From: Magnetovibrio sp. PR-2 | GTDB lineage: Bacteria; Pseudomonadota; Alphaproteobacteria; Rhodospirillales; Magnetovibrionaceae | NCBI RefSeq assembly: GCF_036689815.1 | Contig: NZ_JBAHUR010000010.1 | Coordinates: 11,194 to 75,193, forward strand | Direction: 5' to 3' | Length of the DNA stretch: 64,000 nt | Shown here: piece after piece, positions 1-64,000 of the stretch | Layout of the letters: every line of letters begins with the position of its first letter | Position numbering within the stretch: position 1 is the stretch's first letter | Translations under genes and position numbers: made by a program | The notes under the pieces: generated by a model | Told to the model about the DNA's origin: nothing | Seen by the model: the letters and a program-made list of their open reading frames with translations, nothing else | Databases searched by the model: none

Positions 1-2032
1 GTTTGCGCAGGTCTTCATCCAATGCGGCGTCGGCGTGCATTTCGCCTTCGAATTGGAAGTCGGGCTGCAAATCTTCCAAGAGTTCCACCGCGCGGCGCAT
101 TTTGTTGGCCGATGTGTTGGACACATTGCCGAAGTTGGAATGGCTGAGAAGGGCCACCTTGGGCTCTTGACCGAAGCGACGAACCTCTTTGGCGGCGAGC
201 ATGGTGATCTCGGCGATTTCTTCTGGGGAAGGGTCCGGATTCACGTAAGTATCGGCCAAAAACAGCGTGCCCGTGGGCATGATCATGACGCTCAGTGCGG
301 CGTTCACCGAACACTCTTCGTGTTGACCGATGACGTTCATAATATAGCGGTGGTGCCACATATATTGACCGTATGTGCCGCAGATCATTGCATCCGCTTC
401 GCAGCGGGCGACCATGATGGCTGCAATCGCCGTTGAGTTGGTGCGTATGATGGTCTTGGCCGCTTCTGGCGAAACGCCTTTGCGTTCGTTGAGCTCGTGA
501 TACAGCTGCCAGTATTCGCGATAGCGCGGATCATTTTCCGGGTTACAGATTTCCACGTCGCTCAATCGTAGGCCCAGTTTTTGGGCGCGATGATGGATGA
601 CTTCGGGGCGACCCACCAAGATCGGTTTGGCCAAACCCTCGTCCAGCAAGGCCTGTACACAGCGCAGCACGCGCTCGTCCTCGCCCTCGGCAAAGACCAC
701 ACGGCGCACATCACGTTTGGCCGCTTCGACAACCGGCTTCATCAACATGCCGGAGCGATAGACGAAGCGTTCCAAGCTTTCGATGTAGGCATCAAAGTCT
801 TCTATAGGGCGCGTGGCCACGCCGCTGTCCATGGCGGCTTTGGCCACGGCGGGGGCGATTTCGACGATCAGTCGCGGGTCGAACGGCTTGGGGATTAAAT
901 AGTCCGGCCCGAACACCAGGTCTTCGCCCCGGTAGGCATCGGCGACCTCGGCGCTGGATTCGGCGTGGGCCAAATCGGCTAAGGCCTGCACGCAGGCGAG
1001 CTTCATGTCGTCGTTCACCGTGGTGGCACCGACGTCGAGCGCCCCGCGAAAGATGAACGGGAAGCACAAAACGTTGTTCACTTGGTTGGGATAGTCCGAC
1101 CGCCCCGTGGCGATAATGGCGTCGGAACGGACCTCTTTCACCGCTTCGGGCCGGATTTCCGGCTCGGGGTTGGCGAGTGCTAAAATAATCGGGTCTTGGG
1201 CCATTTTAGCGACCATGTCGGGTTTTAAAACGCCGGGCGCGGAAAGCCCTAAGAACAAGTCTGCATCCCCGATGACCTCGTCTAAATCCCGTGCATCGGT
1301 GTCTTGGGCGTATTCGGCCTTTTGGTCGGTCATGCCGTCCGTGCGGCCTGTGTAGACCACGCCTAAATGGTCCGACAGGTAGACGTTTTCGCGCTTGGCC
1401 CCCATCAACAGCAACATATCCAAGCACGCAATACCCGCAGCGCCGCCACCGGTGGACACGATCTTGATGTCTTCGATGTTCTTTTCGACCAAGCGAAGCC
1501 CGTTCAACACGGCCGTGCCGACGACAATGGCGGTGCCGTGTTGGTCGTCGTGAAATACGGGGATGTTCATTTTTTCGCGCAGGGTGCTTTCAACGATGAA
1601 GCACTCCGGCGCTTTGATGTCTTCTAAGTTGATGGCGCCGAAGGTGGGCTCCAACATGGCGATGGCTTCGGACAGCTTGTGCGGGTCCTTTTCGTCCATC
1701 TCGATATCGAACACGTCGATGCCGGCGAACTTTTTGAACAGGACCGCTTTGCCTTCCATCACCGGCTTGGCGGCCAGCGGGCCGATGTCGCCTAAGCCCA
1801 AAACGGCGGAGCCATTGGTCACCACGCCGACCAAGTTGCCGCGCGTGGTATAGCGCGCCGCAGCCGACGGGTCTTCAACAATGGCTTCGCACGCGTCCGC
1901 CACGCCCGGCGAATACGCCAGCGATAGATCGCGTTGGTTGGCCAGGGGTTTTGTGGGGGTAATGCACAGCTTACCAGGGCGCGGCAGCTCGTGATAATTC
2001 AGAGCCGCCTCACGCGTCACTTTTCGTGTCAT
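1..2032 (-). CDS. maeB: NADP-dependent malic enzyme with phosphotransacetylase-like C-terminal domain (partial)
   Basis: Oxidatively decarboxylates malate to pyruvate and supplies NADPH in the cytoplasm. The translation opens [20 protein letters not shown] and shows the malic N-terminal region ([15 protein letters not shown], about residues 37-51), then [21 protein letters not shown] and the Rossmann region with [10 protein letters not shown]. From about residue 430 it continues into a phosphotransacetylase-like domain ([13 protein letters not shown]), as in the long MaeB-type enzymes of about 755 residues. The left edge of the window cuts the gene after about 677 codons, so roughly the last 80 residues are missing. 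The start is the ATG at 2032; no other in-frame start fits the family N-terminus better. The phosphotransacetylase-like domain is thought to be regulatory in this family. Confidence 0.95.
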
Positions 2033-2279
2033 GATCGTACCTACTCACCAAAGGTATCATTTAAAAATGCACCCGTCGCTCCGTCGCACGAATTCCCCAC
2101 AAATTCTTGTGTGCGCAGAGGTTATTTTTATACGTAGTACATTCGCAGCGGATTATAAGGAAAGATTCTCCCCTGCACAGGGTAAAAAGCATGCGCCAAG
2201 CGCGTCGCTGCTATGCACCGGGGGCGTGCGATGGGGCGGGCGCAGACATAGCAGAGTATGAACTTTGGGATGATTTCAC

Positions 2280-2314
2280 TCAAAAATCGGACAAAATGGT
2301 CAAAATATTGGACA
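2280..2314. promoter_or_regulatory. Direct repeat between maeB and the Cys-rich gene
   Basis: TCAAAAATCGGACA (2280-2293) and TCAAAATATTGGACA (2300-2314) lie 20 bp apart, about two helical turns, in the 359-bp gap between two diverging genes. The spacing suggests a protein-binding site. The rest of the gap (2033-2391) holds no gene I can support. Confidence 0.3.
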
Positions 2315-2344
2315 GAACGTCAAGTTTGGGTTTTGGAATTGCTC

Positions 2345-2350
2345 TATAAT
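2345..2350 (+). promoter_or_regulatory. TATAAT -10 element before the Cys-rich small gene
   Basis: A consensus TATAAT lies 42 bp upstream of the ATG at 2392. No good -35 hexamer is present at the right spacing, so an activator may be needed; the direct repeat at 2280-2314 is a candidate site. Confidence 0.4.
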
Positions 2351-2391
2351 GCGCAAGTATTGCGTTAGAGGTGGTTTGCGGAGGGGTCTGA

Positions 2392-2700
2392 ATGAGTGCG
2401 CAGTTTTTTCAGACGTACATTTTAGAAGATTTGATCGAAAAAATTCTGCACGGTGATTATCACCACGCGGTTGAGCTGTGGCGCGTGCGTGTTGAAGCCG
2501 TCGGCAAATGCGAACGTGTCTGCGGTGACGACCGTTTCACCCAAGACACCCTTGCCTGTGGACGGTGTTTGGCACGCAAGCTCTATCTGGAAGGGGCGCG
2601 TACAGCCAACGACAATGCAGGCCATGCGAAAACCGCAGGCACGTTGGAAGACTGGCTGCAAACGTTGATTGCCCCCCAAGTCAATCCGTCCCCCTTGTGA
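2392..2700 (+). CDS. Small Cys-rich protein of unknown function
   Basis: A 102-residue protein that I do not recognise. It has a good ribosome site (GGAGGGG, 6 bases before the ATG) and a TATAAT upstream. Four cysteines are arranged as CERVC near residue 43 and CGRC near residue 60, a C-x3-C...C-x2-C pattern that could hold zinc or an iron-sulfur cluster. There is no signal peptide or membrane segment, so it is probably cytoplasmic. It ends 10 bases before the convergent carbonic anhydrase gene. An 85-codon frame on the opposite strand (2422-2679) overlaps it but lacks a comparable ribosome site. Confidence 0.6.
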   Translation: MSAQFFQTYILEDLIEKILHGDYHHAVELWRVRVEAVGKCERVCGDDRFTQDTLACGRCLARKLYLEGARTANDNAGHAKTAGTLEDWLQTLIAPQVNPSPL

Positions 2701-2709
2701 GTGGGCGGC

Positions 2710-3360
2710 TTATATTTCCACTTTGATGAATTTGTCGCTGTCTTTGTCGTATTGCGACATTTCGCCTTCGGCAATGTCGAGATACCAGCCGTGGATTTCC
2801 AGCTCGCCCTTTTCGACGCGCGAACGCACGAACGGGAAGGTCATCAGGTTTTCCAAAGACACGATCACGGACTGGCGTTCGCAACAGCGGTCCAGTTCGG
2901 CTCCTGTGGCGTCGGGGTTCTTTTTCTTCGCCAGCTCATAGCCTTTGTTGATGATTGAGGTCCAGCACGGCAAGAAGTGGCCGTCAATGGGGTTGCCTTC
3001 TTGCCCATTGACCATGGCTTTCACACCAGCGCAGTGGGCATGTCCGAACACCACGACGTTTTTCACGCCCAGCTTATCAACGGCAAATTCAATGGCGGCC
3101 GAGGTGCCGTGATACGTCACATCGTCACCGCCTTCGTAGGGCGGAACCACGTTGGCGACGTTGCGGATGGAAAAGATATCGCCGGGTTCGGCCTGCAACA
3201 CGATGGCCGGATCGACGCGGGAATCGGCGCACGCAATGACCAGAGCCTTAGGCTTTTGGCCTTTTTCGACCAAGTCCTGATAGAGTTCTTTGTGGTCTTC
3301 GAAAAAGCGCTCGTGAAAGGTGGAAAAGCCTGAAACGAGTTTGTCGATGGCATCGTTCAT
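2710..3360 (-). CDS. Beta-class carbonic anhydrase
   Basis: Interconverts CO2 and bicarbonate in the cytoplasm with a zinc ion. The 216-residue protein has the beta-class signatures ACADSRVDP (Cys44 as zinc ligand, Asp46-Arg48 dyad) and GHAHCAGV (His107 and Cys110 as zinc ligands), plus the family RNVAN segment. An in-frame ATG 13 codons upstream exists, but the start at 3360 is preceded by GGGAG at good spacing and matches the usual N-terminus. It lies downstream of the hydrolase gene on the same strand. The length is normal for the family. Confidence 0.95.
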   Translation of the reverse strand: MNDAIDKLVSGFSTFHERFFEDHKELYQDLVEKGQKPKALVIACADSRVDPAIVLQAEPGDIFSIRNVANVVPPYEGGDDVTYHGTSAAIEFAVDKLGVKNVVVFGHAHCAGVKAMVNGQEGNPIDGHFLPCWTSIINKGYELAKKKNPDATGAELDRCCERQSVIVSLENLMTFPFVRSRVEKGELEIHGWYLDIAEGEMSQYDKDSDKFIKVEI

Positions 3361-3388
3361 GTGTGTGCTCCCTCTAACGCGACGAAAG

Positions 3389-4177
3389 TTAACCTTCAAT
3401 ATCGCTAAGTAGTGCGCCCAGTGTGCGTGTCAAGCGCATTAAGTCTGTGTCCGTCGACAAACGATGATCGCCGGTCTTGATGAACTGGATTTCCACATCG
3501 TCCGTAACCAGGGCGTCTTGGATCTTGAGCGCCGTTTGCCACGGCACGTCGGCGTCCTTCATGCCCTGGATCAGGCGCACGGGCTTTTGGATATTCAACG
3601 GTTCGCGCAAAAGCAAATGATTTTTGCCGTCCTCGATCAAAAGCTTGGAAATGATGTAGGGATCGTTCGGATCATAGTCATTGGGAACCGCGACTTGGCC
3701 TTCGGTCATGAGGTTTTCGCGTTGCTCTGGCGTCAATTCTTGCCACATTAAATCTTCGGTGAAATCAGGTGCGGCGGCAAGACCGAGCAAAGCTTGGATG
3801 CGTTCGGGGCGGTCGCGCGCAACCATCAACGACACCCAGCCCCCCATGGAGCTGCCGACGATCACCTGCGGGCCTTCGGTCAAGGTGTCCAACGCGCACA
3901 AAGCGTCCTTGGCCCAGTCCCCAATACAGGTTTCTTCAAACGTGCCCGACGACTGGCCGTGTCCGGTGTAGTCGAAGCGCAGAAACGCGCGACCTTCGGC
4001 CCGGCACCAGTCTTCAAGGGCCAAAGCCTTGGAGCCTTCCATGTCAGAGCGCAGCCCGCCGCAGAAAATCACCCCTGTGGGCTTGGTTTCGTCGGTGCGT
4101 TGGGTGAAGTGATAGGCGATTTTCGCACCGTCTTCGCGCTCGAGTATTTGTGGAGAATCGTCTGAAAAAGCTTGCAT
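3389..4177 (-). CDS. Alpha/beta hydrolase
   Basis: A 262-residue serine hydrolase of the alpha/beta fold, probably a cytoplasmic esterase or thioesterase of the ABHD10 type; the substrate is unknown. It shows the nucleophile elbow GSSMGG, the strand and turn FDYTGHGQS before it, an acid in the GMKDADVPW region and a catalytic His in TGDHRLS. A longer frame runs up to 4264, but the ATG at 4177 has a purine-rich stretch before it and gives the typical N-terminus (MQAFSDDSPQ). It is divergent from the glycosyltransferase gene. Confidence 0.85.
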   Translation of the reverse strand: MQAFSDDSPQILEREDGAKIAYHFTQRTDETKPTGVIFCGGLRSDMEGSKALALEDWCRAEGRAFLRFDYTGHGQSSGTFEETCIGDWAKDALCALDTLTEGPQVIVGSSMGGWVSLMVARDRPERIQALLGLAAAPDFTEDLMWQELTPEQRENLMTEGQVAVPNDYDPNDPYIISKLLIEDGKNHLLLREPLNIQKPVRLIQGMKDADVPWQTALKIQDALVTDDVEIQFIKTGDHRLSTDTDLMRLTRTLGALLSDIEG

Positions 4178-4353
4178 TTCTCTGGACACCTCACTAATGA
4201 CCTGCAACCATGTTTTGCTATACTTTTGCACAAATGTGAAAAGGGGCGATAACCATTTTTGCAAACTTTAACATCCTTTGGCCACAGGCCAAACGGTCGC
4301 CAGACACCGAAAGTGCACCCGCGCCGCAAGCATCCCAAACCGATGCGCCCAAG

Positions 4354-5493
4354 GTGACGGTGCTTCAAGTCCTGCCCGCCCTGGGCGGCAGTGGCGGGGT
4401 TGAGCGCGGAACGGTGGAAATTGCGGGCTGCATTCACAAGACGGGCTGGCGCTCTTTGGTGGCCAGTAACGGCGGTCCGCGGGTTTATCAGCTCCAACGT
4501 GCGCACGCCGAACATTTCGAACTGCCCTTGCATTCCAAAAATCCGTTTGTGATGCGCGCCAACATCAAAAAGCTGCAAACGCTTATTGAAGAGCAAGGCG
4601 TGGACTTGGTTCATGCCCGCTCCCGCGCGCCGGCGTGGAGCGCGTATTATGCCTGCAAACGCACGGGCACGCCGTTTATGACGACGTTTCACGGCACCTA
4701 CGGGGCGGGCAATGCGCTCAAACGCGCCTACAACGCCATCATGACCAAGGGTGAGCGCATTATCGCCATTTCGCGCTTTATCGCCGGGCATTTGAAACAA
4801 ATGTACGGCGCGCCGGGGGACAAAATCCGGGTGATCCACCGGGGCGTGGATTTGGACAGCTTCAACACCGGCCTTGTCAGTGTGGAACGGGTGGTGAAGC
4901 TCGCCAATCAATGGCGGCTGGAAGACGGTTATCCTGTGGTGATGCTGCCGGGCCGCTTAACCCGCTGGAAAGGTCAAGGTGTGTTCATCGAAGCCATCGC
5001 CGCCCTGGGACGCAAAGACATCTGCTGCGTGTTGGTGGGTTCTGACCAAGGGCGCACGGGCTATCGCAAAGAGCTGGAACGCCTGATCGAAGCCAATGAC
5101 CTGTCCGGTGTGGTGCGCATTATGGATCACTGCGACGATATGCCCGCCGCCTACATGCTGGCCGACGTGATTGTGTCGGCCTCCACCGACCCCGAAGCGT
5201 TTGGCCGCGTGGTGGTCGAAGCCCAAGCCCTGGGCCGTCCGGTCGTCGCCCCCAACCATGGCGGGGCGTGTGAAACCATTATCGACCGTGACACCGGCTG
5301 GCTGTTTGAGGCTGGCGACAAGGACGCCCTGTCCCAAGCGTTGAAAGAAGCCTTAGACCTGGACGAAGAAGGCCGCCAAGCCTATTCGGCGCGCGCCATT
5401 GAAAGTGTGGCTGAGAATTTCTCCAAAGACGCCATGTGCGAAAAGACCTTGGCCGTATACCGGGAAGTCTTGGCGGATCATGGCAAACTCTGA
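4354..5493 (+). CDS. Glycosyltransferase family 4 (GT-B fold)
   Basis: Transfers a sugar from a nucleotide-sugar donor, probably in cell-envelope polysaccharide or LPS synthesis. Family features seen are the N-terminal glycine-rich turn (LQVLPALGGSGGVERG), PGRLTRWKGQG, and the donor-site ASTDPEAFGRVVVEAQALGRP with its E-x7-E pattern. From the GTG at 4354 it is 379 residues. This start has no ribosome site, and the frame stays open back to 4240 without ATG, GTG or TTG, so the true start is uncertain. The stop overlaps the next gene by 14 bases, indicating translational coupling. Confidence 0.85.
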   Translation: MTVLQVLPALGGSGGVERGTVEIAGCIHKTGWRSLVASNGGPRVYQLQRAHAEHFELPLHSKNPFVMRANIKKLQTLIEEQGVDLVHARSRAPAWSAYYACKRTGTPFMTTFHGTYGAGNALKRAYNAIMTKGERIIAISRFIAGHLKQMYGAPGDKIRVIHRGVDLDSFNTGLVSVERVVKLANQWRLEDGYPVVMLPGRLTRWKGQGVFIEAIAALGRKDICCVLVGSDQGRTGYRKELERLIEANDLSGVVRIMDHCDDMPAAYMLADVIVSASTDPEAFGRVVVEAQALGRPVVAPNHGGACETIIDRDTGWLFEAGDKDALSQALKEALDLDEEGRQAYSARAIESVAENFSKDAMCEKTLAVYREVLADHGKL

Positions 5494-6424
5494 CAACATC
5501 CTTGTCATCAAGTTGGGTGCGCTGGGCGACTTCGTCCAGGCGTTGGGCCCGGCCAAGGCCATCCGCACGCACCACCCAGACGCCGCCATCGTTTTGCTGA
5601 CCACCAAGCCCTACGTGTCGCTGGCCGAAGCGTCCGGCCTGTTCGACGAAATTTGGACTGATGATGACAAGCCCAAAGCCTGGCAGTTTGGCAAGGTGAG
5701 GGGGCTCAGCCGCTTGCTGAAATCGGGTCATTTTAAGCGCGTCTACGATTTGCAGACTTCGGATCGTTCCAGCTTTTATTACCGCTTGTTTGGGTTTGGC
5801 AAAAAGCCCGAATGGTCGGGCATCGCGCGGGGCTGTTCGCACCCCCATGCAAACCCCAAGCGTGACGACATGCACACCATCGAACGCCAAGCCGAACAGC
5901 TCAAAATGGCGGGCATCGAAGATGTGCCCATGCCCGATCTCAGCTTCGCCAACAAGGACGTGTCTCAATTTGGCATCGAAAAACCCTTCGCCCTGTTGGT
6001 CCCCGGCGGCGCCCCCCACCGCCCGGCCAAACGCTGGCCGGTGGAAAAGTTCGTTGAGCTGGCCAATCATCTGTTTTCCGAAGGCATCACGCCCGTTCTG
6101 CTGGGTTCCCGCGCCGAGCAAGCCATCATGGGCGTGATCGAACGCGAAGCCCCTGGTTCGGTGAATCTGTGTGCTAAGACGGATTTCATCGACATCGCCG
6201 TGCTGGCCCGCGGTGCGGCACTGGCCGTGGGTAATGATACCGGCCCCATGCACATGATCTCACTGGCGGGCTGTGCATCCGTGGTTTTGTATTCATTCGA
6301 GAGCAACCCCGAACTCTGCGCGCAACGCGGCCCAAAGGTCGAAATTCTGAGGAAACCGAACTTGGAAGACCTGGGCCAAGACGAGGTCTGGAACGCTGTA
6401 CGCCGCATTGCGCCGTTGTCTTAA
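5480..6424 (+). CDS. Glycosyltransferase family 9 (heptosyltransferase-like)
   Basis: A 314-residue GT-B enzyme related to ADP-heptose:LPS heptosyltransferases. The N-terminus (ILVIKLGALGDFVQALGPAK) is the family acceptor-side signature, and VPGGAPHRPAKRWP and AVGNDTGPMHMISLAGC form the donor site. It starts inside the end of the upstream GT4 gene, so both are probably made from one message and act on the same surface glycan. The sugar actually transferred cannot be read from sequence. Confidence 0.88.
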   Translation: MANSDNILVIKLGALGDFVQALGPAKAIRTHHPDAAIVLLTTKPYVSLAEASGLFDEIWTDDDKPKAWQFGKVRGLSRLLKSGHFKRVYDLQTSDRSSFYYRLFGFGKKPEWSGIARGCSHPHANPKRDDMHTIERQAEQLKMAGIEDVPMPDLSFANKDVSQFGIEKPFALLVPGGAPHRPAKRWPVEKFVELANHLFSEGITPVLLGSRAEQAIMGVIEREAPGSVNLCAKTDFIDIAVLARGAALAVGNDTGPMHMISLAGCASVVLYSFESNPELCAQRGPKVEILRKPNLEDLGQDEVWNAVRRIAPLS

Positions 6425-6445
6425 TCTTCACCGCAAAGAGGTTGC

Positions 6446-6473
6446 TTGACACAGCCCCGTTTCCCCTTACATT
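6446..6473 (+). promoter_or_regulatory. Sigma-70 type promoter of thrS
   Basis: TTGACA (6446-6451) and TACATT (6468-6473) are separated by 16 bp, placed 53 bp before the thrS start in the only gap between the GT9 gene and thrS. Confidence 0.65.
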
Positions 6474-6526
6474 CCGGGGTTTCGACACGCATTCAAACGC
6501 TCTGATAGCGCAAGGCAATACGACAT

Positions 6527-8446
6527 ATGGTTAAGCTTACTCTTCCCGACGGAACCAATCGCGAATACGACGCCCCTGTAACGGGTGCAGACGTTGCGGC
6601 TGACATCGGTCCGGGACTGGCAAAAGCCGCTTTGGCGGTGAAGATCAACGGTGACATGGCGGACTTGTCTTTGCCCATCACCGAAGACGTGGACTTTGCC
6701 ATCGTCACCGCCAAGGACGAGGAAGCGTTGGACCTTTTGCGCCACGACGCTGCGCACATCATGGCCGAAGCCGTGCAAGAGCTTTACCCCGAAGTCCAGG
6801 TCACCATCGGCCCGGCCATCGAAAATGGGTTTTATTACGATTTCTCCAAGTCCGAACCGTTCACGCCGGAAGATCTGGAAAAGATCGAAAAGCGCATGCA
6901 CGAGATCGTCGCGCGCAATGAAGAGATCAAACGCGAAGTCTGGAACCGCCAAGAGGCCGTCAATTTCTTCAAAGAAAAAGGCGAACACTACAAGGCGCAG
7001 ATCATCGAAGCCATTCCGGGCGACGAAGACATCACCATGTACCGCCAGGGCGATTTTATCGATCTGTGCCGCGGGCCGCACTTGCCCAGCACGGGCAAAC
7101 TGGGCAAATCGTTCAAGCTGATGAAGCTGGCGGGGGCCTACTGGCGCGGCGACAGCAACAACGAAATGCTTCAGCGCATCTACGGCACCGCGTGGGCGGA
7201 CAAAAAGCAGCTCAAAGCTTATCTGCACATGTTGGAAGAAGCCGAAAAGCGCGACCACCGCCGCTTGGGCAAAGAAATGTCTTTGTTCCACCTCCAAGAC
7301 GTGGCGCAGGGCTCGGTGTTTTGGCACCCCAACGGCTGGACCATGTACCGTGCGATCCAGACCTATATGCGTCAGCGCTTGGAAGCCGCCAACTACGTCG
7401 AGGTCAACACGCCGCAGATGGTGGACCGCACGTTGTGGGAAGACAGTGGGCACTGGGAAAAATTCCGCGAGAACATGTTCGTGGCCGAATCCGAAGACCG
7501 CATGCTGGCGATCAAGCCCATGAACTGTCCGTGCCACGTGCAAATCTTCAAACAAGGCACGACCAGCTATCGCGACCTGCCGCTGCGCATGGCCGAGTTT
7601 GGCTCTTGCGCGCGCAACGAACCGTCGGGCGCGCTGCACGGTCTGATGCGGGTGCGCGCGTTTGTGCAAGATGACGCGCATATTTTCTGCACCGAAGATC
7701 AGATCGAGGCGGAAACCAAAGAATTCATTTCTCTGCTGACGTCGATTTACAAAGATTTTGGCTTTGAAGAGTTTGTCATCAAATTCTCCGACCGTCCGGA
7801 AAAACGCGCCGGGTCCAACGAAACGTGGGACAAGGCGGAAAAGGCTTTGCGCGATGCATCCGAAGCCGCGGGCGTGGACATGACGCTCAACCCCGGCGAA
7901 GGTGCGTTCTATGGTCCGAAGCTGGAGTTTGTGCTGCGCGACGCCATTGGCCGCGATTGGCAGTGCGGCACGCTGCAGGTCGACTTCGTCTTGCCCGAGC
8001 GTCTGGACGCCGGTTTCATCGGTGAAGACGGCGAAAAACATCGCCCCGTCATGCTGCACCGCGCGATTTTGGGCAGCTTCGAGCGCTTTATCGGCATTTT
8101 GATTGAAAACTACGCGGGTCGCATGCCCATGTGGTTGGCCCCGGTTCAAGCCGTGGTCACGACCATCACGTCGGACGCGGATGAATACGCTGAAAAGGTT
8201 CTAAAAGACCTCAAAGCCGCTGGAATCCGGGCCGAAATCGATACGCGCAACGAAAAGATCAACTACAAGATCCGTGACCACAGCCACAAAAAAGTCCCCG
8301 CCATTTATGTGGTGGGCAAACGCGAAGCCGAAGACGGCAAAGTCGCGGTGCGCCGTTTGGGCGGAAAAGATCAAGAAATCCTTGCGCTGGAGGAGGCAAT
8401 TGCTATCCTCTCGGCAGAAGCAAAAGGCCCGCTCGCCGGGAGCTAA
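6527..8446 (+). CDS. thrS: Threonyl-tRNA synthetase
   Basis: Charges tRNA-Thr with threonine. The 639 residues are full length for the bacterial enzyme. Domains in order are an N-terminal TGS domain ([15 protein letters not shown]), the editing region with the [11 protein letters not shown] motif, the class II catalytic core ([15 protein letters not shown] carrying the zinc-binding Cys, then [17 protein letters not shown] and the motif 3 region near [15 protein letters not shown]), and the anticodon-binding domain ([10 protein letters not shown] onward). It has its own promoter and is followed by infC, as in many bacteria. Confidence 0.98.
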
Positions 8447-8525
8447 GGCCGCTTAAACAGATAATAATCTTAAGCACTGTAAATTTTTGCGCAGCCCGGC
8501 CGCGCACCATTGTAGGAGAAGGGCC

Positions 8526-9062
8526 ATCGCCCGCCCACCGTTTAACAAAAAGCCGACCATCGAAGGTCCGCGCGTGAATGAACGCATCACAGTAACCGAA
8601 GTCCGTTTGGTCGGACCCGACGGTGAAATGATCGGCGTCAAACCCACAAAAGAAGCCATCGATATTGCTGCCGACTTCGGTCTGGATTTGGTCGAAGTTT
8701 CGCCCAACGCTGAACCGCCCGTGTGCAAAATCCTCGACTACGGTAAGTACAAGTACGAGGAACAGAAAAAGCGCAACGAGGCGAAGAAAAAGCAAAAGGT
8801 CATCGCCATCAAGGAAATCAAGATGCGTCCCGGCATCGACATCCATGATTATGAGGTGAAGATGAAGGCGGCGCGCAAATTCTTGGACCACGGCGACAAG
8901 GTCAAAGTCACCATCCGCTTCCGCGGCCGTGAAATGGCTCACCAAGATTTAGGCTTGAAAGTCTTGAACCGTATGCGCGACGATTTGGGCGAAACCATCA
9001 AGGTTGAACAAGTGCCCAAATCCGAAGGCCGCATGATGACCATGGTGATCTCGCCGAAATAA
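8526..9062 (+). CDS. infC: Translation initiation factor IF-3, ATC start codon
   Basis: Binds the 30S subunit and proofreads initiator tRNA and start codons. The 178-residue protein has both IF-3 domains and the linker (GPDGEMIGVKPTKEA, KILDYGKYKYEEQKK, KVKVTIRFRGREMAH). The family N-terminus (ARPPFNKKP) begins right after an ATC codon at 8526. AGGAG at 8514-8518 sits 7 bases before it, exact ribosome-site spacing. No ATG or GTG lies nearby in frame. A rare start codon is the known device by which IF-3 limits its own synthesis in enteric bacteria (AUU there). Confidence 0.93.
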   Translation: MARPPFNKKPTIEGPRVNERITVTEVRLVGPDGEMIGVKPTKEAIDIAADFGLDLVEVSPNAEPPVCKILDYGKYKYEEQKKRNEAKKKQKVIAIKEIKMRPGIDIHDYEVKMKAARKFLDHGDKVKVTIRFRGREMAHQDLGLKVLNRMRDDLGETIKVEQVPKSEGRMMTMVISPK

Positions 9063-9087
9063 GACGGTGTGCCTCGCATAAGAATTG

Positions 9088-9121
9088 AAAATCCCGGCCC
9101 GGAAATGGGCTGGGATTTTTT
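9088..9121 (+). terminator. Rho-independent terminator of infC
   Basis: An inverted repeat (AAATCCCGGCCC against GGGCTGGGATTT) with a 6-base loop is followed by a T run, 26 bases after the infC stop. Confidence 0.85.
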
Positions 9122-9179
9122 CGTGGGTAATACCTCAGTTTGGGATGCGCAGGGTACCAGTTGGTGCTAACGTATTCAT

Positions 9180-9725
9180 ATGTCGGACAACATTACCAAG
9201 GGCCAATACGTTGAACTGTCCCGCCAGATCGTGCAGCTCTATGAGTATATGGAGCGCATCAAGGCTGAGATTGCGGCGGTCAAGCATCCCAATGCTTCGG
9301 TGGACCACTTTAATAAGGCCGCCGATCAGTTGGACGCCATTGTGCAAGCCACGGAAGAAGCCACCAACACCATTATGGAGGCGACCGAATCCACCTCAGA
9401 ACTGGTGGAGGGGCTGAGGAAAAAAGTTGCCCAAGAGGACCTTGGGGACGATTTCGACCACATCATCGAAAACTCCAACAAGGTGTTCGAAGCCTGCACC
9501 TTTCAAGACATCACCGGCCAGCGCATTTCCAAGATCGTGAAAACCATGAACTTGCTGGAAGGCACGCTGAGTTCTTTGGTGGTGATTATCGGCAAAGATT
9601 CCATCGCCGCACTTCCGGTTGCGGAAGTGAAAGCCGAAGAAAGTGGCGGCGTGGTCATGGACGGCCCGGCGCTGGAAGGCGACACCACGGTCAGCCAAGC
9701 CGATATCGACGCGTTGTTCGATTAA
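9180..9725 (+). CDS. cheZ: CheZ-type chemotaxis phosphatase
   Basis: Removes phosphate from CheY-P and so resets flagellar motor signalling. The 181-residue protein is mostly long helices, with the CheZ active-site helix FQDITGQRISKIV. Asp110 and Gln114 are in the positions of the acidic residue and catalytic Gln of E. coli CheZ. The last residues, SQADIDALFD, match the tethered C-terminal peptide that binds CheY in this family. It stands alone, away from any che operon in the window. The ribosome site before 9180 is poor, so expression may be modest. Confidence 0.88.
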   Translation: MSDNITKGQYVELSRQIVQLYEYMERIKAEIAAVKHPNASVDHFNKAADQLDAIVQATEEATNTIMEATESTSELVEGLRKKVAQEDLGDDFDHIIENSNKVFEACTFQDITGQRISKIVKTMNLLEGTLSSLVVIIGKDSIAALPVAEVKAEESGGVVMDGPALEGDTTVSQADIDALFD

Positions 9726-9758
9726 CTTCGCCTCACCAGGGGAAATGTCCTGCTAGCT

Positions 9759-10409
9759 CTAGCTGTTCGTGATAAAGCTGTCACTGTTGTGCCAATCATC
9801 CGCCTTCCAAATTGGGAATGAGTTGGTGTTGCGCCAAGCTGCCGAGCACATCAGCAAAACCGAGACGTTGGGAAAATCGATGGCAATGGTGTCGATGATG
9901 CCTTTCCACCAGTGTGGATTGCGCACGGTTATATGGGCATTTTCGCCGTTGGGAAGGGTGGCTGCGGCCGGATAGCAGGCAACGTTGAGAATGACGAATT
10001 TTTCTGCATACGAAAAAATATCCCGCACAACGTTCGGCACATCCGCAATAAAAATGTGTTCGAGCACATCAAATGAAATCACGCAGTCCACGCTTTGGCG
10101 TTCATCAATGGCGCGGGCCGGCTCGTACCGGTAGGCCTTGTCCAGCCCAAAATACTGCATGGCCGTCTCACCACCCTCATCAAAACCCGGGGCTTGCCAA
10201 TCCGCACCGCCGCAGCCGTAATCAAGTATGGAGGACACATCGAAGCGCTTGAGTTCTTCACGCAATTCTTGGCGATAAAACCGCAGTTCAAAATCGCTGA
10301 AAGGGTCTGAAACCCGGGTCCCGTCTCGGCGATCATATCCGCTCTCGGCCATTTCTGTGTAGGCGTCGATGAGCTTTAGGCCTTTGGTGCTCGATATTGG
10401 ATTGTTCAT
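9759..10409 (-). CDS. SAM-dependent class I methyltransferase
   Basis: A 216-residue methyltransferase with motif I ILDYGCGGADW, an acidic residue after the next strand (FGLDKAYRYEP) and the motif IV region CVISFDVLEHI. Substrate unknown. The ATG at 10409 follows a G-rich ribosome site and overlaps the stop of the upstream TPR gene (ATGA), so the two are coupled. Pairing with a glycosyltransferase-like TPR protein suggests modification of a sugar or glycoprotein; this is inference. Confidence 0.8.
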   Translation of the reverse strand: MNNPISSTKGLKLIDAYTEMAESGYDRRDGTRVSDPFSDFELRFYRQELREELKRFDVSSILDYGCGGADWQAPGFDEGGETAMQYFGLDKAYRYEPARAIDERQSVDCVISFDVLEHIFIADVPNVVRDIFSYAEKFVILNVACYPAAATLPNGENAHITVRNPHWWKGIIDTIAIDFPNVSVLLMCSAAWRNTNSFPIWKADDWHNSDSFITNS

Positions 10410-11914
10410 GTCTGTTCCCCCCTGCCCATATCGGACACAATTAAGTCGATAACTTTGTCCCACGCATTATGGCTGTCACATCTATACAGACGTAAAGACG
10501 GATACCAAGCCGTCTCACTAGACTTTAACAACCACCGCCAGTCCGGGACAAAAGGCAGCATGGCGAACGTCTCGACACCTAAGCTGCCGGAAAAATGTAC
10601 AGTGGAATTGTCGATGGAAATCACGAGGTCTAGGGCGGCGATTTGTGCAAAGAACGCGTCTAAATCCTGCAGAGGATCGCAATCGGCCCACTGGTGTAAC
10701 TGGACCTGATGTTCAGAGACAAAATTTTCAATTTCCTCGGCATGGTTTCCGTATTGCAGGGAAACAACGTTCACATCCAGACCAAAAAAGGGAAGAAACG
10801 TCTCCAAAGAAATTGAGCGGCGCAGCTGTTGGTGCTTTTTTTGCCCGCCAAACCACGAAATCCCAATTGTCTTTGAGCCAGGCAAGTCTTTAAAGCGGGA
10901 CGCCCAGAACGCGACTTGTTTGGGGTCTGGTTTCAAGAATCCACGCCTGCCCGGAAAGTCCGCGCGTTGGTTTCTGAATAGGCCCGCCAGTGTGCCTGTT
11001 GGGCATTGAACGTCGAAGTCTTCGGGGATGGCATTTGTTGTGCCGGCGCCGACAAATTCACATTTTGGGAACGATCTTGCAAAAATGGGCACGAGCCTTG
11101 GGTCGCATTCAACAACGACACGTTTGAACGGCAGGGCTTGCACATCTGGCAGGCAAGAAGCAAACATAACCTCATCGCCGATGCCCTGTTCCTGATACAG
11201 ATACAAAGACTTGCCTGCGGCCGTTTGGCCATCCCAAAGGGGCTGTGGGGCTTCTTTGAGCTGGCTCATCCCAACATCGAATCGATGGCTGTACCCTTGC
11301 CACCCTTGCCGGTATTGCCCCAGCAACAGTTGGCAAATCCCAATGTTGTATAGGGGTTCGGCGTAGTCCGGTTGGATCTGCAGAGCTTTTTGATAGGCGT
11401 CGATGGCGGCGTCTGGTTTTCCCAGGTCTTGCAGCACATTGCCGAGATTGTTATGGGCAACGGCATGGTTTGGGTTGGCCTCTATGGCTTTGGCAAAGCT
11501 GTCGGCGGCGCCGTCCAACTGATCCAGCTCCCGAAGCACATTGCCAAGATTGTTATGCGCCTCTGCGTGACCCGGATTGATGACGAGGGCTTTTTTGAAG
11601 CTTTCAGCCGCTTCGTCCAAGCGGCCCAGCTCTCTCAGGGCATTGCCGTAATTGAACCGTGCCAACGCTGAATTGGGGCTCAGGGCAATGGCCTGTTTCA
11701 AGAAATCACAGGCAACGTCGAACTGTCCGGCTTGTCCAGAAATGACGCCGAGATTGAGAAGAACTTCAGGCTGATTGGGATCGGCTTGCAAAATTTGGCG
11801 ATAAATGTTTTCAGCTTCGGACAAGTTGCCAGAGGATTGGTGCGATAGGGCAAGGTTAAAGGCTTGCTGAAGCGTAAGCGTCTGTGGTGGTGGCGTGCTC
11901 ATTTCTGACTTCAT
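10406..11914 (-). CDS. TPR protein with C-terminal glycosyltransferase-9-like domain
   Basis: The 502-residue protein has about six tetratricopeptide repeats in its first 230 residues (recurring ALVINPGHAEAHNNLGNVLREL-like units) followed by a domain resembling GT9/heptosyltransferase folds: YLYQEQGIGDEVMFASCLP, KTIGISWFGG and VISIDNSTVHFSGSLGVETFAML. TPR-glycosyltransferase proteins of this kind are common in flagellated bacteria and are sometimes linked to protein O-glycosylation; the role here is not shown. The TPR part is repetitive at DNA level too (ACATTGCC(G/A)AGATTGTTATG recurs near 11435 and 11530). No signal peptide. Confidence 0.8.
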   Translation of the reverse strand: MKSEMSTPPPQTLTLQQAFNLALSHQSSGNLSEAENIYRQILQADPNQPEVLLNLGVISGQAGQFDVACDFLKQAIALSPNSALARFNYGNALRELGRLDEAAESFKKALVINPGHAEAHNNLGNVLRELDQLDGAADSFAKAIEANPNHAVAHNNLGNVLQDLGKPDAAIDAYQKALQIQPDYAEPLYNIGICQLLLGQYRQGWQGYSHRFDVGMSQLKEAPQPLWDGQTAAGKSLYLYQEQGIGDEVMFASCLPDVQALPFKRVVVECDPRLVPIFARSFPKCEFVGAGTTNAIPEDFDVQCPTGTLAGLFRNQRADFPGRRGFLKPDPKQVAFWASRFKDLPGSKTIGISWFGGQKKHQQLRRSISLETFLPFFGLDVNVVSLQYGNHAEEIENFVSEHQVQLHQWADCDPLQDLDAFFAQIAALDLVISIDNSTVHFSGSLGVETFAMLPFVPDWRWLLKSSETAWYPSLRLYRCDSHNAWDKVIDLIVSDMGRGEQT

Positions 11915-12011
11915 CTTTACGTTTTAACCGGACTGCACCCGAACCATAACATTGGCATCTCACAATTGGGTGTGAAAATGATTTCACGAGAAAGCTTTAT
12001 TGTTGCGCTGA

Positions 12012-12941
12012 TCATGTCCGTTTGACCCGCAATCCCGCCATCCGTCCGCGCAAGTATGTGGCCAGAGCGGCAATGTCCAAATCCCGGCGAAACGTTTTGC
12101 GCCACACCAGGGAAATGGTTCGTGGTGCGCCGTCGGTTTTAAGCGGGCGCAGCACCAACGCCTTGGTGTTGATCATGCCCGACCCCAACGCGATGTCGGG
12201 CAAAAACGTTATGCCCAGGCCGTTCGCCACCATTTCGGTCAAGGTGTACAGGTTGGACGCCTCGAACTGATCGGGGTGATGTGCAAAGGGAAGTGCGCAC
12301 GCCGCCAAAGCGTGATCGCGCAGGCAATGCCCGTCTTCCAACATCAACAGCTCGTCTTGCGGCAGGTCTTCAGGGGCAATGGATTTTTTGCGGGCCAGTT
12401 CGTGGTCTTTGGGTAGGGCCACCCAAAATGGGTCCTTGCCCAAGGCCATGGAATCGAAGTTCCCGGTGTCATAAGGCCGCGCGATGATGGCAGCTTCCAG
12501 ATCGCCGCGGTGGAGTTGTTCGAGAACCTCTTCCGTCTTGCCTTCTTTCAAATACAGCTTCAAATCCGGATACGCCTGGCGCAGCCCGCTCAACACGCGC
12601 GGCAGCACGAACGGGCCGATGGTGGGGATGGTGCCCAACCGCATGCGGCCCGATAAAGGATTGCTCGCCGCCGACGCGGTTTCGGAAATGTCGCGGGCGC
12701 GTTCCAACACATCACGGGCTTTTTCAGCGATGTCCAAGCCCAGCGGTGTCGGCTTCACGGACCGGCGCGTGCGCTCCACCAATTCGGCCTGCAACAGGTT
12801 TTCCAGCTCGCGCAGGCCTGTGCTCAAGGTCGATTGGGTGACGTGGCAGCGTTCCGCCGCATGGCCGAAATGGCACAGGTCCACCACGGCGACCAAGTAT
12901 TCCAGCTGGCGGATACTGGGCAGGTACACGGTCATCTCCAT
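12012..12941 (-). CDS. oxyR: Peroxide-sensing LysR-family regulator OxyR
   Basis: Redox-switched activator of peroxide defence. The 309 residues have an N-terminal winged helix (residues 8-66, with CHVTQSTLSTGLRELE) and a LysR effector domain. Both switch cysteines are present in GHCLRDHALAAC, Cys206 and Cys215, with the same 9-residue spacing as Cys199/Cys208 of E. coli OxyR. The gene is divergent from the rubrerythrin operon, which it probably controls. A second ATG at 12935 is also possible; neither has a clear ribosome site. Confidence 0.92.
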   Translation of the reverse strand: MEMTVYLPSIRQLEYLVAVVDLCHFGHAAERCHVTQSTLSTGLRELENLLQAELVERTRRSVKPTPLGLDIAEKARDVLERARDISETASAASNPLSGRMRLGTIPTIGPFVLPRVLSGLRQAYPDLKLYLKEGKTEEVLEQLHRGDLEAAIIARPYDTGNFDSMALGKDPFWVALPKDHELARKKSIAPEDLPQDELLMLEDGHCLRDHALAACALPFAHHPDQFEASNLYTLTEMVANGLGITFLPDIALGSGMINTKALVLRPLKTDGAPRTISLVWRKTFRRDLDIAALATYLRGRMAGLRVKRT

Positions 12942-12981
12942 TAATCGATTTAATCAATAACTGAGAAGATTTTAATCAATT
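12941..12981. promoter_or_regulatory. Candidate OxyR operator between oxyR and rubrerythrin
   Basis: Two AT-rich repeats, GATTTAATCAAT (12947-12958) and GATTTTAATCAATT (12968-12981), are 21 bp apart, two helical turns, in the 111-bp divergent region. OxyR tetramers contact spaced sites on one DNA face, so this arrangement fits. The sequence itself does not match the enteric OxyR consensus closely. Confidence 0.45.
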
Positions 12982-13052
12982 GGAGCGATTTGTGCAATCC
13001 CGCTAAGTTCTCTTCAACGCACACAGCAAACCAACACTGAGGAGAATTCAAA

Positions 13053-13550
13053 ATGAGCAACAGCACCAAAAAATCCGTCACCATTCAAAACTTGGAAGCA
13101 GCCTTTGCAGGCGAATCCATGGCCAACCGCAAGTACCTCTACTTTGCCCGCGCTTGCCGCAAACTGGGCCGCGACGATGTTGCGGAAGTTTTTGAAAAAA
13201 CTGCCGAACAAGAAACGGCTCACGCCTTCGGACATTTGGAACTGCTTTACCCGTCCAAAGAGCTCACCGTCGAACGCATGCTGGAATTGGCGGTCGAAGG
13301 GGAAACCTACGAATACACCGAAATGTATCCGAAGTTCCGCCACCTGGCCTTGGAAGAAGGCCGCATGGACGCGGTCGAAGAAATGGACGAGCAGATCGAA
13401 GAAAGCCGCGAACACGCAGAGATGTTCCAGGCCGTCTTGGAAAAAGCCGCCAAACGTTTTGATGCGCTTTCGCGCGTCGAAGAACGCCACGCCAACCACT
13501 ACCAAAGCGTTTTGGACGGCGTCAAAGCCAAATCCGAAGCTGCCGAATAA
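13053..13550 (+). CDS. Rubrerythrin (ferritin-like diiron peroxidase, no rubredoxin tail)
   Basis: Reduces hydrogen peroxide to water at a non-heme diiron site. The 165-residue four-helix protein keeps the ligand set: Glu21, Glu54 with His57 (EQETAH), Glu84/Glu87, Glu117 and His121. The C-terminal rubredoxin domain of classical rubrerythrin is absent. That domain is instead a separate gene 28 bases downstream, with its reductase next, so the electron path is spread over three proteins. Strong ribosome site (GAGGAG). Confidence 0.93.
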   Translation: MSNSTKKSVTIQNLEAAFAGESMANRKYLYFARACRKLGRDDVAEVFEKTAEQETAHAFGHLELLYPSKELTVERMLELAVEGETYEYTEMYPKFRHLALEEGRMDAVEEMDEQIEESREHAEMFQAVLEKAAKRFDALSRVEERHANHYQSVLDGVKAKSEAAE

Positions 13551-13578
13551 AGCCAAAACTCATTGAAGGAGAAAACCT

Positions 13579-13755
13579 ATGGAAGACCAAAAATACATCT
13601 GCGTCGTTTGCAACTTCGTCTATGACCCCGCCGTCGGTATGCCCGAAGACGGGATCCCCGCCGGAACCGCCTTTGCCGACATCCCCGACGATTGGGCCTG
13701 CCCCGATTGCGGCGTCTCCAAAGCCGATTTCGAAGTTTATCAAGAGGCCGCCTAA
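13579..13755 (+). CDS. Rubredoxin
   Basis: One-electron carrier with a single Fe(Cys)4 centre. The 58-residue protein shows both knuckles, [12 protein letters not shown] and [14 protein letters not shown], and the usual family length. It sits between rubrerythrin and the FAD reductase on one transcript, with an AAGGAG ribosome site. It would pass electrons from the reductase to rubrerythrin. Confidence 0.95.
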
Positions 13756-13812
13756 GGGGCGGCCTCCCCAACCCGGCCCGAATTTCGGACCTTAATCGGG
13801 GAGATCAGAACC

Positions 13813-14979
13813 ATGACCACACAAACTCACAAAACAGACGTTCTTATCATCGGATCCGGCATGGCCGGCATGACGTTGGTTCGTGAACTGCGCAAGTTGG
13901 ACGGCGAAAAGACGATCCACATGTTAACCGCCGACGATGGCGCGCAATATTCCAAGCCGATGCTGTCCAACGCCTTTGCGCAAAACAAGCGAGCTGAGGA
14001 TTTGGTGCAAAAATCGGGCTCGGATTGGGCCGCTGAACAAAACGTCGTTCTGTCGACCAAGACCTGGGTGAGCGCCATCAACCGCACGGCAAAAACCGTT
14101 GTGGTGTCCGGCCCAAACGGGCGTGAAGAGATCGGCTACGACCAACTGGTCCTGGCCGTCGGCGCCAGCCCCCGGCCCTATGCTCCGCTGGGTGTTGCGC
14201 CGAAAGCCTTGCCCGCCGTCAACAGCTTGGCGGATTACGCCGCATGGCGCAGAGATATTCAGCTGGGCGATCGTGTCCTCATCGTTGGGGCTGGCCTGAT
14301 CGGGGTCGAGTTCGCCAACGATTTGGCGGGGAGTGGGCACCAGGTCGACGTGGTTGACCCTGCACCGCATCCCTTGGGTCGTTTGTTGCCCTCAGAACTT
14401 GGTGTGTTGATGCAGGCCAAGTTGGTCGAGGTGGGTGTGACGTTCCATATGAACCAGTCTATCCAACATATGACGGACGGCGAAGCTCGCCTGACCAACG
14501 GTCAAGTGGTGGACTACGACCATGTGCTCAGCGCCATCGGTTTGGTGGCGAACACCGAATTGGCTGACGTGAGCGGTCTTCAGACCGAACAGGGCATTGT
14601 CGTCGATCCGTTCATGATGACGACAGACCCGCATATTTATGCCTTGGGCGATTGTGCTCAAACCAAAGTCGGTGTGCTGCCCTATATCCAGCCGTTGATG
14701 ATCCAGGCGCGCGCCTTGGCGAAAACCTTGGCGGACGATCCGACCCCGGTGGTGATGCCAGCCTTGCCCGTGGTGGTGAAAACCCCAGCCCTACCCACCG
14801 TGGTCTGCCCGCCGCCGGCAGGGGCAGAGGGGTCTTGGGTTGTGGAAGGCGACGATGTGGATCGGCGCGCCGTGTTCCAAGGCGAAAACGGCCAAACCCT
14901 GGGCTTTGCGCTGACGGGCAAGGCCACCCAGGGCCGCATGAGTTTGGCCAAAGAGGTGCCGGATTTGTTGGCGGCCTGA
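13813..14979 (+). CDS. FAD-dependent rubredoxin:NAD(P)+ oxidoreductase
   Basis: A 388-residue flavoprotein of the NorW/rubredoxin reductase group. It has the N-terminal FAD dinucleotide fold (VLIIGSGMAGMTLVRELR), the NAD(P)H fold (RVLIVGAGLIGVEFANDLAG, about residues 155-175) and the C-terminal FAD motif (TDPHIYALGDCAQ). The gene is third after rubrerythrin and rubredoxin, completing an NAD(P)H to rubredoxin to rubrerythrin to peroxide chain. Strong terminators follow. Confidence 0.9.
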   Translation: MTTQTHKTDVLIIGSGMAGMTLVRELRKLDGEKTIHMLTADDGAQYSKPMLSNAFAQNKRAEDLVQKSGSDWAAEQNVVLSTKTWVSAINRTAKTVVVSGPNGREEIGYDQLVLAVGASPRPYAPLGVAPKALPAVNSLADYAAWRRDIQLGDRVLIVGAGLIGVEFANDLAGSGHQVDVVDPAPHPLGRLLPSELGVLMQAKLVEVGVTFHMNQSIQHMTDGEARLTNGQVVDYDHVLSAIGLVANTELADVSGLQTEQGIVVDPFMMTTDPHIYALGDCAQTKVGVLPYIQPLMIQARALAKTLADDPTPVVMPALPVVVKTPALPTVVCPPPAGAEGSWVVEGDDVDRRAVFQGENGQTLGFALTGKATQGRMSLAKEVPDLLAA

Positions 14980-15047
14980 GCCTAAATCTATCCCCCCGAA
15001 CGGTTCGCGCCACCTCCCCCGCACGACCTTGATGGCGCCCCGTTCAC

Positions 15048-15089
15048 CAGCCCCTCTTCCTTTCCCCCTGGGAAGAGGGGCTGAACTTT
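15048..15089 (+). terminator. Strong hairpin after the rubredoxin reductase gene
   Basis: AGCCCCTCTTCC (15049-15060) pairs perfectly with GGAAGAGGGGCT (15071-15082); only a short T stretch (CTTTTG) follows. Probably the first of two terminators. Confidence 0.7.
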
Positions 15090-15093
15090 TGTG

Positions 15094-15119
15094 AAAGCCC
15101 AGATTTCCGGGGCTTTTTT
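15094..15119 (+). terminator. Rho-independent terminator, second in tandem
   Basis: AAAGCCC pairs with GGGCTTT across a 9-base loop and is followed by six T residues. It lies just before the rpmI promoter and would insulate it. Confidence 0.8.
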
Positions 15120-15133
15120 GGTGTCTTTGGGCC

Positions 15134-15162
15134 TTGCCAAGGGGCTCAAGCTTCTGTATAAC
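15134..15162 (+). promoter_or_regulatory. Promoter of rpmI-rplT
   Basis: TTGCCA (15134-15139) and TATAAC (15157-15162) are separated by exactly 17 bp. Transcription would give a leader of about 120 bases before rpmI, containing a hairpin near 15246-15270 (ACACACC...CCGTGTGT). Confidence 0.65.
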
Positions 15163-15292
15163 CGCGCTTTCCCAGCCAAATGGCCGGGAAATGACTACTG
15201 GTGACATGGCAGGGCATGCCTGGTTCACCTCTGAAAGCTAACGAAACACACCCTCTTCGGCCGTGTGTTCACAGAATTAAGGATAAAGCAAA

Positions 15293-15493
15293 ATGCCCAA
15301 GCTGAAGACGAAATCCAGCGCGAAGAAGCGCTTCCGTCTGTCCGGGACCGGCAAGGTCAAATCCGGCAACGCCTACAAACGCCACATGTTGCGTCGTCGC
15401 TCTCAGAAAATGAAGCGCAAAGCACGCGGCACCATGATCTTGGCTGACCAAGACGCCAAGATGGTGTTGTCCTACATGCCGTACGCGAAGTAA
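15293..15493 (+). CDS. rpmI: Ribosomal protein bL35
   Basis: A 66-residue basic protein of the large ribosomal subunit. It matches bL35 throughout ([34 protein letters not shown]). The next gene, rplT, is 31 bases downstream. Preceded by a GGATAA ribosome site. Confidence 0.98.
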
Positions 15494-15524
15494 GCGGCCC
15501 CCAGATTAGAGACGGAGAAAAAAT

Positions 15525-15884
15525 ATGTCCCGTGTAAAACGTGGTGTTACCACCCACGCCCGCCACAAAAAGGTCGTCAAAGCCGCTAAAGGCTATCGTG
15601 GCCGCAATTCCACCAACTTCCGCATTGCGATTGAGAAGGTCGAAAAAGGCCTGCAATACGCATATCGCGATCGTCGCACCAAAAAGCGCGAATTCCGTAA
15701 GTTGTGGATCCAACGCATCAACGCAGGCGCACGCCTGAACGGCATGAAGTATTCCACCTTCATGAACGGTTTGTCCAAAGCTGGCATCGAGCTGGACCGC
15801 AAAGTCCTGGCCGACATCGCTGTTCGCGAACCGGAAGCTTTTAAAAGCTTGGTAGAACAGGCCCAGGCCGCTCTCGCCAAGTAA
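15525..15884 (+). CDS. rplT: Ribosomal protein bL20
   Basis: A 119-residue assembly protein of the large subunit. It shows [20 protein letters not shown], then [20 protein letters not shown] and a Gly-rich C-terminal helix region, all typical. In enteric bacteria bL20 represses its own operon by binding leader RNA; the long leader ahead of rpmI may play that part here. Confidence 0.98.
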
Positions 15885-15919
15885 AACACCGGATCATATT
15901 CGATCTGAGAGTTGTTCCG

Positions 15920-15957
15920 AGAGGGGCTGGCGCCTGCGCTAGCCCCTCTTGCTTGTT
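15920..15957 (+). terminator. Terminator or attenuator between rplT and pheS
   Basis: AGAGGGGCT (15920-15928) pairs with AGCCCCTCT (15941-15949), with further GC pairs inside, followed by TTGCTTGTTTT. It ends 16 bases before pheS, so read-through may set pheST expression. I see no phenylalanine-rich leader peptide. Confidence 0.8.
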
Positions 15958-15972
15958 TTAGGGGAAGTTTAA

Positions 15973-17049
15973 GTGTCGGACACGGAAACATTAAAAGCTG
16001 AATTACTGGCTCAAGTCGAAGGTGCAAGTGACCTTCAGGCTTTGGAAGACGTGCGCGTCTCGGCGCTCGGGAAAAAAGGTGCCATCACCGCCCAGATGAA
16101 AAACATGGGCGCCCTGGCTCCGGAAGAGCGCAAAGCTGCAGGCCAAGCGCTCAACGCCTTGAAGGGTGAAGTGGCGAAAGCCATCGACGCCAAAAAGGTG
16201 GCGCTGGAAGACGATGCCCTGAACGCCAAACTGGTGGACGAGCGCATTGACGTGACGCTCCCGGCCCGCCCAGAAGACCAAGGTTTCATCCACCCCATCA
16301 GCCAAACCATCGAAGAGGCTGTGGCGATTTTGGGTGAAATGGGCTTTGAGGTTGCCGAAGGTCCCGAAATCGAAGACGATTGGTATAACTTCGGTGCTTT
16401 GAACATTCCCGACGATCACCCCGCACGCCAAGAACACGACACGTTCTATCTGCCCGGTGTCGGCGAAAAGGGCCGCAAAGTTCTGCGCACCCACACGTCG
16501 CCGGTACAAATCCGCACCATGTTGGACAAAAAGCCACCGCTGCGCATCATTGCGCCGGGCCGCACCTACCGTTGTGATTACGACGCGACCCACAGCCCCA
16601 TGTTCCACCAGATCGAAGGTCTGGTGGTGGACGAAAAAACCCACATGGGTCACTTGAAGGGCTGCTTGATCGATTTCTGCCGCGCATTTTTCGGCGTGGA
16701 CGATCTGCCCGTGCGTTTTCGCCCCAGCTACTTCCCGTTCACCGAACCGTCGGCGGAAGTCGACATCGGCTGTTCGCGCGAAGGCGGCGAGTTCAAGATC
16801 GGGCATGGCGAAGACTGGCTGGAAATTTTGGGTAGCGGCATGGTCAACCCGAAGGTTTTGGAAAACTGCGGCATCGATTCCACCAAGTACCAAGGCTTCG
16901 CCTTTGGCATGGGTGTGGAACGTCTGGCCATGTTGAAATACGGCATTCCGGATCTGCGCACCTTCTATGAAAGCGATCTGCGCTGGCTGCGTCACTACGG
17001 ATTTAGCGCCTTGGATGTGCCAAGCATGGTCGGAGGGCTGAACTCATGA
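15973..17049 (+). CDS. pheS: Phenylalanyl-tRNA synthetase alpha subunit
   Basis: Catalytic subunit of the alpha2-beta2 enzyme that charges tRNA-Phe. The 358 residues include the N-terminal coiled region, then the class II core with [29 protein letters not shown], a [17 protein letters not shown] stretch and the motif 3 region [17 protein letters not shown]. The start is GTG at 15973 after AGGGGAAG. The stop overlaps the pheT start (ATGA). Confidence 0.97.
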
Positions 17050-19469
17050 AATTCACATTGAGCTGGTTGAAAGACCATTTAGACACCGACGCCACCTTGG
17101 ACCAAGTTTCCGAACGCCTGACCATGTTGGGTCTGGAAGTTGAAGGCATCGAAGACCGCGCGGCGGGCTTGGAAGACTTTGTCGTGGGTGAAGTGCTCAC
17201 CGCTGAAAAACACCCGGACGCGGACAAGCTGCAAGTGCTCACCGTGTCCAACGGTGCTGAAACCCTGCAAGTGGTCTGCGGCGCACCCAACGCGCGTAAA
17301 GGTCTCAAAGGTGTGTTCGGTGGCGACGGCATGTATGTGCCGGGCATCGACTTCAAACTGAAACCCGCTACCATTCGCGGTGTGGACAGCAACGGCATGA
17401 TGTTGTCGGAACGCGAAATGGGCTTAAGCGACGAGCACACCGGAATTGTCGAGCTGGACGCAGACGCCGAAGTCGGCGCGCGCGCCATTGACGTCATGGG
17501 CCTGAACGACCCCATCATCGAAATCGCCATTACGCCCAACCGGGGCGATTGCTTGGGCGTGCGCGGCATCGCGCGCGACTTGGCTGCCTCTGGGCTGGGT
17601 GCGCTAAAGCCGCTCGGCATCAAAGCAACTGAGGGCGCGTTCGAAAGCTCCATCGACATCAAGCTGGATTTCCCCGCAGGTGCCGAAGACGCCTGTTCGC
17701 AATTCGCCGGACGCTATGTGCGCGGTGTGAAAAACGGTCCCAGCCCCAAATGGATGCAAGAAAGATTGCTTGCTGTGGGATTGCGTCCGATTTCCGCGCT
17801 GGTCGACATCACCAACTATTCCACCATCGACCTGGGTCGCCCGCTGCACGTGTTCGACGCCGACAAAGTCACCGGCAACATCACCGCACGCTTGGCCAAA
17901 GACGGTGAAAAACTGTTGGCTTTGGACGGCAAAGAATATGAGCTGGACGACACCATGTGCGTCATCGCCGACGACGCCAAAGCCGAAGCCATTGCTGGCG
18001 TCATGGGCGGCGAAGAAAGTGGCTGCGGTGACGACACCGTCAACGTGTTTATCGAAAGCGCTATTTTCGACCCCGTGCGCACTGCTGTGACGGGGCGTAA
18101 GCTGAACCTGCAATCCGATGCGCGCTACCGTTTTGAGCGCGGCATCGACAACGACTTTGCCATTGACGGCATGGAAAATGCCACGCGCTTGGTTTTGGAG
18201 CTGTGCGGTGGTGAACCGTCAAACGCGGTCGTCGCAGGCGACGGGCCCGATTGGCAAGAAACCATCACCTTCCGTCCGTCGCGTGTTGAGGGGCTCACAG
18301 GTGTGGTGGTCGAAGAAGACGAGATGGAACGCATCTTGACCGTCTTGGGCTTTGACGTGGACAAATCCGACGCGGCTGCCTGGACTGTGAAAGTCCCAGC
18401 CTGGCGTGGTGACATGGTGGGTGAGGCCTGCATCGTGGAAGAAATCATCCGCGTGAACGGCTATCACAACATTCCCCACGTCTCTATGGAACGTGACGAA
18501 GCCCTGCCGCATCCGGCGTTGAACCCCGCCATGCGCAAACGCCGGTGCGTGCGCCGCACTTTGGCCGCGCGCGGCTTGGTCGAAGCGGTCACCTATTCGT
18601 TCCTGCCCAGCCAGCATGCCGAGTTGTTTGCAGGCGAGGCCGGCGTGCCCGACAGTGTGCGGCTGTCCAACCCCATTTCGACCGACTTGGACGTTATGCG
18701 CCCAAGCTTGTTGCCCAACTTGATTGCAGCCGTGGGGCGCAACGATGCCCGCGGTCACACCGACGGCGCACTATATGAAGTCGGTCCGCAGTTTGCGGGC
18801 GACGAAGTCAAAGACCAAACCTTGGTCGCGGCTGGTGTGCGTTCGGGCGACGCGATTGCCCGCAACTGGACGGGCACGGCGCGCACGGTTGACGCGTTTG
18901 ACGCCAAAGCCGATGCTTTGGCGGCCTTGGAAGCTGCTGGTGCACCCGTTGACAACCTGCAGGTCTTCGCGGCCGAAGACGGCGTGCCCGGCTGGTACCA
19001 TCCGGGTCGGTCCGGCACGCTGCGTTTGGGTCCGAAAACCATCTTGGCGAACTTCGGGGAAATCCATCCCGGAACGCTCAAAAAAATGGACGTCAAAGGC
19101 CCCATGGCGGCGTTTGAAGTGTTCTTGGACAACCTGCCCAAACCGAAGCCGAAAAAGAGCCAGGCGCGCCCATTGGTCAAACTTTCAACCTTCCAACCGG
19201 TCGAACGCGACTTTGCGTTTGTCGTGGATGCAGACGTGGATGCACAGCGGGTTATGCGCGCGGCGAAAAATGCCGATAAGAACCTGATCAGCGACGTGCG
19301 CCTGTTCGACGTTTATCAGGGCAAAGGTGTTGAAGACGGCAAAAAATCCATTGCTATCCAGGTTTCTTTACAACCGTTTGAAAAAACCATGACGGATGAG
19401 GACTTGGAAAAAGTCACCGCAATGGTCGTGGCCGCGGTCGTCAAGGCAACGGGCGGCGAGTTGCGATAA
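17046..19469 (+). CDS. pheT: Phenylalanyl-tRNA synthetase beta subunit
   Basis: Structural and editing subunit of PheRS. The 807 residues are full length. Domains in order are the N-terminal region ([14 protein letters not shown]), an EMAP-type tRNA-binding fold at about 40-150 ([16 protein letters not shown]), the B3/B4 editing domain, the B5 domain, the catalytic-like core and the C-terminal ferredoxin-fold anticodon-binding domain ([19 protein letters not shown] onward). Translationally coupled to pheS. Confidence 0.97.
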
Positions 19470-19495
19470 CGCACTCAATCGTCATGTTTTATTAA

Positions 19496-19531
19496 GAAAA
19501 AGCTGTTCAGATAGGTCTGAGCGGCTTTTTT
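19496..19531 (+). terminator. Rho-independent terminator of pheT
   Basis: AAAGCTGTTCAGA pairs with TCTGAGCGGCTTT (with G-T pairs) over the loop TAGG, followed by a T run; 27 bases after the pheT stop. The rest of the gap to 19716 is AT-rich and probably carries the promoter of the next gene. Confidence 0.85.
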
Positions 19532-19716
19532 TATGAGGTATTTGAGGAATTTAGCTCAAAATCAAAAGAGAGTTTTTGTTGCATTCACCAACCATTCCTA
19601 TATTTGTATTAGAGAATTTGACAAATCGAATCTGGTGGCGCTGGACGAAGTATTTGGTTGGTATGTTTTTGGGGTAAAAATACTCTGATTGAACATCTGA
19701 GATTGGGACACTCTAA

Positions 19717-20247
19717 ATGGCACAAGAAGTTACCCTGACTGGGGTTGAACGGACATTTGCCGACGATGAGATCATCGTCAGCAAAACCGATACAACTGGG
19801 CGTATCATGTACGCCAACGATGTTTTCTTACGTTTGGCCAGCATGACAGAAGCTGAGACCATCGGTGCACCGCACTCGGTGATTCGCCATCCGCATATGC
19901 CGCGCTCTGTCTTTAAATTGTTGTGGGATACGATTGCGGCGGGCCACGAGATCTTCGCCTACGTCGTCAACCGTTCTAAAAACGGCGATCACTATTGGGT
20001 GTTGGCGCACGTCACGCCCAGCTTTGATTCCACCGGCCAGATCGTCGGCTATCACTCCAACCGCCGCACCGCCGATCGCGATACGCTCGAAAACGTTATT
20101 CAGCCGCTCTACAAACAGCTGTTGGATATTGAACAGAGCCATCCCAATCGCAAGGAAGGCATGAACTCAGCATTTAAAACGCTGGTCGGCATTTTGGAAG
20201 AAAAAGGGGTCAGCTACGATGAGTTCATCTTCTCTCTTCAACGCTAA
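19717..20247 (+). CDS. Aer-like PAS sensor protein (CetB-type)
   Basis: A 176-residue soluble PAS protein closely resembling the N-terminal sensor of the aerotaxis receptor Aer: YANDVFLRLASMT, then RHPHMPRSVFKLLW and RSKNGDHYWVLAHVTP. The Arg-His pair and the Trp that contact FAD in Aer are kept; the following Asp of Aer is His here. It has no membrane segment. The next gene, which encodes the transducer half, overlaps its end by 29 bases. It probably binds FAD and reports redox or oxygen state to that partner. Confidence 0.88.
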   Translation: MAQEVTLTGVERTFADDEIIVSKTDTTGRIMYANDVFLRLASMTEAETIGAPHSVIRHPHMPRSVFKLLWDTIAAGHEIFAYVVNRSKNGDHYWVLAHVTPSFDSTGQIVGYHSNRRTADRDTLENVIQPLYKQLLDIEQSHPNRKEGMNSAFKTLVGILEEKGVSYDEFIFSLQR

Positions 20248-21523
20248 GATCGTGATTATCATTGCCGGTGTCGTCGGTGTCATTGCCGAAATCGGTGTGT
20301 TCTTGGGCTTCAACCCAATCGTCGAAGAAATTCTCATCGGTGTTGGTGTGATTGCCGCCGGTGTGGGTTTGTTCTTCTTGACGAAAGTCGAAAAAGAATT
20401 GCGCCGCACCAAAGACGTCTGCCAAGCGGCCGACCGTGGTGATTTCGAAACCCGCCTGATCTACATCACCGAAGGCGGCGACATGGGCGGGCTGCAACAT
20501 TCCGTCAACGCCATGATTGACCGTTCCGACGCTTACGTTCGTGAAAGCATGGCGTGCCTGAACTATGTTGCGGACAACAAGTATTTCCGCACCATTTTGA
20601 CCAAGGGTATGATCGGCAGTTTCTTGAACGCCGCCAACACCGTGAATACGGCGACCAATTCTATGAAAACCAAGGTCGACAATTTTGGCACGGTGGCTGA
20701 CGACTTCGAAGCCAACATGAAGCAAGTGGTCGAAACGGTTGCTTCGGCAGCGACGGAACTGCAATCCACCGCCCAAGGCATGGAAAGCACAGCGTCTTCC
20801 ACGTCGCAACAGGCCACCACCGTGGCGGCTGCTGCGGAAGAAGCCTCGGCCAACGTGCAAACGGTGGCGTCGGCAGCGGAAGAGCTGTCCAGCTCCATTT
20901 CCGAAATTTCACGCCAAGTGGCTCAATCCACTCAAATTGCCAACACGGCTGTGGTCGAAGTGGACAGTGCCAACGACAAGGTTCAAGGCTTGGCCGAAGC
21001 CGCCAACAAAATTGGTGAGGTGGTCGCGTTGATTACGGACATCGCAGATCAGACCAACTTGCTGGCTTTGAACGCTACCATTGAGGCTGCGCGTGCTGGT
21101 GAAGCGGGCAAAGGCTTCGCGGTTGTGGCGTCGGAAGTGAAGAACTTGGCGAACGCAACAGCCAAAGCAACCGAGGAAATCTCCGCCCAAATCGGTGGCA
21201 TCCAAGGTGCAACTCAAGACGCCGTCGGCGCGATTGGGTCTATTGGTGGCATCATCAACCAGATGAACGAAATCGCGTCCACCATTGCAGCTGCCGTGGA
21301 AGAACAAGGTGCGGCGACGCAAGAGATTGCACGCAACGTCGAACAAGCCGCATCCGGCACCACGGAAGTGACGTCTAACATCCAGCAGGTGACCCAAGCG
21401 GCTTCTGAAACCGGTGAAAGCGCACACGGAGTTTTGGGTGCGGCAGGCGAACTGTCGCGCCAAGGCGAAGTGCTGGGCACCGAAATGGACAACTTCGTCG
21501 TGGAACTGCGCAAAGTCGTTTAA
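20219..21523 (+). CDS. Methyl-accepting chemotaxis transducer (CetA-type, no periplasmic sensor)
   Basis: A 434-residue transducer. Two membrane helices (about residues 10-30 and 37-54) are joined by a very short loop, so there is no external ligand domain. A HAMP-like linker follows, then a long coiled-coil signalling domain with the conserved hairpin tip DIADQTNLLALNATIEAARA and GKGFAVVASEVKNLA (about 273-311) that contacts CheA and CheW. The hairpin anchor is the Aer layout without its PAS domain, which the overlapping upstream gene supplies. The start at 20219 has AAGGGG at long spacing, consistent with coupling. Confidence 0.93.
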   Translation: MSSSSLFNAKIVIIIAGVVGVIAEIGVFLGFNPIVEEILIGVGVIAAGVGLFFLTKVEKELRRTKDVCQAADRGDFETRLIYITEGGDMGGLQHSVNAMIDRSDAYVRESMACLNYVADNKYFRTILTKGMIGSFLNAANTVNTATNSMKTKVDNFGTVADDFEANMKQVVETVASAATELQSTAQGMESTASSTSQQATTVAAAAEEASANVQTVASAAEELSSSISEISRQVAQSTQIANTAVVEVDSANDKVQGLAEAANKIGEVVALITDIADQTNLLALNATIEAARAGEAGKGFAVVASEVKNLANATAKATEEISAQIGGIQGATQDAVGAIGSIGGIINQMNEIASTIAAAVEEQGAATQEIARNVEQAASGTTEVTSNIQQVTQAASETGESAHGVLGAAGELSRQGEVLGTEMDNFVVELRKVV

Positions 21524-21546
21524 GCGCCTCACCACAGACAATCTTC

Positions 21547-21585
21547 AAAGCCGGGCTCCTTTGGTTGGGGCCCGGCTTTTTTCTG
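21547..21585 (+). terminator. Rho-independent terminator of the chemotaxis pair
   Basis: AAAGCCGGGC (21547-21556) pairs with GCCCGGCTTT (21570-21579), then more T residues. Confidence 0.9.
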
Positions 21586-21609
21586 TTTGAATGCGGATGA
21601 GTTTCGAAC

Positions 21610-21638
21610 TTGTCTGCATCTTGTCATACCGGGGTCAT
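21610..21638 (+). promoter_or_regulatory. Pho box with three direct repeats upstream of phnM
   Basis: TTGTCTG (21610-21616), TTGTCAT (21621-21627) and GGGTCAT (21632-21638) recur every 11 bp with 4-bp spacers. PhoB sites are 7-bp repeats close to CTGTCAT at 11-bp spacing, so this is a good candidate site for phosphate-starvation control of phnMDCE. Confidence 0.7.
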
Positions 21639-21690
21639 GCGTACTGCCTACAACGTCTTTTTACGTTGAGACGAAACAGGCGAAAACAAA

Positions 21691-22848
21691 ATGCTATCCA
21701 TCACGGGCGGACGTGTGTTGTTGGCCGACGGCGAATTGGCCGAGGCTGACATTCAATTGAGCGGCGAGACCATCCAATCCATCGCAGCTGCAGGCGCACC
21801 TTCACAACAAACTTTGGATGCAGGTGGTTACATGGTGTTGCCCGCGATTATCGATCTGCACGGCGATGCGTTCGAACGCCAAATCATGCCGCGCCCGGGC
21901 GTGCATTTTCCGCTGGACCTGGCCCTTCAAGAAACCGACCGCCAAATGATCTCCAACGGCATCGCCACGGCGTATCACGGCATCACCTATTCGTGGGAGC
22001 CGGGCCTGCGCGGACGCGATACAGCGGTGGAGCTGTTGGCATCGCTTCAAAAAATACGCAACCGCTTGGTCTGCGACACCCGCGTGCACTTGCGCTGGGA
22101 AACCTATAACACGCCGGGTGTGGATGATGTTTTGCACTGGATGGAAAGCGGGCAAGTGGATTTGTTAGCGTTCAACGACCATGTAGGGCTGATCCAAGAT
22201 GGTTTGGAAAAACCGCAAAAGCTTTCTAAGTATGCCGACCGCGCGGGCATGACAGGCGATGAATTTAAAGCCTTGTTCCAAGACGTTTTAAGCCGCGCGC
22301 CGGACGTGGAACCGGCTAAGGCGCGCTTGGCGGCGTGCGCCCAGAAGCACGCCATTGCGTGTGCCTCTCACGATGACGAATCGCCTGAGATGCGTGCGGG
22401 CTATCACAAGCTGGGCGTGGCGATATGTGAGTTTCCCGTCAATGCTGAAACGGCGCGTTTTTCCATCGATAACGGCGATCCGGTGGTCATGGGCGGGCCG
22501 AACATTTTGCGCGGGGGCAGTCACTGCGGGCGCTTGGATGCGGCACCGTCGGCGAAACAAGGGCTCTGTTCCATTTTAACGTCGGACTATTACTACCCGT
22601 CCTTGCTGCAAGCGCCGTTTCGATTGGTGCAAGACGGCATCGTCGATTTCCAAACGGCTTGGGACATGGTGTCAAAAAATCCGGCAAAGGCTGCTGGGTT
22701 GAACGATCGCGGCACGATTGAAGACGGACAGCGCGCAGACATGATCATCGTAGACGACAGCGATCCTGCGTGCCCGCGCGTCATGGCGACGATTGTTGCG
22801 GGCAAGCCGGTCTACATGTTTGACGCCGATTACCGCAAGTGTGCATGA
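21691..22848 (+). CDS. phnM: PhnM-type phosphonate metabolism hydrolase
   Basis: A 385-residue amidohydrolase-fold enzyme. PhnM of the C-P lyase pathway cleaves diphosphate from alpha-D-ribose 1-methylphosphonate 5-triphosphate. Seen are the metal-binding DLHGD (His57, Asp59), the PhnM-like PRPGVHFPLDLALQETDRQM, a SHDDE motif around residue 227, and GGPNILRGGSHCGR. It stands first in an operon with the phosphonate ABC transporter. None of the C-P lyase core genes (phnG-L) is in the window, so its partners lie elsewhere or its substrate differs. Confidence 0.9.
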   Translation: MLSITGGRVLLADGELAEADIQLSGETIQSIAAAGAPSQQTLDAGGYMVLPAIIDLHGDAFERQIMPRPGVHFPLDLALQETDRQMISNGIATAYHGITYSWEPGLRGRDTAVELLASLQKIRNRLVCDTRVHLRWETYNTPGVDDVLHWMESGQVDLLAFNDHVGLIQDGLEKPQKLSKYADRAGMTGDEFKALFQDVLSRAPDVEPAKARLAACAQKHAIACASHDDESPEMRAGYHKLGVAICEFPVNAETARFSIDNGDPVVMGGPNILRGGSHCGRLDAAPSAKQGLCSILTSDYYYPSLLQAPFRLVQDGIVDFQTAWDMVSKNPAKAAGLNDRGTIEDGQRADMIIVDDSDPACPRVMATIVAGKPVYMFDADYRKCA

Positions 22849-22953
22849 CGGTTCTGTGACGGAACTTTTGCAAATATGAAACGCAGACGTCACGGACTTG
22901 TTTCGTTTGTGGGTCAGTATGCTGAACCTTTTATTCCAATTCGGGGTGTAACT

Positions 22954-23844
22954 ATGATTCGTAAACTACTTTCTGCAGCGTTTGTTGCTGCAGCTCTCTT
23001 TGGGTTCCAAGCCGCAGAGGCCGAAGCCAAAACCATCAAACTGGCTGTGACCGACTTGGTCGGCATGGAAGAACTGCAACGTGAATTCGGTGCGTTCACC
23101 AAAACCCTTTCCGACGCAACGGGCTATGACGTCGAGTTTTTGCCGGTGACCAATCGCACGGCGGCTGTTGAAGCGCTGCGCTTTAAAAAGGTCGATTTCG
23201 TTTTGACCGGTCCGGCGGAATACGTCGTGATCAAAAAACGCACCGACGCCAACATCGTCGTCGGCTTTTCGCGTCCGGACTACTTCGCGGTTTTGATCAG
23301 CCGTGCGGACAGCCCGTACACGCTGGCCAAACAGCTCAAAGGCCAAAAGGTCGCCATGGGCTCTGTCGGTTCCACGTCCAAGCACTTGGGCCCCATCCAA
23401 GCCATGGCTGACGCCGGCTTGAACCCCATCGACGATGTCAAAGTCATCAACACCAAAATTCCGGTGGCTTGGGAAGCTTTGAAAAAGGGTGACGTTGCTG
23501 CCGTCGGTATGAACCATCTGAAGTTCTTGAGCATGCGCAACAAAGAACTCGCCAAAGGTGGCATGCAGCCGGGTGACTTCCGCGTCATTGGCCGCGGTCC
23601 GGACCTGCCGAACGACGTTTTGATGGCTGGCCAACACGTTGACGCTGACGTTGTCGAAACCGTGCGTAAAGCTTTCGTCGAAAAATCCGACGACTTGATC
23701 GCTGCGATTTTGCACGGCGAAGACAACCAAAAATACAAAGGCATGGCGTTCTTGGACACCATCAAAGATGCGGACTACAATTATGTCCGTGCCATGTACA
23801 AAACCGCCGGTTATCCGGAATACTCTGAATTCATCGGCGACTAA
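22954..23844 (+). CDS. phnD: Phosphonate ABC transporter, periplasmic binding protein
   Basis: Captures phosphonate (or phosphite-like) ligands in the periplasm for PhnCE. The 296 residues start with a clear signal peptide (MIRKLLSAAFVAAALFGF, cleavage after AEAEA) and continue as a type II binding protein with TDLVGMEELQREFG, VLTGPAEYVV and GSVGSTSKHLGP. A longer frame from 22876 would put an unlikely stretch before the signal peptide; the ATG at 22954 has GGGGTG upstream. It ends 4 bases before phnC. Confidence 0.92.
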   Translation: MIRKLLSAAFVAAALFGFQAAEAEAKTIKLAVTDLVGMEELQREFGAFTKTLSDATGYDVEFLPVTNRTAAVEALRFKKVDFVLTGPAEYVVIKKRTDANIVVGFSRPDYFAVLISRADSPYTLAKQLKGQKVAMGSVGSTSKHLGPIQAMADAGLNPIDDVKVINTKIPVAWEALKKGDVAAVGMNHLKFLSMRNKELAKGGMQPGDFRVIGRGPDLPNDVLMAGQHVDADVVETVRKAFVEKSDDLIAAILHGEDNQKYKGMAFLDTIKDADYNYVRAMYKTAGYPEYSEFIGD

Positions 23845-23848
23845 GGCG

Positions 23849-24676
23849 ATGGATTCGTTTGCAGAGCACGTTCCGCTCGACAGCGAAACCGTAGGGGAGG
23901 GTCCGGCCAACACCGGGCTCTCCTCGACAGGTTCGGTGGCGCTGAAAGTGGAAGGATTGCGCAAGACCTTTGGCGACGGTTCGGTAGAGGTCTTTCGCAA
24001 TGTCTCGTTCGAAATCCCCGAAGGCCAAGCGGTCGCCTTGATCGGCGCCAACGGTGCGGGCAAGAGCACACTGCTGCGGTGCTGCTTGCGTTTGATCGAA
24101 CCCGATGAAGGCAAGATCCTCATCAACGACACAGACCTTTCGACCCAAAGCGGGCGCGCGCTGCGCAAGAGCCGGGCCCGTGTCAGCTTTGTTTTTCAAA
24201 AACACAATTTGGTGCCGCGCTTAAGCGTGCTGTCCAATGTCTGTCACGGCAGCTTGGCGCGCGGACAGGGTGCTCGTGCGTGGTTCCATGGCTTCTCCCG
24301 TGCTGAAGAACGCGACTACGCGTATTATTGTTTGGAACAAGTGGGCTTGGCCGATTTGGCCGCGCGCCGGGCGGATCATTTGTCCGGTGGACAGTCGCAA
24401 CGCGTGGCCATTGCCCGCGCGTTGATGCAGCGCCCGGAACTTCTGTTCGCGGACGAGCCAACGGCAAGTCTGGACCCATATGCTGGCGAAGAGATTATGG
24501 AGCTGTTTCGCGATCTCAACCAACGCCATGAACTGACCTTTGTGTTCGTGTCTCATGATTTGGAACACGCGCTGGGCTATGCCGACCGGGTGTTGGGGCT
24601 CAAGGACAAAGGCTTGGCATTGGACAGCTCGACCCATGAACAAACCCTAGAATCCTTAAGGGGGCTTTATGGCTGA
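23849..24676 (+). CDS. phnC: Phosphonate ABC transporter, ATP-binding protein
   Basis: The 275-residue ATPase drives phosphonate import. It has Walker A GANGAGKST, the Q-loop region FVFQKHNLVPRLSVL, signature LSGGQSQRVAIARAL, Walker B LLFADEPTASLDP and the H-loop in FVSHDLEHAL. About 30 extra residues precede the usual PhnC start, so translation might begin slightly later. It overlaps phnE by 8 bases. Confidence 0.92.
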   Translation: MDSFAEHVPLDSETVGEGPANTGLSSTGSVALKVEGLRKTFGDGSVEVFRNVSFEIPEGQAVALIGANGAGKSTLLRCCLRLIEPDEGKILINDTDLSTQSGRALRKSRARVSFVFQKHNLVPRLSVLSNVCHGSLARGQGARAWFHGFSRAEERDYAYYCLEQVGLADLAARRADHLSGGQSQRVAIARALMQRPELLFADEPTASLDPYAGEEIMELFRDLNQRHELTFVFVSHDLEHALGYADRVLGLKDKGLALDSSTHEQTLESLRGLYG

Positions 24677-25487
24677 TCCCAAATCCATGGCGGCGCATTT
24701 GCCGGTGCGCTTTGACGCGCCCAGTCCCGTGCGCGCCGCTGCGTTTGCCTTGTTCTTGGGCTTTTTCATGTGGTCGTTGGTGGGTGCGGAAATCTCCATC
24801 AACGATTTGTTGATGGGCATTCCCAACATGGGCCAAATCGCGTCCGAAATGGTGCCGCCCGCAACCGACCGCTTTATGCCGATGCTCAAATCCGTCCTGG
24901 TGACGTTTCAAATGGCGTTGGTGGGCACCGTGATCGGTGTCATCTTCAGCATTCCCTTGGCCGTGTTGGCGGCGCGCAACTTAACGCCGCATCCCTGGGT
25001 TCAAACGGTGGTGCGCGGATTGGTGAGCTTCTTTCGCACCGTGCCCGATTTGGCCTGGGCGCTGTTTTTTGTGGTGTCAGTGGGCTTAGGGCCCTTTGCC
25101 GGGACCTTGACCATCATCGTTGACACCATTGGCTTTTGCGCGCGCTTTTTTGCCGAAAACATGGAAGAAACCGACCCCGGGCCGGCGGAAGCCTTGTCCG
25201 CCATCGGCGCCAGACGCATCGACATCGTGGTCTGCGGTGTCCTGCCCGCAGCCCTTCCGGCCATGACCAACACCACGTTGTTCGCCTTGGAAAAGGCGGT
25301 GCGCTCGTCTGTCGTGCTTGGACTTGTGGGCGCAGGCGGCATTGGGGCGGAGCTCGCGGTGTCCATGGAAATGTTCCGCTACGACCAAGCGGCGATGATC
25401 GTGATGATGATCTTCGTGCTGGTGTTGAGCGTCGAACGGTTCAGCTCGGCCGCGCGTAACCGGTTGATTGAAGGCCAAGAAGGCTAA
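24669..25487 (+). CDS. phnE: Phosphonate ABC transporter, permease
   Basis: The 272-residue inner-membrane permease has about six hydrophobic segments and the binding-protein-dependent permease loop ALSAIGARRIDIVVCGVLPAALP that docks on PhnC. It is the last gene of the phnMDCE operon; a single permease suggests a homodimer. Confidence 0.92.
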   Translation: MADPKSMAAHLPVRFDAPSPVRAAAFALFLGFFMWSLVGAEISINDLLMGIPNMGQIASEMVPPATDRFMPMLKSVLVTFQMALVGTVIGVIFSIPLAVLAARNLTPHPWVQTVVRGLVSFFRTVPDLAWALFFVVSVGLGPFAGTLTIIVDTIGFCARFFAENMEETDPGPAEALSAIGARRIDIVVCGVLPAALPAMTNTTLFALEKAVRSSVVLGLVGAGGIGAELAVSMEMFRYDQAAMIVMMIFVLVLSVERFSSAARNRLIEGQEG

Positions 25488-25529
25488 AGCTTTTTTCAGC
25501 TTGAAAACGTTTTCCCGACTCCCAACTTA

Positions 25530-25564
25530 GAATGATAATTAATACAAATTAGCAAAAATCATTC
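25530..25564. promoter_or_regulatory. Inverted repeat before the DsrE-like gene
   Basis: GAATGAT (25530-25536) and ATCATTC (25558-25564) form a perfect inverted repeat around an AT-rich core that includes AATGATAATTAAT, partly like a Fur-family box. It lies 30 bp before the start codon. Confidence 0.35.
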
Positions 25565-25593
25565 GTGTGTCAGAGGAACGGGAGGCATTTACA

Positions 25594-26067
25594 ATGCGTA
25601 TCATGACACTTATCGCGGCCTTTGTGGTCGCGGTTTCGCTGGGGGCAAGCCCCGTGTTGGCCGAGGGTTACGGCAAGCAAAAGGTCGTCTATCACATCAA
25701 CTATAGCGACGCGAATTCTCAAGCCGGAGCTTTGCGCAACATCCAAAACCACATCAATGCTGTGGGTGCGGACAACCTGGACCTTAAGGTCGTTCTGCAC
25801 GGCGCAGGCCTGACGTTGTTGTTGGAGCCGGACGCAATCGCCAACACCAAAATGAAAACGGGCAACGCCACGGATGCGATTGCGGCCAAGATCACTGGGC
25901 TGAAGGGGCAAGGCGTTGGCTTTCATGTCTGCGCAAATACGCTGAAGGGCAAAAAAATCAGCTACGAAAACGATCTGTATGATGTGGGTGATGAAGACAT
26001 CGTTCCCAGCGGCGTCGCCGAACTCGCCAAGCTGCAAGCAGAAGGCTACACCTACATCAAGCCTTGA
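25594..26067 (+). CDS. Exported DsrE/DsrF-like protein
   Basis: A 157-residue protein with a signal peptide (MRIMTLIAAFVVAVSLGASP, cleavage near VLA-EG) and a DsrE-like fold: VVYHINYSDANSQAGALRNI, LKVVLHGAGLTLLL and GVGFHVCANTL, with the single Cys at the position of the sulfur-carrying Cys of DsrE relatives. DsrE proteins handle sulfur atoms in the cytoplasm; this one is predicted to be periplasmic, so its partner is unknown. The ATG at 25594 has GGGAGG before it. Confidence 0.8.
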   Translation: MRIMTLIAAFVVAVSLGASPVLAEGYGKQKVVYHINYSDANSQAGALRNIQNHINAVGADNLDLKVVLHGAGLTLLLEPDAIANTKMKTGNATDAIAAKITGLKGQGVGFHVCANTLKGKKISYENDLYDVGDEDIVPSGVAELAKLQAEGYTYIKP

Positions 26068-26088
26068 GTGAAGGGAGTGGGGAGCTGT

Positions 26089-26322
26089 CTACTCGGATTC
26101 AAGTGCGCGGCATTGATCTAAAGTCAGCTCCCTTCGCTGAACCTCGTTTACAAATCGTTGGTAGTCGTCGCCCGTGCTCCAAGAATGAGTTGCCGGCCTG
26201 TAGGCGTGATAGCATATGGCTTTGTCTGAAAAGCCCTCTAAGCTTTCAGCCAAATACATATTCGTATTTTCTGCGCACGCTGACACGGTCATCACGGCGA
26301 CGATGAGAAACGTCCTGATCAT
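26089..26322 (-). CDS. Small predicted lipoprotein
   Basis: A 77-residue protein with an N-terminal hydrophobic segment ending in a lipobox (VSAC, Cys16), so probably an anchored lipoprotein. The mature part has two further Cys residues and no domain I recognise. The ATG at 26322 follows a run of seven G residues, a strong ribosome site. It converges on the DsrE-like gene, ending 21 bases from it. Confidence 0.65.
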   Translation of the reverse strand: MIRTFLIVAVMTVSACAENTNMYLAESLEGFSDKAICYHAYRPATHSWSTGDDYQRFVNEVQRRELTLDQCRALESE

Positions 26323-26359
26323 ATGTCCCCCCCTTCTCAAATTCTCTTCCGGGTAATAA

Positions 26360-26436
26360 TGGTGCGCCCGGCGAGATTCGAACTCACGACCCCCAGATTA
26401 GGAATCTGGTGCTCTATCCAACTGAGCTACGGGCGC
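26360..26436 (-). tRNA. tRNA-Arg (anticodon CCT)
   Basis: A full cloverleaf reads on the minus strand: acceptor stem GCGCCCG with CGGGCGC, D-arm with AGCTCAGTTGGATAGAGC, anticodon stem CCAGA/TCTGG around TTCCTAA, T-arm GTTCGAATC, discriminator A and an encoded CCA end. The CCT anticodon decodes the AGG arginine codon. Confidence 0.97.
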
Positions 26437-26483
26437 ACACTCTCAGCTTGATAGCGTCTTTCTCGCCCAACTTCAACGCCCAA

Positions 26484-26514
26484 CAAAAAAGCCCGGAGCG
26501 TGAGCTCCGGGCTT
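26484..26514 (-). terminator. Rho-independent terminator of the phytase-like gene
   Basis: AGCCCGGAGC pairs with GCTCCGGGCT over GTGA; on the minus strand the stem is followed by TTTTTT. It lies 20 bases past the stop at 26534. Confidence 0.9.
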
Positions 26515-26533
26515 TGATGTGTGCGGCGTGTGC

Positions 26534-28759
26534 TTAGTTCAGCTGTGAAGCTTTGCCCAAGTCCAACAGTTGGGTTTCGCCGGTTGCGTCGTCCACACCG
26601 TCGTTGTCGGTGACCGCGATCAAGCGGCCGTCGGCGGTGACGGCCAAGCCTTCGACTTTGTCCGGGGTCCAGCCGTGGTTGGCGGACATAGCGGGCAGCA
26701 GATCAATGGCCATTTTCTTTTTCAACACCGGAAGCTCGGTGCCGATGGCCGCAGGTGTCACACCGTCCAAAGAGACCGTGTAGACCTGTTTGATGGCCGC
26801 AAACGGACCGCCTTGGTTGTCACGCTCGATGATGGCGAACTTCTTGCCGCCCAGGTGCGTGATTTCGGACAGGCCGACCCAGCCACCGGCTTTGCTTTTC
26901 GGTGTGTTCAATGGGTAGTGCACAAAGCCCCAAGAACCGTCTTTGGGGTTGTAGATGCCCAGCTTCACCAAGCCTTTCGGATCGTCTTTCCATTCGCGTT
27001 GAACCGCGACGATGACGCGGGGCTCTCCGTTCATGTCAAACTCGGCCACACCTTCTAAGCTAAAGCGTTTGGCTTGCGCCACCAGAGCTTCGGGCAAGGT
27101 GATTTCTTGTTTGATGGTGCCGTCGGTGGCGACGTTCAGCAACAAGTGATCCATCTTTTTCTTGGCATTGCCTTCGCTGGACAGCCAATAGCCACCGGCC
27201 TTGCTGACCGCGATGCCTTCCAAGTCATAGCGCGCAGCCTTGCCGCCTTTGAGATCGACGTGAGAGACGATCTTCGCCGGTGTTGCGTTCACGTCCATGG
27301 TGAAGATGCGGGCTTTGTCATAAAAGCTGTCGGACACGGCATACACCACGCCGGACTTTTTCAAATCACCCGCAAGGCCGGACAAGGCACCCCAACCGAT
27401 GGGCGCACCGTTTTTCGGGTCTTGTTCCGACACGACGGTCGGGTATTCAGCGGATTGGGCGTCGTAGCTGTAAACACCGACAGCCGCGCGGACTTTGTCT
27501 TTGACGTCGTCTTTTTCGTTGGCGACGAAGAATAGGCCGCGATCACCCAACGCCAGCAGACCTTCGGGTTTCACGTGGGTCGGCAGGAACTGTTTGAATT
27601 CCGGCTTGGCGCCTGTGTCTTTGTAAACAGCGACGAAGTTGGCGCGTTCGGAGTTCACGAAGATCAAGGTTTCGCCGTTGAATGTGCCGACAGCGACGCC
27701 TTCGGGCTCGGTGCCTTTTTTGTGTGCGCGTTTGGACGGGTAGTGACCGTGGCTCATGGCCATGTGTTCCATGTCCGCACCGCTGTCATACAGCACGTCG
27801 CCTTTGGTGTTGAAGATGGAAAAGCCGCGCGAGCCACCGTTCATGTCGCCTTCGTTGGCGGTGACGAAGCGTTCGTCATCGATCCAAGCAACGGCGTCCG
27901 GTTCACGCGCAACGTCCTTGATGGATCCGGAAGCATCGCTCAAACGTGCTTTTTTGACCGGGATGTGATCGGCGCTGGAAGAGCCTGCGGAGAAGTGGCT
28001 GGTGACTTTGCCGGACTTCAAATCGACGATGGCGATGTGGTTGTTTTCCTGCATGGTGACGACGGCTTGGTTTTTGGTGTTGATGGACACGAATTCCGGT
28101 TCCGGATCCGTCGGCGCGATTTCAGCCAGGCCGGTCATGTCGACCATGCGCGCTTTGTCGCAATTGATCGGCATGCCTTGACCGTCCAGATCGAAGATGG
28201 CGAGGCTGCCTGCTGGGGCTTGCGGGATCGCGCCGTCGTTCAAATCTTCGTCACGTTCGTTTTCAATGGCGATGGCCACGTACTTGCCGTTGGGGCTGAT
28301 GGCGACGGAATCGGGCTGGCCGCCGACGTCACAGGTTTTTTTGACCATGTGCATGCGGATGTCGACCACGGCCAAGTGACCGGAGGGTTTGACGTAGCTT
28401 TCGGACGTGTTCACGCCAGCCAAAGCATGGCGGCCCGTGATGGCGACGGAGGTCGGCTCGCCACCCAACTTGGTGCGGCCAAGGGTTTTCAGGTTCGCCG
28501 GGTCCGCAGCGTCCAAGAACACCAAGTCGGAACCGGGGCCGTCGGTGAAGGCCAAGGTCTTGCCGTCTTTAGAGGCCGAAATAATTTCAGCAACGGTTTC
28601 GGTTTTCATGTCCGTGCCTGCGGGCAGGGTTTCGTAGACCGGCAAGGTGGCGGTGCGGCTGAAGAACGGGCCTTTCGCATCGGCATGGGCCGAAGAAGCT
28701 GCGGCGAGGCTCACGGCCAGACCCAGCGTCCCGATGAGATGACGTCGAAAAGTCGGCAT
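26534..28759 (-). CDS. Secreted beta-propeller protein with phytase-like esterase domain
   Basis: A 741-residue exported protein. A signal peptide (about residues 1-26, cleavage after SAHA) is followed by a lactonase-type propeller half (GEPTSVAITGRHALAGVNTS, GGQPDSVAISPNGKYVAIA) and a C-terminal half resembling the 'esterase-like activity of phytase' family (YDLEGIAVSKAGGYWLSSEG, FSLEGVAEFD, VEGLAVTADGRLIAVTDNDG). The repeated EG(I/V)A units are typical. Such proteins are often made under phosphate limitation and may release phosphate from organic esters; activity here is inference. Ribosome site AAAAGGAG. Confidence 0.85.
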   Translation of the reverse strand: MPTFRRHLIGTLGLAVSLAAASSAHADAKGPFFSRTATLPVYETLPAGTDMKTETVAEIISASKDGKTLAFTDGPGSDLVFLDAADPANLKTLGRTKLGGEPTSVAITGRHALAGVNTSESYVKPSGHLAVVDIRMHMVKKTCDVGGQPDSVAISPNGKYVAIAIENERDEDLNDGAIPQAPAGSLAIFDLDGQGMPINCDKARMVDMTGLAEIAPTDPEPEFVSINTKNQAVVTMQENNHIAIVDLKSGKVTSHFSAGSSSADHIPVKKARLSDASGSIKDVAREPDAVAWIDDERFVTANEGDMNGGSRGFSIFNTKGDVLYDSGADMEHMAMSHGHYPSKRAHKKGTEPEGVAVGTFNGETLIFVNSERANFVAVYKDTGAKPEFKQFLPTHVKPEGLLALGDRGLFFVANEKDDVKDKVRAAVGVYSYDAQSAEYPTVVSEQDPKNGAPIGWGALSGLAGDLKKSGVVYAVSDSFYDKARIFTMDVNATPAKIVSHVDLKGGKAARYDLEGIAVSKAGGYWLSSEGNAKKKMDHLLLNVATDGTIKQEITLPEALVAQAKRFSLEGVAEFDMNGEPRVIVAVQREWKDDPKGLVKLGIYNPKDGSWGFVHYPLNTPKSKAGGWVGLSEITHLGGKKFAIIERDNQGGPFAAIKQVYTVSLDGVTPAAIGTELPVLKKKMAIDLLPAMSANHGWTPDKVEGLAVTADGRLIAVTDNDGVDDATGETQLLDLGKASQLN

Positions 28760-28857
28760 CTAAGTGACTCCTTTTGAAGAAAAATAAAAAAGAAGCGTAA
28801 GAATCTTGGGGCACCTTGTGGTGACAGTTGCGTGAACTTTTCATGATCGACAAGCCA

Positions 28858-28897
28858 GTTCACGAAAATGTGAACACGCTTGTCATAAAACTCTCCA
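28858..28897. promoter_or_regulatory. Palindrome and Pho-box-like repeat in a divergent region
   Basis: GTTCAC (28858-28863) and GTGAAC (28870-28875) form a short palindrome, followed by TTGTCAT-AAAA-CTCTCCA (28880-28897), a partial Pho box on the plus strand; another CTGTCAT is at 28923-28929. This 327-bp gap separates the phytase-like gene from the small exported protein and holds no gene I can support. Confidence 0.35.
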
Positions 28898-29086
28898 AGT
28901 TTTTGAAGGATTTAGCGAACCACTGTCATAATTGTGCAAAATTTCACTGGTGTTGAACGCGGTTACCCCCAATGCTTTAAAGGACAAGGCAATCGCGTCA
29001 GGGCGCATCGCAAAGCGCGCAGGGGCTTCGATTCCGCCTTTTCGCGCACTCGTCAGTGAGTGCATGCCTCGACAGGAGAACCTGCA

Positions 29087-29425
29087 ATGCAAAACCTAGA
29101 CATAAAAATTAGGCGGAGCTTCAGCGTCTTGGCACTCGGTGCAATGGTTTTCGGTGCAGCCGCACTGATGGTACCGGATAGCGGTTGGGCCGAGGGCCCA
29201 GCCACGTGTGCAAGTCGCGACAAGGTCGTGACGGCGCTTTCGGAAGTCTATGAAGAAAACCCCGTGTCCATCGGTTTGACCGATGAAGGCTCAGTCATCG
29301 AAGTGATGGCGTCCAACGATGGCTCTTTTACCATCGTGGTGACACACCCCAACGGCATCACGTGCCCGTTGGCTGCGGGTAAGGCTTGGCAAGCGTTGCA
29401 AGTCGCCAATGGTGACGGTGTCTAA
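29087..29425 (+). CDS. Small exported protein of unknown function
   Basis: A 112-residue protein with a hydrophobic N-terminal segment (SVLALGAMVFGAAALMVP) reading as a signal peptide with possible cleavage after GWA. The mature part has two Cys residues (ATCASRD and ITCPLAAGKAW) that could form a disulfide, and the pattern VSIGLTDEGSVIEVMASNDG seen in unnamed alphaproteobacterial exported proteins. The ATG at 29087 has AGGAG at good spacing; a GTG 27 bases upstream is less likely. Function unknown. Confidence 0.7.
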   Translation: MQNLDIKIRRSFSVLALGAMVFGAAALMVPDSGWAEGPATCASRDKVVTALSEVYEENPVSIGLTDEGSVIEVMASNDGSFTIVVTHPNGITCPLAAGKAWQALQVANGDGV

Positions 29426-29439
29426 GGTCAGCCCTTAGA

Positions 29440-30810
29440 CTAGAAGCTTTTTTTGAGTTCCACAAAGACCCGGTCGTTATCGCCCAGGCCCTTAAACGGT
29501 GTGCGCGTGCCGTCGTGATAGACGGTGACGCCGCCCGAAAGCGTGAGCGCGTCGGCCAAATCGTATTCCACAACGCCGCGCGAAAACCCGCCCCCAGTCG
29601 TGAGTGGAGAAATGCGGGTGGTGAGCAGCGTGACGTTTAAGCGGTCATGCATGAAGTCTGCGCTATAGCGCAGGGCATATTCTTGAGAATCTTCCTTGAG
29701 GCCTTCTGCGCTCAGCGCCGCGCTGTAATCCCACAGATGGCGGTTGACGACTTCAAAGCTAATGGTGGTGTCCGTAAATCCGGTGTAGTCCACACCCGCC
29801 AACACGTCGGTGCGGGCAAAGTCTTGGCTTTGCAGGCCAAAGGTTTCAAGTCCAGTTAAGTGCGCCGCTTCGCCTTTGGCCAACCAGTTGCCAAGTGCGA
29901 CGGCGGTGCTCACACCGGCCATGGTGATGCGCGCGTGGTGGATTGTGGTCTCGCCATTGATGGTCTTCTTTGCACCGCTGTCGTCATAGACGTTGGCGGC
30001 GTGAAAGGCCAAGTCCCAGCCGGAAAAGTTGCCGCTGAGCCGCCCTGCTATTTCCGCATTGCCCAGTCCGTCACGGGGAACCAGCTGATCGGTGGCCGCA
30101 CCGTTTTGAGAATCGTAAGCCGAGTAAGACGGCGCGAATTTGTTAAAGCGGATGTGCGGGATCACCAATCCCGTTGCCGTCCACGGCCCGGTGACATAAT
30201 CCATGCGCGCCATGGCGAGGGGTAAGCGCACGTCTTCGATGTCGACCATGCCCAACTCGCGCCGGTCCAGCGGGTTGATCAAATCCACGACGCGCAGATT
30301 GTCCGACGTGCCCCAGACGATGGTCTGGCGTCCGACGGTGAGCTCAACGTCGTTGGTAATTTCGCCACTTAAGTACAGCTCGCCTAAGTTTACATCCTTT
30401 TCGAACGATCCTTTGACGGTGTCATTGTAATCGCCCCGGCCCTTAATGGTGTAGACCAGTTCATGGGCCGCGCTGATTTCACCTAAGAACCGCACGGGGT
30501 GATCGAAGGTGTCGGTGAGATCGCCTTTGAGCTTAAACGTCAGCTTGGGCCGCGCCCGGCTCAAACCGCGTTTGTCGCTTTCGCCGGAAGCGGGTTCGTT
30601 TTGGGTATAGTCATAGGCTGCGGAAAAGGACGCGCTGCCGGATAGCTCCCAGTCGGAAGGCGGGGCCAGTTCTTCCACGTCTGTGGGCTGGGTGGTTTCC
30701 AGCTCTTCAAAGCCGCCCAGGATGTCGTCGAGGTCTTCTTGCGCAGACGCACCCGTCCCGGCGAACATCGCTAGGGTGGTGAAGGCAAATAAGGTGCGTT
30801 TGGCGATCAT
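29440..30810 (-). CDS. Predicted outer-membrane beta-barrel (DUF1302-like)
   Basis: A 456-residue protein with a signal peptide (cleavage after GASA) and then alternating polar/hydrophobic strands to a C-terminal Phe (VFVELKKSF), the mark of an outer-membrane barrel. The central LTVGRQTIVWGTSDNLRVVD and INPLDRRELGM segments resemble DUF1302/alginate-export-like porins. A short acidic leader (QEDLDDILGGFEEL) precedes the barrel. It is last in the TetR-MMPL-LolA-like operon, 3 bases after the previous gene, and would be the outer-membrane end of that export route. Confidence 0.8.
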   Translation of the reverse strand: MIAKRTLFAFTTLAMFAGTGASAQEDLDDILGGFEELETTQPTDVEELAPPSDWELSGSASFSAAYDYTQNEPASGESDKRGLSRARPKLTFKLKGDLTDTFDHPVRFLGEISAAHELVYTIKGRGDYNDTVKGSFEKDVNLGELYLSGEITNDVELTVGRQTIVWGTSDNLRVVDLINPLDRRELGMVDIEDVRLPLAMARMDYVTGPWTATGLVIPHIRFNKFAPSYSAYDSQNGAATDQLVPRDGLGNAEIAGRLSGNFSGWDLAFHAANVYDDSGAKKTINGETTIHHARITMAGVSTAVALGNWLAKGEAAHLTGLETFGLQSQDFARTDVLAGVDYTGFTDTTISFEVVNRHLWDYSAALSAEGLKEDSQEYALRYSADFMHDRLNVTLLTTRISPLTTGGGFSRGVVEYDLADALTLSGGVTVYHDGTRTPFKGLGDNDRVFVELKKSF

Positions 30811-30813
30811 CGC

Positions 30814-31623
30814 TTAGAGACCCTTTTCCAAACGGCGCAAGGTGAACAGGCTTTCGTCCAAGTCTTGATTGTATTGGGTGCCGATGAAGCTGAGCTCGGT
30901 GCCGTGTTCGGTGACTTTGTTTTTCTTCGTGGTCATGGTCATGCGCGTGATGGTCCAGATGCCGTCGATGAGCTCCAGGCCGCTGACGTCTAAATACTTG
31001 AGCTTGCCACCCGTCGCCGTCCAGTTGACGCCGCGCACCACGACAAAATTGTCTTTGCGCACAAACAGGACGGATTTTTTGTAGCCGGTCTCGTCAATTT
31101 CTGCCTTGGTTTTGGGCAAGGCTTCTATGACCCAAGTGTCGGCGTTGTGGACCTTGGCTTCTTTTAAGATTTTGAAGTCATAGGCGTCTAAGTTCTTGCG
31201 CGTCATGTCGGAATAATTGAAATCCGATCCCATGAAGCTGCCGGACTTGTCGGAGCTGGCAATGCGTTTGGTCTTTTTTAACGCAGGTAAGTAAAGCCAC
31301 TGGTCATCGTCTTTTTCATAAGCGTCATAGTCATAGGTCAAAAAGCCCGTGTCTTTGACGTCTGCGGGTTCTATGAAAAACATGATGCGTCGCCGGTCTT
31401 CTTCACCCTTTTCATTGATCAAGTCCTTGTCGAAGGACTTCATATGGCGCATGCGTTGATTGCCGTTTTTGTCCAGCAAGAGCATGCGCATTTGCGAAAT
31501 CCGGTTGTCGCCATCGTCACGGTCGTCGACTTTCTCCATGATTTCACGCGCCGTCAAATCGGCGGCGTGTGCGGGAAGGGCAAACACCAGGGCGGTGAAG
31601 ACAAAAGCAAGGATGTGTTTCAT
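30814..31623 (-). CDS. LolA-like outer membrane lipoprotein-sorting family protein
   Basis: A 269-residue periplasmic protein with a signal peptide (cleavage after PAHA). The fold signature is that of MMPL-linked lipoprotein-sorting proteins: DDGDNRISQMRMLLLDKNGN, FIEPADVKDTGFLTYDYD, WLYLPALKKTKRIASSDKSG and FMGSDFNYSDM. These LolA/LolB-like half-barrels carry hydrophobic molecules across the periplasm. It sits between the RND pump and the outer-membrane barrel, fitting a shuttle role. Confidence 0.88.
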   Translation of the reverse strand: MKHILAFVFTALVFALPAHAADLTAREIMEKVDDRDDGDNRISQMRMLLLDKNGNQRMRHMKSFDKDLINEKGEEDRRRIMFFIEPADVKDTGFLTYDYDAYEKDDDQWLYLPALKKTKRIASSDKSGSFMGSDFNYSDMTRKNLDAYDFKILKEAKVHNADTWVIEALPKTKAEIDETGYKKSVLFVRKDNFVVVRGVNWTATGGKLKYLDVSGLELIDGIWTITRMTMTTKKNKVTEHGTELSFIGTQYNQDLDESLFTLRRLEKGL

Positions 31624-31639
31624 GAAGGTTTCTCCGGTC

Positions 31640-34075
31640 TCAATAATCTTTATCGTCGGGGATCAGGTGGGCTTTGTCCAACACACGCATCAAGGCCGCA
31701 GCCAAGAACGTGTCGGCCAACAAGGCCAAGATGATGGCCGTGCCCGTCAACCAACCGAAATTGAACAGGTTGTGCATGATCGAAAACATGTAGATGAAGA
31801 AGCCCAGCGCCAACACCACCGACGTCACCAACATGGCGCGCCCGGTGCCCAGCAAAGTTTCTTTCACCGCGATTTCAACACTGCCGGTGTCATGGTGATA
31901 GCGGCGGTAGTTGTGCATGAAGTGGATGGTGTCATCCACCGCCAGACCAATGGCGATGGAGCCGATCAACATGGTGAAGATGTCCAACGGCACACCCAAC
32001 CAGCCCATCATACCCAACGTGACGACGATGGGGGTTAAGTTGGGGATCATGCTGACCAGGCCGTAACGCACGTTGCCCAAGAACGCGATCATCATCAAGC
32101 CGATCACGCCTGCGGCAATGACATAACTTTCCGCCATGGAATAAATGGTGGCTTGCATGGTGCGGCCCAACAGGGCGTTCATGCCGGTGACCGTTAGCTT
32201 CACACCATCGCCCAAAGTTTCTTGGAACGTGTCGATCAGTGTTGCGTCCAAATCTTGTAAATAGACCGAATCGACCCACGGCATTTTGATGGTGAAGCGC
32301 GCGTGTTGGAACTGGCTGTCGACGAAGTCTTCCATGTCGTCAGAGCCGGAGTTTTCAAACAAAAACAGTTCCTGCGCGATCAAGTCGCGGTTGTCGGGAA
32401 TGGCGTAGTGGGCTTGATCGTTGGCGTGCAGCGCTTTGTTGGATTCTTTCAAGATGTCCGCCAGCGATAGGGTTTTGCCGATGGTGATGTGATCCATATT
32501 CAGGCCTTCGACCTTGGGGCCGAGGGCGTCCAGGCCTTTCATGACGTCGGGTGCATACAGTCCATTGGTTTCGCCGGTGTCGACCAGAACTTCGATGGTG
32601 CTGGCACCTTTGAGGCGTTGGTCGATGAAATCCAGGCCAGCCCGCGAGGGCTCGGACGTCGGAATCCAGGTGAACGGCTGGTGGGAAAAGCGAAGCTGCG
32701 TGATGCCGCCAAAGGCGAGGGTCAACACGATGGCGGAGACGCTCAAAATCAACCACGGTTTGGCGGTCGAAAATGCGGCGACCCCAGTGAGCAATTTATC
32801 CATGCGTTCATGGCGTTCATTGGCCCGCACGGATGATTTGGCTTTCAGTGGTAATAGGCTCAACGCGGCAGGCAAAAACGTCAGGTTTAAAAACAGCGAC
32901 AACATGATGCCGGCCGACGCGATCACGCCCAAATCGGCAATCGGTGCGACTTCGGCGCCTGCGAACGACGCCAAGCCCGCCGCAGTGGTTAAGGACGTCA
33001 TGACGATGGGCAGGCCCGAATGGCCCATGGCGTAGACCACACTGTCGTGGGTGCTGGACCCTTTTTGCACTTGGCGAAAGAAGATGGCGAGCAGGTGAAC
33101 CGACGCCCCAACCCCAACCGCCAACAAGAATGACGGCAGAATTTGCATCGGCAAGGTAAAGGCGCGTCCCGAAAGCGGGATCAGGCCAAGCGTGCCCAAC
33201 AGCGAGAAGACCACCACCAAAATGGGCAGCACGACGCCACTGGGGCGGCGGAACATGACCAATAGAACCAGCGCAATGACGCCGATGCCGGACAAGGTAA
33301 ACCGTTTCATGTTGGTTTGCATGTTGCGTTTTAAGGTGTCCGCCACAACCGGGGAGCCGGAGACATAGACTTTAAAGCCATCGGCCTCATACGCGTATGC
33401 AACGTCTTGCACCACACCGACCAGTTCGGAGTTTTCCGCGTCGGTGAGGAACTTGCGCTGTGCAGGCGGGGCTTGGGCGGGGCTGTCGAAATCGTCAAAG
33501 CCGTCCAGGGCATCGTCCATGGTTTGGCCTTCGGAGCTATAAGCGTCGGTGCGAATGACGATGGTGGCGATGGTGTTGTCGTCCGACATGACGGTGTTGA
33601 TCATCAGCGGATTGTCGGCGGCGCGTTTGCGCTTTTCATCCACGCGCTGCAAATCGTCCGGCCAGTTTTCGAATAGGTCTTCGACCAAAAGTTCGTCTTC
33701 GCGCCCAAACGTGTTGCGCGTGTTGATCAGGCTGGTGATGTCGTCCAGGTACGGGGTTTTTGCTTCCAGCTCGTCATGCAGCAGCTTGAATTTTGTCAAG
33801 AACGCCGGATCGAAGATGTCGCCGGTTTCCACCGCTACGATGACCAGCTCGTCGCGCCCAAACTGATCGCGAAAATCGTTGTAGGCCAAAAGTGCTGGGT
33901 CGTCGTCGTGCAAAAAGCTTTCGGTGGCCGTATCCATCACCAGCTTGGGCAGGTTGGAGGCAAGCCCACCCACAACCGCGAGAGACAGGATCAAGACGAT
34001 CCAAGCCCGGCGGGTGATCCAGCGGCCAAAGGCCTCAAAGCCGTCTTCAACGCGTTGGCGAAGTGTTTGTACCAT
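31640..34075 (-). CDS. MMPL/RND-family transporter
   Basis: An 811-residue inner-membrane pump of the HAE3/MMPL type. It has one N-terminal helix (ITRRAWIVLILSLAVVG), a large periplasmic loop, five further helices, then a repeat of the same layout with a second loop and C-terminal helices (about 12 in all). Segments such as DLGVIASAGIMLSLFLNLTF and FTMLIGSIAIGLAVDDTIHF carry the sterol-sensing-like and proton-relay helices. Family members export lipids and other hydrophobic compounds. It is followed by the LolA-like and barrel genes and preceded by its probable repressor. Confidence 0.92.
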   Translation of the reverse strand: MVQTLRQRVEDGFEAFGRWITRRAWIVLILSLAVVGGLASNLPKLVMDTATESFLHDDDPALLAYNDFRDQFGRDELVIVAVETGDIFDPAFLTKFKLLHDELEAKTPYLDDITSLINTRNTFGREDELLVEDLFENWPDDLQRVDEKRKRAADNPLMINTVMSDDNTIATIVIRTDAYSSEGQTMDDALDGFDDFDSPAQAPPAQRKFLTDAENSELVGVVQDVAYAYEADGFKVYVSGSPVVADTLKRNMQTNMKRFTLSGIGVIALVLLVMFRRPSGVVLPILVVVFSLLGTLGLIPLSGRAFTLPMQILPSFLLAVGVGASVHLLAIFFRQVQKGSSTHDSVVYAMGHSGLPIVMTSLTTAAGLASFAGAEVAPIADLGVIASAGIMLSLFLNLTFLPAALSLLPLKAKSSVRANERHERMDKLLTGVAAFSTAKPWLILSVSAIVLTLAFGGITQLRFSHQPFTWIPTSEPSRAGLDFIDQRLKGASTIEVLVDTGETNGLYAPDVMKGLDALGPKVEGLNMDHITIGKTLSLADILKESNKALHANDQAHYAIPDNRDLIAQELFLFENSGSDDMEDFVDSQFQHARFTIKMPWVDSVYLQDLDATLIDTFQETLGDGVKLTVTGMNALLGRTMQATIYSMAESYVIAAGVIGLMMIAFLGNVRYGLVSMIPNLTPIVVTLGMMGWLGVPLDIFTMLIGSIAIGLAVDDTIHFMHNYRRYHHDTGSVEIAVKETLLGTGRAMLVTSVVLALGFFIYMFSIMHNLFNFGWLTGTAIILALLADTFLAAALMRVLDKAHLIPDDKDY

Positions 34076-34086
34076 GTGGGAGTTCC

Positions 34087-34695
34087 TTACCTGCGCACGC
34101 CGGACATCAGCATTTCAGCGATGGTGTCGGCCGCGTCTTCCATGGAAAGTTCGGTGTTGATGTAAGACCCTTCGGGCGCATTTTGCGCCACCCGGCGGCG
34201 AATGGGGCCGTTGCAGGCATACAGCGTGCACCCGCCGACCAAGGCCATGTGCAGCAAAAACGGGTTGGTGGGTTTGAACACACCGTCTTCGACGCCTTGG
34301 GCAACGATCTGTTCAAGTGTGCCGACGATGCGCCCCATCAGGGGTAAGACCGCGTCGGGTAAATTGCGCCCGCCATCGGCGATTTCGCGCAGCATGATCG
34401 CGCCAAATTGTTCCGGGGTTTTTTCCTTCATCACAATGCGGGCGAAGGTGCGCAGGCGCTCTTCGGGGGCCTTTACGGTTTCGAGCATGTCTTCGAGCTG
34501 TCGAACTTTGGCTGTAAAAATACGGTTGAGGACTTCTGCCCACAGGGCGTCCTTATCGCCGATGCGATAGTACAGCGTCGCTTTGTTGACGCCTGCCGCT
34601 TTGGCGATTTCATCCACCCGCGCGCCGTCATAGCCCTTTTCGCCAAAGGCTAAGGTGGCGATGTCGAGAATCTCGTCCGTACTGGGTTTGCCCAT
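34087..34695 (-). CDS. TetR-family transcriptional regulator
   Basis: A 202-residue repressor with an N-terminal helix-turn-helix (ILDIATLAFGEKGYDGARVD, AAGVNKATLYYRIGDKDALW) and a helical ligand-binding C-terminal part containing a TetR_C-like segment. The ATG at 34695 is chosen because the longer frame to 34710 would start inside the palindrome at 34704-34730. It is the first gene of the pump operon, ends 11 bases before the MMPL gene, and probably represses it. Confidence 0.9.
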   Translation of the reverse strand: MGKPSTDEILDIATLAFGEKGYDGARVDEIAKAAGVNKATLYYRIGDKDALWAEVLNRIFTAKVRQLEDMLETVKAPEERLRTFARIVMKEKTPEQFGAIMLREIADGGRNLPDAVLPLMGRIVGTLEQIVAQGVEDGVFKPTNPFLLHMALVGGCTLYACNGPIRRRVAQNAPEGSYINTELSMEDAADTIAEMLMSGVRR

Positions 34696-34703
34696 GATGT
34701 TTT

Positions 34704-34730
34704 CAACCAACTGGTTTAACCGTCTGGTTG
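34704..34730. promoter_or_regulatory. 27-bp palindromic operator for the TetR regulator
   Basis: CAACCA-N3-GGTT-T-AACC-N3-TGGTTG is a two-level perfect palindrome 9 bp upstream of the tetR start. Size, symmetry and position are those of a TetR-family autoregulatory operator. Confidence 0.75.
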
Positions 34731-34810
34731 AAAATTGAGCGAAGACGCAAAAAGAGTCAAGCCGCGATTATACGACGTGTTGCATGTGCTTGTTTTGAAA
34801 GCGTTGTTTC

Positions 34811-35359
34811 TTAGTCGAAGAAGTCCACAGGCACGGAATAATACAGCATGGCTGATTCCGTTCCGGGGTTGGTTGCGCCTAAGGATGCGTTGGAATAGTG
34901 CGAAACCGCCAAGCCCAGACGTGAGCGGTTGTCGAAGCGGTACGCGACTTCCAACTGAGAGCGGAATTCTAGGGCGTAGTCCAAATCCAGCTTGTCATTG
35001 CCGCCATTATAATAATGCGGGGCGAAGCTGGGGGTGACGACAAAGCGCTTGCCCCAATAAAGATCGGTCAAAACACCCGCGCCGACAAAAAAGCTCGACG
35101 AGCTGGTCGCCCCGGCTACAGCTGCAAAGGGCTTTAAGAAGCCGAAGTATTTCGTCTCACCACGGTATTCGAGGCGGAACTCAGCGCCTTGGTCTTTTTG
35201 ACGGTTAAAGTCATAGGCACCGGCGGCGATGGAGATAAAGGCCGGGTCGTCGGCTTGGGCAGCAGGGGCGAAGGCCAAGCACAATCCGGCCAATCCTAAG
35301 CACGCGCCTAAGGCCGTTTTGGTCATGGATTTAGCGGTTTTAACGGTGTTGCGGCCCAT
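34811..35359 (-). CDS. PagL-like lipid A deacylase (acyloxyacyl hydrolase)
   Basis: A 182-residue outer-membrane barrel enzyme that removes the 3-O acyl chain of lipid A. It has a signal peptide (cleavage near AAQA-DD), then strands ending in the family motif VSHYSNASLGATNPGTES. His154, Ser156 and Glu168 would form the catalytic triad. The start at 35359 has AAGGGGGCG before it; a Met at residue 12 is an alternative. The gap to tetR (34731-34810) contains no recognisable gene. Confidence 0.88.
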   Translation of the reverse strand: MGRNTVKTAKSMTKTALGACLGLAGLCLAFAPAAQADDPAFISIAAGAYDFNRQKDQGAEFRLEYRGETKYFGFLKPFAAVAGATSSSSFFVGAGVLTDLYWGKRFVVTPSFAPHYYNGGNDKLDLDYALEFRSQLEVAYRFDNRSRLGLAVSHYSNASLGATNPGTESAMLYYSVPVDFFD

Positions 35360-35443
35360 CGGTCGCCCCCTTGCAAATCAATCTCACGATGTTGGTCGCA
35401 TTTAACGGGAAAAAGGCACGAAAATCAACGCCCGGGTGCTGAT

Positions 35444-36406
35444 TTAGCCAAGATCGTCTGCCAAAGCGTCTGCCGCGCGGGTGATGGCTGTGGCAATCCC
35501 GGGTTCCATGCCCGAGTGTCCAGCGTCTGAAACCACCACCAAATCGGCGTTGGGCCACGCTTCATAGAGTTCGTGGGCGGTGTGGAACGGGCAGACAATG
35601 TCATATCGTCCCTGCACGATGATGGCGGGCAGATGGGTGATGGCCGCCAAGCGGTTCATCAACTCACCAGGCTCCAAGAACATGGAATTGCGGAAATAGT
35701 GCGCCTCGATTCGCGCCAAAGTTAGGGCGTAATGATCGAACGAAGGCGAAGCCTTGGGCGTGGCGTGGGGCAGCAGTGTGGAGCACTGGCTTTCATAAGA
35801 CGCCCATGCCCGTGCCGCGGGCAGGTGCTCGCTGGCGTCGTCGCTGAACAGTTTTTCACAATACGCGTCGAACAGCTCGGCCCCATCCATATCACCGATA
35901 TGGGCCCGGAACGCCGCGTAGTTTTCCGGAAAAATCTTGCCCATGTCGTTCAAGAACCAGTCCACCTCTGCGTCCGTGCCCAAAAACACGCCGCGCAGCA
36001 AAAAGCCCAGGCAGCGGTCCGCATGGCGGGTGCCATAGGCCAACGCCAAGGTCGAGCCCCAAGACCCGCCCGCAACCATCCATTTGTCGAGATGGAGGTG
36101 TTTGCGTAGCTTTTCCATATCCTGGACCAGATGGTCGGTGGTGTTGTGTTTCAGGCTGGCATAGGGGAGCGAGCGTCCGCTGCCGCGTTGGTCGAACAAG
36201 ACGATGGCGTATTTTTCCGGATTGAAGTATTGGCGTTGTGACGGCACGGTGCCGGCACCGGGCCCACCGTGCAAAAACACCACGGGGATACCATCCGGGT
36301 TTCCAGAGATTTCGTAATAGATCATATAGCCATCGCCAACATCCAACATGTCGGCGACAAACGGTTTGATCGGGGGGTAGAGGTAGGGTCCGCGGTTGCT
36401 ATCCAT
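35444..36406 (-). CDS. pip: Proline iminopeptidase (S33 family)
   Basis: Removes N-terminal proline from peptides in the cytoplasm. The 320-residue alpha/beta hydrolase has the oxyanion turn FLHGGPGAGT, FDQRGSGRSLPYA, nucleophile elbow GGSWGS (Ser115) and a C-terminal SDAGHSG with the catalytic His; the acid is likely in GRYDIVCP. N-terminus RGPYLYPPIKPF and overall length match the family. Confidence 0.93.
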   Translation of the reverse strand: MDSNRGPYLYPPIKPFVADMLDVGDGYMIYYEISGNPDGIPVVFLHGGPGAGTVPSQRQYFNPEKYAIVLFDQRGSGRSLPYASLKHNTTDHLVQDMEKLRKHLHLDKWMVAGGSWGSTLALAYGTRHADRCLGFLLRGVFLGTDAEVDWFLNDMGKIFPENYAAFRAHIGDMDGAELFDAYCEKLFSDDASEHLPAARAWASYESQCSTLLPHATPKASPSFDHYALTLARIEAHYFRNSMFLEPGELMNRLAAITHLPAIIVQGRYDIVCPFHTAHELYEAWPNADLVVVSDAGHSGMEPGIATAITRAADALADDLG

Positions 36407-36506
36407 AGGCTCGGATCGTTTGCTTCGGGGTATGATATTTTTGTGGTTTCAGCCTAGTATAGGTCACATGGGACAAAAGTCCGAAGAAGCAATTGAGAAT
36501 TTAGTG

Positions 36507-37289
36507 ATGCTGTTTTTGCGTTTCGCTTTGTTGGTGGTTTTGCTGTGGCCGGGTCTTGCGGTTTCGGCCGGGCCTGAGACTTTGACCGATGGCGGCACCT
36601 TTCGTGTGGTTGAAGTCGTGGACGGCGATACGGTCAAGTTAAGCGATGGCCGCCAAGTGCGTTTTGTCGGCATCCAGGCCCCAAAGCTGCCTTTGGGCAG
36701 ACCCAACTTCCCGGCTTGGCCGCTGGGGGTGGAAGCCAAAGCCTTGGTCGAAGATTTGGTGCTGGACCAAGAGGTCAAGCTGCATCTGGCCCCCACACCC
36801 CAAGACCGCCACCGCCGCGTTTTGGCGCACTTAAGCCGCGCTGCGGACGGGCTGTGGCTGCAGGCGGAACTGTTGAAACGAGGGCTTGCGCGGGTTTACA
36901 CCTTTCCCGACAACCGTGTTCTGGGCGACGAATTGCTGGCGTTCGAACGCCAAGCGCGGGCCGACAAGCAGGGCATTTGGGGCTTGCCGTACTACACCAT
37001 CCGTACCCCCGAAAACGTGCGTCACGACATGGGCACCTTTCAATTGGTCGAAGGGCGGGTGTTTGATGTTGCGCATGTGAAGAACAGTATTTACCTCAAT
37101 TTCGCCATGAACTGGCGCAAAGATTTCACCATTCAAATCGACGCTAAGCGCGCCCCGGATTTTGAGGCCAAAGGCATTGATCTGTTGAAGTTGCGCGCCA
37201 AGCGCGTGCGGGTGCGCGGCTGGGTGAAGTCGCGAAACGGTCCTTTGATCTTGCTGGATCACCCCGAACGCTTGGAAATTCTATATTAA
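36507..37289 (+). CDS. Exported thermonuclease-fold protein with altered active site
   Basis: A 260-residue protein with a signal peptide (MLFLRFALLVVLLWPGLAVS) and a staphylococcal nuclease fold: VDGDTVKLSDGRQVRFVGI, then AKALVEDLVL and QDRHRRVLAHL. Compared with the model nuclease, Asp21, Arg35 and Arg87 are present, but Asp40 is Gln and the catalytic Glu43 is Lys (IQAPK, residues 56-60). Nuclease activity is therefore doubtful; binding of nucleic acid or another ligand is possible. The C-terminal 90 residues look like an added OB-type domain. An earlier ATG at 36468 is possible. Confidence 0.8.
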   Translation: MLFLRFALLVVLLWPGLAVSAGPETLTDGGTFRVVEVVDGDTVKLSDGRQVRFVGIQAPKLPLGRPNFPAWPLGVEAKALVEDLVLDQEVKLHLAPTPQDRHRRVLAHLSRAADGLWLQAELLKRGLARVYTFPDNRVLGDELLAFERQARADKQGIWGLPYYTIRTPENVRHDMGTFQLVEGRVFDVAHVKNSIYLNFAMNWRKDFTIQIDAKRAPDFEAKGIDLLKLRAKRVRVRGWVKSRNGPLILLDHPERLEILY

Positions 37290-37307
37290 TTGTGCTTATA
37301 TTTTGTC

Positions 37308-38792
37308 ATGATGAAACATACCCTTAGAACCTGGTCCCGTTTGCTTGCCATCGCCCCTGCATTGGTGGTGGTGGCGGCGTGTTCCACCAATCCCGCCACC
37401 GGAAAGCAGAGCTTCACCGGTTTTATGTCGCCTGCCAAAGAAAAGCAGGTCGGTGCCGATGAGCACCCCAAAATGGTGAAGGCTTTCGGCGGTGAGTTCA
37501 CGGCTGGCGATTGGCAGGCCTACATTGACGATTTGGGCCAGGAATTGGCGCAATATTCCGAATTGCCGGACTTGAATTGGACGTTCACTGTGTTGAACGA
37601 CACCAAGGTCAACGCGTTTGCATTGCCGGGCGGTTATGTCTACATCACCCGTGGGCTTTTGGCCTTGGCCAGTGACGAGGCTGAGGTCGCAGGCGTCCTG
37701 GGCCACGAAATCGGCCACGTCACTGCACGCCACACCGCACAGCGCTACAGTTCCGCCATGGCGGCTAATTTGGGTGTGCAGGTTTTGGGCGTGCTGTCTC
37801 GGGCTTACGGCGTGAACGGCGCGCAAAACATTGCCGCGTTGGGGGCGAATTTGGCGCTCAAAAGCTATTCGCGCGACCAAGAACTGGAAGCCGACAAGCT
37901 GGGTGTGCGCTACATCATTCGCGCAGGCTACGACCCGGACGCCATGACCAGCTTTTTCACCAAGTTGCGCGCACAACAGCGCATCGAGGGCTTGAAGGCG
38001 GGCGATGCCGATCGGTCGGAACGCCAAAACATGCTGGCCACCCACCCGCGCACGGCTGACCGGATCTTGCAGGCGGTGAAACTCGCCGACAAAAGCGGAG
38101 CCGCCAAAGCTAACACGCGCAACGCCAGAAGCTTTCTCAAACGCATCGACGGCTTGGTGTTCGGCGACGATCCGGAGCAGGGCATTATCGACGGACAGAC
38201 GTTCATCCATCCCGGACTGCGCTTTGAGTTCAGCGTGCCGGACGGCTTCGAACTGCAAAACTCACCCAGCTTGGTTTTGGCAAAAGACAAAAAAGACAAC
38301 AACATTAAGTTTCGCGGGGTTTCCAAAAAGACCGTCGAAGACGCTGGCGGCATGGAGCAGTTCCTCACCAACAAATGGAAAGGTGGGCTGTCGAGCCGCC
38401 TCAAGGGGGTAGAGTGGCTAGAAATCAATGGCTTACCTGCCGTCACAGGCCATGCGCGACAAGACAATCTGAACGTCAGGCGCATCGTCATTGAACAGGA
38501 CAGAGACCATTATTGGATGCTGCAATTCGTCTCGAACGCGCAAGACACCGATCGTTTGAACGAGCCGTTCCGTCGCACCACCTACAGCTTTCGCGAAATC
38601 ACATCACGCGAAGCGGCCCGGGTTCCAGTCAAAGAAATCCGCGTCGTCACGGTCGGGCGTGGGGTAACGTTTGACGACTTGGTCGCCAGCATGAAGGTGG
38701 ACGAATACAAAGCCGAATGGTTCGAAGCCATCAACGGCATCGGCCCCGACGACCCGCTGATCCGGGGGGCTCGGGTGAAGGTCGTCAAATAG
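37308..38792 (+). CDS. M48-family metalloprotease lipoprotein
   Basis: A 494-residue zinc protease of the BepA/LoiP type, probably anchored in the envelope and acting on misfolded outer-membrane proteins. It has a lipobox (VAAC, Cys25), the zinc site HEIGH (His133, Glu134, His137) and the third ligand in ELEADKLGV (about residue 195). The C-terminal 200 residues carry a substrate-domain-like region (RFEFSVPDGFELQNSP) and end in a LysM-like segment. It starts 18 bases after the nuclease-fold gene; the start region lacks a clear ribosome site. Confidence 0.9.
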   Translation: MMKHTLRTWSRLLAIAPALVVVAACSTNPATGKQSFTGFMSPAKEKQVGADEHPKMVKAFGGEFTAGDWQAYIDDLGQELAQYSELPDLNWTFTVLNDTKVNAFALPGGYVYITRGLLALASDEAEVAGVLGHEIGHVTARHTAQRYSSAMAANLGVQVLGVLSRAYGVNGAQNIAALGANLALKSYSRDQELEADKLGVRYIIRAGYDPDAMTSFFTKLRAQQRIEGLKAGDADRSERQNMLATHPRTADRILQAVKLADKSGAAKANTRNARSFLKRIDGLVFGDDPEQGIIDGQTFIHPGLRFEFSVPDGFELQNSPSLVLAKDKKDNNIKFRGVSKKTVEDAGGMEQFLTNKWKGGLSSRLKGVEWLEINGLPAVTGHARQDNLNVRRIVIEQDRDHYWMLQFVSNAQDTDRLNEPFRRTTYSFREITSREAARVPVKEIRVVTVGRGVTFDDLVASMKVDEYKAEWFEAINGIGPDDPLIRGARVKVVK

Positions 38793-38815
38793 TTAGAACG
38801 CAAAACACAAAAAAG

Positions 38816-38844
38816 CCGGAGCAATTGGACTGCTCCGGATTTTT
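38816..38844. terminator. Bidirectional terminator between the M48 protease and CarD genes
   Basis: CCGGAGCA (38816-38823) pairs with TGCTCCGG (38831-38838); the plus strand continues ATTTTTG and the minus strand reads into T residues, so it can serve both converging genes. Confidence 0.85.
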
Positions 38845-38861
38845 GTTTATTTGGAATTTGA

Positions 38862-39359
38862 TTAGGCCACTTTGAGGAGTTTTTCCAACTTCTCTTGTGC
38901 TTTATCCATGTCGATCTTTTCCACGGCTGCGACTTCGCTGGCCAGGCGTTCGAGCGCTTGTTCGTAGATTTGGCGCTCGGAGAACGATTGGTCCGGCTGG
39001 TCGGCGCGCCGATGCAGGTCGCGCACCACTTCGGCGATGGAAACCGGATCGCCAGAGTTGATCTTGGCTTCGTATTCCTGCGCGCGGCGGCTCCACATGG
39101 TGCGTTTCACGCGGGCGCGGCCTTTGAGCGTGGTCAACGCGCCTTCCATAACTTTTTTGGAGCTCAATTTGCGCAAGCCGGAATCGGTCGCTTTCTCAAT
39201 GGGAACCCGCAACGTCATGCGTTCGTGTTCAAAAGAGATGACGAAAAGTTTCAGGGGATGGCCTGCGATTTCTTGGTCTTCGACGCCAAGAACTTTGCCG
39301 ACGCCATGCGTCGGGTACACCACGAAGTCGCCTTCGCTGAACATCATTTTATCTGCCAT
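38862..39359 (-). CDS. carD: CarD-family transcription regulator
   Basis: Binds the RNA polymerase beta subunit and stabilises open promoter complexes, notably at rRNA promoters. The 165 residues comprise the Tudor-like RNA polymerase-interacting domain (FSEGDFVVYPTHGVGKVLGV, then LRVPIEKATDSGLRKL) and a helical DNA-binding C-terminal domain (KRTMWSRRAQEYEAKINSGD). It lies downstream of fdxA on the same strand, a common alphaproteobacterial neighbourhood. Confidence 0.95.
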   Translation of the reverse strand: MADKMMFSEGDFVVYPTHGVGKVLGVEDQEIAGHPLKLFVISFEHERMTLRVPIEKATDSGLRKLSSKKVMEGALTTLKGRARVKRTMWSRRAQEYEAKINSGDPVSIAEVVRDLHRRADQPDQSFSERQIYEQALERLASEVAAVEKIDMDKAQEKLEKLLKVA

Positions 39360-39542
39360 GTGTTGCCTTCAGATCTTTTTGTTTTTCAAATCGTGCGCGT
39401 TGGTCGCTCAAGGGGGCGTTACCCGTTCCCAAAATGCCGAAAAAAGGCTGCTCACAGTTTTCACTGCGTGCAAGCAACCAAGCGTTCAGGGCAAAACAAA
39501 GCCGACCCCCAGGGGCCAGCTTCAACATTAATGTAACATAAT

Positions 39543-39576
39543 TTCGTCAAAAAAACACCCCCGCAGGCAGGGGTTT
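39543..39576 (-). terminator. Hairpin in the fdxA-carD gap, third in a row
   Basis: On the minus strand AAAACCCC pairs with GGGGTGTTTT (with a mismatch) and a T run follows. Either a further fdxA terminator or part of the carD leader. Confidence 0.5.
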
Positions 39577-39604
39577 TGGCCAAAAGTGGCCTGTTTGGAT
39601 CAAA

Positions 39605-39668
39605 AAAAGCCCAAAAATCAGGCTTTAAACGCAAAAAGCGCCGCAGTTTTTTGAACTGCGGCGCTTTT
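39605..39668 (-). terminator. Tandem terminators after fdxA
   Basis: The first stem pairs AAAAGCGCCGCAGTT with AACTGCGGCGCTTTT (about 39633-39668); the next is AAAGCC/GGCTTT (39606-39626) followed by T residues on the minus strand. The 322-bp gap 39360-39681 is otherwise free of genes. Confidence 0.8.
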
Positions 39669-39681
39669 CGGAAAGTAACAA

Positions 39682-40017
39682 TCAGTCGCCTTCGCCGGGT
39701 TTTTCGCTCAGAGCGGCAAGCTTGTCCGCTTTGCCGTTTTCAGCATCGGCTTCGGGCAGGGCATCACGCTTGGTGGTGATGTTGGGCCAGATTTCGGAAT
39801 ACTTGGTGTTGATATCGAGCCATTTTTCCAATCCCGGTTCGGTATCGGGCAAAATAGCTTCGGCCGGGCATTCCGGCTCGCACACACCGCAGTCGATACA
39901 TTCTTCCGGGTTAATCACCAGAAAATTTTCTCCTTCGTAGAAACAATCTACGGGGCAGACTTCGACACAGTCCGTGTATTTACATTTAATGCAATTTTCG
40001 ACAACGAGGTAGGTCAT
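39682..40017 (-). CDS. fdxA: Seven-iron ferredoxin FdxA
   Basis: Low-potential electron carrier with one 3Fe-4S and one 4Fe-4S cluster. In the 111 residues, Cys9, Cys17 and Cys21 ([16 protein letters not shown]) and Cys40, Cys43, Cys46, Cys50 ([13 protein letters not shown]) give the FdxA pattern. The ATG at 40017 follows GGAGTTGAGG; the longer frame to 40029 is not needed. Redox partner unknown. Confidence 0.95.
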
Positions 40018-40108
40018 CCTCAACTCCAATCTCTAAATGGATTTGCATCGTGTTTACGCCATTTGTTCGAACGGCTCAAGGATAAACAAATCCCCGAAAA
40101 ATGTAGGA

Positions 40109-40561
40109 TTATTCTATACCCACACTGGTCAGGGCCCGTTTGCGGGCTTCACCGCTTTCGCGGTCCGAAACATACAGCAATCCAGACACGCGGCGCACCA
40201 AGTTGGCTTCGTAATCGTGGATCACGCCATCGGCCAAAGAAACGGTCCACAGCATTTCAATCATTTCGACCCGTTCTTCGTGATCGAAGGCGTCTTTGAC
40301 GGTGCGGGTCAGGGTATAAAGCTCTTTGGACTCGGCGACGGTCGTTTCGGCCTGTTGCGTCAGCGCATGTGCGTCTTCGCCGGACAGTTCGAACCGGTCT
40401 TTGAGCAAGTCCAAAACCACGGTGCGTTCATCGTCGTCGAAATTGCCGTCCATCACGGCGGCTTCGACCAACAGGGCGGCGGCGGCCAGCTGCTTGTCAT
40501 GCTTGGACAGCGGCAAGTCCTCTTCTTGAGTTTTGAACATTTGAACCAAACGGTCGATCAT
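40109..40561 (-). CDS. TerB-like protein
   Basis: A 150-residue all-helical cytoplasmic protein with two TerB-type halves: AAAALLVEAAVMDGNFDDDERTVV-like and MLWTVSLADGVIHDYEANLVRRV. The paired acidic D/E residues are those that bind metal in TerB relatives. The name comes from tellurite resistance, but lone copies like this one have no settled role. Confidence 0.85.
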   Translation of the reverse strand: MIDRLVQMFKTQEEDLPLSKHDKQLAAAALLVEAAVMDGNFDDDERTVVLDLLKDRFELSGEDAHALTQQAETTVAESKELYTLTRTVKDAFDHEERVEMIEMLWTVSLADGVIHDYEANLVRRVSGLLYVSDRESGEARKRALTSVGIE

Positions 40562-40633
40562 GGCGGTATCCTGAAGTGTGGGTGGCGCATTTCAATTGAT
40601 AGCTTACTTGAACACGAACGTCGATAAATGAAA

Positions 40634-40661
40634 AAAGGCCACGCAATTGCGCGGCCTTTGC
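40634..40661. terminator. Terminator after the hemerythrin-domain gene
   Basis: AAAGGCC-ACGCAATTGCG-CGGCCTTT forms a near-perfect stem with T runs on the minus strand, 22 bases past the stop at 40683. Confidence 0.75.
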
Positions 40662-40682
40662 GTTGAGAGACACTGTTGGATT

Positions 40683-41420
40683 TTATCCCACTTTAAGCAA
40701 CGTGCTGTCCGGCTCTTGGGTTTGATCGCCCAAGGTTTGGCGAACAAACCGATCGCGCAGCGAACCGCTGCGGCCTTCCAAGATCGGACCGATGCCGCTC
40801 ACCAAATTAAGGTTGCTCATCGGTTTTAAGGCCACGGGCGTCAGGTGCGAGGTGTCGAGGGCTTTGGCCACATGCGGAGCCAACATTTTGACGGTATCGA
40901 GCGCGCCCGCCATAAACGGAGACATGGGCAGGTTGGTTGCCGACAAACGCCCCAGTTCGTGACGGGTCATTTCGACTTTGACGGCGTCCACACCATAGGC
41001 CGGCAAGTCTTCTTCGCCGATGTGCTGGATAACGATGTTGTAGAACTGAGAAAGCTTTTCGAGTGTGTCTTGAGCATGGACAGTACTGTCTTTAAAGGGT
41101 TTGAGCACGTCGGTGAACCAAAAATCCAAGAAGTTCAAGTGCTGCTCACTATGCTCGGCCAAACTGTCGCGGCCCAGCCAGCCTTGTTTGGTTTTGAAGA
41201 TCATGCCTTCCTCTTCGTTGAGGAAGTGGATGTAGAGATACAGGGTGATGTTGTCGAGGATGCGTGTCGACAGCTCGGTTTTGTTGAGCTTTAGCGACTT
41301 CAGGCCGTGGCGGAACAAAATCACCAACATGGCGTGCTGCAAATCGTTGTAGCAATGCTCTGAGCGCAACGCTTCTGGTAAATCTTGGATGGTCAAGAGT
41401 TCGTCTACGGATAAAGTCAT
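40683..41420 (-). CDS. Hemerythrin-like domain protein
   Basis: A 245-residue protein whose first 140 residues contain a complete hemerythrin diiron ligand set: His29, His65 and Glu69 (HFLNE), His90 and His94 (HSEQH), His133 and Asp138 (HIGEED). The spacing matches H-x3-E, H-x3-H and H-x4-D of hemerythrins, so it should bind O2, NO or iron. The last 100 residues have no domain I know. The start at 41420 has GGGAG upstream; a TTG at 41438 is less likely. No membrane segment. Confidence 0.8.
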   Translation of the reverse strand: MTLSVDELLTIQDLPEALRSEHCYNDLQHAMLVILFRHGLKSLKLNKTELSTRILDNITLYLYIHFLNEEEGMIFKTKQGWLGRDSLAEHSEQHLNFLDFWFTDVLKPFKDSTVHAQDTLEKLSQFYNIVIQHIGEEDLPAYGVDAVKVEMTRHELGRLSATNLPMSPFMAGALDTVKMLAPHVAKALDTSHLTPVALKPMSNLNLVSGIGPILEGRSGSLRDRFVRQTLGDQTQEPDSTLLKVG

Positions 41421-41439
41421 GTGCGTTGCATCTCCCAAG

Positions 41440-41530
41440 TTATGCCCCCTGCTTCCCCAAGCTTCGGATAATTATCCCCAATCTGAGTGGGGGCTGTCGA
41501 GCGCTCCTAGGGTTAAGGTGGGGGGCATAA
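41440..41530. promoter_or_regulatory. Symmetric elements before the hemerythrin-domain gene
   Basis: TTATGCCCCC (41440-41449) is repeated inverted as GGGGGGCATAA (41520-41530), and GGATAATTATCC (41466-41477) is a perfect 12-bp palindrome between them. This is the only promoter space for the gene, so they are candidate operator sites. Confidence 0.35.
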
Positions 41531-41614
41531 GTGGTAGTGCACCGCAAACAACCGTATACGTTGGGCGTAATAGAGCGATAAATAGAACCAAGGTTTACGC
41601 GCCGAAAGTCGTAA

Positions 41615-42007
41615 TCAGTCGCCGCGCAGCTTGTCGATGGCGCGCCGTTGGGCCTTGGTGGGGCGTCCGGCACCGGGTTCGCGCGCGCCGGGTTTGGCGG
41701 GCTGGAAAGGGCGCTCTTTTTTGGGCGGAGGCGGCGGGCTCAAGTCTTCATAAAGCCCCTGGGCTTCGGGCGCAGGGCCGCGCCGGGTGCCGAGGGCTGC
41801 AATTTTGATGACTTTGATGAGGTTGCCCTTGGCAAACGTCAGCACATCGCCGGGGCCGACTTGTACGTGGGCTTTGGTGATCAGCTGGTCGTTGACCCGC
41901 ATACCACCACCCGCACAGAACTTACCCGCCAAGGTGCGGCTTTTGAAAAAGCGGGCGTGCCACAGCCACTTATCGATGCGGATGCGGGGGGAAGCCTCAG
42001 CGGTCAT
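41615..42007 (-). CDS. S4-domain RNA-binding protein (Hsp15-like)
   Basis: A 130-residue protein with an N-terminal S4 fold (RIDKWLWHARFFKSRTLAGKF, GGGMRVNDQLITKAHVQVGPGD) and a basic, Pro-rich tail ending in QRRAIDKLRG. Relatives bind stalled 50S subunits. It overlaps the helicase stop by the ATGA arrangement, so the two are translated together. Confidence 0.9.
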   Translation of the reverse strand: MTAEASPRIRIDKWLWHARFFKSRTLAGKFCAGGGMRVNDQLITKAHVQVGPGDVLTFAKGNLIKVIKIAALGTRRGPAPEAQGLYEDLSPPPPPKKERPFQPAKPGAREPGAGRPTKAQRRAIDKLRGD

Positions 42008-44667
42008 GACTTGAATTTAAGGTCTTTCAGCTTGGCGAACGGGCTATCGGGGTCGATGGCGGGTTCGCGCGGTTTTTGCGGCCGCTTGCCACCCGGTTTT
42101 CCACCCGGTTTGCCTTTTGGGCCGCCTTTGTGAGGGCCTTTTTTCGGGGGGCGTTTTTTCTTGTGTGGTTTGGCGTCGTCGGACGTCTGTTCACCGTCTT
42201 TAGCGTTCGGTTTGGGCTTGTGGCGGCCTTTGTCCTTGGACGTGTTGCGCCAAGTTTTCGGCGACCATTTGCCATCGTTGTCCGCGCGAAAGCCCAGGCT
42301 GGTCAAAATGCCGGGCAGATCGTCCGCACCACAGCCAGCAAGGGATAAGAAATCTTCGTTGGCTTCAAACGGGCCCTTGGCGGCTTCTAAGCGTTTCCAC
42401 GCCATTTCGGCCAAGCGTTCCAACATATCGGCGCGTACAAACAGCTGGCCTGCGGGACGGAAGCCGGCGGCGCGCAGCCAGCCTTCGGGTTCGTGCTTTT
42501 CGCGCTTCAACGACACGCGGCCCGCCGGGGGTGGCGGCAACAACGGATCGCTTTCTTCGAACACGCCCCACAACAACACAGACAGCTCTGCGGGTGCAGG
42601 GCGCAGCAGGGTGGGGATGTAGATCAGGTGGCGTCCCAGACGAATGCCCAAACGGCGCAGTTCGTGGCGGTCTTCTTTGGACAAGCCTTTAATCTCTTCG
42701 CGGGCTTCAAAGCGGGGCAGGGCGCCCAGACTTTCGGTGAGCTGATAGACCAGTCCGCGCGCCACGCCTTGCAGCGGGGCTTCGCGGGCGGCCAGCATCA
42801 GGCCCAAGCGGTCACGGATCAAATCGCTGGCCCACAAGTTCAGACGCTCTTCGATGGCCTCTTTCTGCTCAAACTCCAGCAGATCGCTGGTGAGCGCAAC
42901 AATACGCGGGCTGAGCAATTCGCCACCCTTGGCAAAGCGCGCCACAGGCTCGCCCCGCCATACGACGCGGCCGTCGGATGTGAAAGTAAACGCGCCGTCG
43001 GCATCAGCTTGGAGCAAGCTCACACGCTCCGTAATTTTGTCGCGCAGCGCTTTGCCTGCGGCGGAATCCAAAACTTTGGCGGCCAAAGACGTATCGCTTT
43101 CGGTGGGCACAAAGCGAAAGCCGTTCAAATGGCCCAAGTGGTGGCCTTCGACTTCCAGCGCGCCGTCGTCATGCAGCGCTGCGGCCAGGGGCACGTCGTC
43201 TTTTAAGGTTTTGACCAACTGGCTGGTGCGTTTGTCGACGAAGCGCTGGGTGAGCTTTTCGTGCAGGACGTCGGACAGTTCGTCTTCGATGGCGCGGGTG
43301 CGTTCTTGCCATTCCACCGGGTTTTCGACCCAGGCGGCTTGGTGCGCGACGTAGGTCCAGGTGCGGATCGCGGCGATGCGGCCCATCAAGGTGTCGATGT
43401 CGCCGTCCAGGCGGTGAATGCGTTTGACGCGCTCGTCAATCCAGTCACTGGGGATGTGGGCGGCGTCGCTCGTGATGTGTTGGTAGATGCGCCCCAGCAA
43501 TTGCGGATGCTCATCCGTTTGGATTTTGCGAAAATCGGGAATGCGCGCCACGTCCCATAGGGTGGTGACGGCGTCTTTGCTGGTCGCCAAATCCGTGATG
43601 GCACTGTCTTTCAACAGGGTGTCCAACACCACCTCGTCGTCCGCTTCGCGCGCACGGCGCAGGGCGTCGTGCTCAGGGCGTTCGGCCAAGCTGGCTTTGA
43701 GCGTTTTGACGGAGCTGAAGTCCAGACCCGCATTGCGCCAGAACAAGAATTTCAGCGGCTGGAACGTGTGCTGTTCGATGGCTTCGACCATACCCGCACC
43801 CAGACCGGCAATGTCTGACGTGGTGCCGAACGTGCCGTCGTTCATGTGACGGCCGGCACGGCCTGCGATTTGGGCCAGTTCAGCGGGTTGTAGGTCGCGC
43901 ATCATGCGGCCGTCAAATTTGCGGGTCGCGGCCAAGGCCACGTGGTCCACGTCCATGTTGAGGCCCATGCCCACCGCGTCGGTGGCGATGAGGTAGTCCA
44001 CGTCGCCCGATTGGAACATGTCCACCTGGGCGTTGCGGGTGCGCGGGCTCAACGCGCCCATGACGATGGCGGCACCGCCCGACTGGCGGCGCACCAGCTC
44101 GGCGATGGAGTACACATCGTTGGCGGAAAACGCGACGATGCAACTGCGTGGTTTCAAGCGCGTCAGTTTTTTGTAGCCGGTATAGCGAAGCGTCGATAGG
44201 CGGGGCCGGGTTTGGAACTCGACCTCGGGCACCAGGGCTTGGATCAAGCCCTTGACGGTTTCTGCGCCCATGAACATGGTTTCTTGGCTGCCGCGATAAT
44301 TCAGCAAACGGTCCGTGAAGACGTGGCCCCGGTCGGCGTCGGAACACATCTGAATTTCGTCGATGGCGGCGAATTCAAAGACCTGATTTTCACCGTACGT
44401 TTGCGGCATGCTTTCCACGGTGGTGAGGAAATAGCGCGCCTTGGCGGGGATGATCTTTTCTTCCCCCGTGACCAGTGCCACGTGGGCGGCGCCCTTTTCC
44501 TTGACGGCGCGGTCGTAATTTTCGCGCGCCAACAAGCGCAACGGAAAGCCGATGACGCCCGAATTGTGGGCGAGCATGCGCTCCATCGCCAAGTGGGTTT
44601 TACCAGTATTGGTCGGACCCAATACGGCGGTGAGTGTGGTTCTGTCGCGGGACGTATCGATTTGCAT
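42004..44667 (-). CDS. SUV3-like RNA/DNA helicase
   Basis: An 887-residue superfamily 2 helicase similar to mitochondrial SUV3. Motif I is GPTNTGKT (residues 17-24), motif II DEIQM, and the second RecA domain has VGMGLNMDVDHVAL and QIAGRAGRH. Helical domains follow, and the C-terminus (last 80 residues) is a Lys/Pro/Gly-rich disordered tail. SUV3 unwinds RNA for decay; the bacterial role is not settled but RNA turnover with the S4 partner is plausible. Confidence 0.92.
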   Translation of the reverse strand: MQIDTSRDRTTLTAVLGPTNTGKTHLAMERMLAHNSGVIGFPLRLLARENYDRAVKEKGAAHVALVTGEEKIIPAKARYFLTTVESMPQTYGENQVFEFAAIDEIQMCSDADRGHVFTDRLLNYRGSQETMFMGAETVKGLIQALVPEVEFQTRPRLSTLRYTGYKKLTRLKPRSCIVAFSANDVYSIAELVRRQSGGAAIVMGALSPRTRNAQVDMFQSGDVDYLIATDAVGMGLNMDVDHVALAATRKFDGRMMRDLQPAELAQIAGRAGRHMNDGTFGTTSDIAGLGAGMVEAIEQHTFQPLKFLFWRNAGLDFSSVKTLKASLAERPEHDALRRAREADDEVVLDTLLKDSAITDLATSKDAVTTLWDVARIPDFRKIQTDEHPQLLGRIYQHITSDAAHIPSDWIDERVKRIHRLDGDIDTLMGRIAAIRTWTYVAHQAAWVENPVEWQERTRAIEDELSDVLHEKLTQRFVDKRTSQLVKTLKDDVPLAAALHDDGALEVEGHHLGHLNGFRFVPTESDTSLAAKVLDSAAGKALRDKITERVSLLQADADGAFTFTSDGRVVWRGEPVARFAKGGELLSPRIVALTSDLLEFEQKEAIEERLNLWASDLIRDRLGLMLAAREAPLQGVARGLVYQLTESLGALPRFEAREEIKGLSKEDRHELRRLGIRLGRHLIYIPTLLRPAPAELSVLLWGVFEESDPLLPPPPAGRVSLKREKHEPEGWLRAAGFRPAGQLFVRADMLERLAEMAWKRLEAAKGPFEANEDFLSLAGCGADDLPGILTSLGFRADNDGKWSPKTWRNTSKDKGRHKPKPNAKDGEQTSDDAKPHKKKRPPKKGPHKGGPKGKPGGKPGGKRPQKPREPAIDPDSPFAKLKDLKFKS

Positions 44668-44848
44668 GGGCAGAGTTTTAGTGTGTTTTTACTTGTATTT
44701 CCAGGCTTTTCCAGCCTTTCGCGCGCAAATCGAAAACAGCCCCCTTAGGTGTTAGAGGACCAGGGCATCGCGCGGACTGGAAAAGAGGTGATCAGGCACG
44801 ATCACGTAGGCCTCTTTTGCGCCCGCGCGTTGCTCTGGTGTCGGGTGA

Positions 44849-45196
44849 TTAACCAACGGCGCGGCGTTGTTCGTCGCGGCGTTTTCCGACGACTTTTTTC
44901 AGCCGGTGATCCACGGCGTTGAACGCGTCGCGCAGCGCCACATGCACGTCTTCGTGGGCCGGGTCTTGGCCGTGGTCGTTGTGCACGATGTGGCCCGCGC
45001 CCGGGACCGTCATGTCGATGTTGAAATGAAACAGCTTGCCTTGGGCCTGGGATTTGTGCGGCAGTTCCACCACCACACGACAGCTGGTAATTCGTCCGTA
45101 AAAGGCTTCGATCTTATTGATTCTGGCGTGGATATCGCTTTCGACGGCGTCTGAGTGATCGCATCCATGAAAACTGATTTGGACGGGAACTTGCAT
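44849..45196 (-). CDS. hpf: Ribosome hibernation-promoting factor, short form
   Basis: A 115-residue protein of the HPF/RaiA fold (MQVPVQISFHGCDHSDAVES, INKIEAFYGRITSCRVVVEL, DVHVALRDAFNAVDHRLKK) that sits in the 30S decoding channel of resting ribosomes. It lacks the C-terminal dimerisation domain of long HPF. The ATG at 45196 has GGGGAG upstream; the frame to 45319 reads through non-coding DNA. The 181-bp gap to the helicase gene shows nothing recognisable. Confidence 0.85.
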   Translation of the reverse strand: MQVPVQISFHGCDHSDAVESDIHARINKIEAFYGRITSCRVVVELPHKSQAQGKLFHFNIDMTVPGAGHIVHNDHGQDPAHEDVHVALRDAFNAVDHRLKKVVGKRRDEQRRAVG

Positions 45197-45383
45197 AATC
45201 GCTCTCCCCTGCGTATTGGCTACGCCGGGGACCTGCCCGGCGTACCGAGTGGTCGAATTAAGTGCGGTGTTTTGAGGTTGCTCCGATTGCGGTATTACCC
45301 GTGCTGGAGCGAAGATCATAGGTCATCCAACTGTCCGCTCTTCCCAGGCCTTCAGTATACGACTTTGGCGGAGTAAATGCGAA

Positions 45384-45980
45384 TCATTTGCGCCGTTGGC
45401 TGGCGTAAAACTCGACGATTTGTGTGAGACCTTCAGGGCCATGATCTCGGTTTACGGCCTTGAGCTTGTCTTTCATCTTGGGCACGGTAAAACGCCTTTT
45501 GTTTTGAAAATCGTCCAGCGTCATGACCAGATAGGCTTTCACTTGTCCCGCCAAAACAGGGCCTTTTAAGGTTATGTCGCGCCCATTTCCGGTGTGACAT
45601 TGTTCGCAATACAGCGCGTGGAGCTCTTTGCCTTTGGCGGCTTTTTCAGGGGAAAAGGCGTTTTCAACCATCACAAAAGGTTGTGCGCTGAAATATGCAG
45701 ACAGAACCTCAATTTCGCTTTCCGTGTAGCCCTTGGCCATGCGGCCCATGATGGTGGATTGGCGCGAACCGGATTTGAAGTCCGCCAAGGTGAATTTCAA
45801 ATAGTCTTTCGTTAACCCTGAAATCGTCGGGATCGCGGGGCCCGCACTGGCGCCGTTCGGGCCATGACACGCCATGCACCCCCCAGCCAACATGTCTGGG
45901 GAGGCGTCCGCTGCAAGCAGTGCGTTCGATGCAAAGAGCGTTGAGAGGAGCCCCAAGACTTTGAGTGTCGATCTGAACAT
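45384..45980 (-). CDS. Diheme cytochrome c, c4-like
   Basis: A 198-residue periplasmic protein with signal peptide (cleavage after LLA) and two c-type heme sites in two similar halves, CMACH (Cys35, Cys38, His39) and CEQCH (Cys125, Cys128, His129). The length and two-domain layout are those of cytochrome c4, which passes electrons to terminal oxidases. It is last in the operon with the beta-propeller and the other diheme cytochrome and probably carries their electrons onward. Confidence 0.88.
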   Translation of the reverse strand: MFRSTLKVLGLLSTLFASNALLAADASPDMLAGGCMACHGPNGASAGPAIPTISGLTKDYLKFTLADFKSGSRQSTIMGRMAKGYTESEIEVLSAYFSAQPFVMVENAFSPEKAAKGKELHALYCEQCHTGNGRDITLKGPVLAGQVKAYLVMTLDDFQNKRRFTVPKMKDKLKAVNRDHGPEGLTQIVEFYASQRRK

Positions 45981-46005
45981 GTCTTAAGGTCTCCGGTTGA
46001 GAAAA

Positions 46006-47151
46006 TCAGGGCTTCGAGTTTTTCAGCTTTACGTGCAGAATTTTCCCGGTGTTTGTGCCCAGAAACATTTCGTCAGGCACATCGGTGAGGGTGACAAAGG
46101 GGCGCAGGCGGTCTTCGAACGAGATGGCCGCTGTTTCCGTCCCACTTTGATGATCCAAGACATGCAAAACGTTTTTCATGTCCAAAACGTAAACCCCAGC
46201 GTCATTGGCCACGAGCTCCGCCATGACAGGGGCCCAGGGCCGTCTTTTGCCGCTGGCCTTGGGGAAGTAATCGCTTTTGGCGCGCCAGTTAATCTCACCT
46301 GAGTGCGCATTCAGGGCATAGACCCAGCCTGTCGGCGACCACAGATATGTGGCGTCGCCATAGACCAAGTGCGAATTGATGAAGTTCCCCGAATACCAGT
46401 CCCACACAACTTTTCCCGTTTGGGCATCCACGCCAAACAGATTGTCCTTATACCCCCCCGCAACGATGGTGTTGGCGGATACATGAAGTTGTCTCAGATA
46501 CTGCCATTTTTTGGCGTTGTCGGTGACCCACTTCGTGGCCCCGGTGTCCGTGTCCATGGCGTAGAGCTTGCCGTCGCCCGGACCGAACAAGACCGTGTCG
46601 TCGTCGTAGGTTGTGGGGGCATACCAAATGCCCTTCTTTTCCTCCGTCGGATGGGACCAGACGACCTCGCCTGATAGGTCCAACGCCGTCATAAACGGCC
46701 CAATGCCAAGATAAATGTGATTGTTGTGAACGAACGGGGCGCCGACGGGATCAAAGCGCAGCCCCGGCGTTCGCTCAGGCTTCATGGACCAAGCGACGTG
46801 TCCGGTTTTTCGGTCCAAGGCGGTGATGTAGCTCCGCCCTAAGGCGAGAACCAAATGCCCAGCGATGCGGGGGCGAAAATCAGCCCCTTTGTCCAATTTG
46901 TGGGACCAGACCCGGCGGCCTGTTTTTACATCCCAAGCTTCCAAACTCACGTCCCCGGCGACATAAACAATGCCATCAGCGAAGGTTGTGGGGCGTAAGC
47001 TGGTGTTGTCCGACTGCCAGCTTTGCAACACGTCATATGATGCGTTTAGGTCTTGCGCGGCCAGTCGGGTTGAAAGAAAAGACGTCACCAGACACATCAC
47101 CATACAAACGATGAAGATGTGAACGTGGTGACGTCTTTGCCGTCGTGTCAT
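46006..47151 (-). CDS. PQQ-type beta-propeller protein (FoxY-like)
   Basis: A 381-residue exported protein. After an N-terminal hydrophobic segment (HIFIVCMVMCLVTSFL, cleaved or anchored) come repeated propeller blades with the W/Y-D-x-x-T-G-x-x-x-W pattern of PQQ enzymes: AWDVKTGRRVWSHK, ALDRKTGHVAWSMK, AMDTDTGATKWVTD, GVDAQTGKVVWDW, ALNAHSGEINWRAK. It is shorter than quinoprotein dehydrogenases (about 600), so PQQ binding is uncertain. It lies between two diheme cytochromes; diheme cytochrome followed by PQQ protein is also the order of foxE-foxY. Confidence 0.8.
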   Translation of the reverse strand: MTRRQRRHHVHIFIVCMVMCLVTSFLSTRLAAQDLNASYDVLQSWQSDNTSLRPTTFADGIVYVAGDVSLEAWDVKTGRRVWSHKLDKGADFRPRIAGHLVLALGRSYITALDRKTGHVAWSMKPERTPGLRFDPVGAPFVHNNHIYLGIGPFMTALDLSGEVVWSHPTEEKKGIWYAPTTYDDDTVLFGPGDGKLYAMDTDTGATKWVTDNAKKWQYLRQLHVSANTIVAGGYKDNLFGVDAQTGKVVWDWYSGNFINSHLVYGDATYLWSPTGWVYALNAHSGEINWRAKSDYFPKASGKRRPWAPVMAELVANDAGVYVLDMKNVLHVLDHQSGTETAAISFEDRLRPFVTLTDVPDEMFLGTNTGKILHVKLKNSKP

Positions 47152-47168
47152 TGGTGAACTAGCCAATG

Positions 47169-47975
47169 TTAGTCACATTTAGCGCCGTGTTCGATCCATT
47201 CGAACATGAGCTGAAGGTTCGGGTGATCGCGGTCTTCACTGGCACCAATGCCGCCAGGCATACGGTTTTCAACCAAGCGAAGGTACAGCTTGCTTTTCAT
47301 CACCTCGCCGGGAATAACAATCTTAACCGGCGGTTTGCCTTCTTCGGCTTTGGCGACACTGTCCGCGCCGAGCATGATGCCTTCATAAGTCGTCATGTCC
47401 AGTTCGTGGAAGCTGGGCGGCTCTTGGTTGGACATGTGGCATTCCGTACACGCCTGTTCGCCACCGTAAGCCGTCGGATCTTTGAACGTCGGCAGAACCT
47501 TTTGCTTGAATTGGTCGTCGTTTTTGGCGCCGTTTTCGATCCATTTTTTGATTTCCAAGATCGCAGGCAAATCGCTTGGAACGTCAAAGCGGACACCCAA
47601 AGGCATGCGGTTGTCCCGCATCCGGCGGCGGAAATTGCCTTTGTGGAAATCGCCAGGAACGATAATCGGGCCGTTTACGCTGCCCTTCTTGATGCCCTCG
47701 CACGTGGACAGGTCCAAACCTGCGGGGCTCTTTTTCGGGTCGTTGGATGTATGGCAAACGACACATGCAGCCCCTTCACCAAAGGCGTTGGGCAAGCGCA
47801 TCAACGTGGCGATGTAATCATACGGCACTTCAATATCGTATTGATCGAGAACACTCATGACCGCAGCATGCGTGTCTTCCATATCGTCATAATCTGAAGC
47901 CATTGACGGTTCAGATATAAATAAGCACGCCCCCAGGGCAGCAGCTGTGTACAATTTCGTAATTGTGGATTTCAT
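47169..47975 (-). CDS. Diheme cytochrome c (FoxE-like)
   Basis: A 268-residue periplasmic protein with signal peptide (cleavage after SMA) and two tandem cytochrome domains that repeat each other. Heme 1: CVVCH (Cys71, Cys74, His75) with Met124 in NRMPLG. Heme 2: CTECH (Cys176, Cys179, His180) with Met239 in NRMPGG. Each half also has an L-D-x-x-T-x-E-G-I motif and ends W-I-E-x-G-A-K. Two more Cys (92, 267) might form a disulfide. Size, heme number and the PQQ-protein neighbour resemble FoxE, the Fe(II)-oxidising cytochrome of Rhodobacter SW2. The start at 47975 has GGGAGGG upstream. Confidence 0.82.
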   Translation of the reverse strand: MKSTITKLYTAAALGACLFISEPSMASDYDDMEDTHAAVMSVLDQYDIEVPYDYIATLMRLPNAFGEGAACVVCHTSNDPKKSPAGLDLSTCEGIKKGSVNGPIIVPGDFHKGNFRRRMRDNRMPLGVRFDVPSDLPAILEIKKWIENGAKNDDQFKQKVLPTFKDPTAYGGEQACTECHMSNQEPPSFHELDMTTYEGIMLGADSVAKAEEGKPPVKIVIPGEVMKSKLYLRLVENRMPGGIGASEDRDHPNLQLMFEWIEHGAKCD

Positions 47976-48194
47976 AAGATCCCTCCCAGGTCCAAGAAAC
48001 AAACTCCTTAAGCGCAATCGGCAAATGATTTATCGTACATGAGCAGACGCTAATGTACTGTAATTGCCGCATTTTCTGTGCATAAGCTGATGTGCGACTC
48101 TATCATTACACATAACGTTCATGGTTTTTTTGACATAAACCTTTAGCCTAAAACCCGGGTTATACGGGGTGGGGAGCTATGAAAGTCGTACTTT

Positions 48195-48776
48195 TTGGCC
48201 CAAGATAAAAAATCAGGGCAGGGGAACCCGATCATCGTGTCGAACAACAGCACAAAATTTGCGAGCAAGACGTGGGGCAAGATTCTCGCCGTCGCGTTTG
48301 TTGTGACAGCCTTTTGCGAGGTGTTTTTGCTGATCGATGTAGCGGCGGATTTCCTTTATATCGACATCGACACCAGCTGGCTGGATCACAATGTCTTGGA
48401 ATTGATCTCGGTGCTGAGCTTGGGCGTGGCGTTGATCGCCATCGGCACGGTGTTGGGCGTGTTGTTTCGCGAACGCGAAGGTTTTCAAGTCACGGTTCAG
48501 GCGGCGACGGGTGAGTTTGCCCACATTGTCGAAGCCAAGTTCGACGATTGGCTGTTAAGCCCCTCGGAACGCGAAATCGCGTTTTTGCTGATCAAAGGTT
48601 ACAGCGTGCAGGAAATATGCGACCTGCGCGACACCCGCCCCGGCACCGTCAAAAGCCAAAGCAACGCCATATACCGCAAGGCGGGCGTGCACGGACGCAC
48701 GGAATTGGTCGCCTATTTTGTTGAAGACCTTTTGGGCGGCGAGAAGCTGGTGAAGGACGGTTCAGAGCAAGTTTGA
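48195..48776 (+). CDS. Membrane-anchored LuxR-type regulator
   Basis: About 190 residues. Two hydrophobic helices (ILAVAFVVTAFCEVFLLIDV and VLELISVLSLGVALIAIGTV) precede a cytoplasmic LuxR/GerE helix-turn-helix (LSPSEREIAFLLIKGYSVQE, RPGTVKSQSNAIYRKAGVHG). It therefore anchors a DNA-binding domain in the membrane and may sense envelope or redox state. The start is unclear: TTG at 48195, GTG at 48237 after AGGGG, or an out-of-frame ATG at 48179 behind a strong GGGGAG. It is divergent from the cytochrome/beta-propeller operon and is a likely regulator of it. Confidence 0.82.
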   Translation: MAQDKKSGQGNPIIVSNNSTKFASKTWGKILAVAFVVTAFCEVFLLIDVAADFLYIDIDTSWLDHNVLELISVLSLGVALIAIGTVLGVLFREREGFQVTVQAATGEFAHIVEAKFDDWLLSPSEREIAFLLIKGYSVQEICDLRDTRPGTVKSQSNAIYRKAGVHGRTELVAYFVEDLLGGEKLVKDGSEQV

Positions 48777-48879
48777 CGCCTGCGTGCGTGTTCGCAGTTG
48801 CAAAAACTTCATATTCCTCTGATACTTTGGCCGTTCTCAATCCCTTCCTCCTCCCCCAAAAGCATAGGGCTCAACGCGG

Positions 48880-50244
48880 ATGACCCCCTCTTCCTCTCCC
48901 AACCGTTGGTTTGTCGTTCTGGGCGCCATCTTGATTCAACTGAACCTGGGCGCGATTTATGCCTGGTCGGTGTTTACACCCGCTTTGAAGGCTTCGGGCT
49001 GGAGCAAGCTCGACACTCAAATCGTTTTTGCCGTCGGTCTGGTCAGCTTTGCGGTCGTGATGGTGTTCGCCGGAAAAGCCATGACCAAGTTCGGCCCACG
49101 GCCCTTGGCCATAGCGGGCGGTTTGACGCTGGGTGCGGGTTACGTTTTGGCAGGTCTGCTGGGCGGGCAGGATTTTTGGGTTGTCTGTTTGGGCGTCGGC
49201 TTGATCGGCGGCACAGGCATCGGGCTTGGATATGTGGTGCCCATCGCCGTGGGCATGCAGTGGTTTCCCGACCGCAAAGGCTTGATCACAGGTTTAGCCG
49301 TGGCTGGTTTTGGTTTTGGCGCCATGGGCTGGGTGAAAATCGCCGGCACCTGGGGGCGTTTGATCGAAGACTTTGGGCTGGCCGATACGTTTGTGTTTTA
49401 CGGCGTGGCGTTTGCGGTTTTAACGTTGATCGGCAGCATTTGGATGCGCATGCCGCCCAAGGGCTGGCTGCCCGACGGCTTTGTTGCGTCTTCTCCCCAA
49501 GCGGTGAAAGGCAGCGACAATTTTTCGGTGGCGGAGATGTTTCATACGCCGCAGTTCTACTTGATTTTTATGATCTTTGCCGTGAGTGCCGGGGCCGGGT
49601 TGATGTCCATCGGCTTGATGAAGCTTTATCCCATGGAGGCCCTGTTGGCTGCGGGGTATTCAGACATAGAAGCCAGCGCCATAGCCGGCACAGCCATGGC
49701 GGTCTTTTTCAGCTTGGCCAACGGCATTGGGCGCATTGCCTGGGGCACGCTGAGCGACAAAGTCGGCAGGCGCCGGTCCGTCGGCATTATGGCCGGGACG
49801 CAGGCGGTCTTTCTGTTTGCCTTCCCCCATATGGCCGGGAACGAATACTTATTGTATCTGGGTGCGCTGCTGATCGGGTTTAATTTCGGCGGCAATTTTG
49901 CCCTGTTCCCGACGTTGACGGCGGACATCTTCGGCAATGACAAGGTCGGCGTGAATTACCCCTTCATCTTTTTGTCCTACGGCCTTGGCGGCATCGTTGG
50001 GCCGATTTTGGGTGGGGTCTTGGGCGATATGGGGGACTTCCCCTTGGCGTTCACCATTTGCGCTGTGGCGTGCCTCATCGCGGCTGTGTTTACGCGCTTG
50101 ATTTATCATCCAGATCATAACGAAGCGCGCCAACCTGTGAGCGTCCATGGCTTCGTTCATCAGATGCATTTGGATCACTTAGAAGACGTGGTCGATCACG
50201 CCTTGCACCCGGACCATTACACGCGGGTTTCCAAGGCCAAATAA
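48880..50244 (+). CDS. MFS transporter, OFA (oxalate/formate antiporter) family
   Basis: A 454-residue inner-membrane carrier with 12 predicted helices. The OFA signature is clear at the N-terminus (LNLGAIYAWSVFTPAL) and in helix 4-5 (GTGIGLGYVVPIAVGMQWFPDRKGLITG). The C-terminal 60 residues are a His-rich cytoplasmic tail (HMHLDHLEDVVDHALHPDHY-like), which might bind metal. Family members exchange organic acids such as oxalate, formate or lactate; the substrate here is not known. Confidence 0.9.
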   Translation: MTPSSSPNRWFVVLGAILIQLNLGAIYAWSVFTPALKASGWSKLDTQIVFAVGLVSFAVVMVFAGKAMTKFGPRPLAIAGGLTLGAGYVLAGLLGGQDFWVVCLGVGLIGGTGIGLGYVVPIAVGMQWFPDRKGLITGLAVAGFGFGAMGWVKIAGTWGRLIEDFGLADTFVFYGVAFAVLTLIGSIWMRMPPKGWLPDGFVASSPQAVKGSDNFSVAEMFHTPQFYLIFMIFAVSAGAGLMSIGLMKLYPMEALLAAGYSDIEASAIAGTAMAVFFSLANGIGRIAWGTLSDKVGRRRSVGIMAGTQAVFLFAFPHMAGNEYLLYLGALLIGFNFGGNFALFPTLTADIFGNDKVGVNYPFIFLSYGLGGIVGPILGGVLGDMGDFPLAFTICAVACLIAAVFTRLIYHPDHNEARQPVSVHGFVHQMHLDHLEDVVDHALHPDHYTRVSKAK

Positions 50245-50325
50245 CGCAGGGCTTGCATCGCGAAAGAAATTGTCCCATATCACGCGCGACTAAGACCATT
50301 ATTGTTGTGAGGGAACCTTTCGCAC

Positions 50326-52200
50326 ATGACCAAAGAAACCTTTTCGTTTCAAACCGAAGTGAGCCGCCTACTCGATATTGTTGCGGGCTCATTGTATTCG
50401 AACCGGGAAATTTTCCTGCGCGAGCTGATCTCCAACGCGTCCGACGCGTGTGACAAGCTGCGCCACCAAGCGCTCACCGCGCCGTCGCTGATTGAAGACG
50501 ATAGCGACTTCAAAATCGCGCTCAGCATCGATGAAGATACCAAGACCTTGACCGTGTCCGACAACGGCGTGGGCATGAACCACGACGATTTGTTGGCGAC
50601 GCTCGGCACCATTGCCAGTTCCGGCACCGGGCAGTTCATCGAACAGCTGGGCAAGGACGACAAGAAAGACTTAGGGCTTATCGGCCAGTTCGGCGTGGGC
50701 TTTTATTCCGCGTTTATGGTTTCGGACAAAGTCGAAGTCACCACCCGTAAAGCCGGAGAAGCCGAAGGCTGGCTGTGGATTTCCGACGGCAAGGGTGAGT
50801 TTTCCATCGAAACCGCCGAACGCGCCGAGCGCGGCACCACCGTGGTCTTGCACATGAAAGACGACGCGGGCGAGTTTTTGGAAGACGCACGCGTGCGCAA
50901 CATCGTCAAAACGTACTCCGACCACATCGGCTTCCCGGTGACCTTGGGCACCAAGACGGAAGAGGGCGAAGCAGGCGAAGACACGCTCAACGCCGCGTCC
51001 GCCATCTGGACCCGTGCACCGCAAGACGTCACGGCGGAACAATATAAAGAGTTCTACCATCACTCCGCCCATGCGTTTGATGATCCGTGGGTCACCATCC
51101 ACAACCGCATCGAAGGTGTGGTGAACTACACCAATCTGCTTTTCATTCCGTCCATGCGCCCGTTCGATATTTTCGATCCGGAACGCAAGAGCCACGTGAA
51201 GCTCTATGTGAACCGGGTGTTCATCACGGAACAGGCTGAAGGTTTGCTGCCTGCGTATTTGCGCTTCTTGCGTGGTGTGGTGGATTCAGAAGACCTGTCG
51301 CTCAACATTTCGCGCGAAATGCTGCAGACGGATCCGAAGTTGGCCAAAATCCGTTCGGGCTTGGTCAAAAAAGTCTTGGGCGAGCTGAAGAAGAAATCTG
51401 AGAAAGACGCAGACGGTTTTGCTGAGTTCTGGGGCAACTTCGGCATTGTGCTGAAAGAAGGCCTGGTGGACGACTTCACCAATCGCGACAAGTTGTTGGA
51501 GCTGGCGCGTTTTAACTCCACAGGCGAAGAGGGACTGACATCCTTGGCCGGATATGTGGAGCGCATGAAAGAGGGCCAAGACGCCATCTATTACCTGACC
51601 GGGGAAGACGAAGCCCAGGTCAAAAACTCGCCGCACTTGGAAGGCTTCAAGGCCAAAGGTGTGGAAGTCCTGCTGTTCACCGACCCGGTGGACGAGTTCT
51701 GGCTGCAACACATCCAAGAGTTTGACGCCAAACCGCTGAAATCCATCACCCGCGGCTCGGCGGACTTGGATGACGTCAAAGGCGACGATGCGGACGACAA
51801 AGCCGACGATAAAAAAGACGAGCCGGTTTTGGACACACTCATCGCGGCGATTAAGCTGGAGCTGGGTGACGCCATCAAAGACGTGCGCCCGTCCAAACGC
51901 TTGACCGAAAGCCCGGTGTGCTTGGTGGCGGATGAGGGCGACATGGATGTGAACATGGAACGCCTGCTGCGCCGCACGGGTCAAATGACGACCGGTATGC
52001 CGCGCGTGATGGAGCTGAACCCCAATCATACCATCGTGCAAAAACTGTCCGAGCGTGCGGGTTCTGACGGCGACGATGCGTTGTTGAAAGACGCGGCCCA
52101 CCTGTTGCTGGACCAAGCCCGCATCGCCGAAGGCGAAACGCCCGAAGATCCGGCAGCGTTTGCAAAACGACTTGCATCGGTGATGGAGCGTGCTCTTTAA
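50326..52200 (+). CDS. htpG: Hsp90-family chaperone HtpG
   Basis: ATP-dependent cytoplasmic chaperone. The 624 residues include the N-terminal ATPase domain (NREIFLRELISNASDACDKLR, DNGVGM, GQFGVGFYSAFMV), the middle client domain (SLNISREMLQ) and the C-terminal dimerisation domain. An acidic stretch (DDVKGDDADDKADDKKDE, about residues 484-502) is inserted before the C-terminal domain, larger than in E. coli HtpG. Confidence 0.97.
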   Translation: MTKETFSFQTEVSRLLDIVAGSLYSNREIFLRELISNASDACDKLRHQALTAPSLIEDDSDFKIALSIDEDTKTLTVSDNGVGMNHDDLLATLGTIASSGTGQFIEQLGKDDKKDLGLIGQFGVGFYSAFMVSDKVEVTTRKAGEAEGWLWISDGKGEFSIETAERAERGTTVVLHMKDDAGEFLEDARVRNIVKTYSDHIGFPVTLGTKTEEGEAGEDTLNAASAIWTRAPQDVTAEQYKEFYHHSAHAFDDPWVTIHNRIEGVVNYTNLLFIPSMRPFDIFDPERKSHVKLYVNRVFITEQAEGLLPAYLRFLRGVVDSEDLSLNISREMLQTDPKLAKIRSGLVKKVLGELKKKSEKDADGFAEFWGNFGIVLKEGLVDDFTNRDKLLELARFNSTGEEGLTSLAGYVERMKEGQDAIYYLTGEDEAQVKNSPHLEGFKAKGVEVLLFTDPVDEFWLQHIQEFDAKPLKSITRGSADLDDVKGDDADDKADDKKDEPVLDTLIAAIKLELGDAIKDVRPSKRLTESPVCLVADEGDMDVNMERLLRRTGQMTTGMPRVMELNPNHTIVQKLSERAGSDGDDALLKDAAHLLLDQARIAEGETPEDPAAFAKRLASVMERAL

Positions 52201-52231
52201 TAGGGCAACATATTCGAAAGAGGGTTTTTAA

Positions 52232-52408
52232 ATGTCCGTATTGAAAAAAGTTATCACCTTGGGTTTCGTTGCTCTGTTTGGTCTGGGCGTTGCAGCTTGC
52301 GCACCGGAAGTGGGTTCACCTGAATGGTGCGAACAGATGAAAGAAAAGCCGAAAGGTGATTGGTCTGCGAACGAAGCGACCGATTTTGCCAAAAACTGCA
52401 TCATGTAA
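52232..52408 (+). CDS. Small lipoprotein, DUF3012-like
   Basis: A 58-residue lipoprotein with a signal peptide ending in a lipobox (VAAC, Cys23), followed by the conserved PEVGSPEWCEQMKEKPKGDW and a C-terminal NCIM. The mature part is only 36 residues. It follows htpG by 31 bases and may share its message. Ribosome site AGAGGG. Function unknown. Confidence 0.85.
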   Translation: MSVLKKVITLGFVALFGLGVAACAPEVGSPEWCEQMKEKPKGDWSANEATDFAKNCIM

Positions 52409-52430
52409 GCGGTGGTGACATCAAATTGAA

Positions 52431-52469
52431 AAGGCGGCTCTCAGGTCACTCTGGGAGCCGTCTTTTTTC
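52431..52469 (+). terminator. Rho-independent terminator of the htpG-lipoprotein unit
   Basis: GGCGGCTC...GGGAGCCGTC forms the stem around TCAGGTCACTCT, followed by TTTTTT. Confidence 0.85.
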
Positions 52470-52556
52470 TGTCATCTCACCTTCAACAAATCATGAAATA
52501 TTGAGGCCTGTGGCTTTGAAGCCAAAGCGTTGTTCAGCGACAGGGGGAATCCGATC

Positions 52557-53057
52557 ATGACCGCAGATAAAGTGTTCAATGTCTTATTCTTATGCACGGG
52601 CAATTCCGCGCGCTCCATTATGGGCGAAAGCATCATCAATCGCGAAGGGCTCGGAAAGTTCAAGGGCTTCAGCGCCGCAAGCGGCGCAGTTGGCGAGGTT
52701 CATCCACGTGCTTTGCAGTTGTTGTCCTCAATGAATTATCCGACCCAGATTTTGCGCTCGAAAAACTGGGATGAGTTCGCCGCCGAAGATGCCCCGGTGA
52801 TGGATTTTGTCTTCACTGTGTGCGACGACGCTGCGAAAGAAACCTGCCCAGTGTGGCCCGGTCAGCCGATGACGGCGCATTGGGGCATTCCCGACCCGGT
52901 TCAAGCGACGGGCACGGACAGTGAGATTGCCCAGGCCTTTAACGACACGTATCGCATGCTCAACCAGCGGATCTCCATCTTTACCAATTTGCCATTGGCT
53001 GCTATTGACCGTTTGTCCTTGCAAAAACGCCTCGACGATCTGGCCCAGGAGTCCTAA
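52557..53057 (+). CDS. arsC: Arsenate reductase, low-molecular-weight phosphatase type
   Basis: Reduces arsenate to arsenite with thiols. The 166-residue protein has the phosphatase loop LFLCTGNSARS (nucleophile Cys13) and the later cysteines Cys89 (VCDD) and Cys97 (ETCPVW) of the thioredoxin-coupled type. The ATG at 52557 has GGGGGAA upstream. The stop is directly followed by the acr3 start (TAAATG). No ArsR gene is next to it, so control must come from elsewhere. Confidence 0.9.
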   Translation: MTADKVFNVLFLCTGNSARSIMGESIINREGLGKFKGFSAASGAVGEVHPRALQLLSSMNYPTQILRSKNWDEFAAEDAPVMDFVFTVCDDAAKETCPVWPGQPMTAHWGIPDPVQATGTDSEIAQAFNDTYRMLNQRISIFTNLPLAAIDRLSLQKRLDDLAQES

Positions 53058-54134
53058 ATGACAGCACAATGCGACGTCACCGCTAAAAAGGCAGAAGGCG
53101 CTGAACTTGGCACCTTTGAACGCTACCTTACGGCTTGGGTTGGGCTGTGCATTGTGGCTGGGATCGGTTTGGGACATTTCTTTCCCGCACCGTTTCATTT
53201 GGTCGGTAAAGCCGAAGTCGCGCAGGTGAACATGCCGGTGGCGGTGTTGATCTGGCTGATGATCATCCCGATGCTGCTCAAGATCGACTTTCGCGCTCTG
53301 CACCACGTCAAGGAACATTGGCGGGGCGTCGGTGTGACCTTGTTCATCAACTGGGGGGTGAAGCCGTTTTCCATGGCGGCTTTGGGGGCGTTGTTCATCG
53401 GCTATTTGTTTCACGATATGTTGCCCGCCGATCAGATCGAGTCCTACATCGCGGGCCTGATCATTTTGGCCGCAGCACCGTGCACCGCCATGGTGTTCGT
53501 GTGGAGCAACCTTTCGGATGGGGAGCCGCACTTTACCCTCACCCAAGTGGCGCTTAACGACCTCATTATGGTGTTCGCGTTTGCCCCCATTGTGGGTTTG
53601 TTGTTGGGGTTGTCGTCTATTCTTGTGCCGTGGGATACGTTGCTGATCTCAGTCCTGGTGTTCATCGTCGTTCCGGTGATCTTGGCCCAGGCTTGGCGGG
53701 CGTATTTGATCAAGCAAGGCGGGGAAGCCGCTTTGGCGCGGGTGCTCGGTTTTACCCATCCCATCTCGCTTCTGGCTTTGTTGGCAACGTTGGTTTTGCT
53801 GTTCGGGTTTCAAGGTGAACAGATTTTGGCCCAACCCATGGTCATCGTCTTGCTCGCCATACCGATTTTGATCCAGGTCTACTTCAACTCAGGCTTGGCT
53901 TACGTGTTGAACCGCAAGTTCGGTGTCGCCCATTGTGTGGCGGCCCCGTCGGCCTTGATCGGGGCAAGCAACTTTTTTGAGCTGGCCGTGGCGACGGCCA
54001 TTGGCCTGTTTGGCTTCGATTCCGGTGCTGCTTTGGCGACGGTCGTGGGGGTGTTGGTGGAAGTTCCGGTGATGCTGTCGGTGGTGCGTATCGTCAATGC
54101 GACCAAGGCTTGGTATGAAAAAGGCGCGGCTTAA
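53058..54134 (+). CDS. acr3: Arsenite efflux transporter, ACR3 family
   Basis: Exports arsenite. The 358-residue membrane protein has ten predicted helices and the family motifs VLIWLMIIPMLLKIDF, AGLIILAAAPCTAMVFVWS (with the conserved Cys) and FNSGLAYVLNRKFGV. It is the second gene of the arsC-acr3 pair, starting immediately after arsC. Confidence 0.93.
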   Translation: MTAQCDVTAKKAEGAELGTFERYLTAWVGLCIVAGIGLGHFFPAPFHLVGKAEVAQVNMPVAVLIWLMIIPMLLKIDFRALHHVKEHWRGVGVTLFINWGVKPFSMAALGALFIGYLFHDMLPADQIESYIAGLIILAAAPCTAMVFVWSNLSDGEPHFTLTQVALNDLIMVFAFAPIVGLLLGLSSILVPWDTLLISVLVFIVVPVILAQAWRAYLIKQGGEAALARVLGFTHPISLLALLATLVLLFGFQGEQILAQPMVIVLLAIPILIQVYFNSGLAYVLNRKFGVAHCVAAPSALIGASNFFELAVATAIGLFGFDSGAALATVVGVLVEVPVMLSVVRIVNATKAWYEKGAA

Positions 54135-54137
54135 GCC

Positions 54138-54878
54138 TCAATTGCTCAGCTCACGCACCTTCGTAAACGCGGGCGTGTAGTCCATATCCAGGGCTTTTTC
54201 GTACCAGCCCAAGGCCGCTTGTTTGTCGGGCGGGATGCCGATGCCTTCTTCATAGATTTCGCCTAAGCGGTAGAAACCTCTGGCATACGACGCTTCCCCG
54301 GCGATTTCGTACCATTTAACGGCTTCTTCCATATCAACCTTTTGTTCGGCGACACCCTTTTCATAAATTTGCGCCAAGTGGTAGTAGCCGAGCTTATAGC
54401 CTTCAGCACCCGCCAGTTCGAAGAAGTTGATGGCTTGGCCGATGTCTTGCTCAACCCCCCAACCGTTTTGATAACACTGTCCCAAATTGTCTTTGGCTTG
54501 GGAGTGTTCGGCGCTGGCGCGTTCGAACAGCTTAAAGGCAACCCACTGGTTTTTTTGGACATGTTCGCCGTTCAAATACATCATGCCGATGTTGTTGAGG
54601 GCTGGGGCGTGGCCTTGCAGGGAGGACACACGGTAGAGGTTATAGGCCTTTTCAAAGTCGCGTGGTACGCCCCGGCCCAAGTGGTAGATTAAGGCGAGAC
54701 TAAACTGGGACGGCGCATGGTTGGCCGCGACCATTTGTTCGAATTCCAAAATGGCGCGCGACCATTTGCCTTGGCGCACCAGTTTCAGGCCGTCTTGATA
54801 GCTGGCCTGAACGGGCAGGGTGCCCAAAACGAACAGGGCGGCGAACAGGGCCAGAAGTATGCGGGTTTTGCGAATCAT
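54138..54878 (-). CDS. Exported SEL1-repeat protein
   Basis: A 246-residue protein with a signal peptide (MIRKTRILLALFAALFVLGT, cleavage near VQA-SY) and about five SEL1 units (for example ALIYHLGRGVPRDFEKAYNLY, NIGMMYLNGEHVQKNQWVA, AQIYEKGVAEQKVDMEEAVKWY). Such repeats form protein-binding solenoids; the partner is unknown. The ATG at 54878 is preferred over the frame to 54932 because the signal peptide begins there. Convergent with acr3, 3 bases apart. Confidence 0.85.
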   Translation of the reverse strand: MIRKTRILLALFAALFVLGTLPVQASYQDGLKLVRQGKWSRAILEFEQMVAANHAPSQFSLALIYHLGRGVPRDFEKAYNLYRVSSLQGHAPALNNIGMMYLNGEHVQKNQWVAFKLFERASAEHSQAKDNLGQCYQNGWGVEQDIGQAINFFELAGAEGYKLGYYHLAQIYEKGVAEQKVDMEEAVKWYEIAGEASYARGFYRLGEIYEEGIGIPPDKQAALGWYEKALDMDYTPAFTKVRELSN

Positions 54879-54932
54879 GGCCACAGTATAGCAAATCACC
54901 AATGCCTTGGAAAAGATGGATAAATGAGACAA

Positions 54933-55187
54933 TTTTCCGAGACGATTTCACGACAATTCCCAGATTGTGACACATTCCAACCACAATTGGGGGCTCTAAT
55001 CATACTCAACAAACGGCCAACCCCTTCCCCCCTCCCCCAGAGACGTTGGACGGTCGTTTGTCGAAGGCTCCTACGACGTTTTAGTCAAAGACTTCGACTG
55101 TGTTTCTCCTGAAGGAAAAGGCTCCTCCCAAGACTGCCCTTTTTATTGAGAAACCACCCCAATCTTGACTTGCAGTGCTGAAAAACT
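54933..55187. other. Gene-free structured stretch, possible small RNA
   Basis: Nothing protein-coding is convincing here. GTCGAAG (55060-55066) and CTTCGAC (55092-55098) form an inverted repeat, AGGCTCCT occurs twice (55065-55072 and 55119-55126), and the region ends in the strong terminator at 55188. That combination suggests a non-coding RNA on the plus strand, but I recognise no known family. Confidence 0.3.
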
Positions 55188-55219
55188 GGCCGGGTGTTTA
55201 TCACCCGGCCTTCTTTTTT
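55188..55219 (+). terminator. Strong terminator ahead of ccmA
   Basis: GGCCGGGTG pairs with CACCCGGCC over TTTAT, followed by TTCTTTTTT. No plus-strand gene precedes it for over 1 kb, so it must end an unannotated transcript. Confidence 0.85.
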
Positions 55220-55312
55220 GTGAACGCCTCTTTTTAAGTGCCCGTTTTTGCTGGTGTTTGGGCAGATTTCGGCTAAGGTTTAGCCCGCAACAAGGAATTC
55301 GTACGACCTTCC

Positions 55313-55993
55313 ATGACCACAGCTTCCACCAAACAGTTTTGGGGTGAGAAACTCACCTGTGTGCGCAGTGAACGCGTTGTGTTTCACGGCTTGAATTTTG
55401 AGCTTTCTCCCGGCGGTGCGCTGATCTTGATCGGCCCCAATGGTTGCGGCAAATCTTCGCTGTTGCGCATGATGGCCGGGCTGTTGCGCCCGGCGGGTGG
55501 AAACATGCTGTGGGCAAACGAAGGTGCCGAGCCCGAAGAGGCCCTGGACGACATTGACGAGCACGGCGGACGGCTGCATTACGTTGGCCACCATGACGCG
55601 GTGAAGCCCGTACTGACGGCGGCGGAAAACATTGAATTTTGGGCCCATGTGCGCGGCGGCGGTGAAGACACCGTGATGGACGCGTTGGACGTGTTTGACA
55701 TCAAGCATCTTTATGACGTGCCCGGCCGCTTTATGTCGGCGGGGCAAAAGCGCCGGGTGAACTTGGCGCGCATCATCGCCGCACCGGCCCCCCTGTGGCT
55801 GTTGGACGAGCCCACCACCGCGCTGGACAAAGCCACCATCAAACGCCTGGAAGACGCCGTTCAGCGTCACCGCGACGGCGGCGGCATGGTGGTGTTGTCG
55901 ACCCACGCGGATGTGAACACACCGGGATCAACGACGTTGGATGTGTCCGATTTTGCCTACAAAGCGTCGTTTGACGAAAACGTGATGGTGTGA
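55313..55993 (+). CDS. ccmA: Heme exporter ATP-binding protein CcmA
   Basis: ATPase of the CcmAB complex that releases holo-CcmE in System I cytochrome c maturation. The 226 residues have Walker A IGPNGCGKSS, signature MSAGQKRRVNLARI, Walker B LWLLDEPTTALD and the H-loop VVLSTHADV. First gene of the ccmABCDEFGHI run; 7 bases before ccmB. Confidence 0.93.
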   Translation: MTTASTKQFWGEKLTCVRSERVVFHGLNFELSPGGALILIGPNGCGKSSLLRMMAGLLRPAGGNMLWANEGAEPEEALDDIDEHGGRLHYVGHHDAVKPVLTAAENIEFWAHVRGGGEDTVMDALDVFDIKHLYDVPGRFMSAGQKRRVNLARIIAAPAPLWLLDEPTTALDKATIKRLEDAVQRHRDGGGMVVLSTHADVNTPGSTTLDVSDFAYKASFDENVMV

Positions 55994-56000
55994 GGCGGGC

Positions 56001-56666
56001 ATGAAGGTATTTTTAGAACTCGTCAAACGCGATCTGGCCCTGGCTTTCCGCCAAGGCATGGACAGCCTGATGGTGGTGGCGTTTTTTGTCATCGCCGTGG
56101 TGCTGTTCCCCTTCGGCGTCGGGCCCGAGCCCAACACGTTGGCGAAGATCGCAGGCGGCACCATTTGGGTGGCGGCGTTGCTGTCTTCCATGTTGTCGTT
56201 GGAACGCTTGTTTCAGACCGATTACGAAGACGGGTCTTTGGAATTGCTGGCTTTGGCCCCGATCCCGCTGGAAGTGACCGTGTTGGCGAAAGTCGTGGCG
56301 CATTGGCTGACCACGGGATTGCCGTTGATCATCACGGCACCCTTGTTGGCGGTGTTGATGCAGTTGCCCATGGAAGGCTTCGGCGCGTTGATGCTGGCCT
56401 TGGCGCTAGGTACACCGACGTTGAGCCTCATCGGTGCGGTGGGGGCCGCGTTGATTTTGGGATCGCGCCGGGGTGGCGTGTTGCTGTCCTTGCTGGTTTT
56501 GCCGCTTTACATCCCAGTCCTGATTTTTGGTGTTTCCGCCGTGGATGCAGCCATTTTCGATCAGGCTGTGCGCCCGCATGTGCTGTTTTTGGCGGCCATG
56601 TTGGTGGGCGCCCTGGCGTTAACGCCTTGGGCGGCGGCAGCGGGCTTACGTCAGTCACTGGAATAG
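56001..56666 (+). CDS. ccmB: Heme exporter membrane protein CcmB
   Basis: The 221-residue inner-membrane partner of CcmA with about six helices. Family features are the N-terminal KRDLALAFRQGMDSLMVVAF and FQTDYEDGSLELLALAPIPL. The gap to ccmC (56667-56794) is 128 bp and shows no gene. Confidence 0.93.
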   Translation: MKVFLELVKRDLALAFRQGMDSLMVVAFFVIAVVLFPFGVGPEPNTLAKIAGGTIWVAALLSSMLSLERLFQTDYEDGSLELLALAPIPLEVTVLAKVVAHWLTTGLPLIITAPLLAVLMQLPMEGFGALMLALALGTPTLSLIGAVGAALILGSRRGGVLLSLLVLPLYIPVLIFGVSAVDAAIFDQAVRPHVLFLAAMLVGALALTPWAAAAGLRQSLE

Positions 56667-56794
56667 AATTGAGGCTTTCCAGGCATCTTGCCACATTTCG
56701 GCCATTTGAGAGTCGCAGTATCTGGCAAATTCGCCTTGGAACAGTTACAAACGAGAGCGAATACAGAAGATAAAGAACAGCTGTCAGGGGACCT

Positions 56795-57514
56795 ATGCAC
56801 CGTTTTGCCAATCCAACCCGTTTTTTGAAGTTGGCCGGGATCATCCAACCGTGGATGGCCTGGATCACGATTATTTTATTCGCCGTCGGTCTCTATATGA
56901 CCTTTTTCACCGCGCCCGCCGATTATCAGCAGGGCGAAAGCGTGAAAATCATGTACGTGCACGTGCCGGCGGCCTGGATGGGTATGTTTTGTTATGCCGC
57001 TATGGCCATCGCGTCCGGTGTCGCCTTGATTTGGAAGCATCCTTTGGCCGACGTGGCCGCCAAAGCCACCGCACCCATTGGCGCAGCCTTCACGTTTTTG
57101 GCGCTGGCGACAGGTGCCCTTTGGGGCAAGCCCATGTGGGGCACGTGGTGGGTGTGGGATGCGCGCCTGACGTCCATGCTGATTTTGTTTTTCTTGTACA
57201 TCGGTTACATGGCGCTGCAAGGCGCGTTTGATGATCGCGCACGCGGCGCAAAAGCGTCCGCTGTGCTGGCTTTGGTCGGTGCGGTGAACCTGCCGATCAT
57301 CAAATTTTCCGTCGATTGGTGGAACACCCTGCATCAGCCGTCCTCGGTTCTCAAAATGGACGGTCCGAGCATTCACCCGGACATGCTGTGGCCGCTGTTA
57401 ATCATGGCGGTGGCGTTCAAGACGTACTACGTCTGGGTGATGTTGGTGCGTGTGCGCCAAGAATTGACCGAAAACAAGGTGCGGATTTTGCGCCTGAAGC
57501 AAATTCACGGGTAA
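56795..57514 (+). CDS. ccmC: Heme handling protein CcmC
   Basis: Loads heme onto CcmE at the periplasmic face. The 239 residues have six helices and the WWD heme motif (GTWWVWDARLTS), with His ligands expected in the flanking loops (VHVPAAW and WWNTLHQPSSV). Confidence 0.95.
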   Translation: MHRFANPTRFLKLAGIIQPWMAWITIILFAVGLYMTFFTAPADYQQGESVKIMYVHVPAAWMGMFCYAAMAIASGVALIWKHPLADVAAKATAPIGAAFTFLALATGALWGKPMWGTWWVWDARLTSMLILFFLYIGYMALQGAFDDRARGAKASAVLALVGAVNLPIIKFSVDWWNTLHQPSSVLKMDGPSIHPDMLWPLLIMAVAFKTYYVWVMLVRVRQELTENKVRILRLKQIHG

Positions 57515-57526
57515 GGAGGAAAGACC

Positions 57527-57733
57527 ATGAGCGAATTCTTATCCATGGGTGGTTACGCCGCTTACGTCTGGCCGTCTTATGGCCTGACCGCCGTGATCAT
57601 GTTGGTTTTGTTGATCGCCAGCTTGCGCTCGCTCAATTCCACCGAAAAAACGTTTAAACGCCTGAAAGCCGAAGTCGGCCCAAACAGAGCGAAACCTGAG
57701 GAGACCCCCCATGGCGATGAAGCGAAAGCATAA
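57527..57733 (+). CDS. ccmD: Small heme-maturation protein CcmD
   Basis: A 68-residue single-helix membrane protein (GGYAAYVWPSYGLTAVIMLV) that stabilises CcmC and helps release CcmE. GGAGGAAA ribosome site. Its end overlaps the ccmE start by 23 bases. Confidence 0.9.
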   Translation: MSEFLSMGGYAAYVWPSYGLTAVIMLVLLIASLRSLNSTEKTFKRLKAEVGPNRAKPEETPHGDEAKA

Positions 57734-58166
57734 GCGTCTCACCTTTGTTCTTGTGGCTCTGGCCCTGATCGGCTTGGCCGTGGGCTTGGTGCTCAATGCG
57801 TTGAGCGACGGTGTCTCCTTGTTCAAAAGCCCGACGGACTTGGTCACCGCACCGCCGCCGCCGACCCAAAGCGTGCGCTTGGGCGGCTTGGTCGAGGACG
57901 GCTCGGTCCAGCGTACCGAAGGCTCTGCCGTCGTGCGCTTTCGGGTGACGGACGTCGATAACTCCGTGGACGTCGTTTACGAAGGCCTGTTGCCGGACCT
58001 GTTCCGCGAAGGCCAAGGCATCGTCACCTTAGGCAAGATGGTCGACGGCAAATTCCAAGCCGACGAAGTTTTGGCCAAACACGATGAAAACTATATGCCC
58101 GCCGAAGCCGTGGACGCGTTGAAGAAGTCCGGCCAGTGGAAGGGCGATGAGGAAGGCGCAAATTAA
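57711..58166 (+). CDS. ccmE: Heme chaperone CcmE
   Basis: Binds heme covalently in the periplasm and hands it to CcmF. The 151-residue protein has one N-terminal anchor helix, a beta-barrel (SVRLGGLVEDGSVQ, FRVTDVDNSVDVVYEGLLPD) and the heme-binding HDENYMP with His124 and Tyr128. GAGGAG ribosome site. Ends directly at the ccmF start. Confidence 0.95.
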   Translation: MAMKRKHKRLTFVLVALALIGLAVGLVLNALSDGVSLFKSPTDLVTAPPPPTQSVRLGGLVEDGSVQRTEGSAVVRFRVTDVDNSVDVVYEGLLPDLFREGQGIVTLGKMVDGKFQADEVLAKHDENYMPAEAVDALKKSGQWKGDEEGAN

Positions 58167-60164
58167 ATGATTGTAGAGCTTGGCCACTTCCTGTTGATCT
58201 TGGGGCTGATGGTCGCCCTGTTCCAAACCGTTGTGCCCCTGGTGGGGGCCGCGCGCGGCAATGCCCAGTGGATGAATTTGGCTGGACCGGCTGCCATCGC
58301 GCAGGCGCTGTTTGCGACGCTGTCGTTTTTGGCCCTGACGTATGCCTATGTGGTGTCCGATTTTTCGGTCCTGAACGTGGCGGCAAACTCGCATTCGACC
58401 AAACCGATGCTCTATAAAATTTCGGGCGTGTGGGGCAACCACGAAGGCTCGATGATGTTGTGGGTGTTGATCTTGGCGTTTTACGGCTTGGCCGTGGCCG
58501 CGTTTGGCCGCAACTTGCCGCCCAGCCTGCGTGCGCGGGTTTTGGGTATCCAAGCGATGATCGCGCTGGGCTTTTATCTGTTTATCTTGCTCACCTCCAA
58601 CCCGTTTGTGCGCGTATTTCCGCCGCCTATGGACGGCAACGGTCTAAACCCGTTGCTGCAAGACCCGGGATTGGCGTTCCACCCACCGTTCTTGTATCTG
58701 GGCTATGTGGGCTTCTCCATTGCGTTCTCGTTTGCCATTGCCGCTTTGATCGAAGGCCGTGTGGACGCTGCGTGGGCGCGTTGGGTGCGTCCGTGGACCT
58801 TGGCCGCTTGGGGCTTTTTGACCGTCGGCATCGTGCTGGGGTCTTGGTGGGCGTATTATGAGCTCGGCTGGGGTGGCTGGTGGTTCTGGGACCCGGTTGA
58901 AAACGCATCGTTCATGCCGTGGTTGGTGGGCACGGCTTTGCTGCACAGCTCCATCGTTGTGGAAAAACGCAACACCTTGAAGGGCTGGACGATCTTTTTG
59001 AGCATCGTGGCGTTTTCGTTCTCTTTGCTGGGCACCTTTATTGTGCGCTCGGGCGTATTGTCCTCGGTGCACTCGTTTGCCTCCGACCCCGCGCGCGGTG
59101 TGTTTATCTTGGCGCTGTTGCTGTTGGTCGTGGGCGGTTCGTTCACCCTGTTTGCCTTGCGTGGCCCGCAGTTGAAGGCAGGCGGTTTGTTCCAGCCGGT
59201 CTCGCGTGAAGGCTCGTTGCTGATGAACAATCTGCTGATGACCGTGGCGGCTGCCGTGGTGTTGTTGGGCACGTTGTATCCGCTGTTCTTGGATGCCTTG
59301 GGTGGCGGCAAAGTCTCCGTCGGTCCGCCTTTCTTCAACTCGGTCTTTATCCCGCTGATGGTGCCCATGGTCGTCGTTATGGCGTTTGGGCCCTTGATGT
59401 CGTGGAAACGCGGCGACGTGCCGCGCGCCATGAAGCAATTGTTTGTGGCTTTGGCGGTTTCTGTCGTCACAATCTTGGTGTGTTTTGTCATCGTTGATAC
59501 GGACAGCGTTCTGTCCGTGCTGGGCACGGGGTTATCGGCGTGGTTGGTTGTGGGCACGCTCACGGAAATTGCCGTGCGCATTAAGTTGTTCAAAACCGAC
59601 TTTGGTTCCAGCCTGCGTCGTTTGGGTAGTCTTCCGCGCTCCAGCTGGGGCATGACGTGCGCGCACGTGGGCCTTGGTATCGCCATTGCGGGCATGATCG
59701 GTTCCACCGTTTGGCGGGTGGAAAGCATCCAAGTGATGAAGGTCAACGACTCCATCGATTTGGCGGGTTTCACTTACACCCTTCGCGGTGTGCGCGATGT
59801 GCAAGGCCCGAACTATGTGGCCCAAGCGGGCGCTGTTGAGGTTTCGCAAAACGGCGAACACTACACGTATCTCTATCCGGAAAACCGCATCTATAAGGTC
59901 GAGGCTCGTCCCACGACCGAAGCGGCCATTCAGACCATGTTTTTCCAAGATCTCTACGTTGCTTTGGGCAACAAGGAAGAAAATGGAGACGGTTACGTGG
60001 TGCGGATTTACAACAACCCGTTGGTTTTGTGGTTGTGGCTGGGGTCCAGCATGTTGGTGTTGGGTTCCCTCATCAGCTTGACCGACCGCCGTCATCGCAT
60101 CGGTGCGCCGGAAAAATCCAAGGCCAAGCCCAAACCCAATGCCCAAGCCGCCCCGGCTGAATAA
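58167..60164 (+). CDS. ccmF: Heme lyase subunit CcmF
   Basis: Attaches heme to apocytochrome c together with CcmH and CcmI. The 665-residue membrane protein has many helices and the WWD domain (WGGWWFWDPVENASFMPWL). Conserved His residues occur in GVWGNHEGSMMLW and in LLHSSIVVEKR. Confidence 0.96.
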   Translation: MIVELGHFLLILGLMVALFQTVVPLVGAARGNAQWMNLAGPAAIAQALFATLSFLALTYAYVVSDFSVLNVAANSHSTKPMLYKISGVWGNHEGSMMLWVLILAFYGLAVAAFGRNLPPSLRARVLGIQAMIALGFYLFILLTSNPFVRVFPPPMDGNGLNPLLQDPGLAFHPPFLYLGYVGFSIAFSFAIAALIEGRVDAAWARWVRPWTLAAWGFLTVGIVLGSWWAYYELGWGGWWFWDPVENASFMPWLVGTALLHSSIVVEKRNTLKGWTIFLSIVAFSFSLLGTFIVRSGVLSSVHSFASDPARGVFILALLLLVVGGSFTLFALRGPQLKAGGLFQPVSREGSLLMNNLLMTVAAAVVLLGTLYPLFLDALGGGKVSVGPPFFNSVFIPLMVPMVVVMAFGPLMSWKRGDVPRAMKQLFVALAVSVVTILVCFVIVDTDSVLSVLGTGLSAWLVVGTLTEIAVRIKLFKTDFGSSLRRLGSLPRSSWGMTCAHVGLGIAIAGMIGSTVWRVESIQVMKVNDSIDLAGFTYTLRGVRDVQGPNYVAQAGAVEVSQNGEHYTYLYPENRIYKVEARPTTEAAIQTMFFQDLYVALGNKEENGDGYVVRIYNNPLVLWLWLGSSMLVLGSLISLTDRRHRIGAPEKSKAKPKPNAQAAPAE

Positions 60165-60178
60165 GGGGTGAGAGTGTG

Positions 60179-60736
60179 ATGAAGAAGTTCCTGTTTTTCC
60201 TGCCGCTGCTGATTTTGTTGGTTGTCGGCGGATTTTCCGTCAAGCAGCTCTACCGCGTGCAAAGCGGTGAGACGGTGGACAAACTGCCGTCCGTGCTGAT
60301 CAACCGTCCGGTGCCGCAGTTTGATCTTGCCGCCATCCAAGGCCGTGATCGCGGTTGGGGCACGAAGGATTTGCTGGGCCAAGTCACCATCGTCAATATC
60401 TTTGGCTCTTGGTGCGTGGCCTGTCAGATCGAGCACCCCTTTTTGGTGCGCATCAAAGAGCAAAACCTGGTGCCGGTTTATGGCCTCGATTGGCGGGAGA
60501 AAAAGCCGGACGCTGGCCCGAAGTGGTTGGCGCGGTACGGTGACCCCTACACCCTGGTCGGTGACGATCCCAAATCCGTCGCTGCTATTGCGTTTGGTGT
60601 GACGGGGGCGCCCGAAAGCTTCATTGTCGATAAGAAGGGTGTGATCCGCTACAAACAAATCGGTCCCATCACGCCAGACAATTGGGCAGAAACTCTGTGG
60701 CCCTTGATCCAAAAATTGAAAGAGGAGCCAGCTTAA
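60179..60736 (+). CDS. ccmG: Thiol:disulfide oxidoreductase CcmG (DsbE)
   Basis: Reduces the cysteines of apocytochrome c before heme attachment. The 185-residue membrane-anchored thioredoxin-fold protein has GSWCVACQIEHPF (active site CVAC) and the cis-Pro region FGVTGAPESFIVD. An adjacent GTG at 60176 may serve as start. The stop overlaps the ccmH start by one base. Confidence 0.94.
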   Translation: MKKFLFFLPLLILLVVGGFSVKQLYRVQSGETVDKLPSVLINRPVPQFDLAAIQGRDRGWGTKDLLGQVTIVNIFGSWCVACQIEHPFLVRIKEQNLVPVYGLDWREKKPDAGPKWLARYGDPYTLVGDDPKSVAAIAFGVTGAPESFIVDKKGVIRYKQIGPITPDNWAETLWPLIQKLKEEPA

Positions 60737-61221
60737 TGCGGACACTCCTGTTGGCTCTGGTCGTGAGCTTTGTGCTGCCGTTTGCAGCCCAAGCTGTCGA
60801 GCCCGATGAAATCTTAAAAGACCCGGCCTTAGAAGCGCGCGCCCGTGAAGTGGGCAAGCAACTGCGCTGTGTGGTCTGTCAAAACCAAGCCATTGACGAT
60901 TCCAATGCCGAGCTGGCCCGCGACATGCGCATCTTGGTGCGCGACCGCATCACCGCAGGCGACAGCAACGACGAAGTCATGGCCTACATGGTGGATCGCT
61001 ATGGCGACTTTGTGTTGTTGGACCCGCCGTTTAAAGCCTCGACCCTGGTGTTGTGGATCGGCCCTGGTGCCATCGCTGTATTTGGTGTGTTCGCGTTGGT
61101 GATGATTTTCCGCCGCCGCAAATCCGGTGGGGGTGAGGTCGTCGCGGGTGTGCAAGCCGAACCGCTCAGCGATGATGAGCGCCGCCGCCTGGATAAACTT
61201 TTGAAGGAAAACGACGCATGA
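60736..61221 (+). CDS. ccmH: Cytochrome c maturation protein CcmH
   Basis: Apocytochrome thiol-handling subunit. The 161 residues have a signal peptide (cleavage after QA-VE), the LRCVVCQNQ motif (Cys45, Cys48), a three-helix domain and a membrane helix near LWIGPGAIAVFGVFALVMIF. The start at 60736 overlaps ccmG; the frame reaching back to 60682 is inside ccmG. Confidence 0.94.
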   Translation: MRTLLLALVVSFVLPFAAQAVEPDEILKDPALEARAREVGKQLRCVVCQNQAIDDSNAELARDMRILVRDRITAGDSNDEVMAYMVDRYGDFVLLDPPFKASTLVLWIGPGAIAVFGVFALVMIFRRRKSGGGEVVAGVQAEPLSDDERRRLDKLLKENDA

Positions 61222-62396
61222 CGCTTCTCTGGGTAGCCGTCGCGGCTTGTATTTTGGGCGCGCTCGCTTTTTTGATTGTGCCGTTGGCGCGCCGGGCGCC
61301 CGACAGCGCAGCGCCTGAACGCGCCGAGTTCGACCTGACGGTCTACAAAGACCAGCTGGGTGAGATCGAGCGCGACATGGAACGCGGTGTGTTGAGCGAA
61401 GACCAGGCCTTGGCCGCACGCACCGAAATTGAACGGCGCATGCTGGCCGCAGCCGAAGACAAAAACAGCGGTCTGGAAATCGCCGAAACGCGCGATCCGA
61501 AAATGACCCAGGCGTTGATGATTGCGATCATGGTCATCTTGCCGCTGGGCGCACTGGGCACATATTTATCCTTGGGCCAGCCATCTTTGCCGGATCAGCC
61601 CTTGGCTCAACGCCAAATGGATCAAAAACAAAGCGACATTGCCAACGCCGCCGCCAACGCCGAAGACCGCGCCCGCGCCATGCAATTGTTGAAAGATCTG
61701 GAAGAGCGTCTGGCCAAAGAGCCCAACGACGTCGAAGGCTGGCTGGTGCTGGCTGAAATCTATGAAATGGGCCAACGCTATGGCGATGCTGCTGGGGCTT
61801 ATGAAAAAGTTGCAGGCCTGACCAACCGCCATCCCCAAGCTTTGGCCGCCTGGGCGGAAGCGTTGATCATCGAAGACGGATCGGTGGTGAGCAAGTTGGC
61901 TTCGGACCTGTTGGTTGAGGTCCAAGACAAAGACCCCGCCGATCCGCGTTCCTACTTCTACTTAGCGTTGGCCAAGCAACAAAAAGACGATTTGCAAGGT
62001 GCCTTGGATGAGTATGTGGCCCTGTTGAAGGTCTCGCCGGAAAACGCCGAATGGGTGGCGCAAATCCAATCCCGTATGCAAGGCCTGGCGGCGGGGCTTG
62101 GCATTGACGTTCCCCAAGTGACCATGCTGCCGCCCATGGAGGTGGCAGAGCCTGAACCCGCCCCCGCACCTGCACCGGGGCCGACGGCGGAGCAAGTCCA
62201 AGACGCACAGCAGATGTCTGCGGAGGACCAAAACGCCATGATCCAGGCGATGGTCGAACGTTTGGCCGACAAGCTCAAAGAAAACCCCGACGACTTGGCG
62301 GGCTGGAAACGCTTGGCCCAGGCTTATCGCGTGCTGGGCAACGCCGAAGGCTTGGCCGAGGCCGAAGCCAACATCAAACGTTTGGGTGGGTCTTAA
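61218..62396 (+). CDS. ccmI: Cytochrome c maturation protein CcmI
   Basis: TPR chaperone that holds apocytochromes for the CcmFHI lyase. The 392 residues have two N-terminal membrane helices (1-25 and about 95-115), the CcmI-type DLTVYKDQLGEIERDMERGV loop, a TPR domain (VEGWLVLAEIYEMGQRYGDA) and a Pro/Ala-rich linker before the last repeat. ATGA overlap with ccmH; last gene of the operon. Confidence 0.92.
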   Translation: MTLLWVAVAACILGALAFLIVPLARRAPDSAAPERAEFDLTVYKDQLGEIERDMERGVLSEDQALAARTEIERRMLAAAEDKNSGLEIAETRDPKMTQALMIAIMVILPLGALGTYLSLGQPSLPDQPLAQRQMDQKQSDIANAAANAEDRARAMQLLKDLEERLAKEPNDVEGWLVLAEIYEMGQRYGDAAGAYEKVAGLTNRHPQALAAWAEALIIEDGSVVSKLASDLLVEVQDKDPADPRSYFYLALAKQQKDDLQGALDEYVALLKVSPENAEWVAQIQSRMQGLAAGLGIDVPQVTMLPPMEVAEPEPAPAPAPGPTAEQVQDAQQMSAEDQNAMIQAMVERLADKLKENPDDLAGWKRLAQAYRVLGNAEGLAEAEANIKRLGGS

Positions 62397-62403
62397 GCAA
62401 GAC

Positions 62404-62802
62404 CTACTGCCCCGACATATACGTTATGAAGTCGACTTTTTCTTGCGCGGTGCATTCACGTCCCAAGACGGAATTGCAGTTGCGGCGGAACCATTTTGCG
62501 ACCTTTTTGGGATCGGTGTAGCGCGCGGGCGTTTTGGACACGGCCATGGGCTCAATCACTTTGCCGGTGCGGGTCTCTCCGCTGGTGAACGGCGTTGCGC
62601 CATGGCATGTGGTGCAGCTGGGGGTCTCGGGCTTGCCGAGGCCGAACTTGGTGGTGAAGAGTTTTTGGCCGCGCGCGGCGTCACCGGACGCAGCACCTTG
62701 GGCCATAAAGCTTTGTACGATGTCGTCGCGTGGCCCGGCTTGTGCGGCTGTCGTCAAGGTGGCGACAAGCAGGGCGGCGGTGAGTGCTGTTACGATTTTC
62801 AT
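62404..62802 (-). CDS. SHP-type cytochrome c (DUF1924)
   Basis: A 132-residue periplasmic monoheme cytochrome with signal peptide (cleavage after AQA). Heme site CTTCH (Cys63, Cys66, His67). The C-terminal NCNSVLGRECTAQEK, with Asn near residue 108-110 and Cys109/Cys117 for a disulfide loop, matches SHP, the oxygen- and NO-binding cytochrome of Rhodobacter whose heme has Asn as sixth ligand. AGGAG precedes the ATG at 62802. It converges with ccmI and is divergent from a cytochrome b gene. Confidence 0.88.
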   Translation of the reverse strand: MKIVTALTAALLVATLTTAAQAGPRDDIVQSFMAQGAASGDAARGQKLFTTKFGLGKPETPSCTTCHGATPFTSGETRTGKVIEPMAVSKTPARYTDPKKVAKWFRRNCNSVLGRECTAQEKVDFITYMSGQ

Positions 62803-62935
62803 GAATTTCTCCTGCAATCATTTTGCACACCCTAACGTCGGCAAGCTGAACTCAAGCTGAAGGGGGGTGTTCAGCTTGGGTTCATATCTAGAGGCTATGA
62901 TGTCCACAGTTTAAATTCAGCCGCGGACAGAAGAG

Positions 62936-63601
62936 ATGACAACCGATCAAAGCACAAAACGCACCATCAAAGTTTGGGACATGCCCACCCGCTTTTTCCA
63001 TTGGAGCTTGGCGAGTTTAATCCTTGTCGCGTTTATCTCCGCCGAAGCGGGGGCGAGCATTTTTTGGGTGCATATTTACACGGGTACTGCCGTTTTGGGC
63101 TTGGTGGCCTTTCGCTTGGTTTGGGGTGTGTGGGGCAGCCGCTATGCGCGCTTTGACGATTTTGTACACGGGCCTGAAACCGTCGGTGACTACGCCAAAA
63201 AGCTGTTGCAGTTTCGCCCGCCCCACCACGTCGGCCACAACCCCCTGGGCGGCTGGATGGTCGTGGCGTTGCTGGCGACGGTCATGGTAATTTCCTTGTC
63301 AGGGCTGATGACGTCCGAAGACGGCTACGTTGGGCCTTTGGCCTTTATCGGGGGCGGCTGGATGGGCGAGCTGCACGAAGGCTTGGGCCATTTTTGGATC
63401 CCCCTGGTGGCATTGCATGTTGGCGGTGTTGTGGTGCACGGTTTGATCTCGCGGGAAAATTTGGTGCGTGCTATGTTCACCGGCAAGAAGCATGTGTCTG
63501 GTGATGAAGCCGACAAAGAGATCAAGCCCATCGGGTTTATCCGTCCGGCGATCGCGATTGCCATAGGCCTTGCGGTCGGCGGTTACTTCTTGTGGATATG
63601 A
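62936..63601 (+). CDS. Cytochrome b561-family membrane protein
   Basis: A 221-residue inner-membrane diheme cytochrome b with about four to five helices and heme His candidates in TRFFHWSLASL, VHIYTGTAVLGLVAFRLVWG, HNPLGGWMVVALL and LVALHVGGVVVH. It probably takes electrons from the quinone pool for the periplasmic SHP cytochrome encoded divergently. Followed with a small overlap region by the PepSY gene. Confidence 0.9.
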   Translation: MTTDQSTKRTIKVWDMPTRFFHWSLASLILVAFISAEAGASIFWVHIYTGTAVLGLVAFRLVWGVWGSRYARFDDFVHGPETVGDYAKKLLQFRPPHHVGHNPLGGWMVVALLATVMVISLSGLMTSEDGYVGPLAFIGGGWMGELHEGLGHFWIPLVALHVGGVVVHGLISRENLVRAMFTGKKHVSGDEADKEIKPIGFIRPAIAIAIGLAVGGYFLWI

Positions 63602-63609
63602 GGTGGCAT

Positions 63610-63930
63610 ATGAAATTGAGCTCTTGGATTTCGCTGGTTTTTGCAACCTGTTTCGGCGCTGCCGTCTTGGCAAGCCCCGCTGTGCAGGCGGACGGGGATA
63701 AACTGGATCAAGAACGCGCCCGCGAAGCCGTCTTGAAAGGTGAGATTGAGCCCTTGGCCAAAGCGCTGAAAGTTGTCGACAAAGAATTTGGTGGCGAAGT
63801 GATTGAGGTCGAACTGGAAGACGAATACGGCGGGTTAATCTACGAGATTAAAGTGCTGCAAAAGGATGGGCGCGTTCTTGAGGTTGAGCTGGACGCGAAG
63901 ACGTTGAAAATCTTAGACGTCGAGCATTAA
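63610..63930 (+). CDS. Exported PepSY-domain protein
   Basis: A 106-residue protein with a signal peptide (cleavage near VQA-DG) and one PepSY domain (AREAVLKGEIEPLAKALKVV, GLIYEIKVLQKDGRVLEVEL, ILDVEH). The ATG at 63610 has GAGGTGG upstream. PepSY proteins often sit beside cytochrome b561 and two-component genes, as here, and may act as sensors or inhibitors. Confidence 0.88.
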   Translation: MKLSSWISLVFATCFGAAVLASPAVQADGDKLDQERAREAVLKGEIEPLAKALKVVDKEFGGEVIEVELEDEYGGLIYEIKVLQKDGRVLEVELDAKTLKILDVEH

Positions 63931-63948
63931 AGCGGGAGGGGATCACAC

Positions 63949-64000
63949 ATGCGTGTTTTGGTGGTCGAAGACGAACAGGATTTGCGCGAACAAGTCGCAG
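63949..64000 (+). CDS. Response regulator, N-terminus only (partial)
   Basis: The window ends 52 bases into this gene. MRVLVVEDEQDLREQVA is the start of a receiver domain with the acidic pair (Glu-Asp) that binds Mg. GGGAGGGG precedes the ATG at 63949. It probably belongs to a two-component system controlling the SHP-cytochrome b genes. Confidence 0.85.
   Translation, partial: MRVLVVEDEQDLREQVA

Follow-up and report, generated by a model that had tools for sequence, protein, structure and literature searches.

What would a foxE-foxY gene pair do in a bacterium that does not appear to live by light? Although the Fe(II) cytochrome FoxE is familiar from a phototroph, full FoxE is accompanied by a reaction-centre match in 5 of 28 genomes of the order examined here; the other 23 gave none, with the proviso that some genomes are incomplete. 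The locus that raises this question lies in a 64 kb stretch of DNA (64,000 nucleotides, here called the window), which is part of contig C10 of the 3.75 Mb genome of Magnetovibrio sp. PR-2 (G000). We favor, with a probability of roughly one half, the reading that this is a foxE-foxY operon of a non-phototrophic host with a captured FccA, through which electrons would pass from Fe(II) to FoxE, then to FccA and on to a haem-copper oxidase, supporting CO2 fixation by RuBisCO. From the genes and their setting, we infer Fe(II) as the donor, the order of carriers and the role of FoxY.

A Dihaem Cytochrome and Its Propeller Neighbor

The locus comprises three minus-strand ORFs of 268, 381, and 198 aa, in the order foxE, foxY, and an FccA-type gene (Table 1). 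The tight spacing on one strand that the original prediction described is borne out by their positions; as calculated from the coordinates, foxE and foxY are separated by 17 bp (2 bp if the TTG start is used), and foxY and the FccA-type gene by 25 bp. By inspection, all three products (P0001, P0002, and P0003) carry signal peptides, and the three genes are presumably co-transcribed. A consensus scan of positions 45200-48300 returned 3 promoter-like sites (2.1 expected; none above chance), with 0 in the divergent region at 47976-48194, and 4 terminator-like sites (4.7 expected). Elsewhere in the window, at 52530-54134, an LMWPc-family gene adjoins an SBF-family gene; by inspection, the former encodes an arsenate reductase and the latter an arsenite exporter of the ACR3 type.

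Table 1. Features of the foxE-foxY locus, in coordinates of the window.
Feature	Position	Strand	Basis or remark
foxE homologue P0001, dihaem cytochrome c, 268 aa	47169-47975	minus	phmmer vs PDB, haem-ligand alignment
P0001 haem I motif CVVCH	47751-47765	minus	residues 71-75
P0001 Met124	47604-47606	minus	
P0001 haem II motif CTECH	47436-47450	minus	residues 176-180
P0001 Met239	47259-47261	minus	
foxY homologue P0002, PQQ_2/BamB-type propeller, 381 aa	46006-47151	minus	Pfam, synteny, alignment, AlphaFold2 model
P0002 possible alternative start TTG	47166	minus	
Orphan FccA-type dihaem cytochrome c P0003, 198 aa	45384-45980	minus	PDB matches 3vrd, 1fcd
Divergent LuxR/GerE-type regulator, 193 aa, start uncertain	48195-48776	plus	PF00196 GerE match
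Divergent intergenic region, presumed promoter-bearing	47976-48194	.	position only

Similarity to FoxE over both haem domains had been set beforehand as the sequence half of the test of the prediction, and it was found: in a phmmer search of the PDB, P0001 matched FoxE (5MAB/5MVO) at E 4e-78 and 265.5 bits, with residues 33-268 of the query aligned to 53-291 of the chain, and one further PDB sequence appeared at E<=10 (at 0.53). Identity to the SW2 FoxE chain is 53.0% over 234 aligned residues. The haem ligands (C71, C74, H75, M124, C176, C179, H180, and M239) are kept in 40/40 aligned sequences and the disulfide cysteines (Cys92 and Cys267) in 34/40, the remaining 6 being a distant clade described below; every one of these residues of P0001 aligns with SW2 FoxE. 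Pfam gave one family over its cut-off for P0001, PSCyt1 (7.3e-09), and a family scan alone would therefore not name FoxE. Judged by its sequence, P0001 thus adds one more FoxE homologue to a set already known, and it may oxidize Fe(II). The two haem motifs and the two methionines had been predicted correctly, although the pairing of haem and Met within each repeat (CVVCH with Met124, CTECH with Met239) is probably crossed, because in the model of a Rhodoferax FoxE, described as similar to 5MAB, the C-terminal Met is the ligand of haem I and the earlier Met that of haem II (PMC10654088). By alignment, these correspond to Met239 and Met124 of P0001, respectively.

The second protein, P0002, had been described as a PQQ-type beta-propeller, and it does match PF13360 (PQQ_2/BamB type) at 7.6e-28. 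A scan of genome contigs found a FoxY homologue following FoxE in 11/11 named loci, including those of M. blakemorei, two Magnetospirillum, Roseospira, Roseospirillum, Rhodobacter sp. Har01, and a Chromatiaceae MAG, and in a full-length alignment of 12 FoxY sequences identity to P0002 ranged from 31 to 57%. This synteny and alignment support the identification of P0002 as a FoxY, whereas the notion of a PQQ made by the host is not supported, as no PqqC match was found in G000. PqqC was present in 1 of the 20 genomes searched (G101); PqqE exceeded its cut-off in 0 of the 20, thus not in G101 either, nor in any of 14 controls, in a search that had no positive control. The AlphaFold2 model of P0002 (pLDDT 89.0) has 32 strands, the number that eight blades of four strands each would give. 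Among the best 50 of its 1,997 PDB fold matches, the nearest is BamB and no PQQ dehydrogenase occurs; by sequence, PQQ alcohol dehydrogenases reach 2.1e-07 at best, below BamB at 1.2e-10. PQQ enzymes generally rely on two vicinal cysteines, and BamB is not known to carry a redox cofactor. The two cysteines of P0002, residues 16 and 20, both fall inside the signal peptide. Given the folds, the sequence ranking, the cysteine positions, and the lack of a PqqC match, a PQQ-dehydrogenase reading of P0002 is thought unlikely and a PQQ cofactor in this protein doubtful, although the host may take up PQQ from outside. The missing PqqC puts the usual “PQQ protein” label of FoxY in question.

The Third Gene and the Divergent Regulator

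The third protein of the operon had been taken for a c4-like dihaem cytochrome. Its dihaem nature stands, both haem motifs being kept in an alignment with the host's own FccA, while the c4 label does not: P0003 matched FccA in the PDB at 5.7e-37 and 130.4 bits (3vrd) and at 7.9e-33 and 116.9 bits (1fcd), aligned over residues 27-196 of 198, vs 50.4 bits for cytochrome c4 (6q2u), and on these scores a plain c4 reading was rejected. At a threshold of 1e-25, there are 35 FccA-type matches in 33 of the 317 genomes of the order. Leaving aside the window copy and four of the other 34 matches for which there was no locus, FccB adjoins FccA in 30/30 examined cases. In the 64 kb window, FccB gave no tblastn hit at 1e-8, with a query (L105) confirmed as FccB by its FCSD Pfam domains PF21706 and PF09242. 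The host genome does carry an FccA-FccB pair on another contig, C3, and the FccA of that pair is 43% identical to P0003. P0003 sits on a long branch (1.54) outside the 7-row FccA clade of the genus (98/96), its place in the tree not being settled, and its origin as a recent duplicate of the genus FccA is not supported. By these comparisons, P0003 is an orphan FccA that has so far been seen in G000 alone. Among the foxE-foxY loci, 1/27 has an FccA-type third gene, which disposes of the cytochrome/propeller/third-cytochrome trio as a recurring, conserved unit and means that P0003 may be a chance neighbor.

In another genome (G117), genes for a one-haem cytochrome and an FccB-like protein lie ~4 kb beyond foxY (L083, 13025-14636), and two FccA matches occur within ~27 kb of foxE.

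The regulator gene divergent from foxE matches PF00196 (GerE) at 1.6e-06, over the cut-off, and by inspection its product has hydrophobic N-terminal segments. LuxR-type homologues were found within 1.5 kb of foxE at 5/27 foxE-foxY loci (the window, L022, L024, L032, and L111) vs 0/15 loci without foxY. The gene is divergent from foxE in four of these five; at L032, which has the weakest match (64.6 bits), it runs in the same direction. The LuxR/GerE-type regulator is thus a candidate controller of the operon.

FoxE Clades, Host Content, and Possible Electron Sinks

Across the order, P0001 has matches at 1e-20 in 33/317 genomes, of which 28 have matches below 1e-70 and were counted as carrying full FoxE, the weaker G003, G018, G098, G099, and G101 being left out. 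A FoxY homologue stands beside 27/42 foxE-family loci, a count that omits L084-L087 and L092 as repeats, as well as G314 and G099, for which there was no long stretch (2 of 37 matches). In a tree of 40 FoxE sequences, with L039, L095, and L102 left out, P0001 was not grouped with SW2 FoxE within the family. A distant clade of 6 rows (100/100) has a FoxY-like gene beside each row, and a separate clade of 13 rows (100/100) is without foxY. Within the latter, the cd1 nitrite reductase gene nirS lies no more than 8 kb from FoxE in 7/13 rows (L034, L036, L038, L097, L099, L101, and L104); 6/7 of these loci have a gene of the tetrahaem NapC/NirT type and 6/7 a dihaem cytochrome gene. The neighbor families were confirmed for the set at L036. 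Possibly, FoxE of this nirS-linked clade feeds electrons to nitrite reduction.

Distant FoxE-like and FoxY-like genes form a pair at L039-L043, L111, and L112. At L040-L042 the pair is followed by genes for a DAO-family oxidoreductase and a CopD-family protein, and the same order is seen in the foxE-foxY loci L033 and L035. M. blakemorei MV-1 (G012) has two FoxE genes, one with foxY (L025) and one that belongs to the nir-linked clade and stands alone (L037). The host genome also encodes a second, distant FoxE-like dihaem protein on contig C6 (L044, 8046-8948; 52 bits).

What electrons from FoxE could reach in this host was considered from its gene content. G000 has no Photo_RC (PF00124) match at 1e-20, two RuBisCO hits (467.7 and 413.3 bits), three COX1-family (haem-copper oxidase) hits over the cut-off, and nine MCR (magnetochrome) matches, at least one of them over the cut-off among those listed. 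NirS was rejected as an electron sink in this genome, where it had no match at 1e-50. The host is probably non-phototrophic, autotrophic, and magnetotactic, and its content would fit electrons ending at a terminal oxidase and not at a reaction centre. Autotrophic growth on thiosulfate, sulfide, or formate is described for M. blakemorei, so that inorganic donors fit the genus; the physiology given in the accessible part of the same source names no Fe(II)-dependent growth, which counts against an iron reading (PMC4306944).

As we picture the iron chain, the two haems of FoxE would accept electrons from Fe(II) dissolved in the periplasm. FoxY would most likely dock or stabilize FoxE, with no host-made PQQ, rather than work as a PQQ dehydrogenase. 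The orphan FccA, having no flavoprotein, would be a dihaem shuttle toward the haem-copper oxidase, and CO2 would be fixed with RuBisCO. The FoxE/FoxY pair may in this way be wired to respiration instead of light.

The FccA-type neighbor could equally point to sulfur, with the FoxE-like cytochrome and the FccA relative taking electrons from sulfide or thiosulfate, not iron, in a periplasmic oxidation. The closest relationship of P0003 is indeed to FccA, the host has its own FccA-FccB pair at C3, M. blakemorei grows on sulfide and thiosulfate (PMC4306944), and G117 has FccB-like and FccA-like genes at distances of 4 to 27 kb from its foxEY. However, the sulfide dehydrogenase flavoprotein is missing beside P0003, P0001 specifically matches an Fe(II) cytochrome, and 26/27 foxE-foxY loci are without FccA within 3 kb, and we regard sulfur oxidation as rather unlikely. 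Another reading is redox control of iron for magnetite, in which FoxE and FoxY would set the periplasmic Fe(II)/Fe(III) ratio for magnetosomes rather than yield energy. Magnetochromes over the cut-off were found in 10/28 full-FoxE genomes vs 28/289 others, a difference (Fisher p 0.0005) that takes no account of relatedness or of genome incompleteness. The 38 genomes counted are 44 minus the six weakest, which were taken as below the cut-off, while every one of the ten shared with the full-FoxE set is over it. Against this reading, 28/38 magnetochrome genomes are without full FoxE and 18/28 full-FoxE genomes without magnetochromes over the cut-off, and such a role seems to us distinctly improbable.

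P0001 may also be a general electron carrier, or serve Fe(II) detoxification, moving periplasmic electrons with no energy gained from iron, because the separate FoxE clade partly adjoins nirS (the 7/13 rows noted above). That clade is itself well separated (100/100), though, and the foxE-foxY pairing, kept in alphaproteobacterial loci and in one Chromatiaceae locus, suggests a dedicated partner; a role of this kind appears unlikely. The chain from Fe(II) through FoxE and FccA to the oxidase is the reading that we prefer. A wider view, which we put forward tentatively and hold to be possible rather than probable, is that FoxE serves as a general-purpose entry module for Fe(II) with three sinks, namely photosynthesis (foxEYZ), O2 respiration via a captured FccA (the window), and nitrite respiration (nirS-nirT-foxE). 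If this were the case, light-independent and nitrite-linked iron oxidation through FoxE would be widespread, and this could be tested within the order. If the pair of the window oxidizes iron, magnetotactic bacteria that can be cultivated, Magnetovibrio among them, may be capable of iron lithotrophy without light, which would share its iron pool with magnetite formation. The orphan FccA would then be a part of sulfide oxidation put to new use as a wire between iron and the oxidase.

Comparison With Known Iron and Sulfur Systems

Published work has already described foxE or foxEY in Magnetovibrio and Rhodospirillaceae. Operons resembling foxEY, as a rule without foxZ, were reported in Rhodospirillaceae, Rhodocyclales, and Burkholderiales, and the genera with fox components include Magnetovibrio, Magnetospira, and Roseospira (PMC10654088); foxE was also noted in a MAG near M. 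blakemorei (PMC8446621). A limited search of open-access text found no mention of the orphan FccA, the LuxR-type neighbor, or the nirS-linked FoxE clade, and the accessible text on foxEY-like pairs likewise mentions no FccA third gene, LuxR-type neighbor, or nirS-linked FoxE (PMC10654088).

On the sulfur side, the nearest known system is flavocytochrome c sulfide dehydrogenase (3VRD, 1FCD), whose FccA subunit is homologous to P0003; there FccA has an FccB partner, whereas P0003 is without FccB in the window. The best NCBIfam model for P0003 is the periplasmic dihaem shuttle PdsA (NF049874), yet its 100.2 bits are far below the curated cut-off of 330.

On the iron side, the comparison is with foxEYZ of Rhodobacter ferrooxidans SW2, which, like the window, has a FoxE with both haem domains, the ligands, and the disulfide cysteines, followed by a propeller FoxY (here compared through the sequence of Rhodobacter sp. 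Har01, 34% identical to P0002, and not through SW2 FoxY). The foxE-foxY core anticipated by the original prediction holds, through the FoxE match and FoxY synteny, while a cytochrome c4 in place of foxZ gives way to an FccA-type gene. No foxZ-like gene was seen adjoining the operon; the genes that follow foxY are the FccA-type gene and one for a Ribosomal_S30AE protein. The two systems differ in their hosts, SW2 being phototrophic and G000 having no reaction-centre match, and in the third gene, which in SW2 is foxZ, encoding the inner-membrane transporter FoxZ, and in the window encodes an FccA-type cytochrome.
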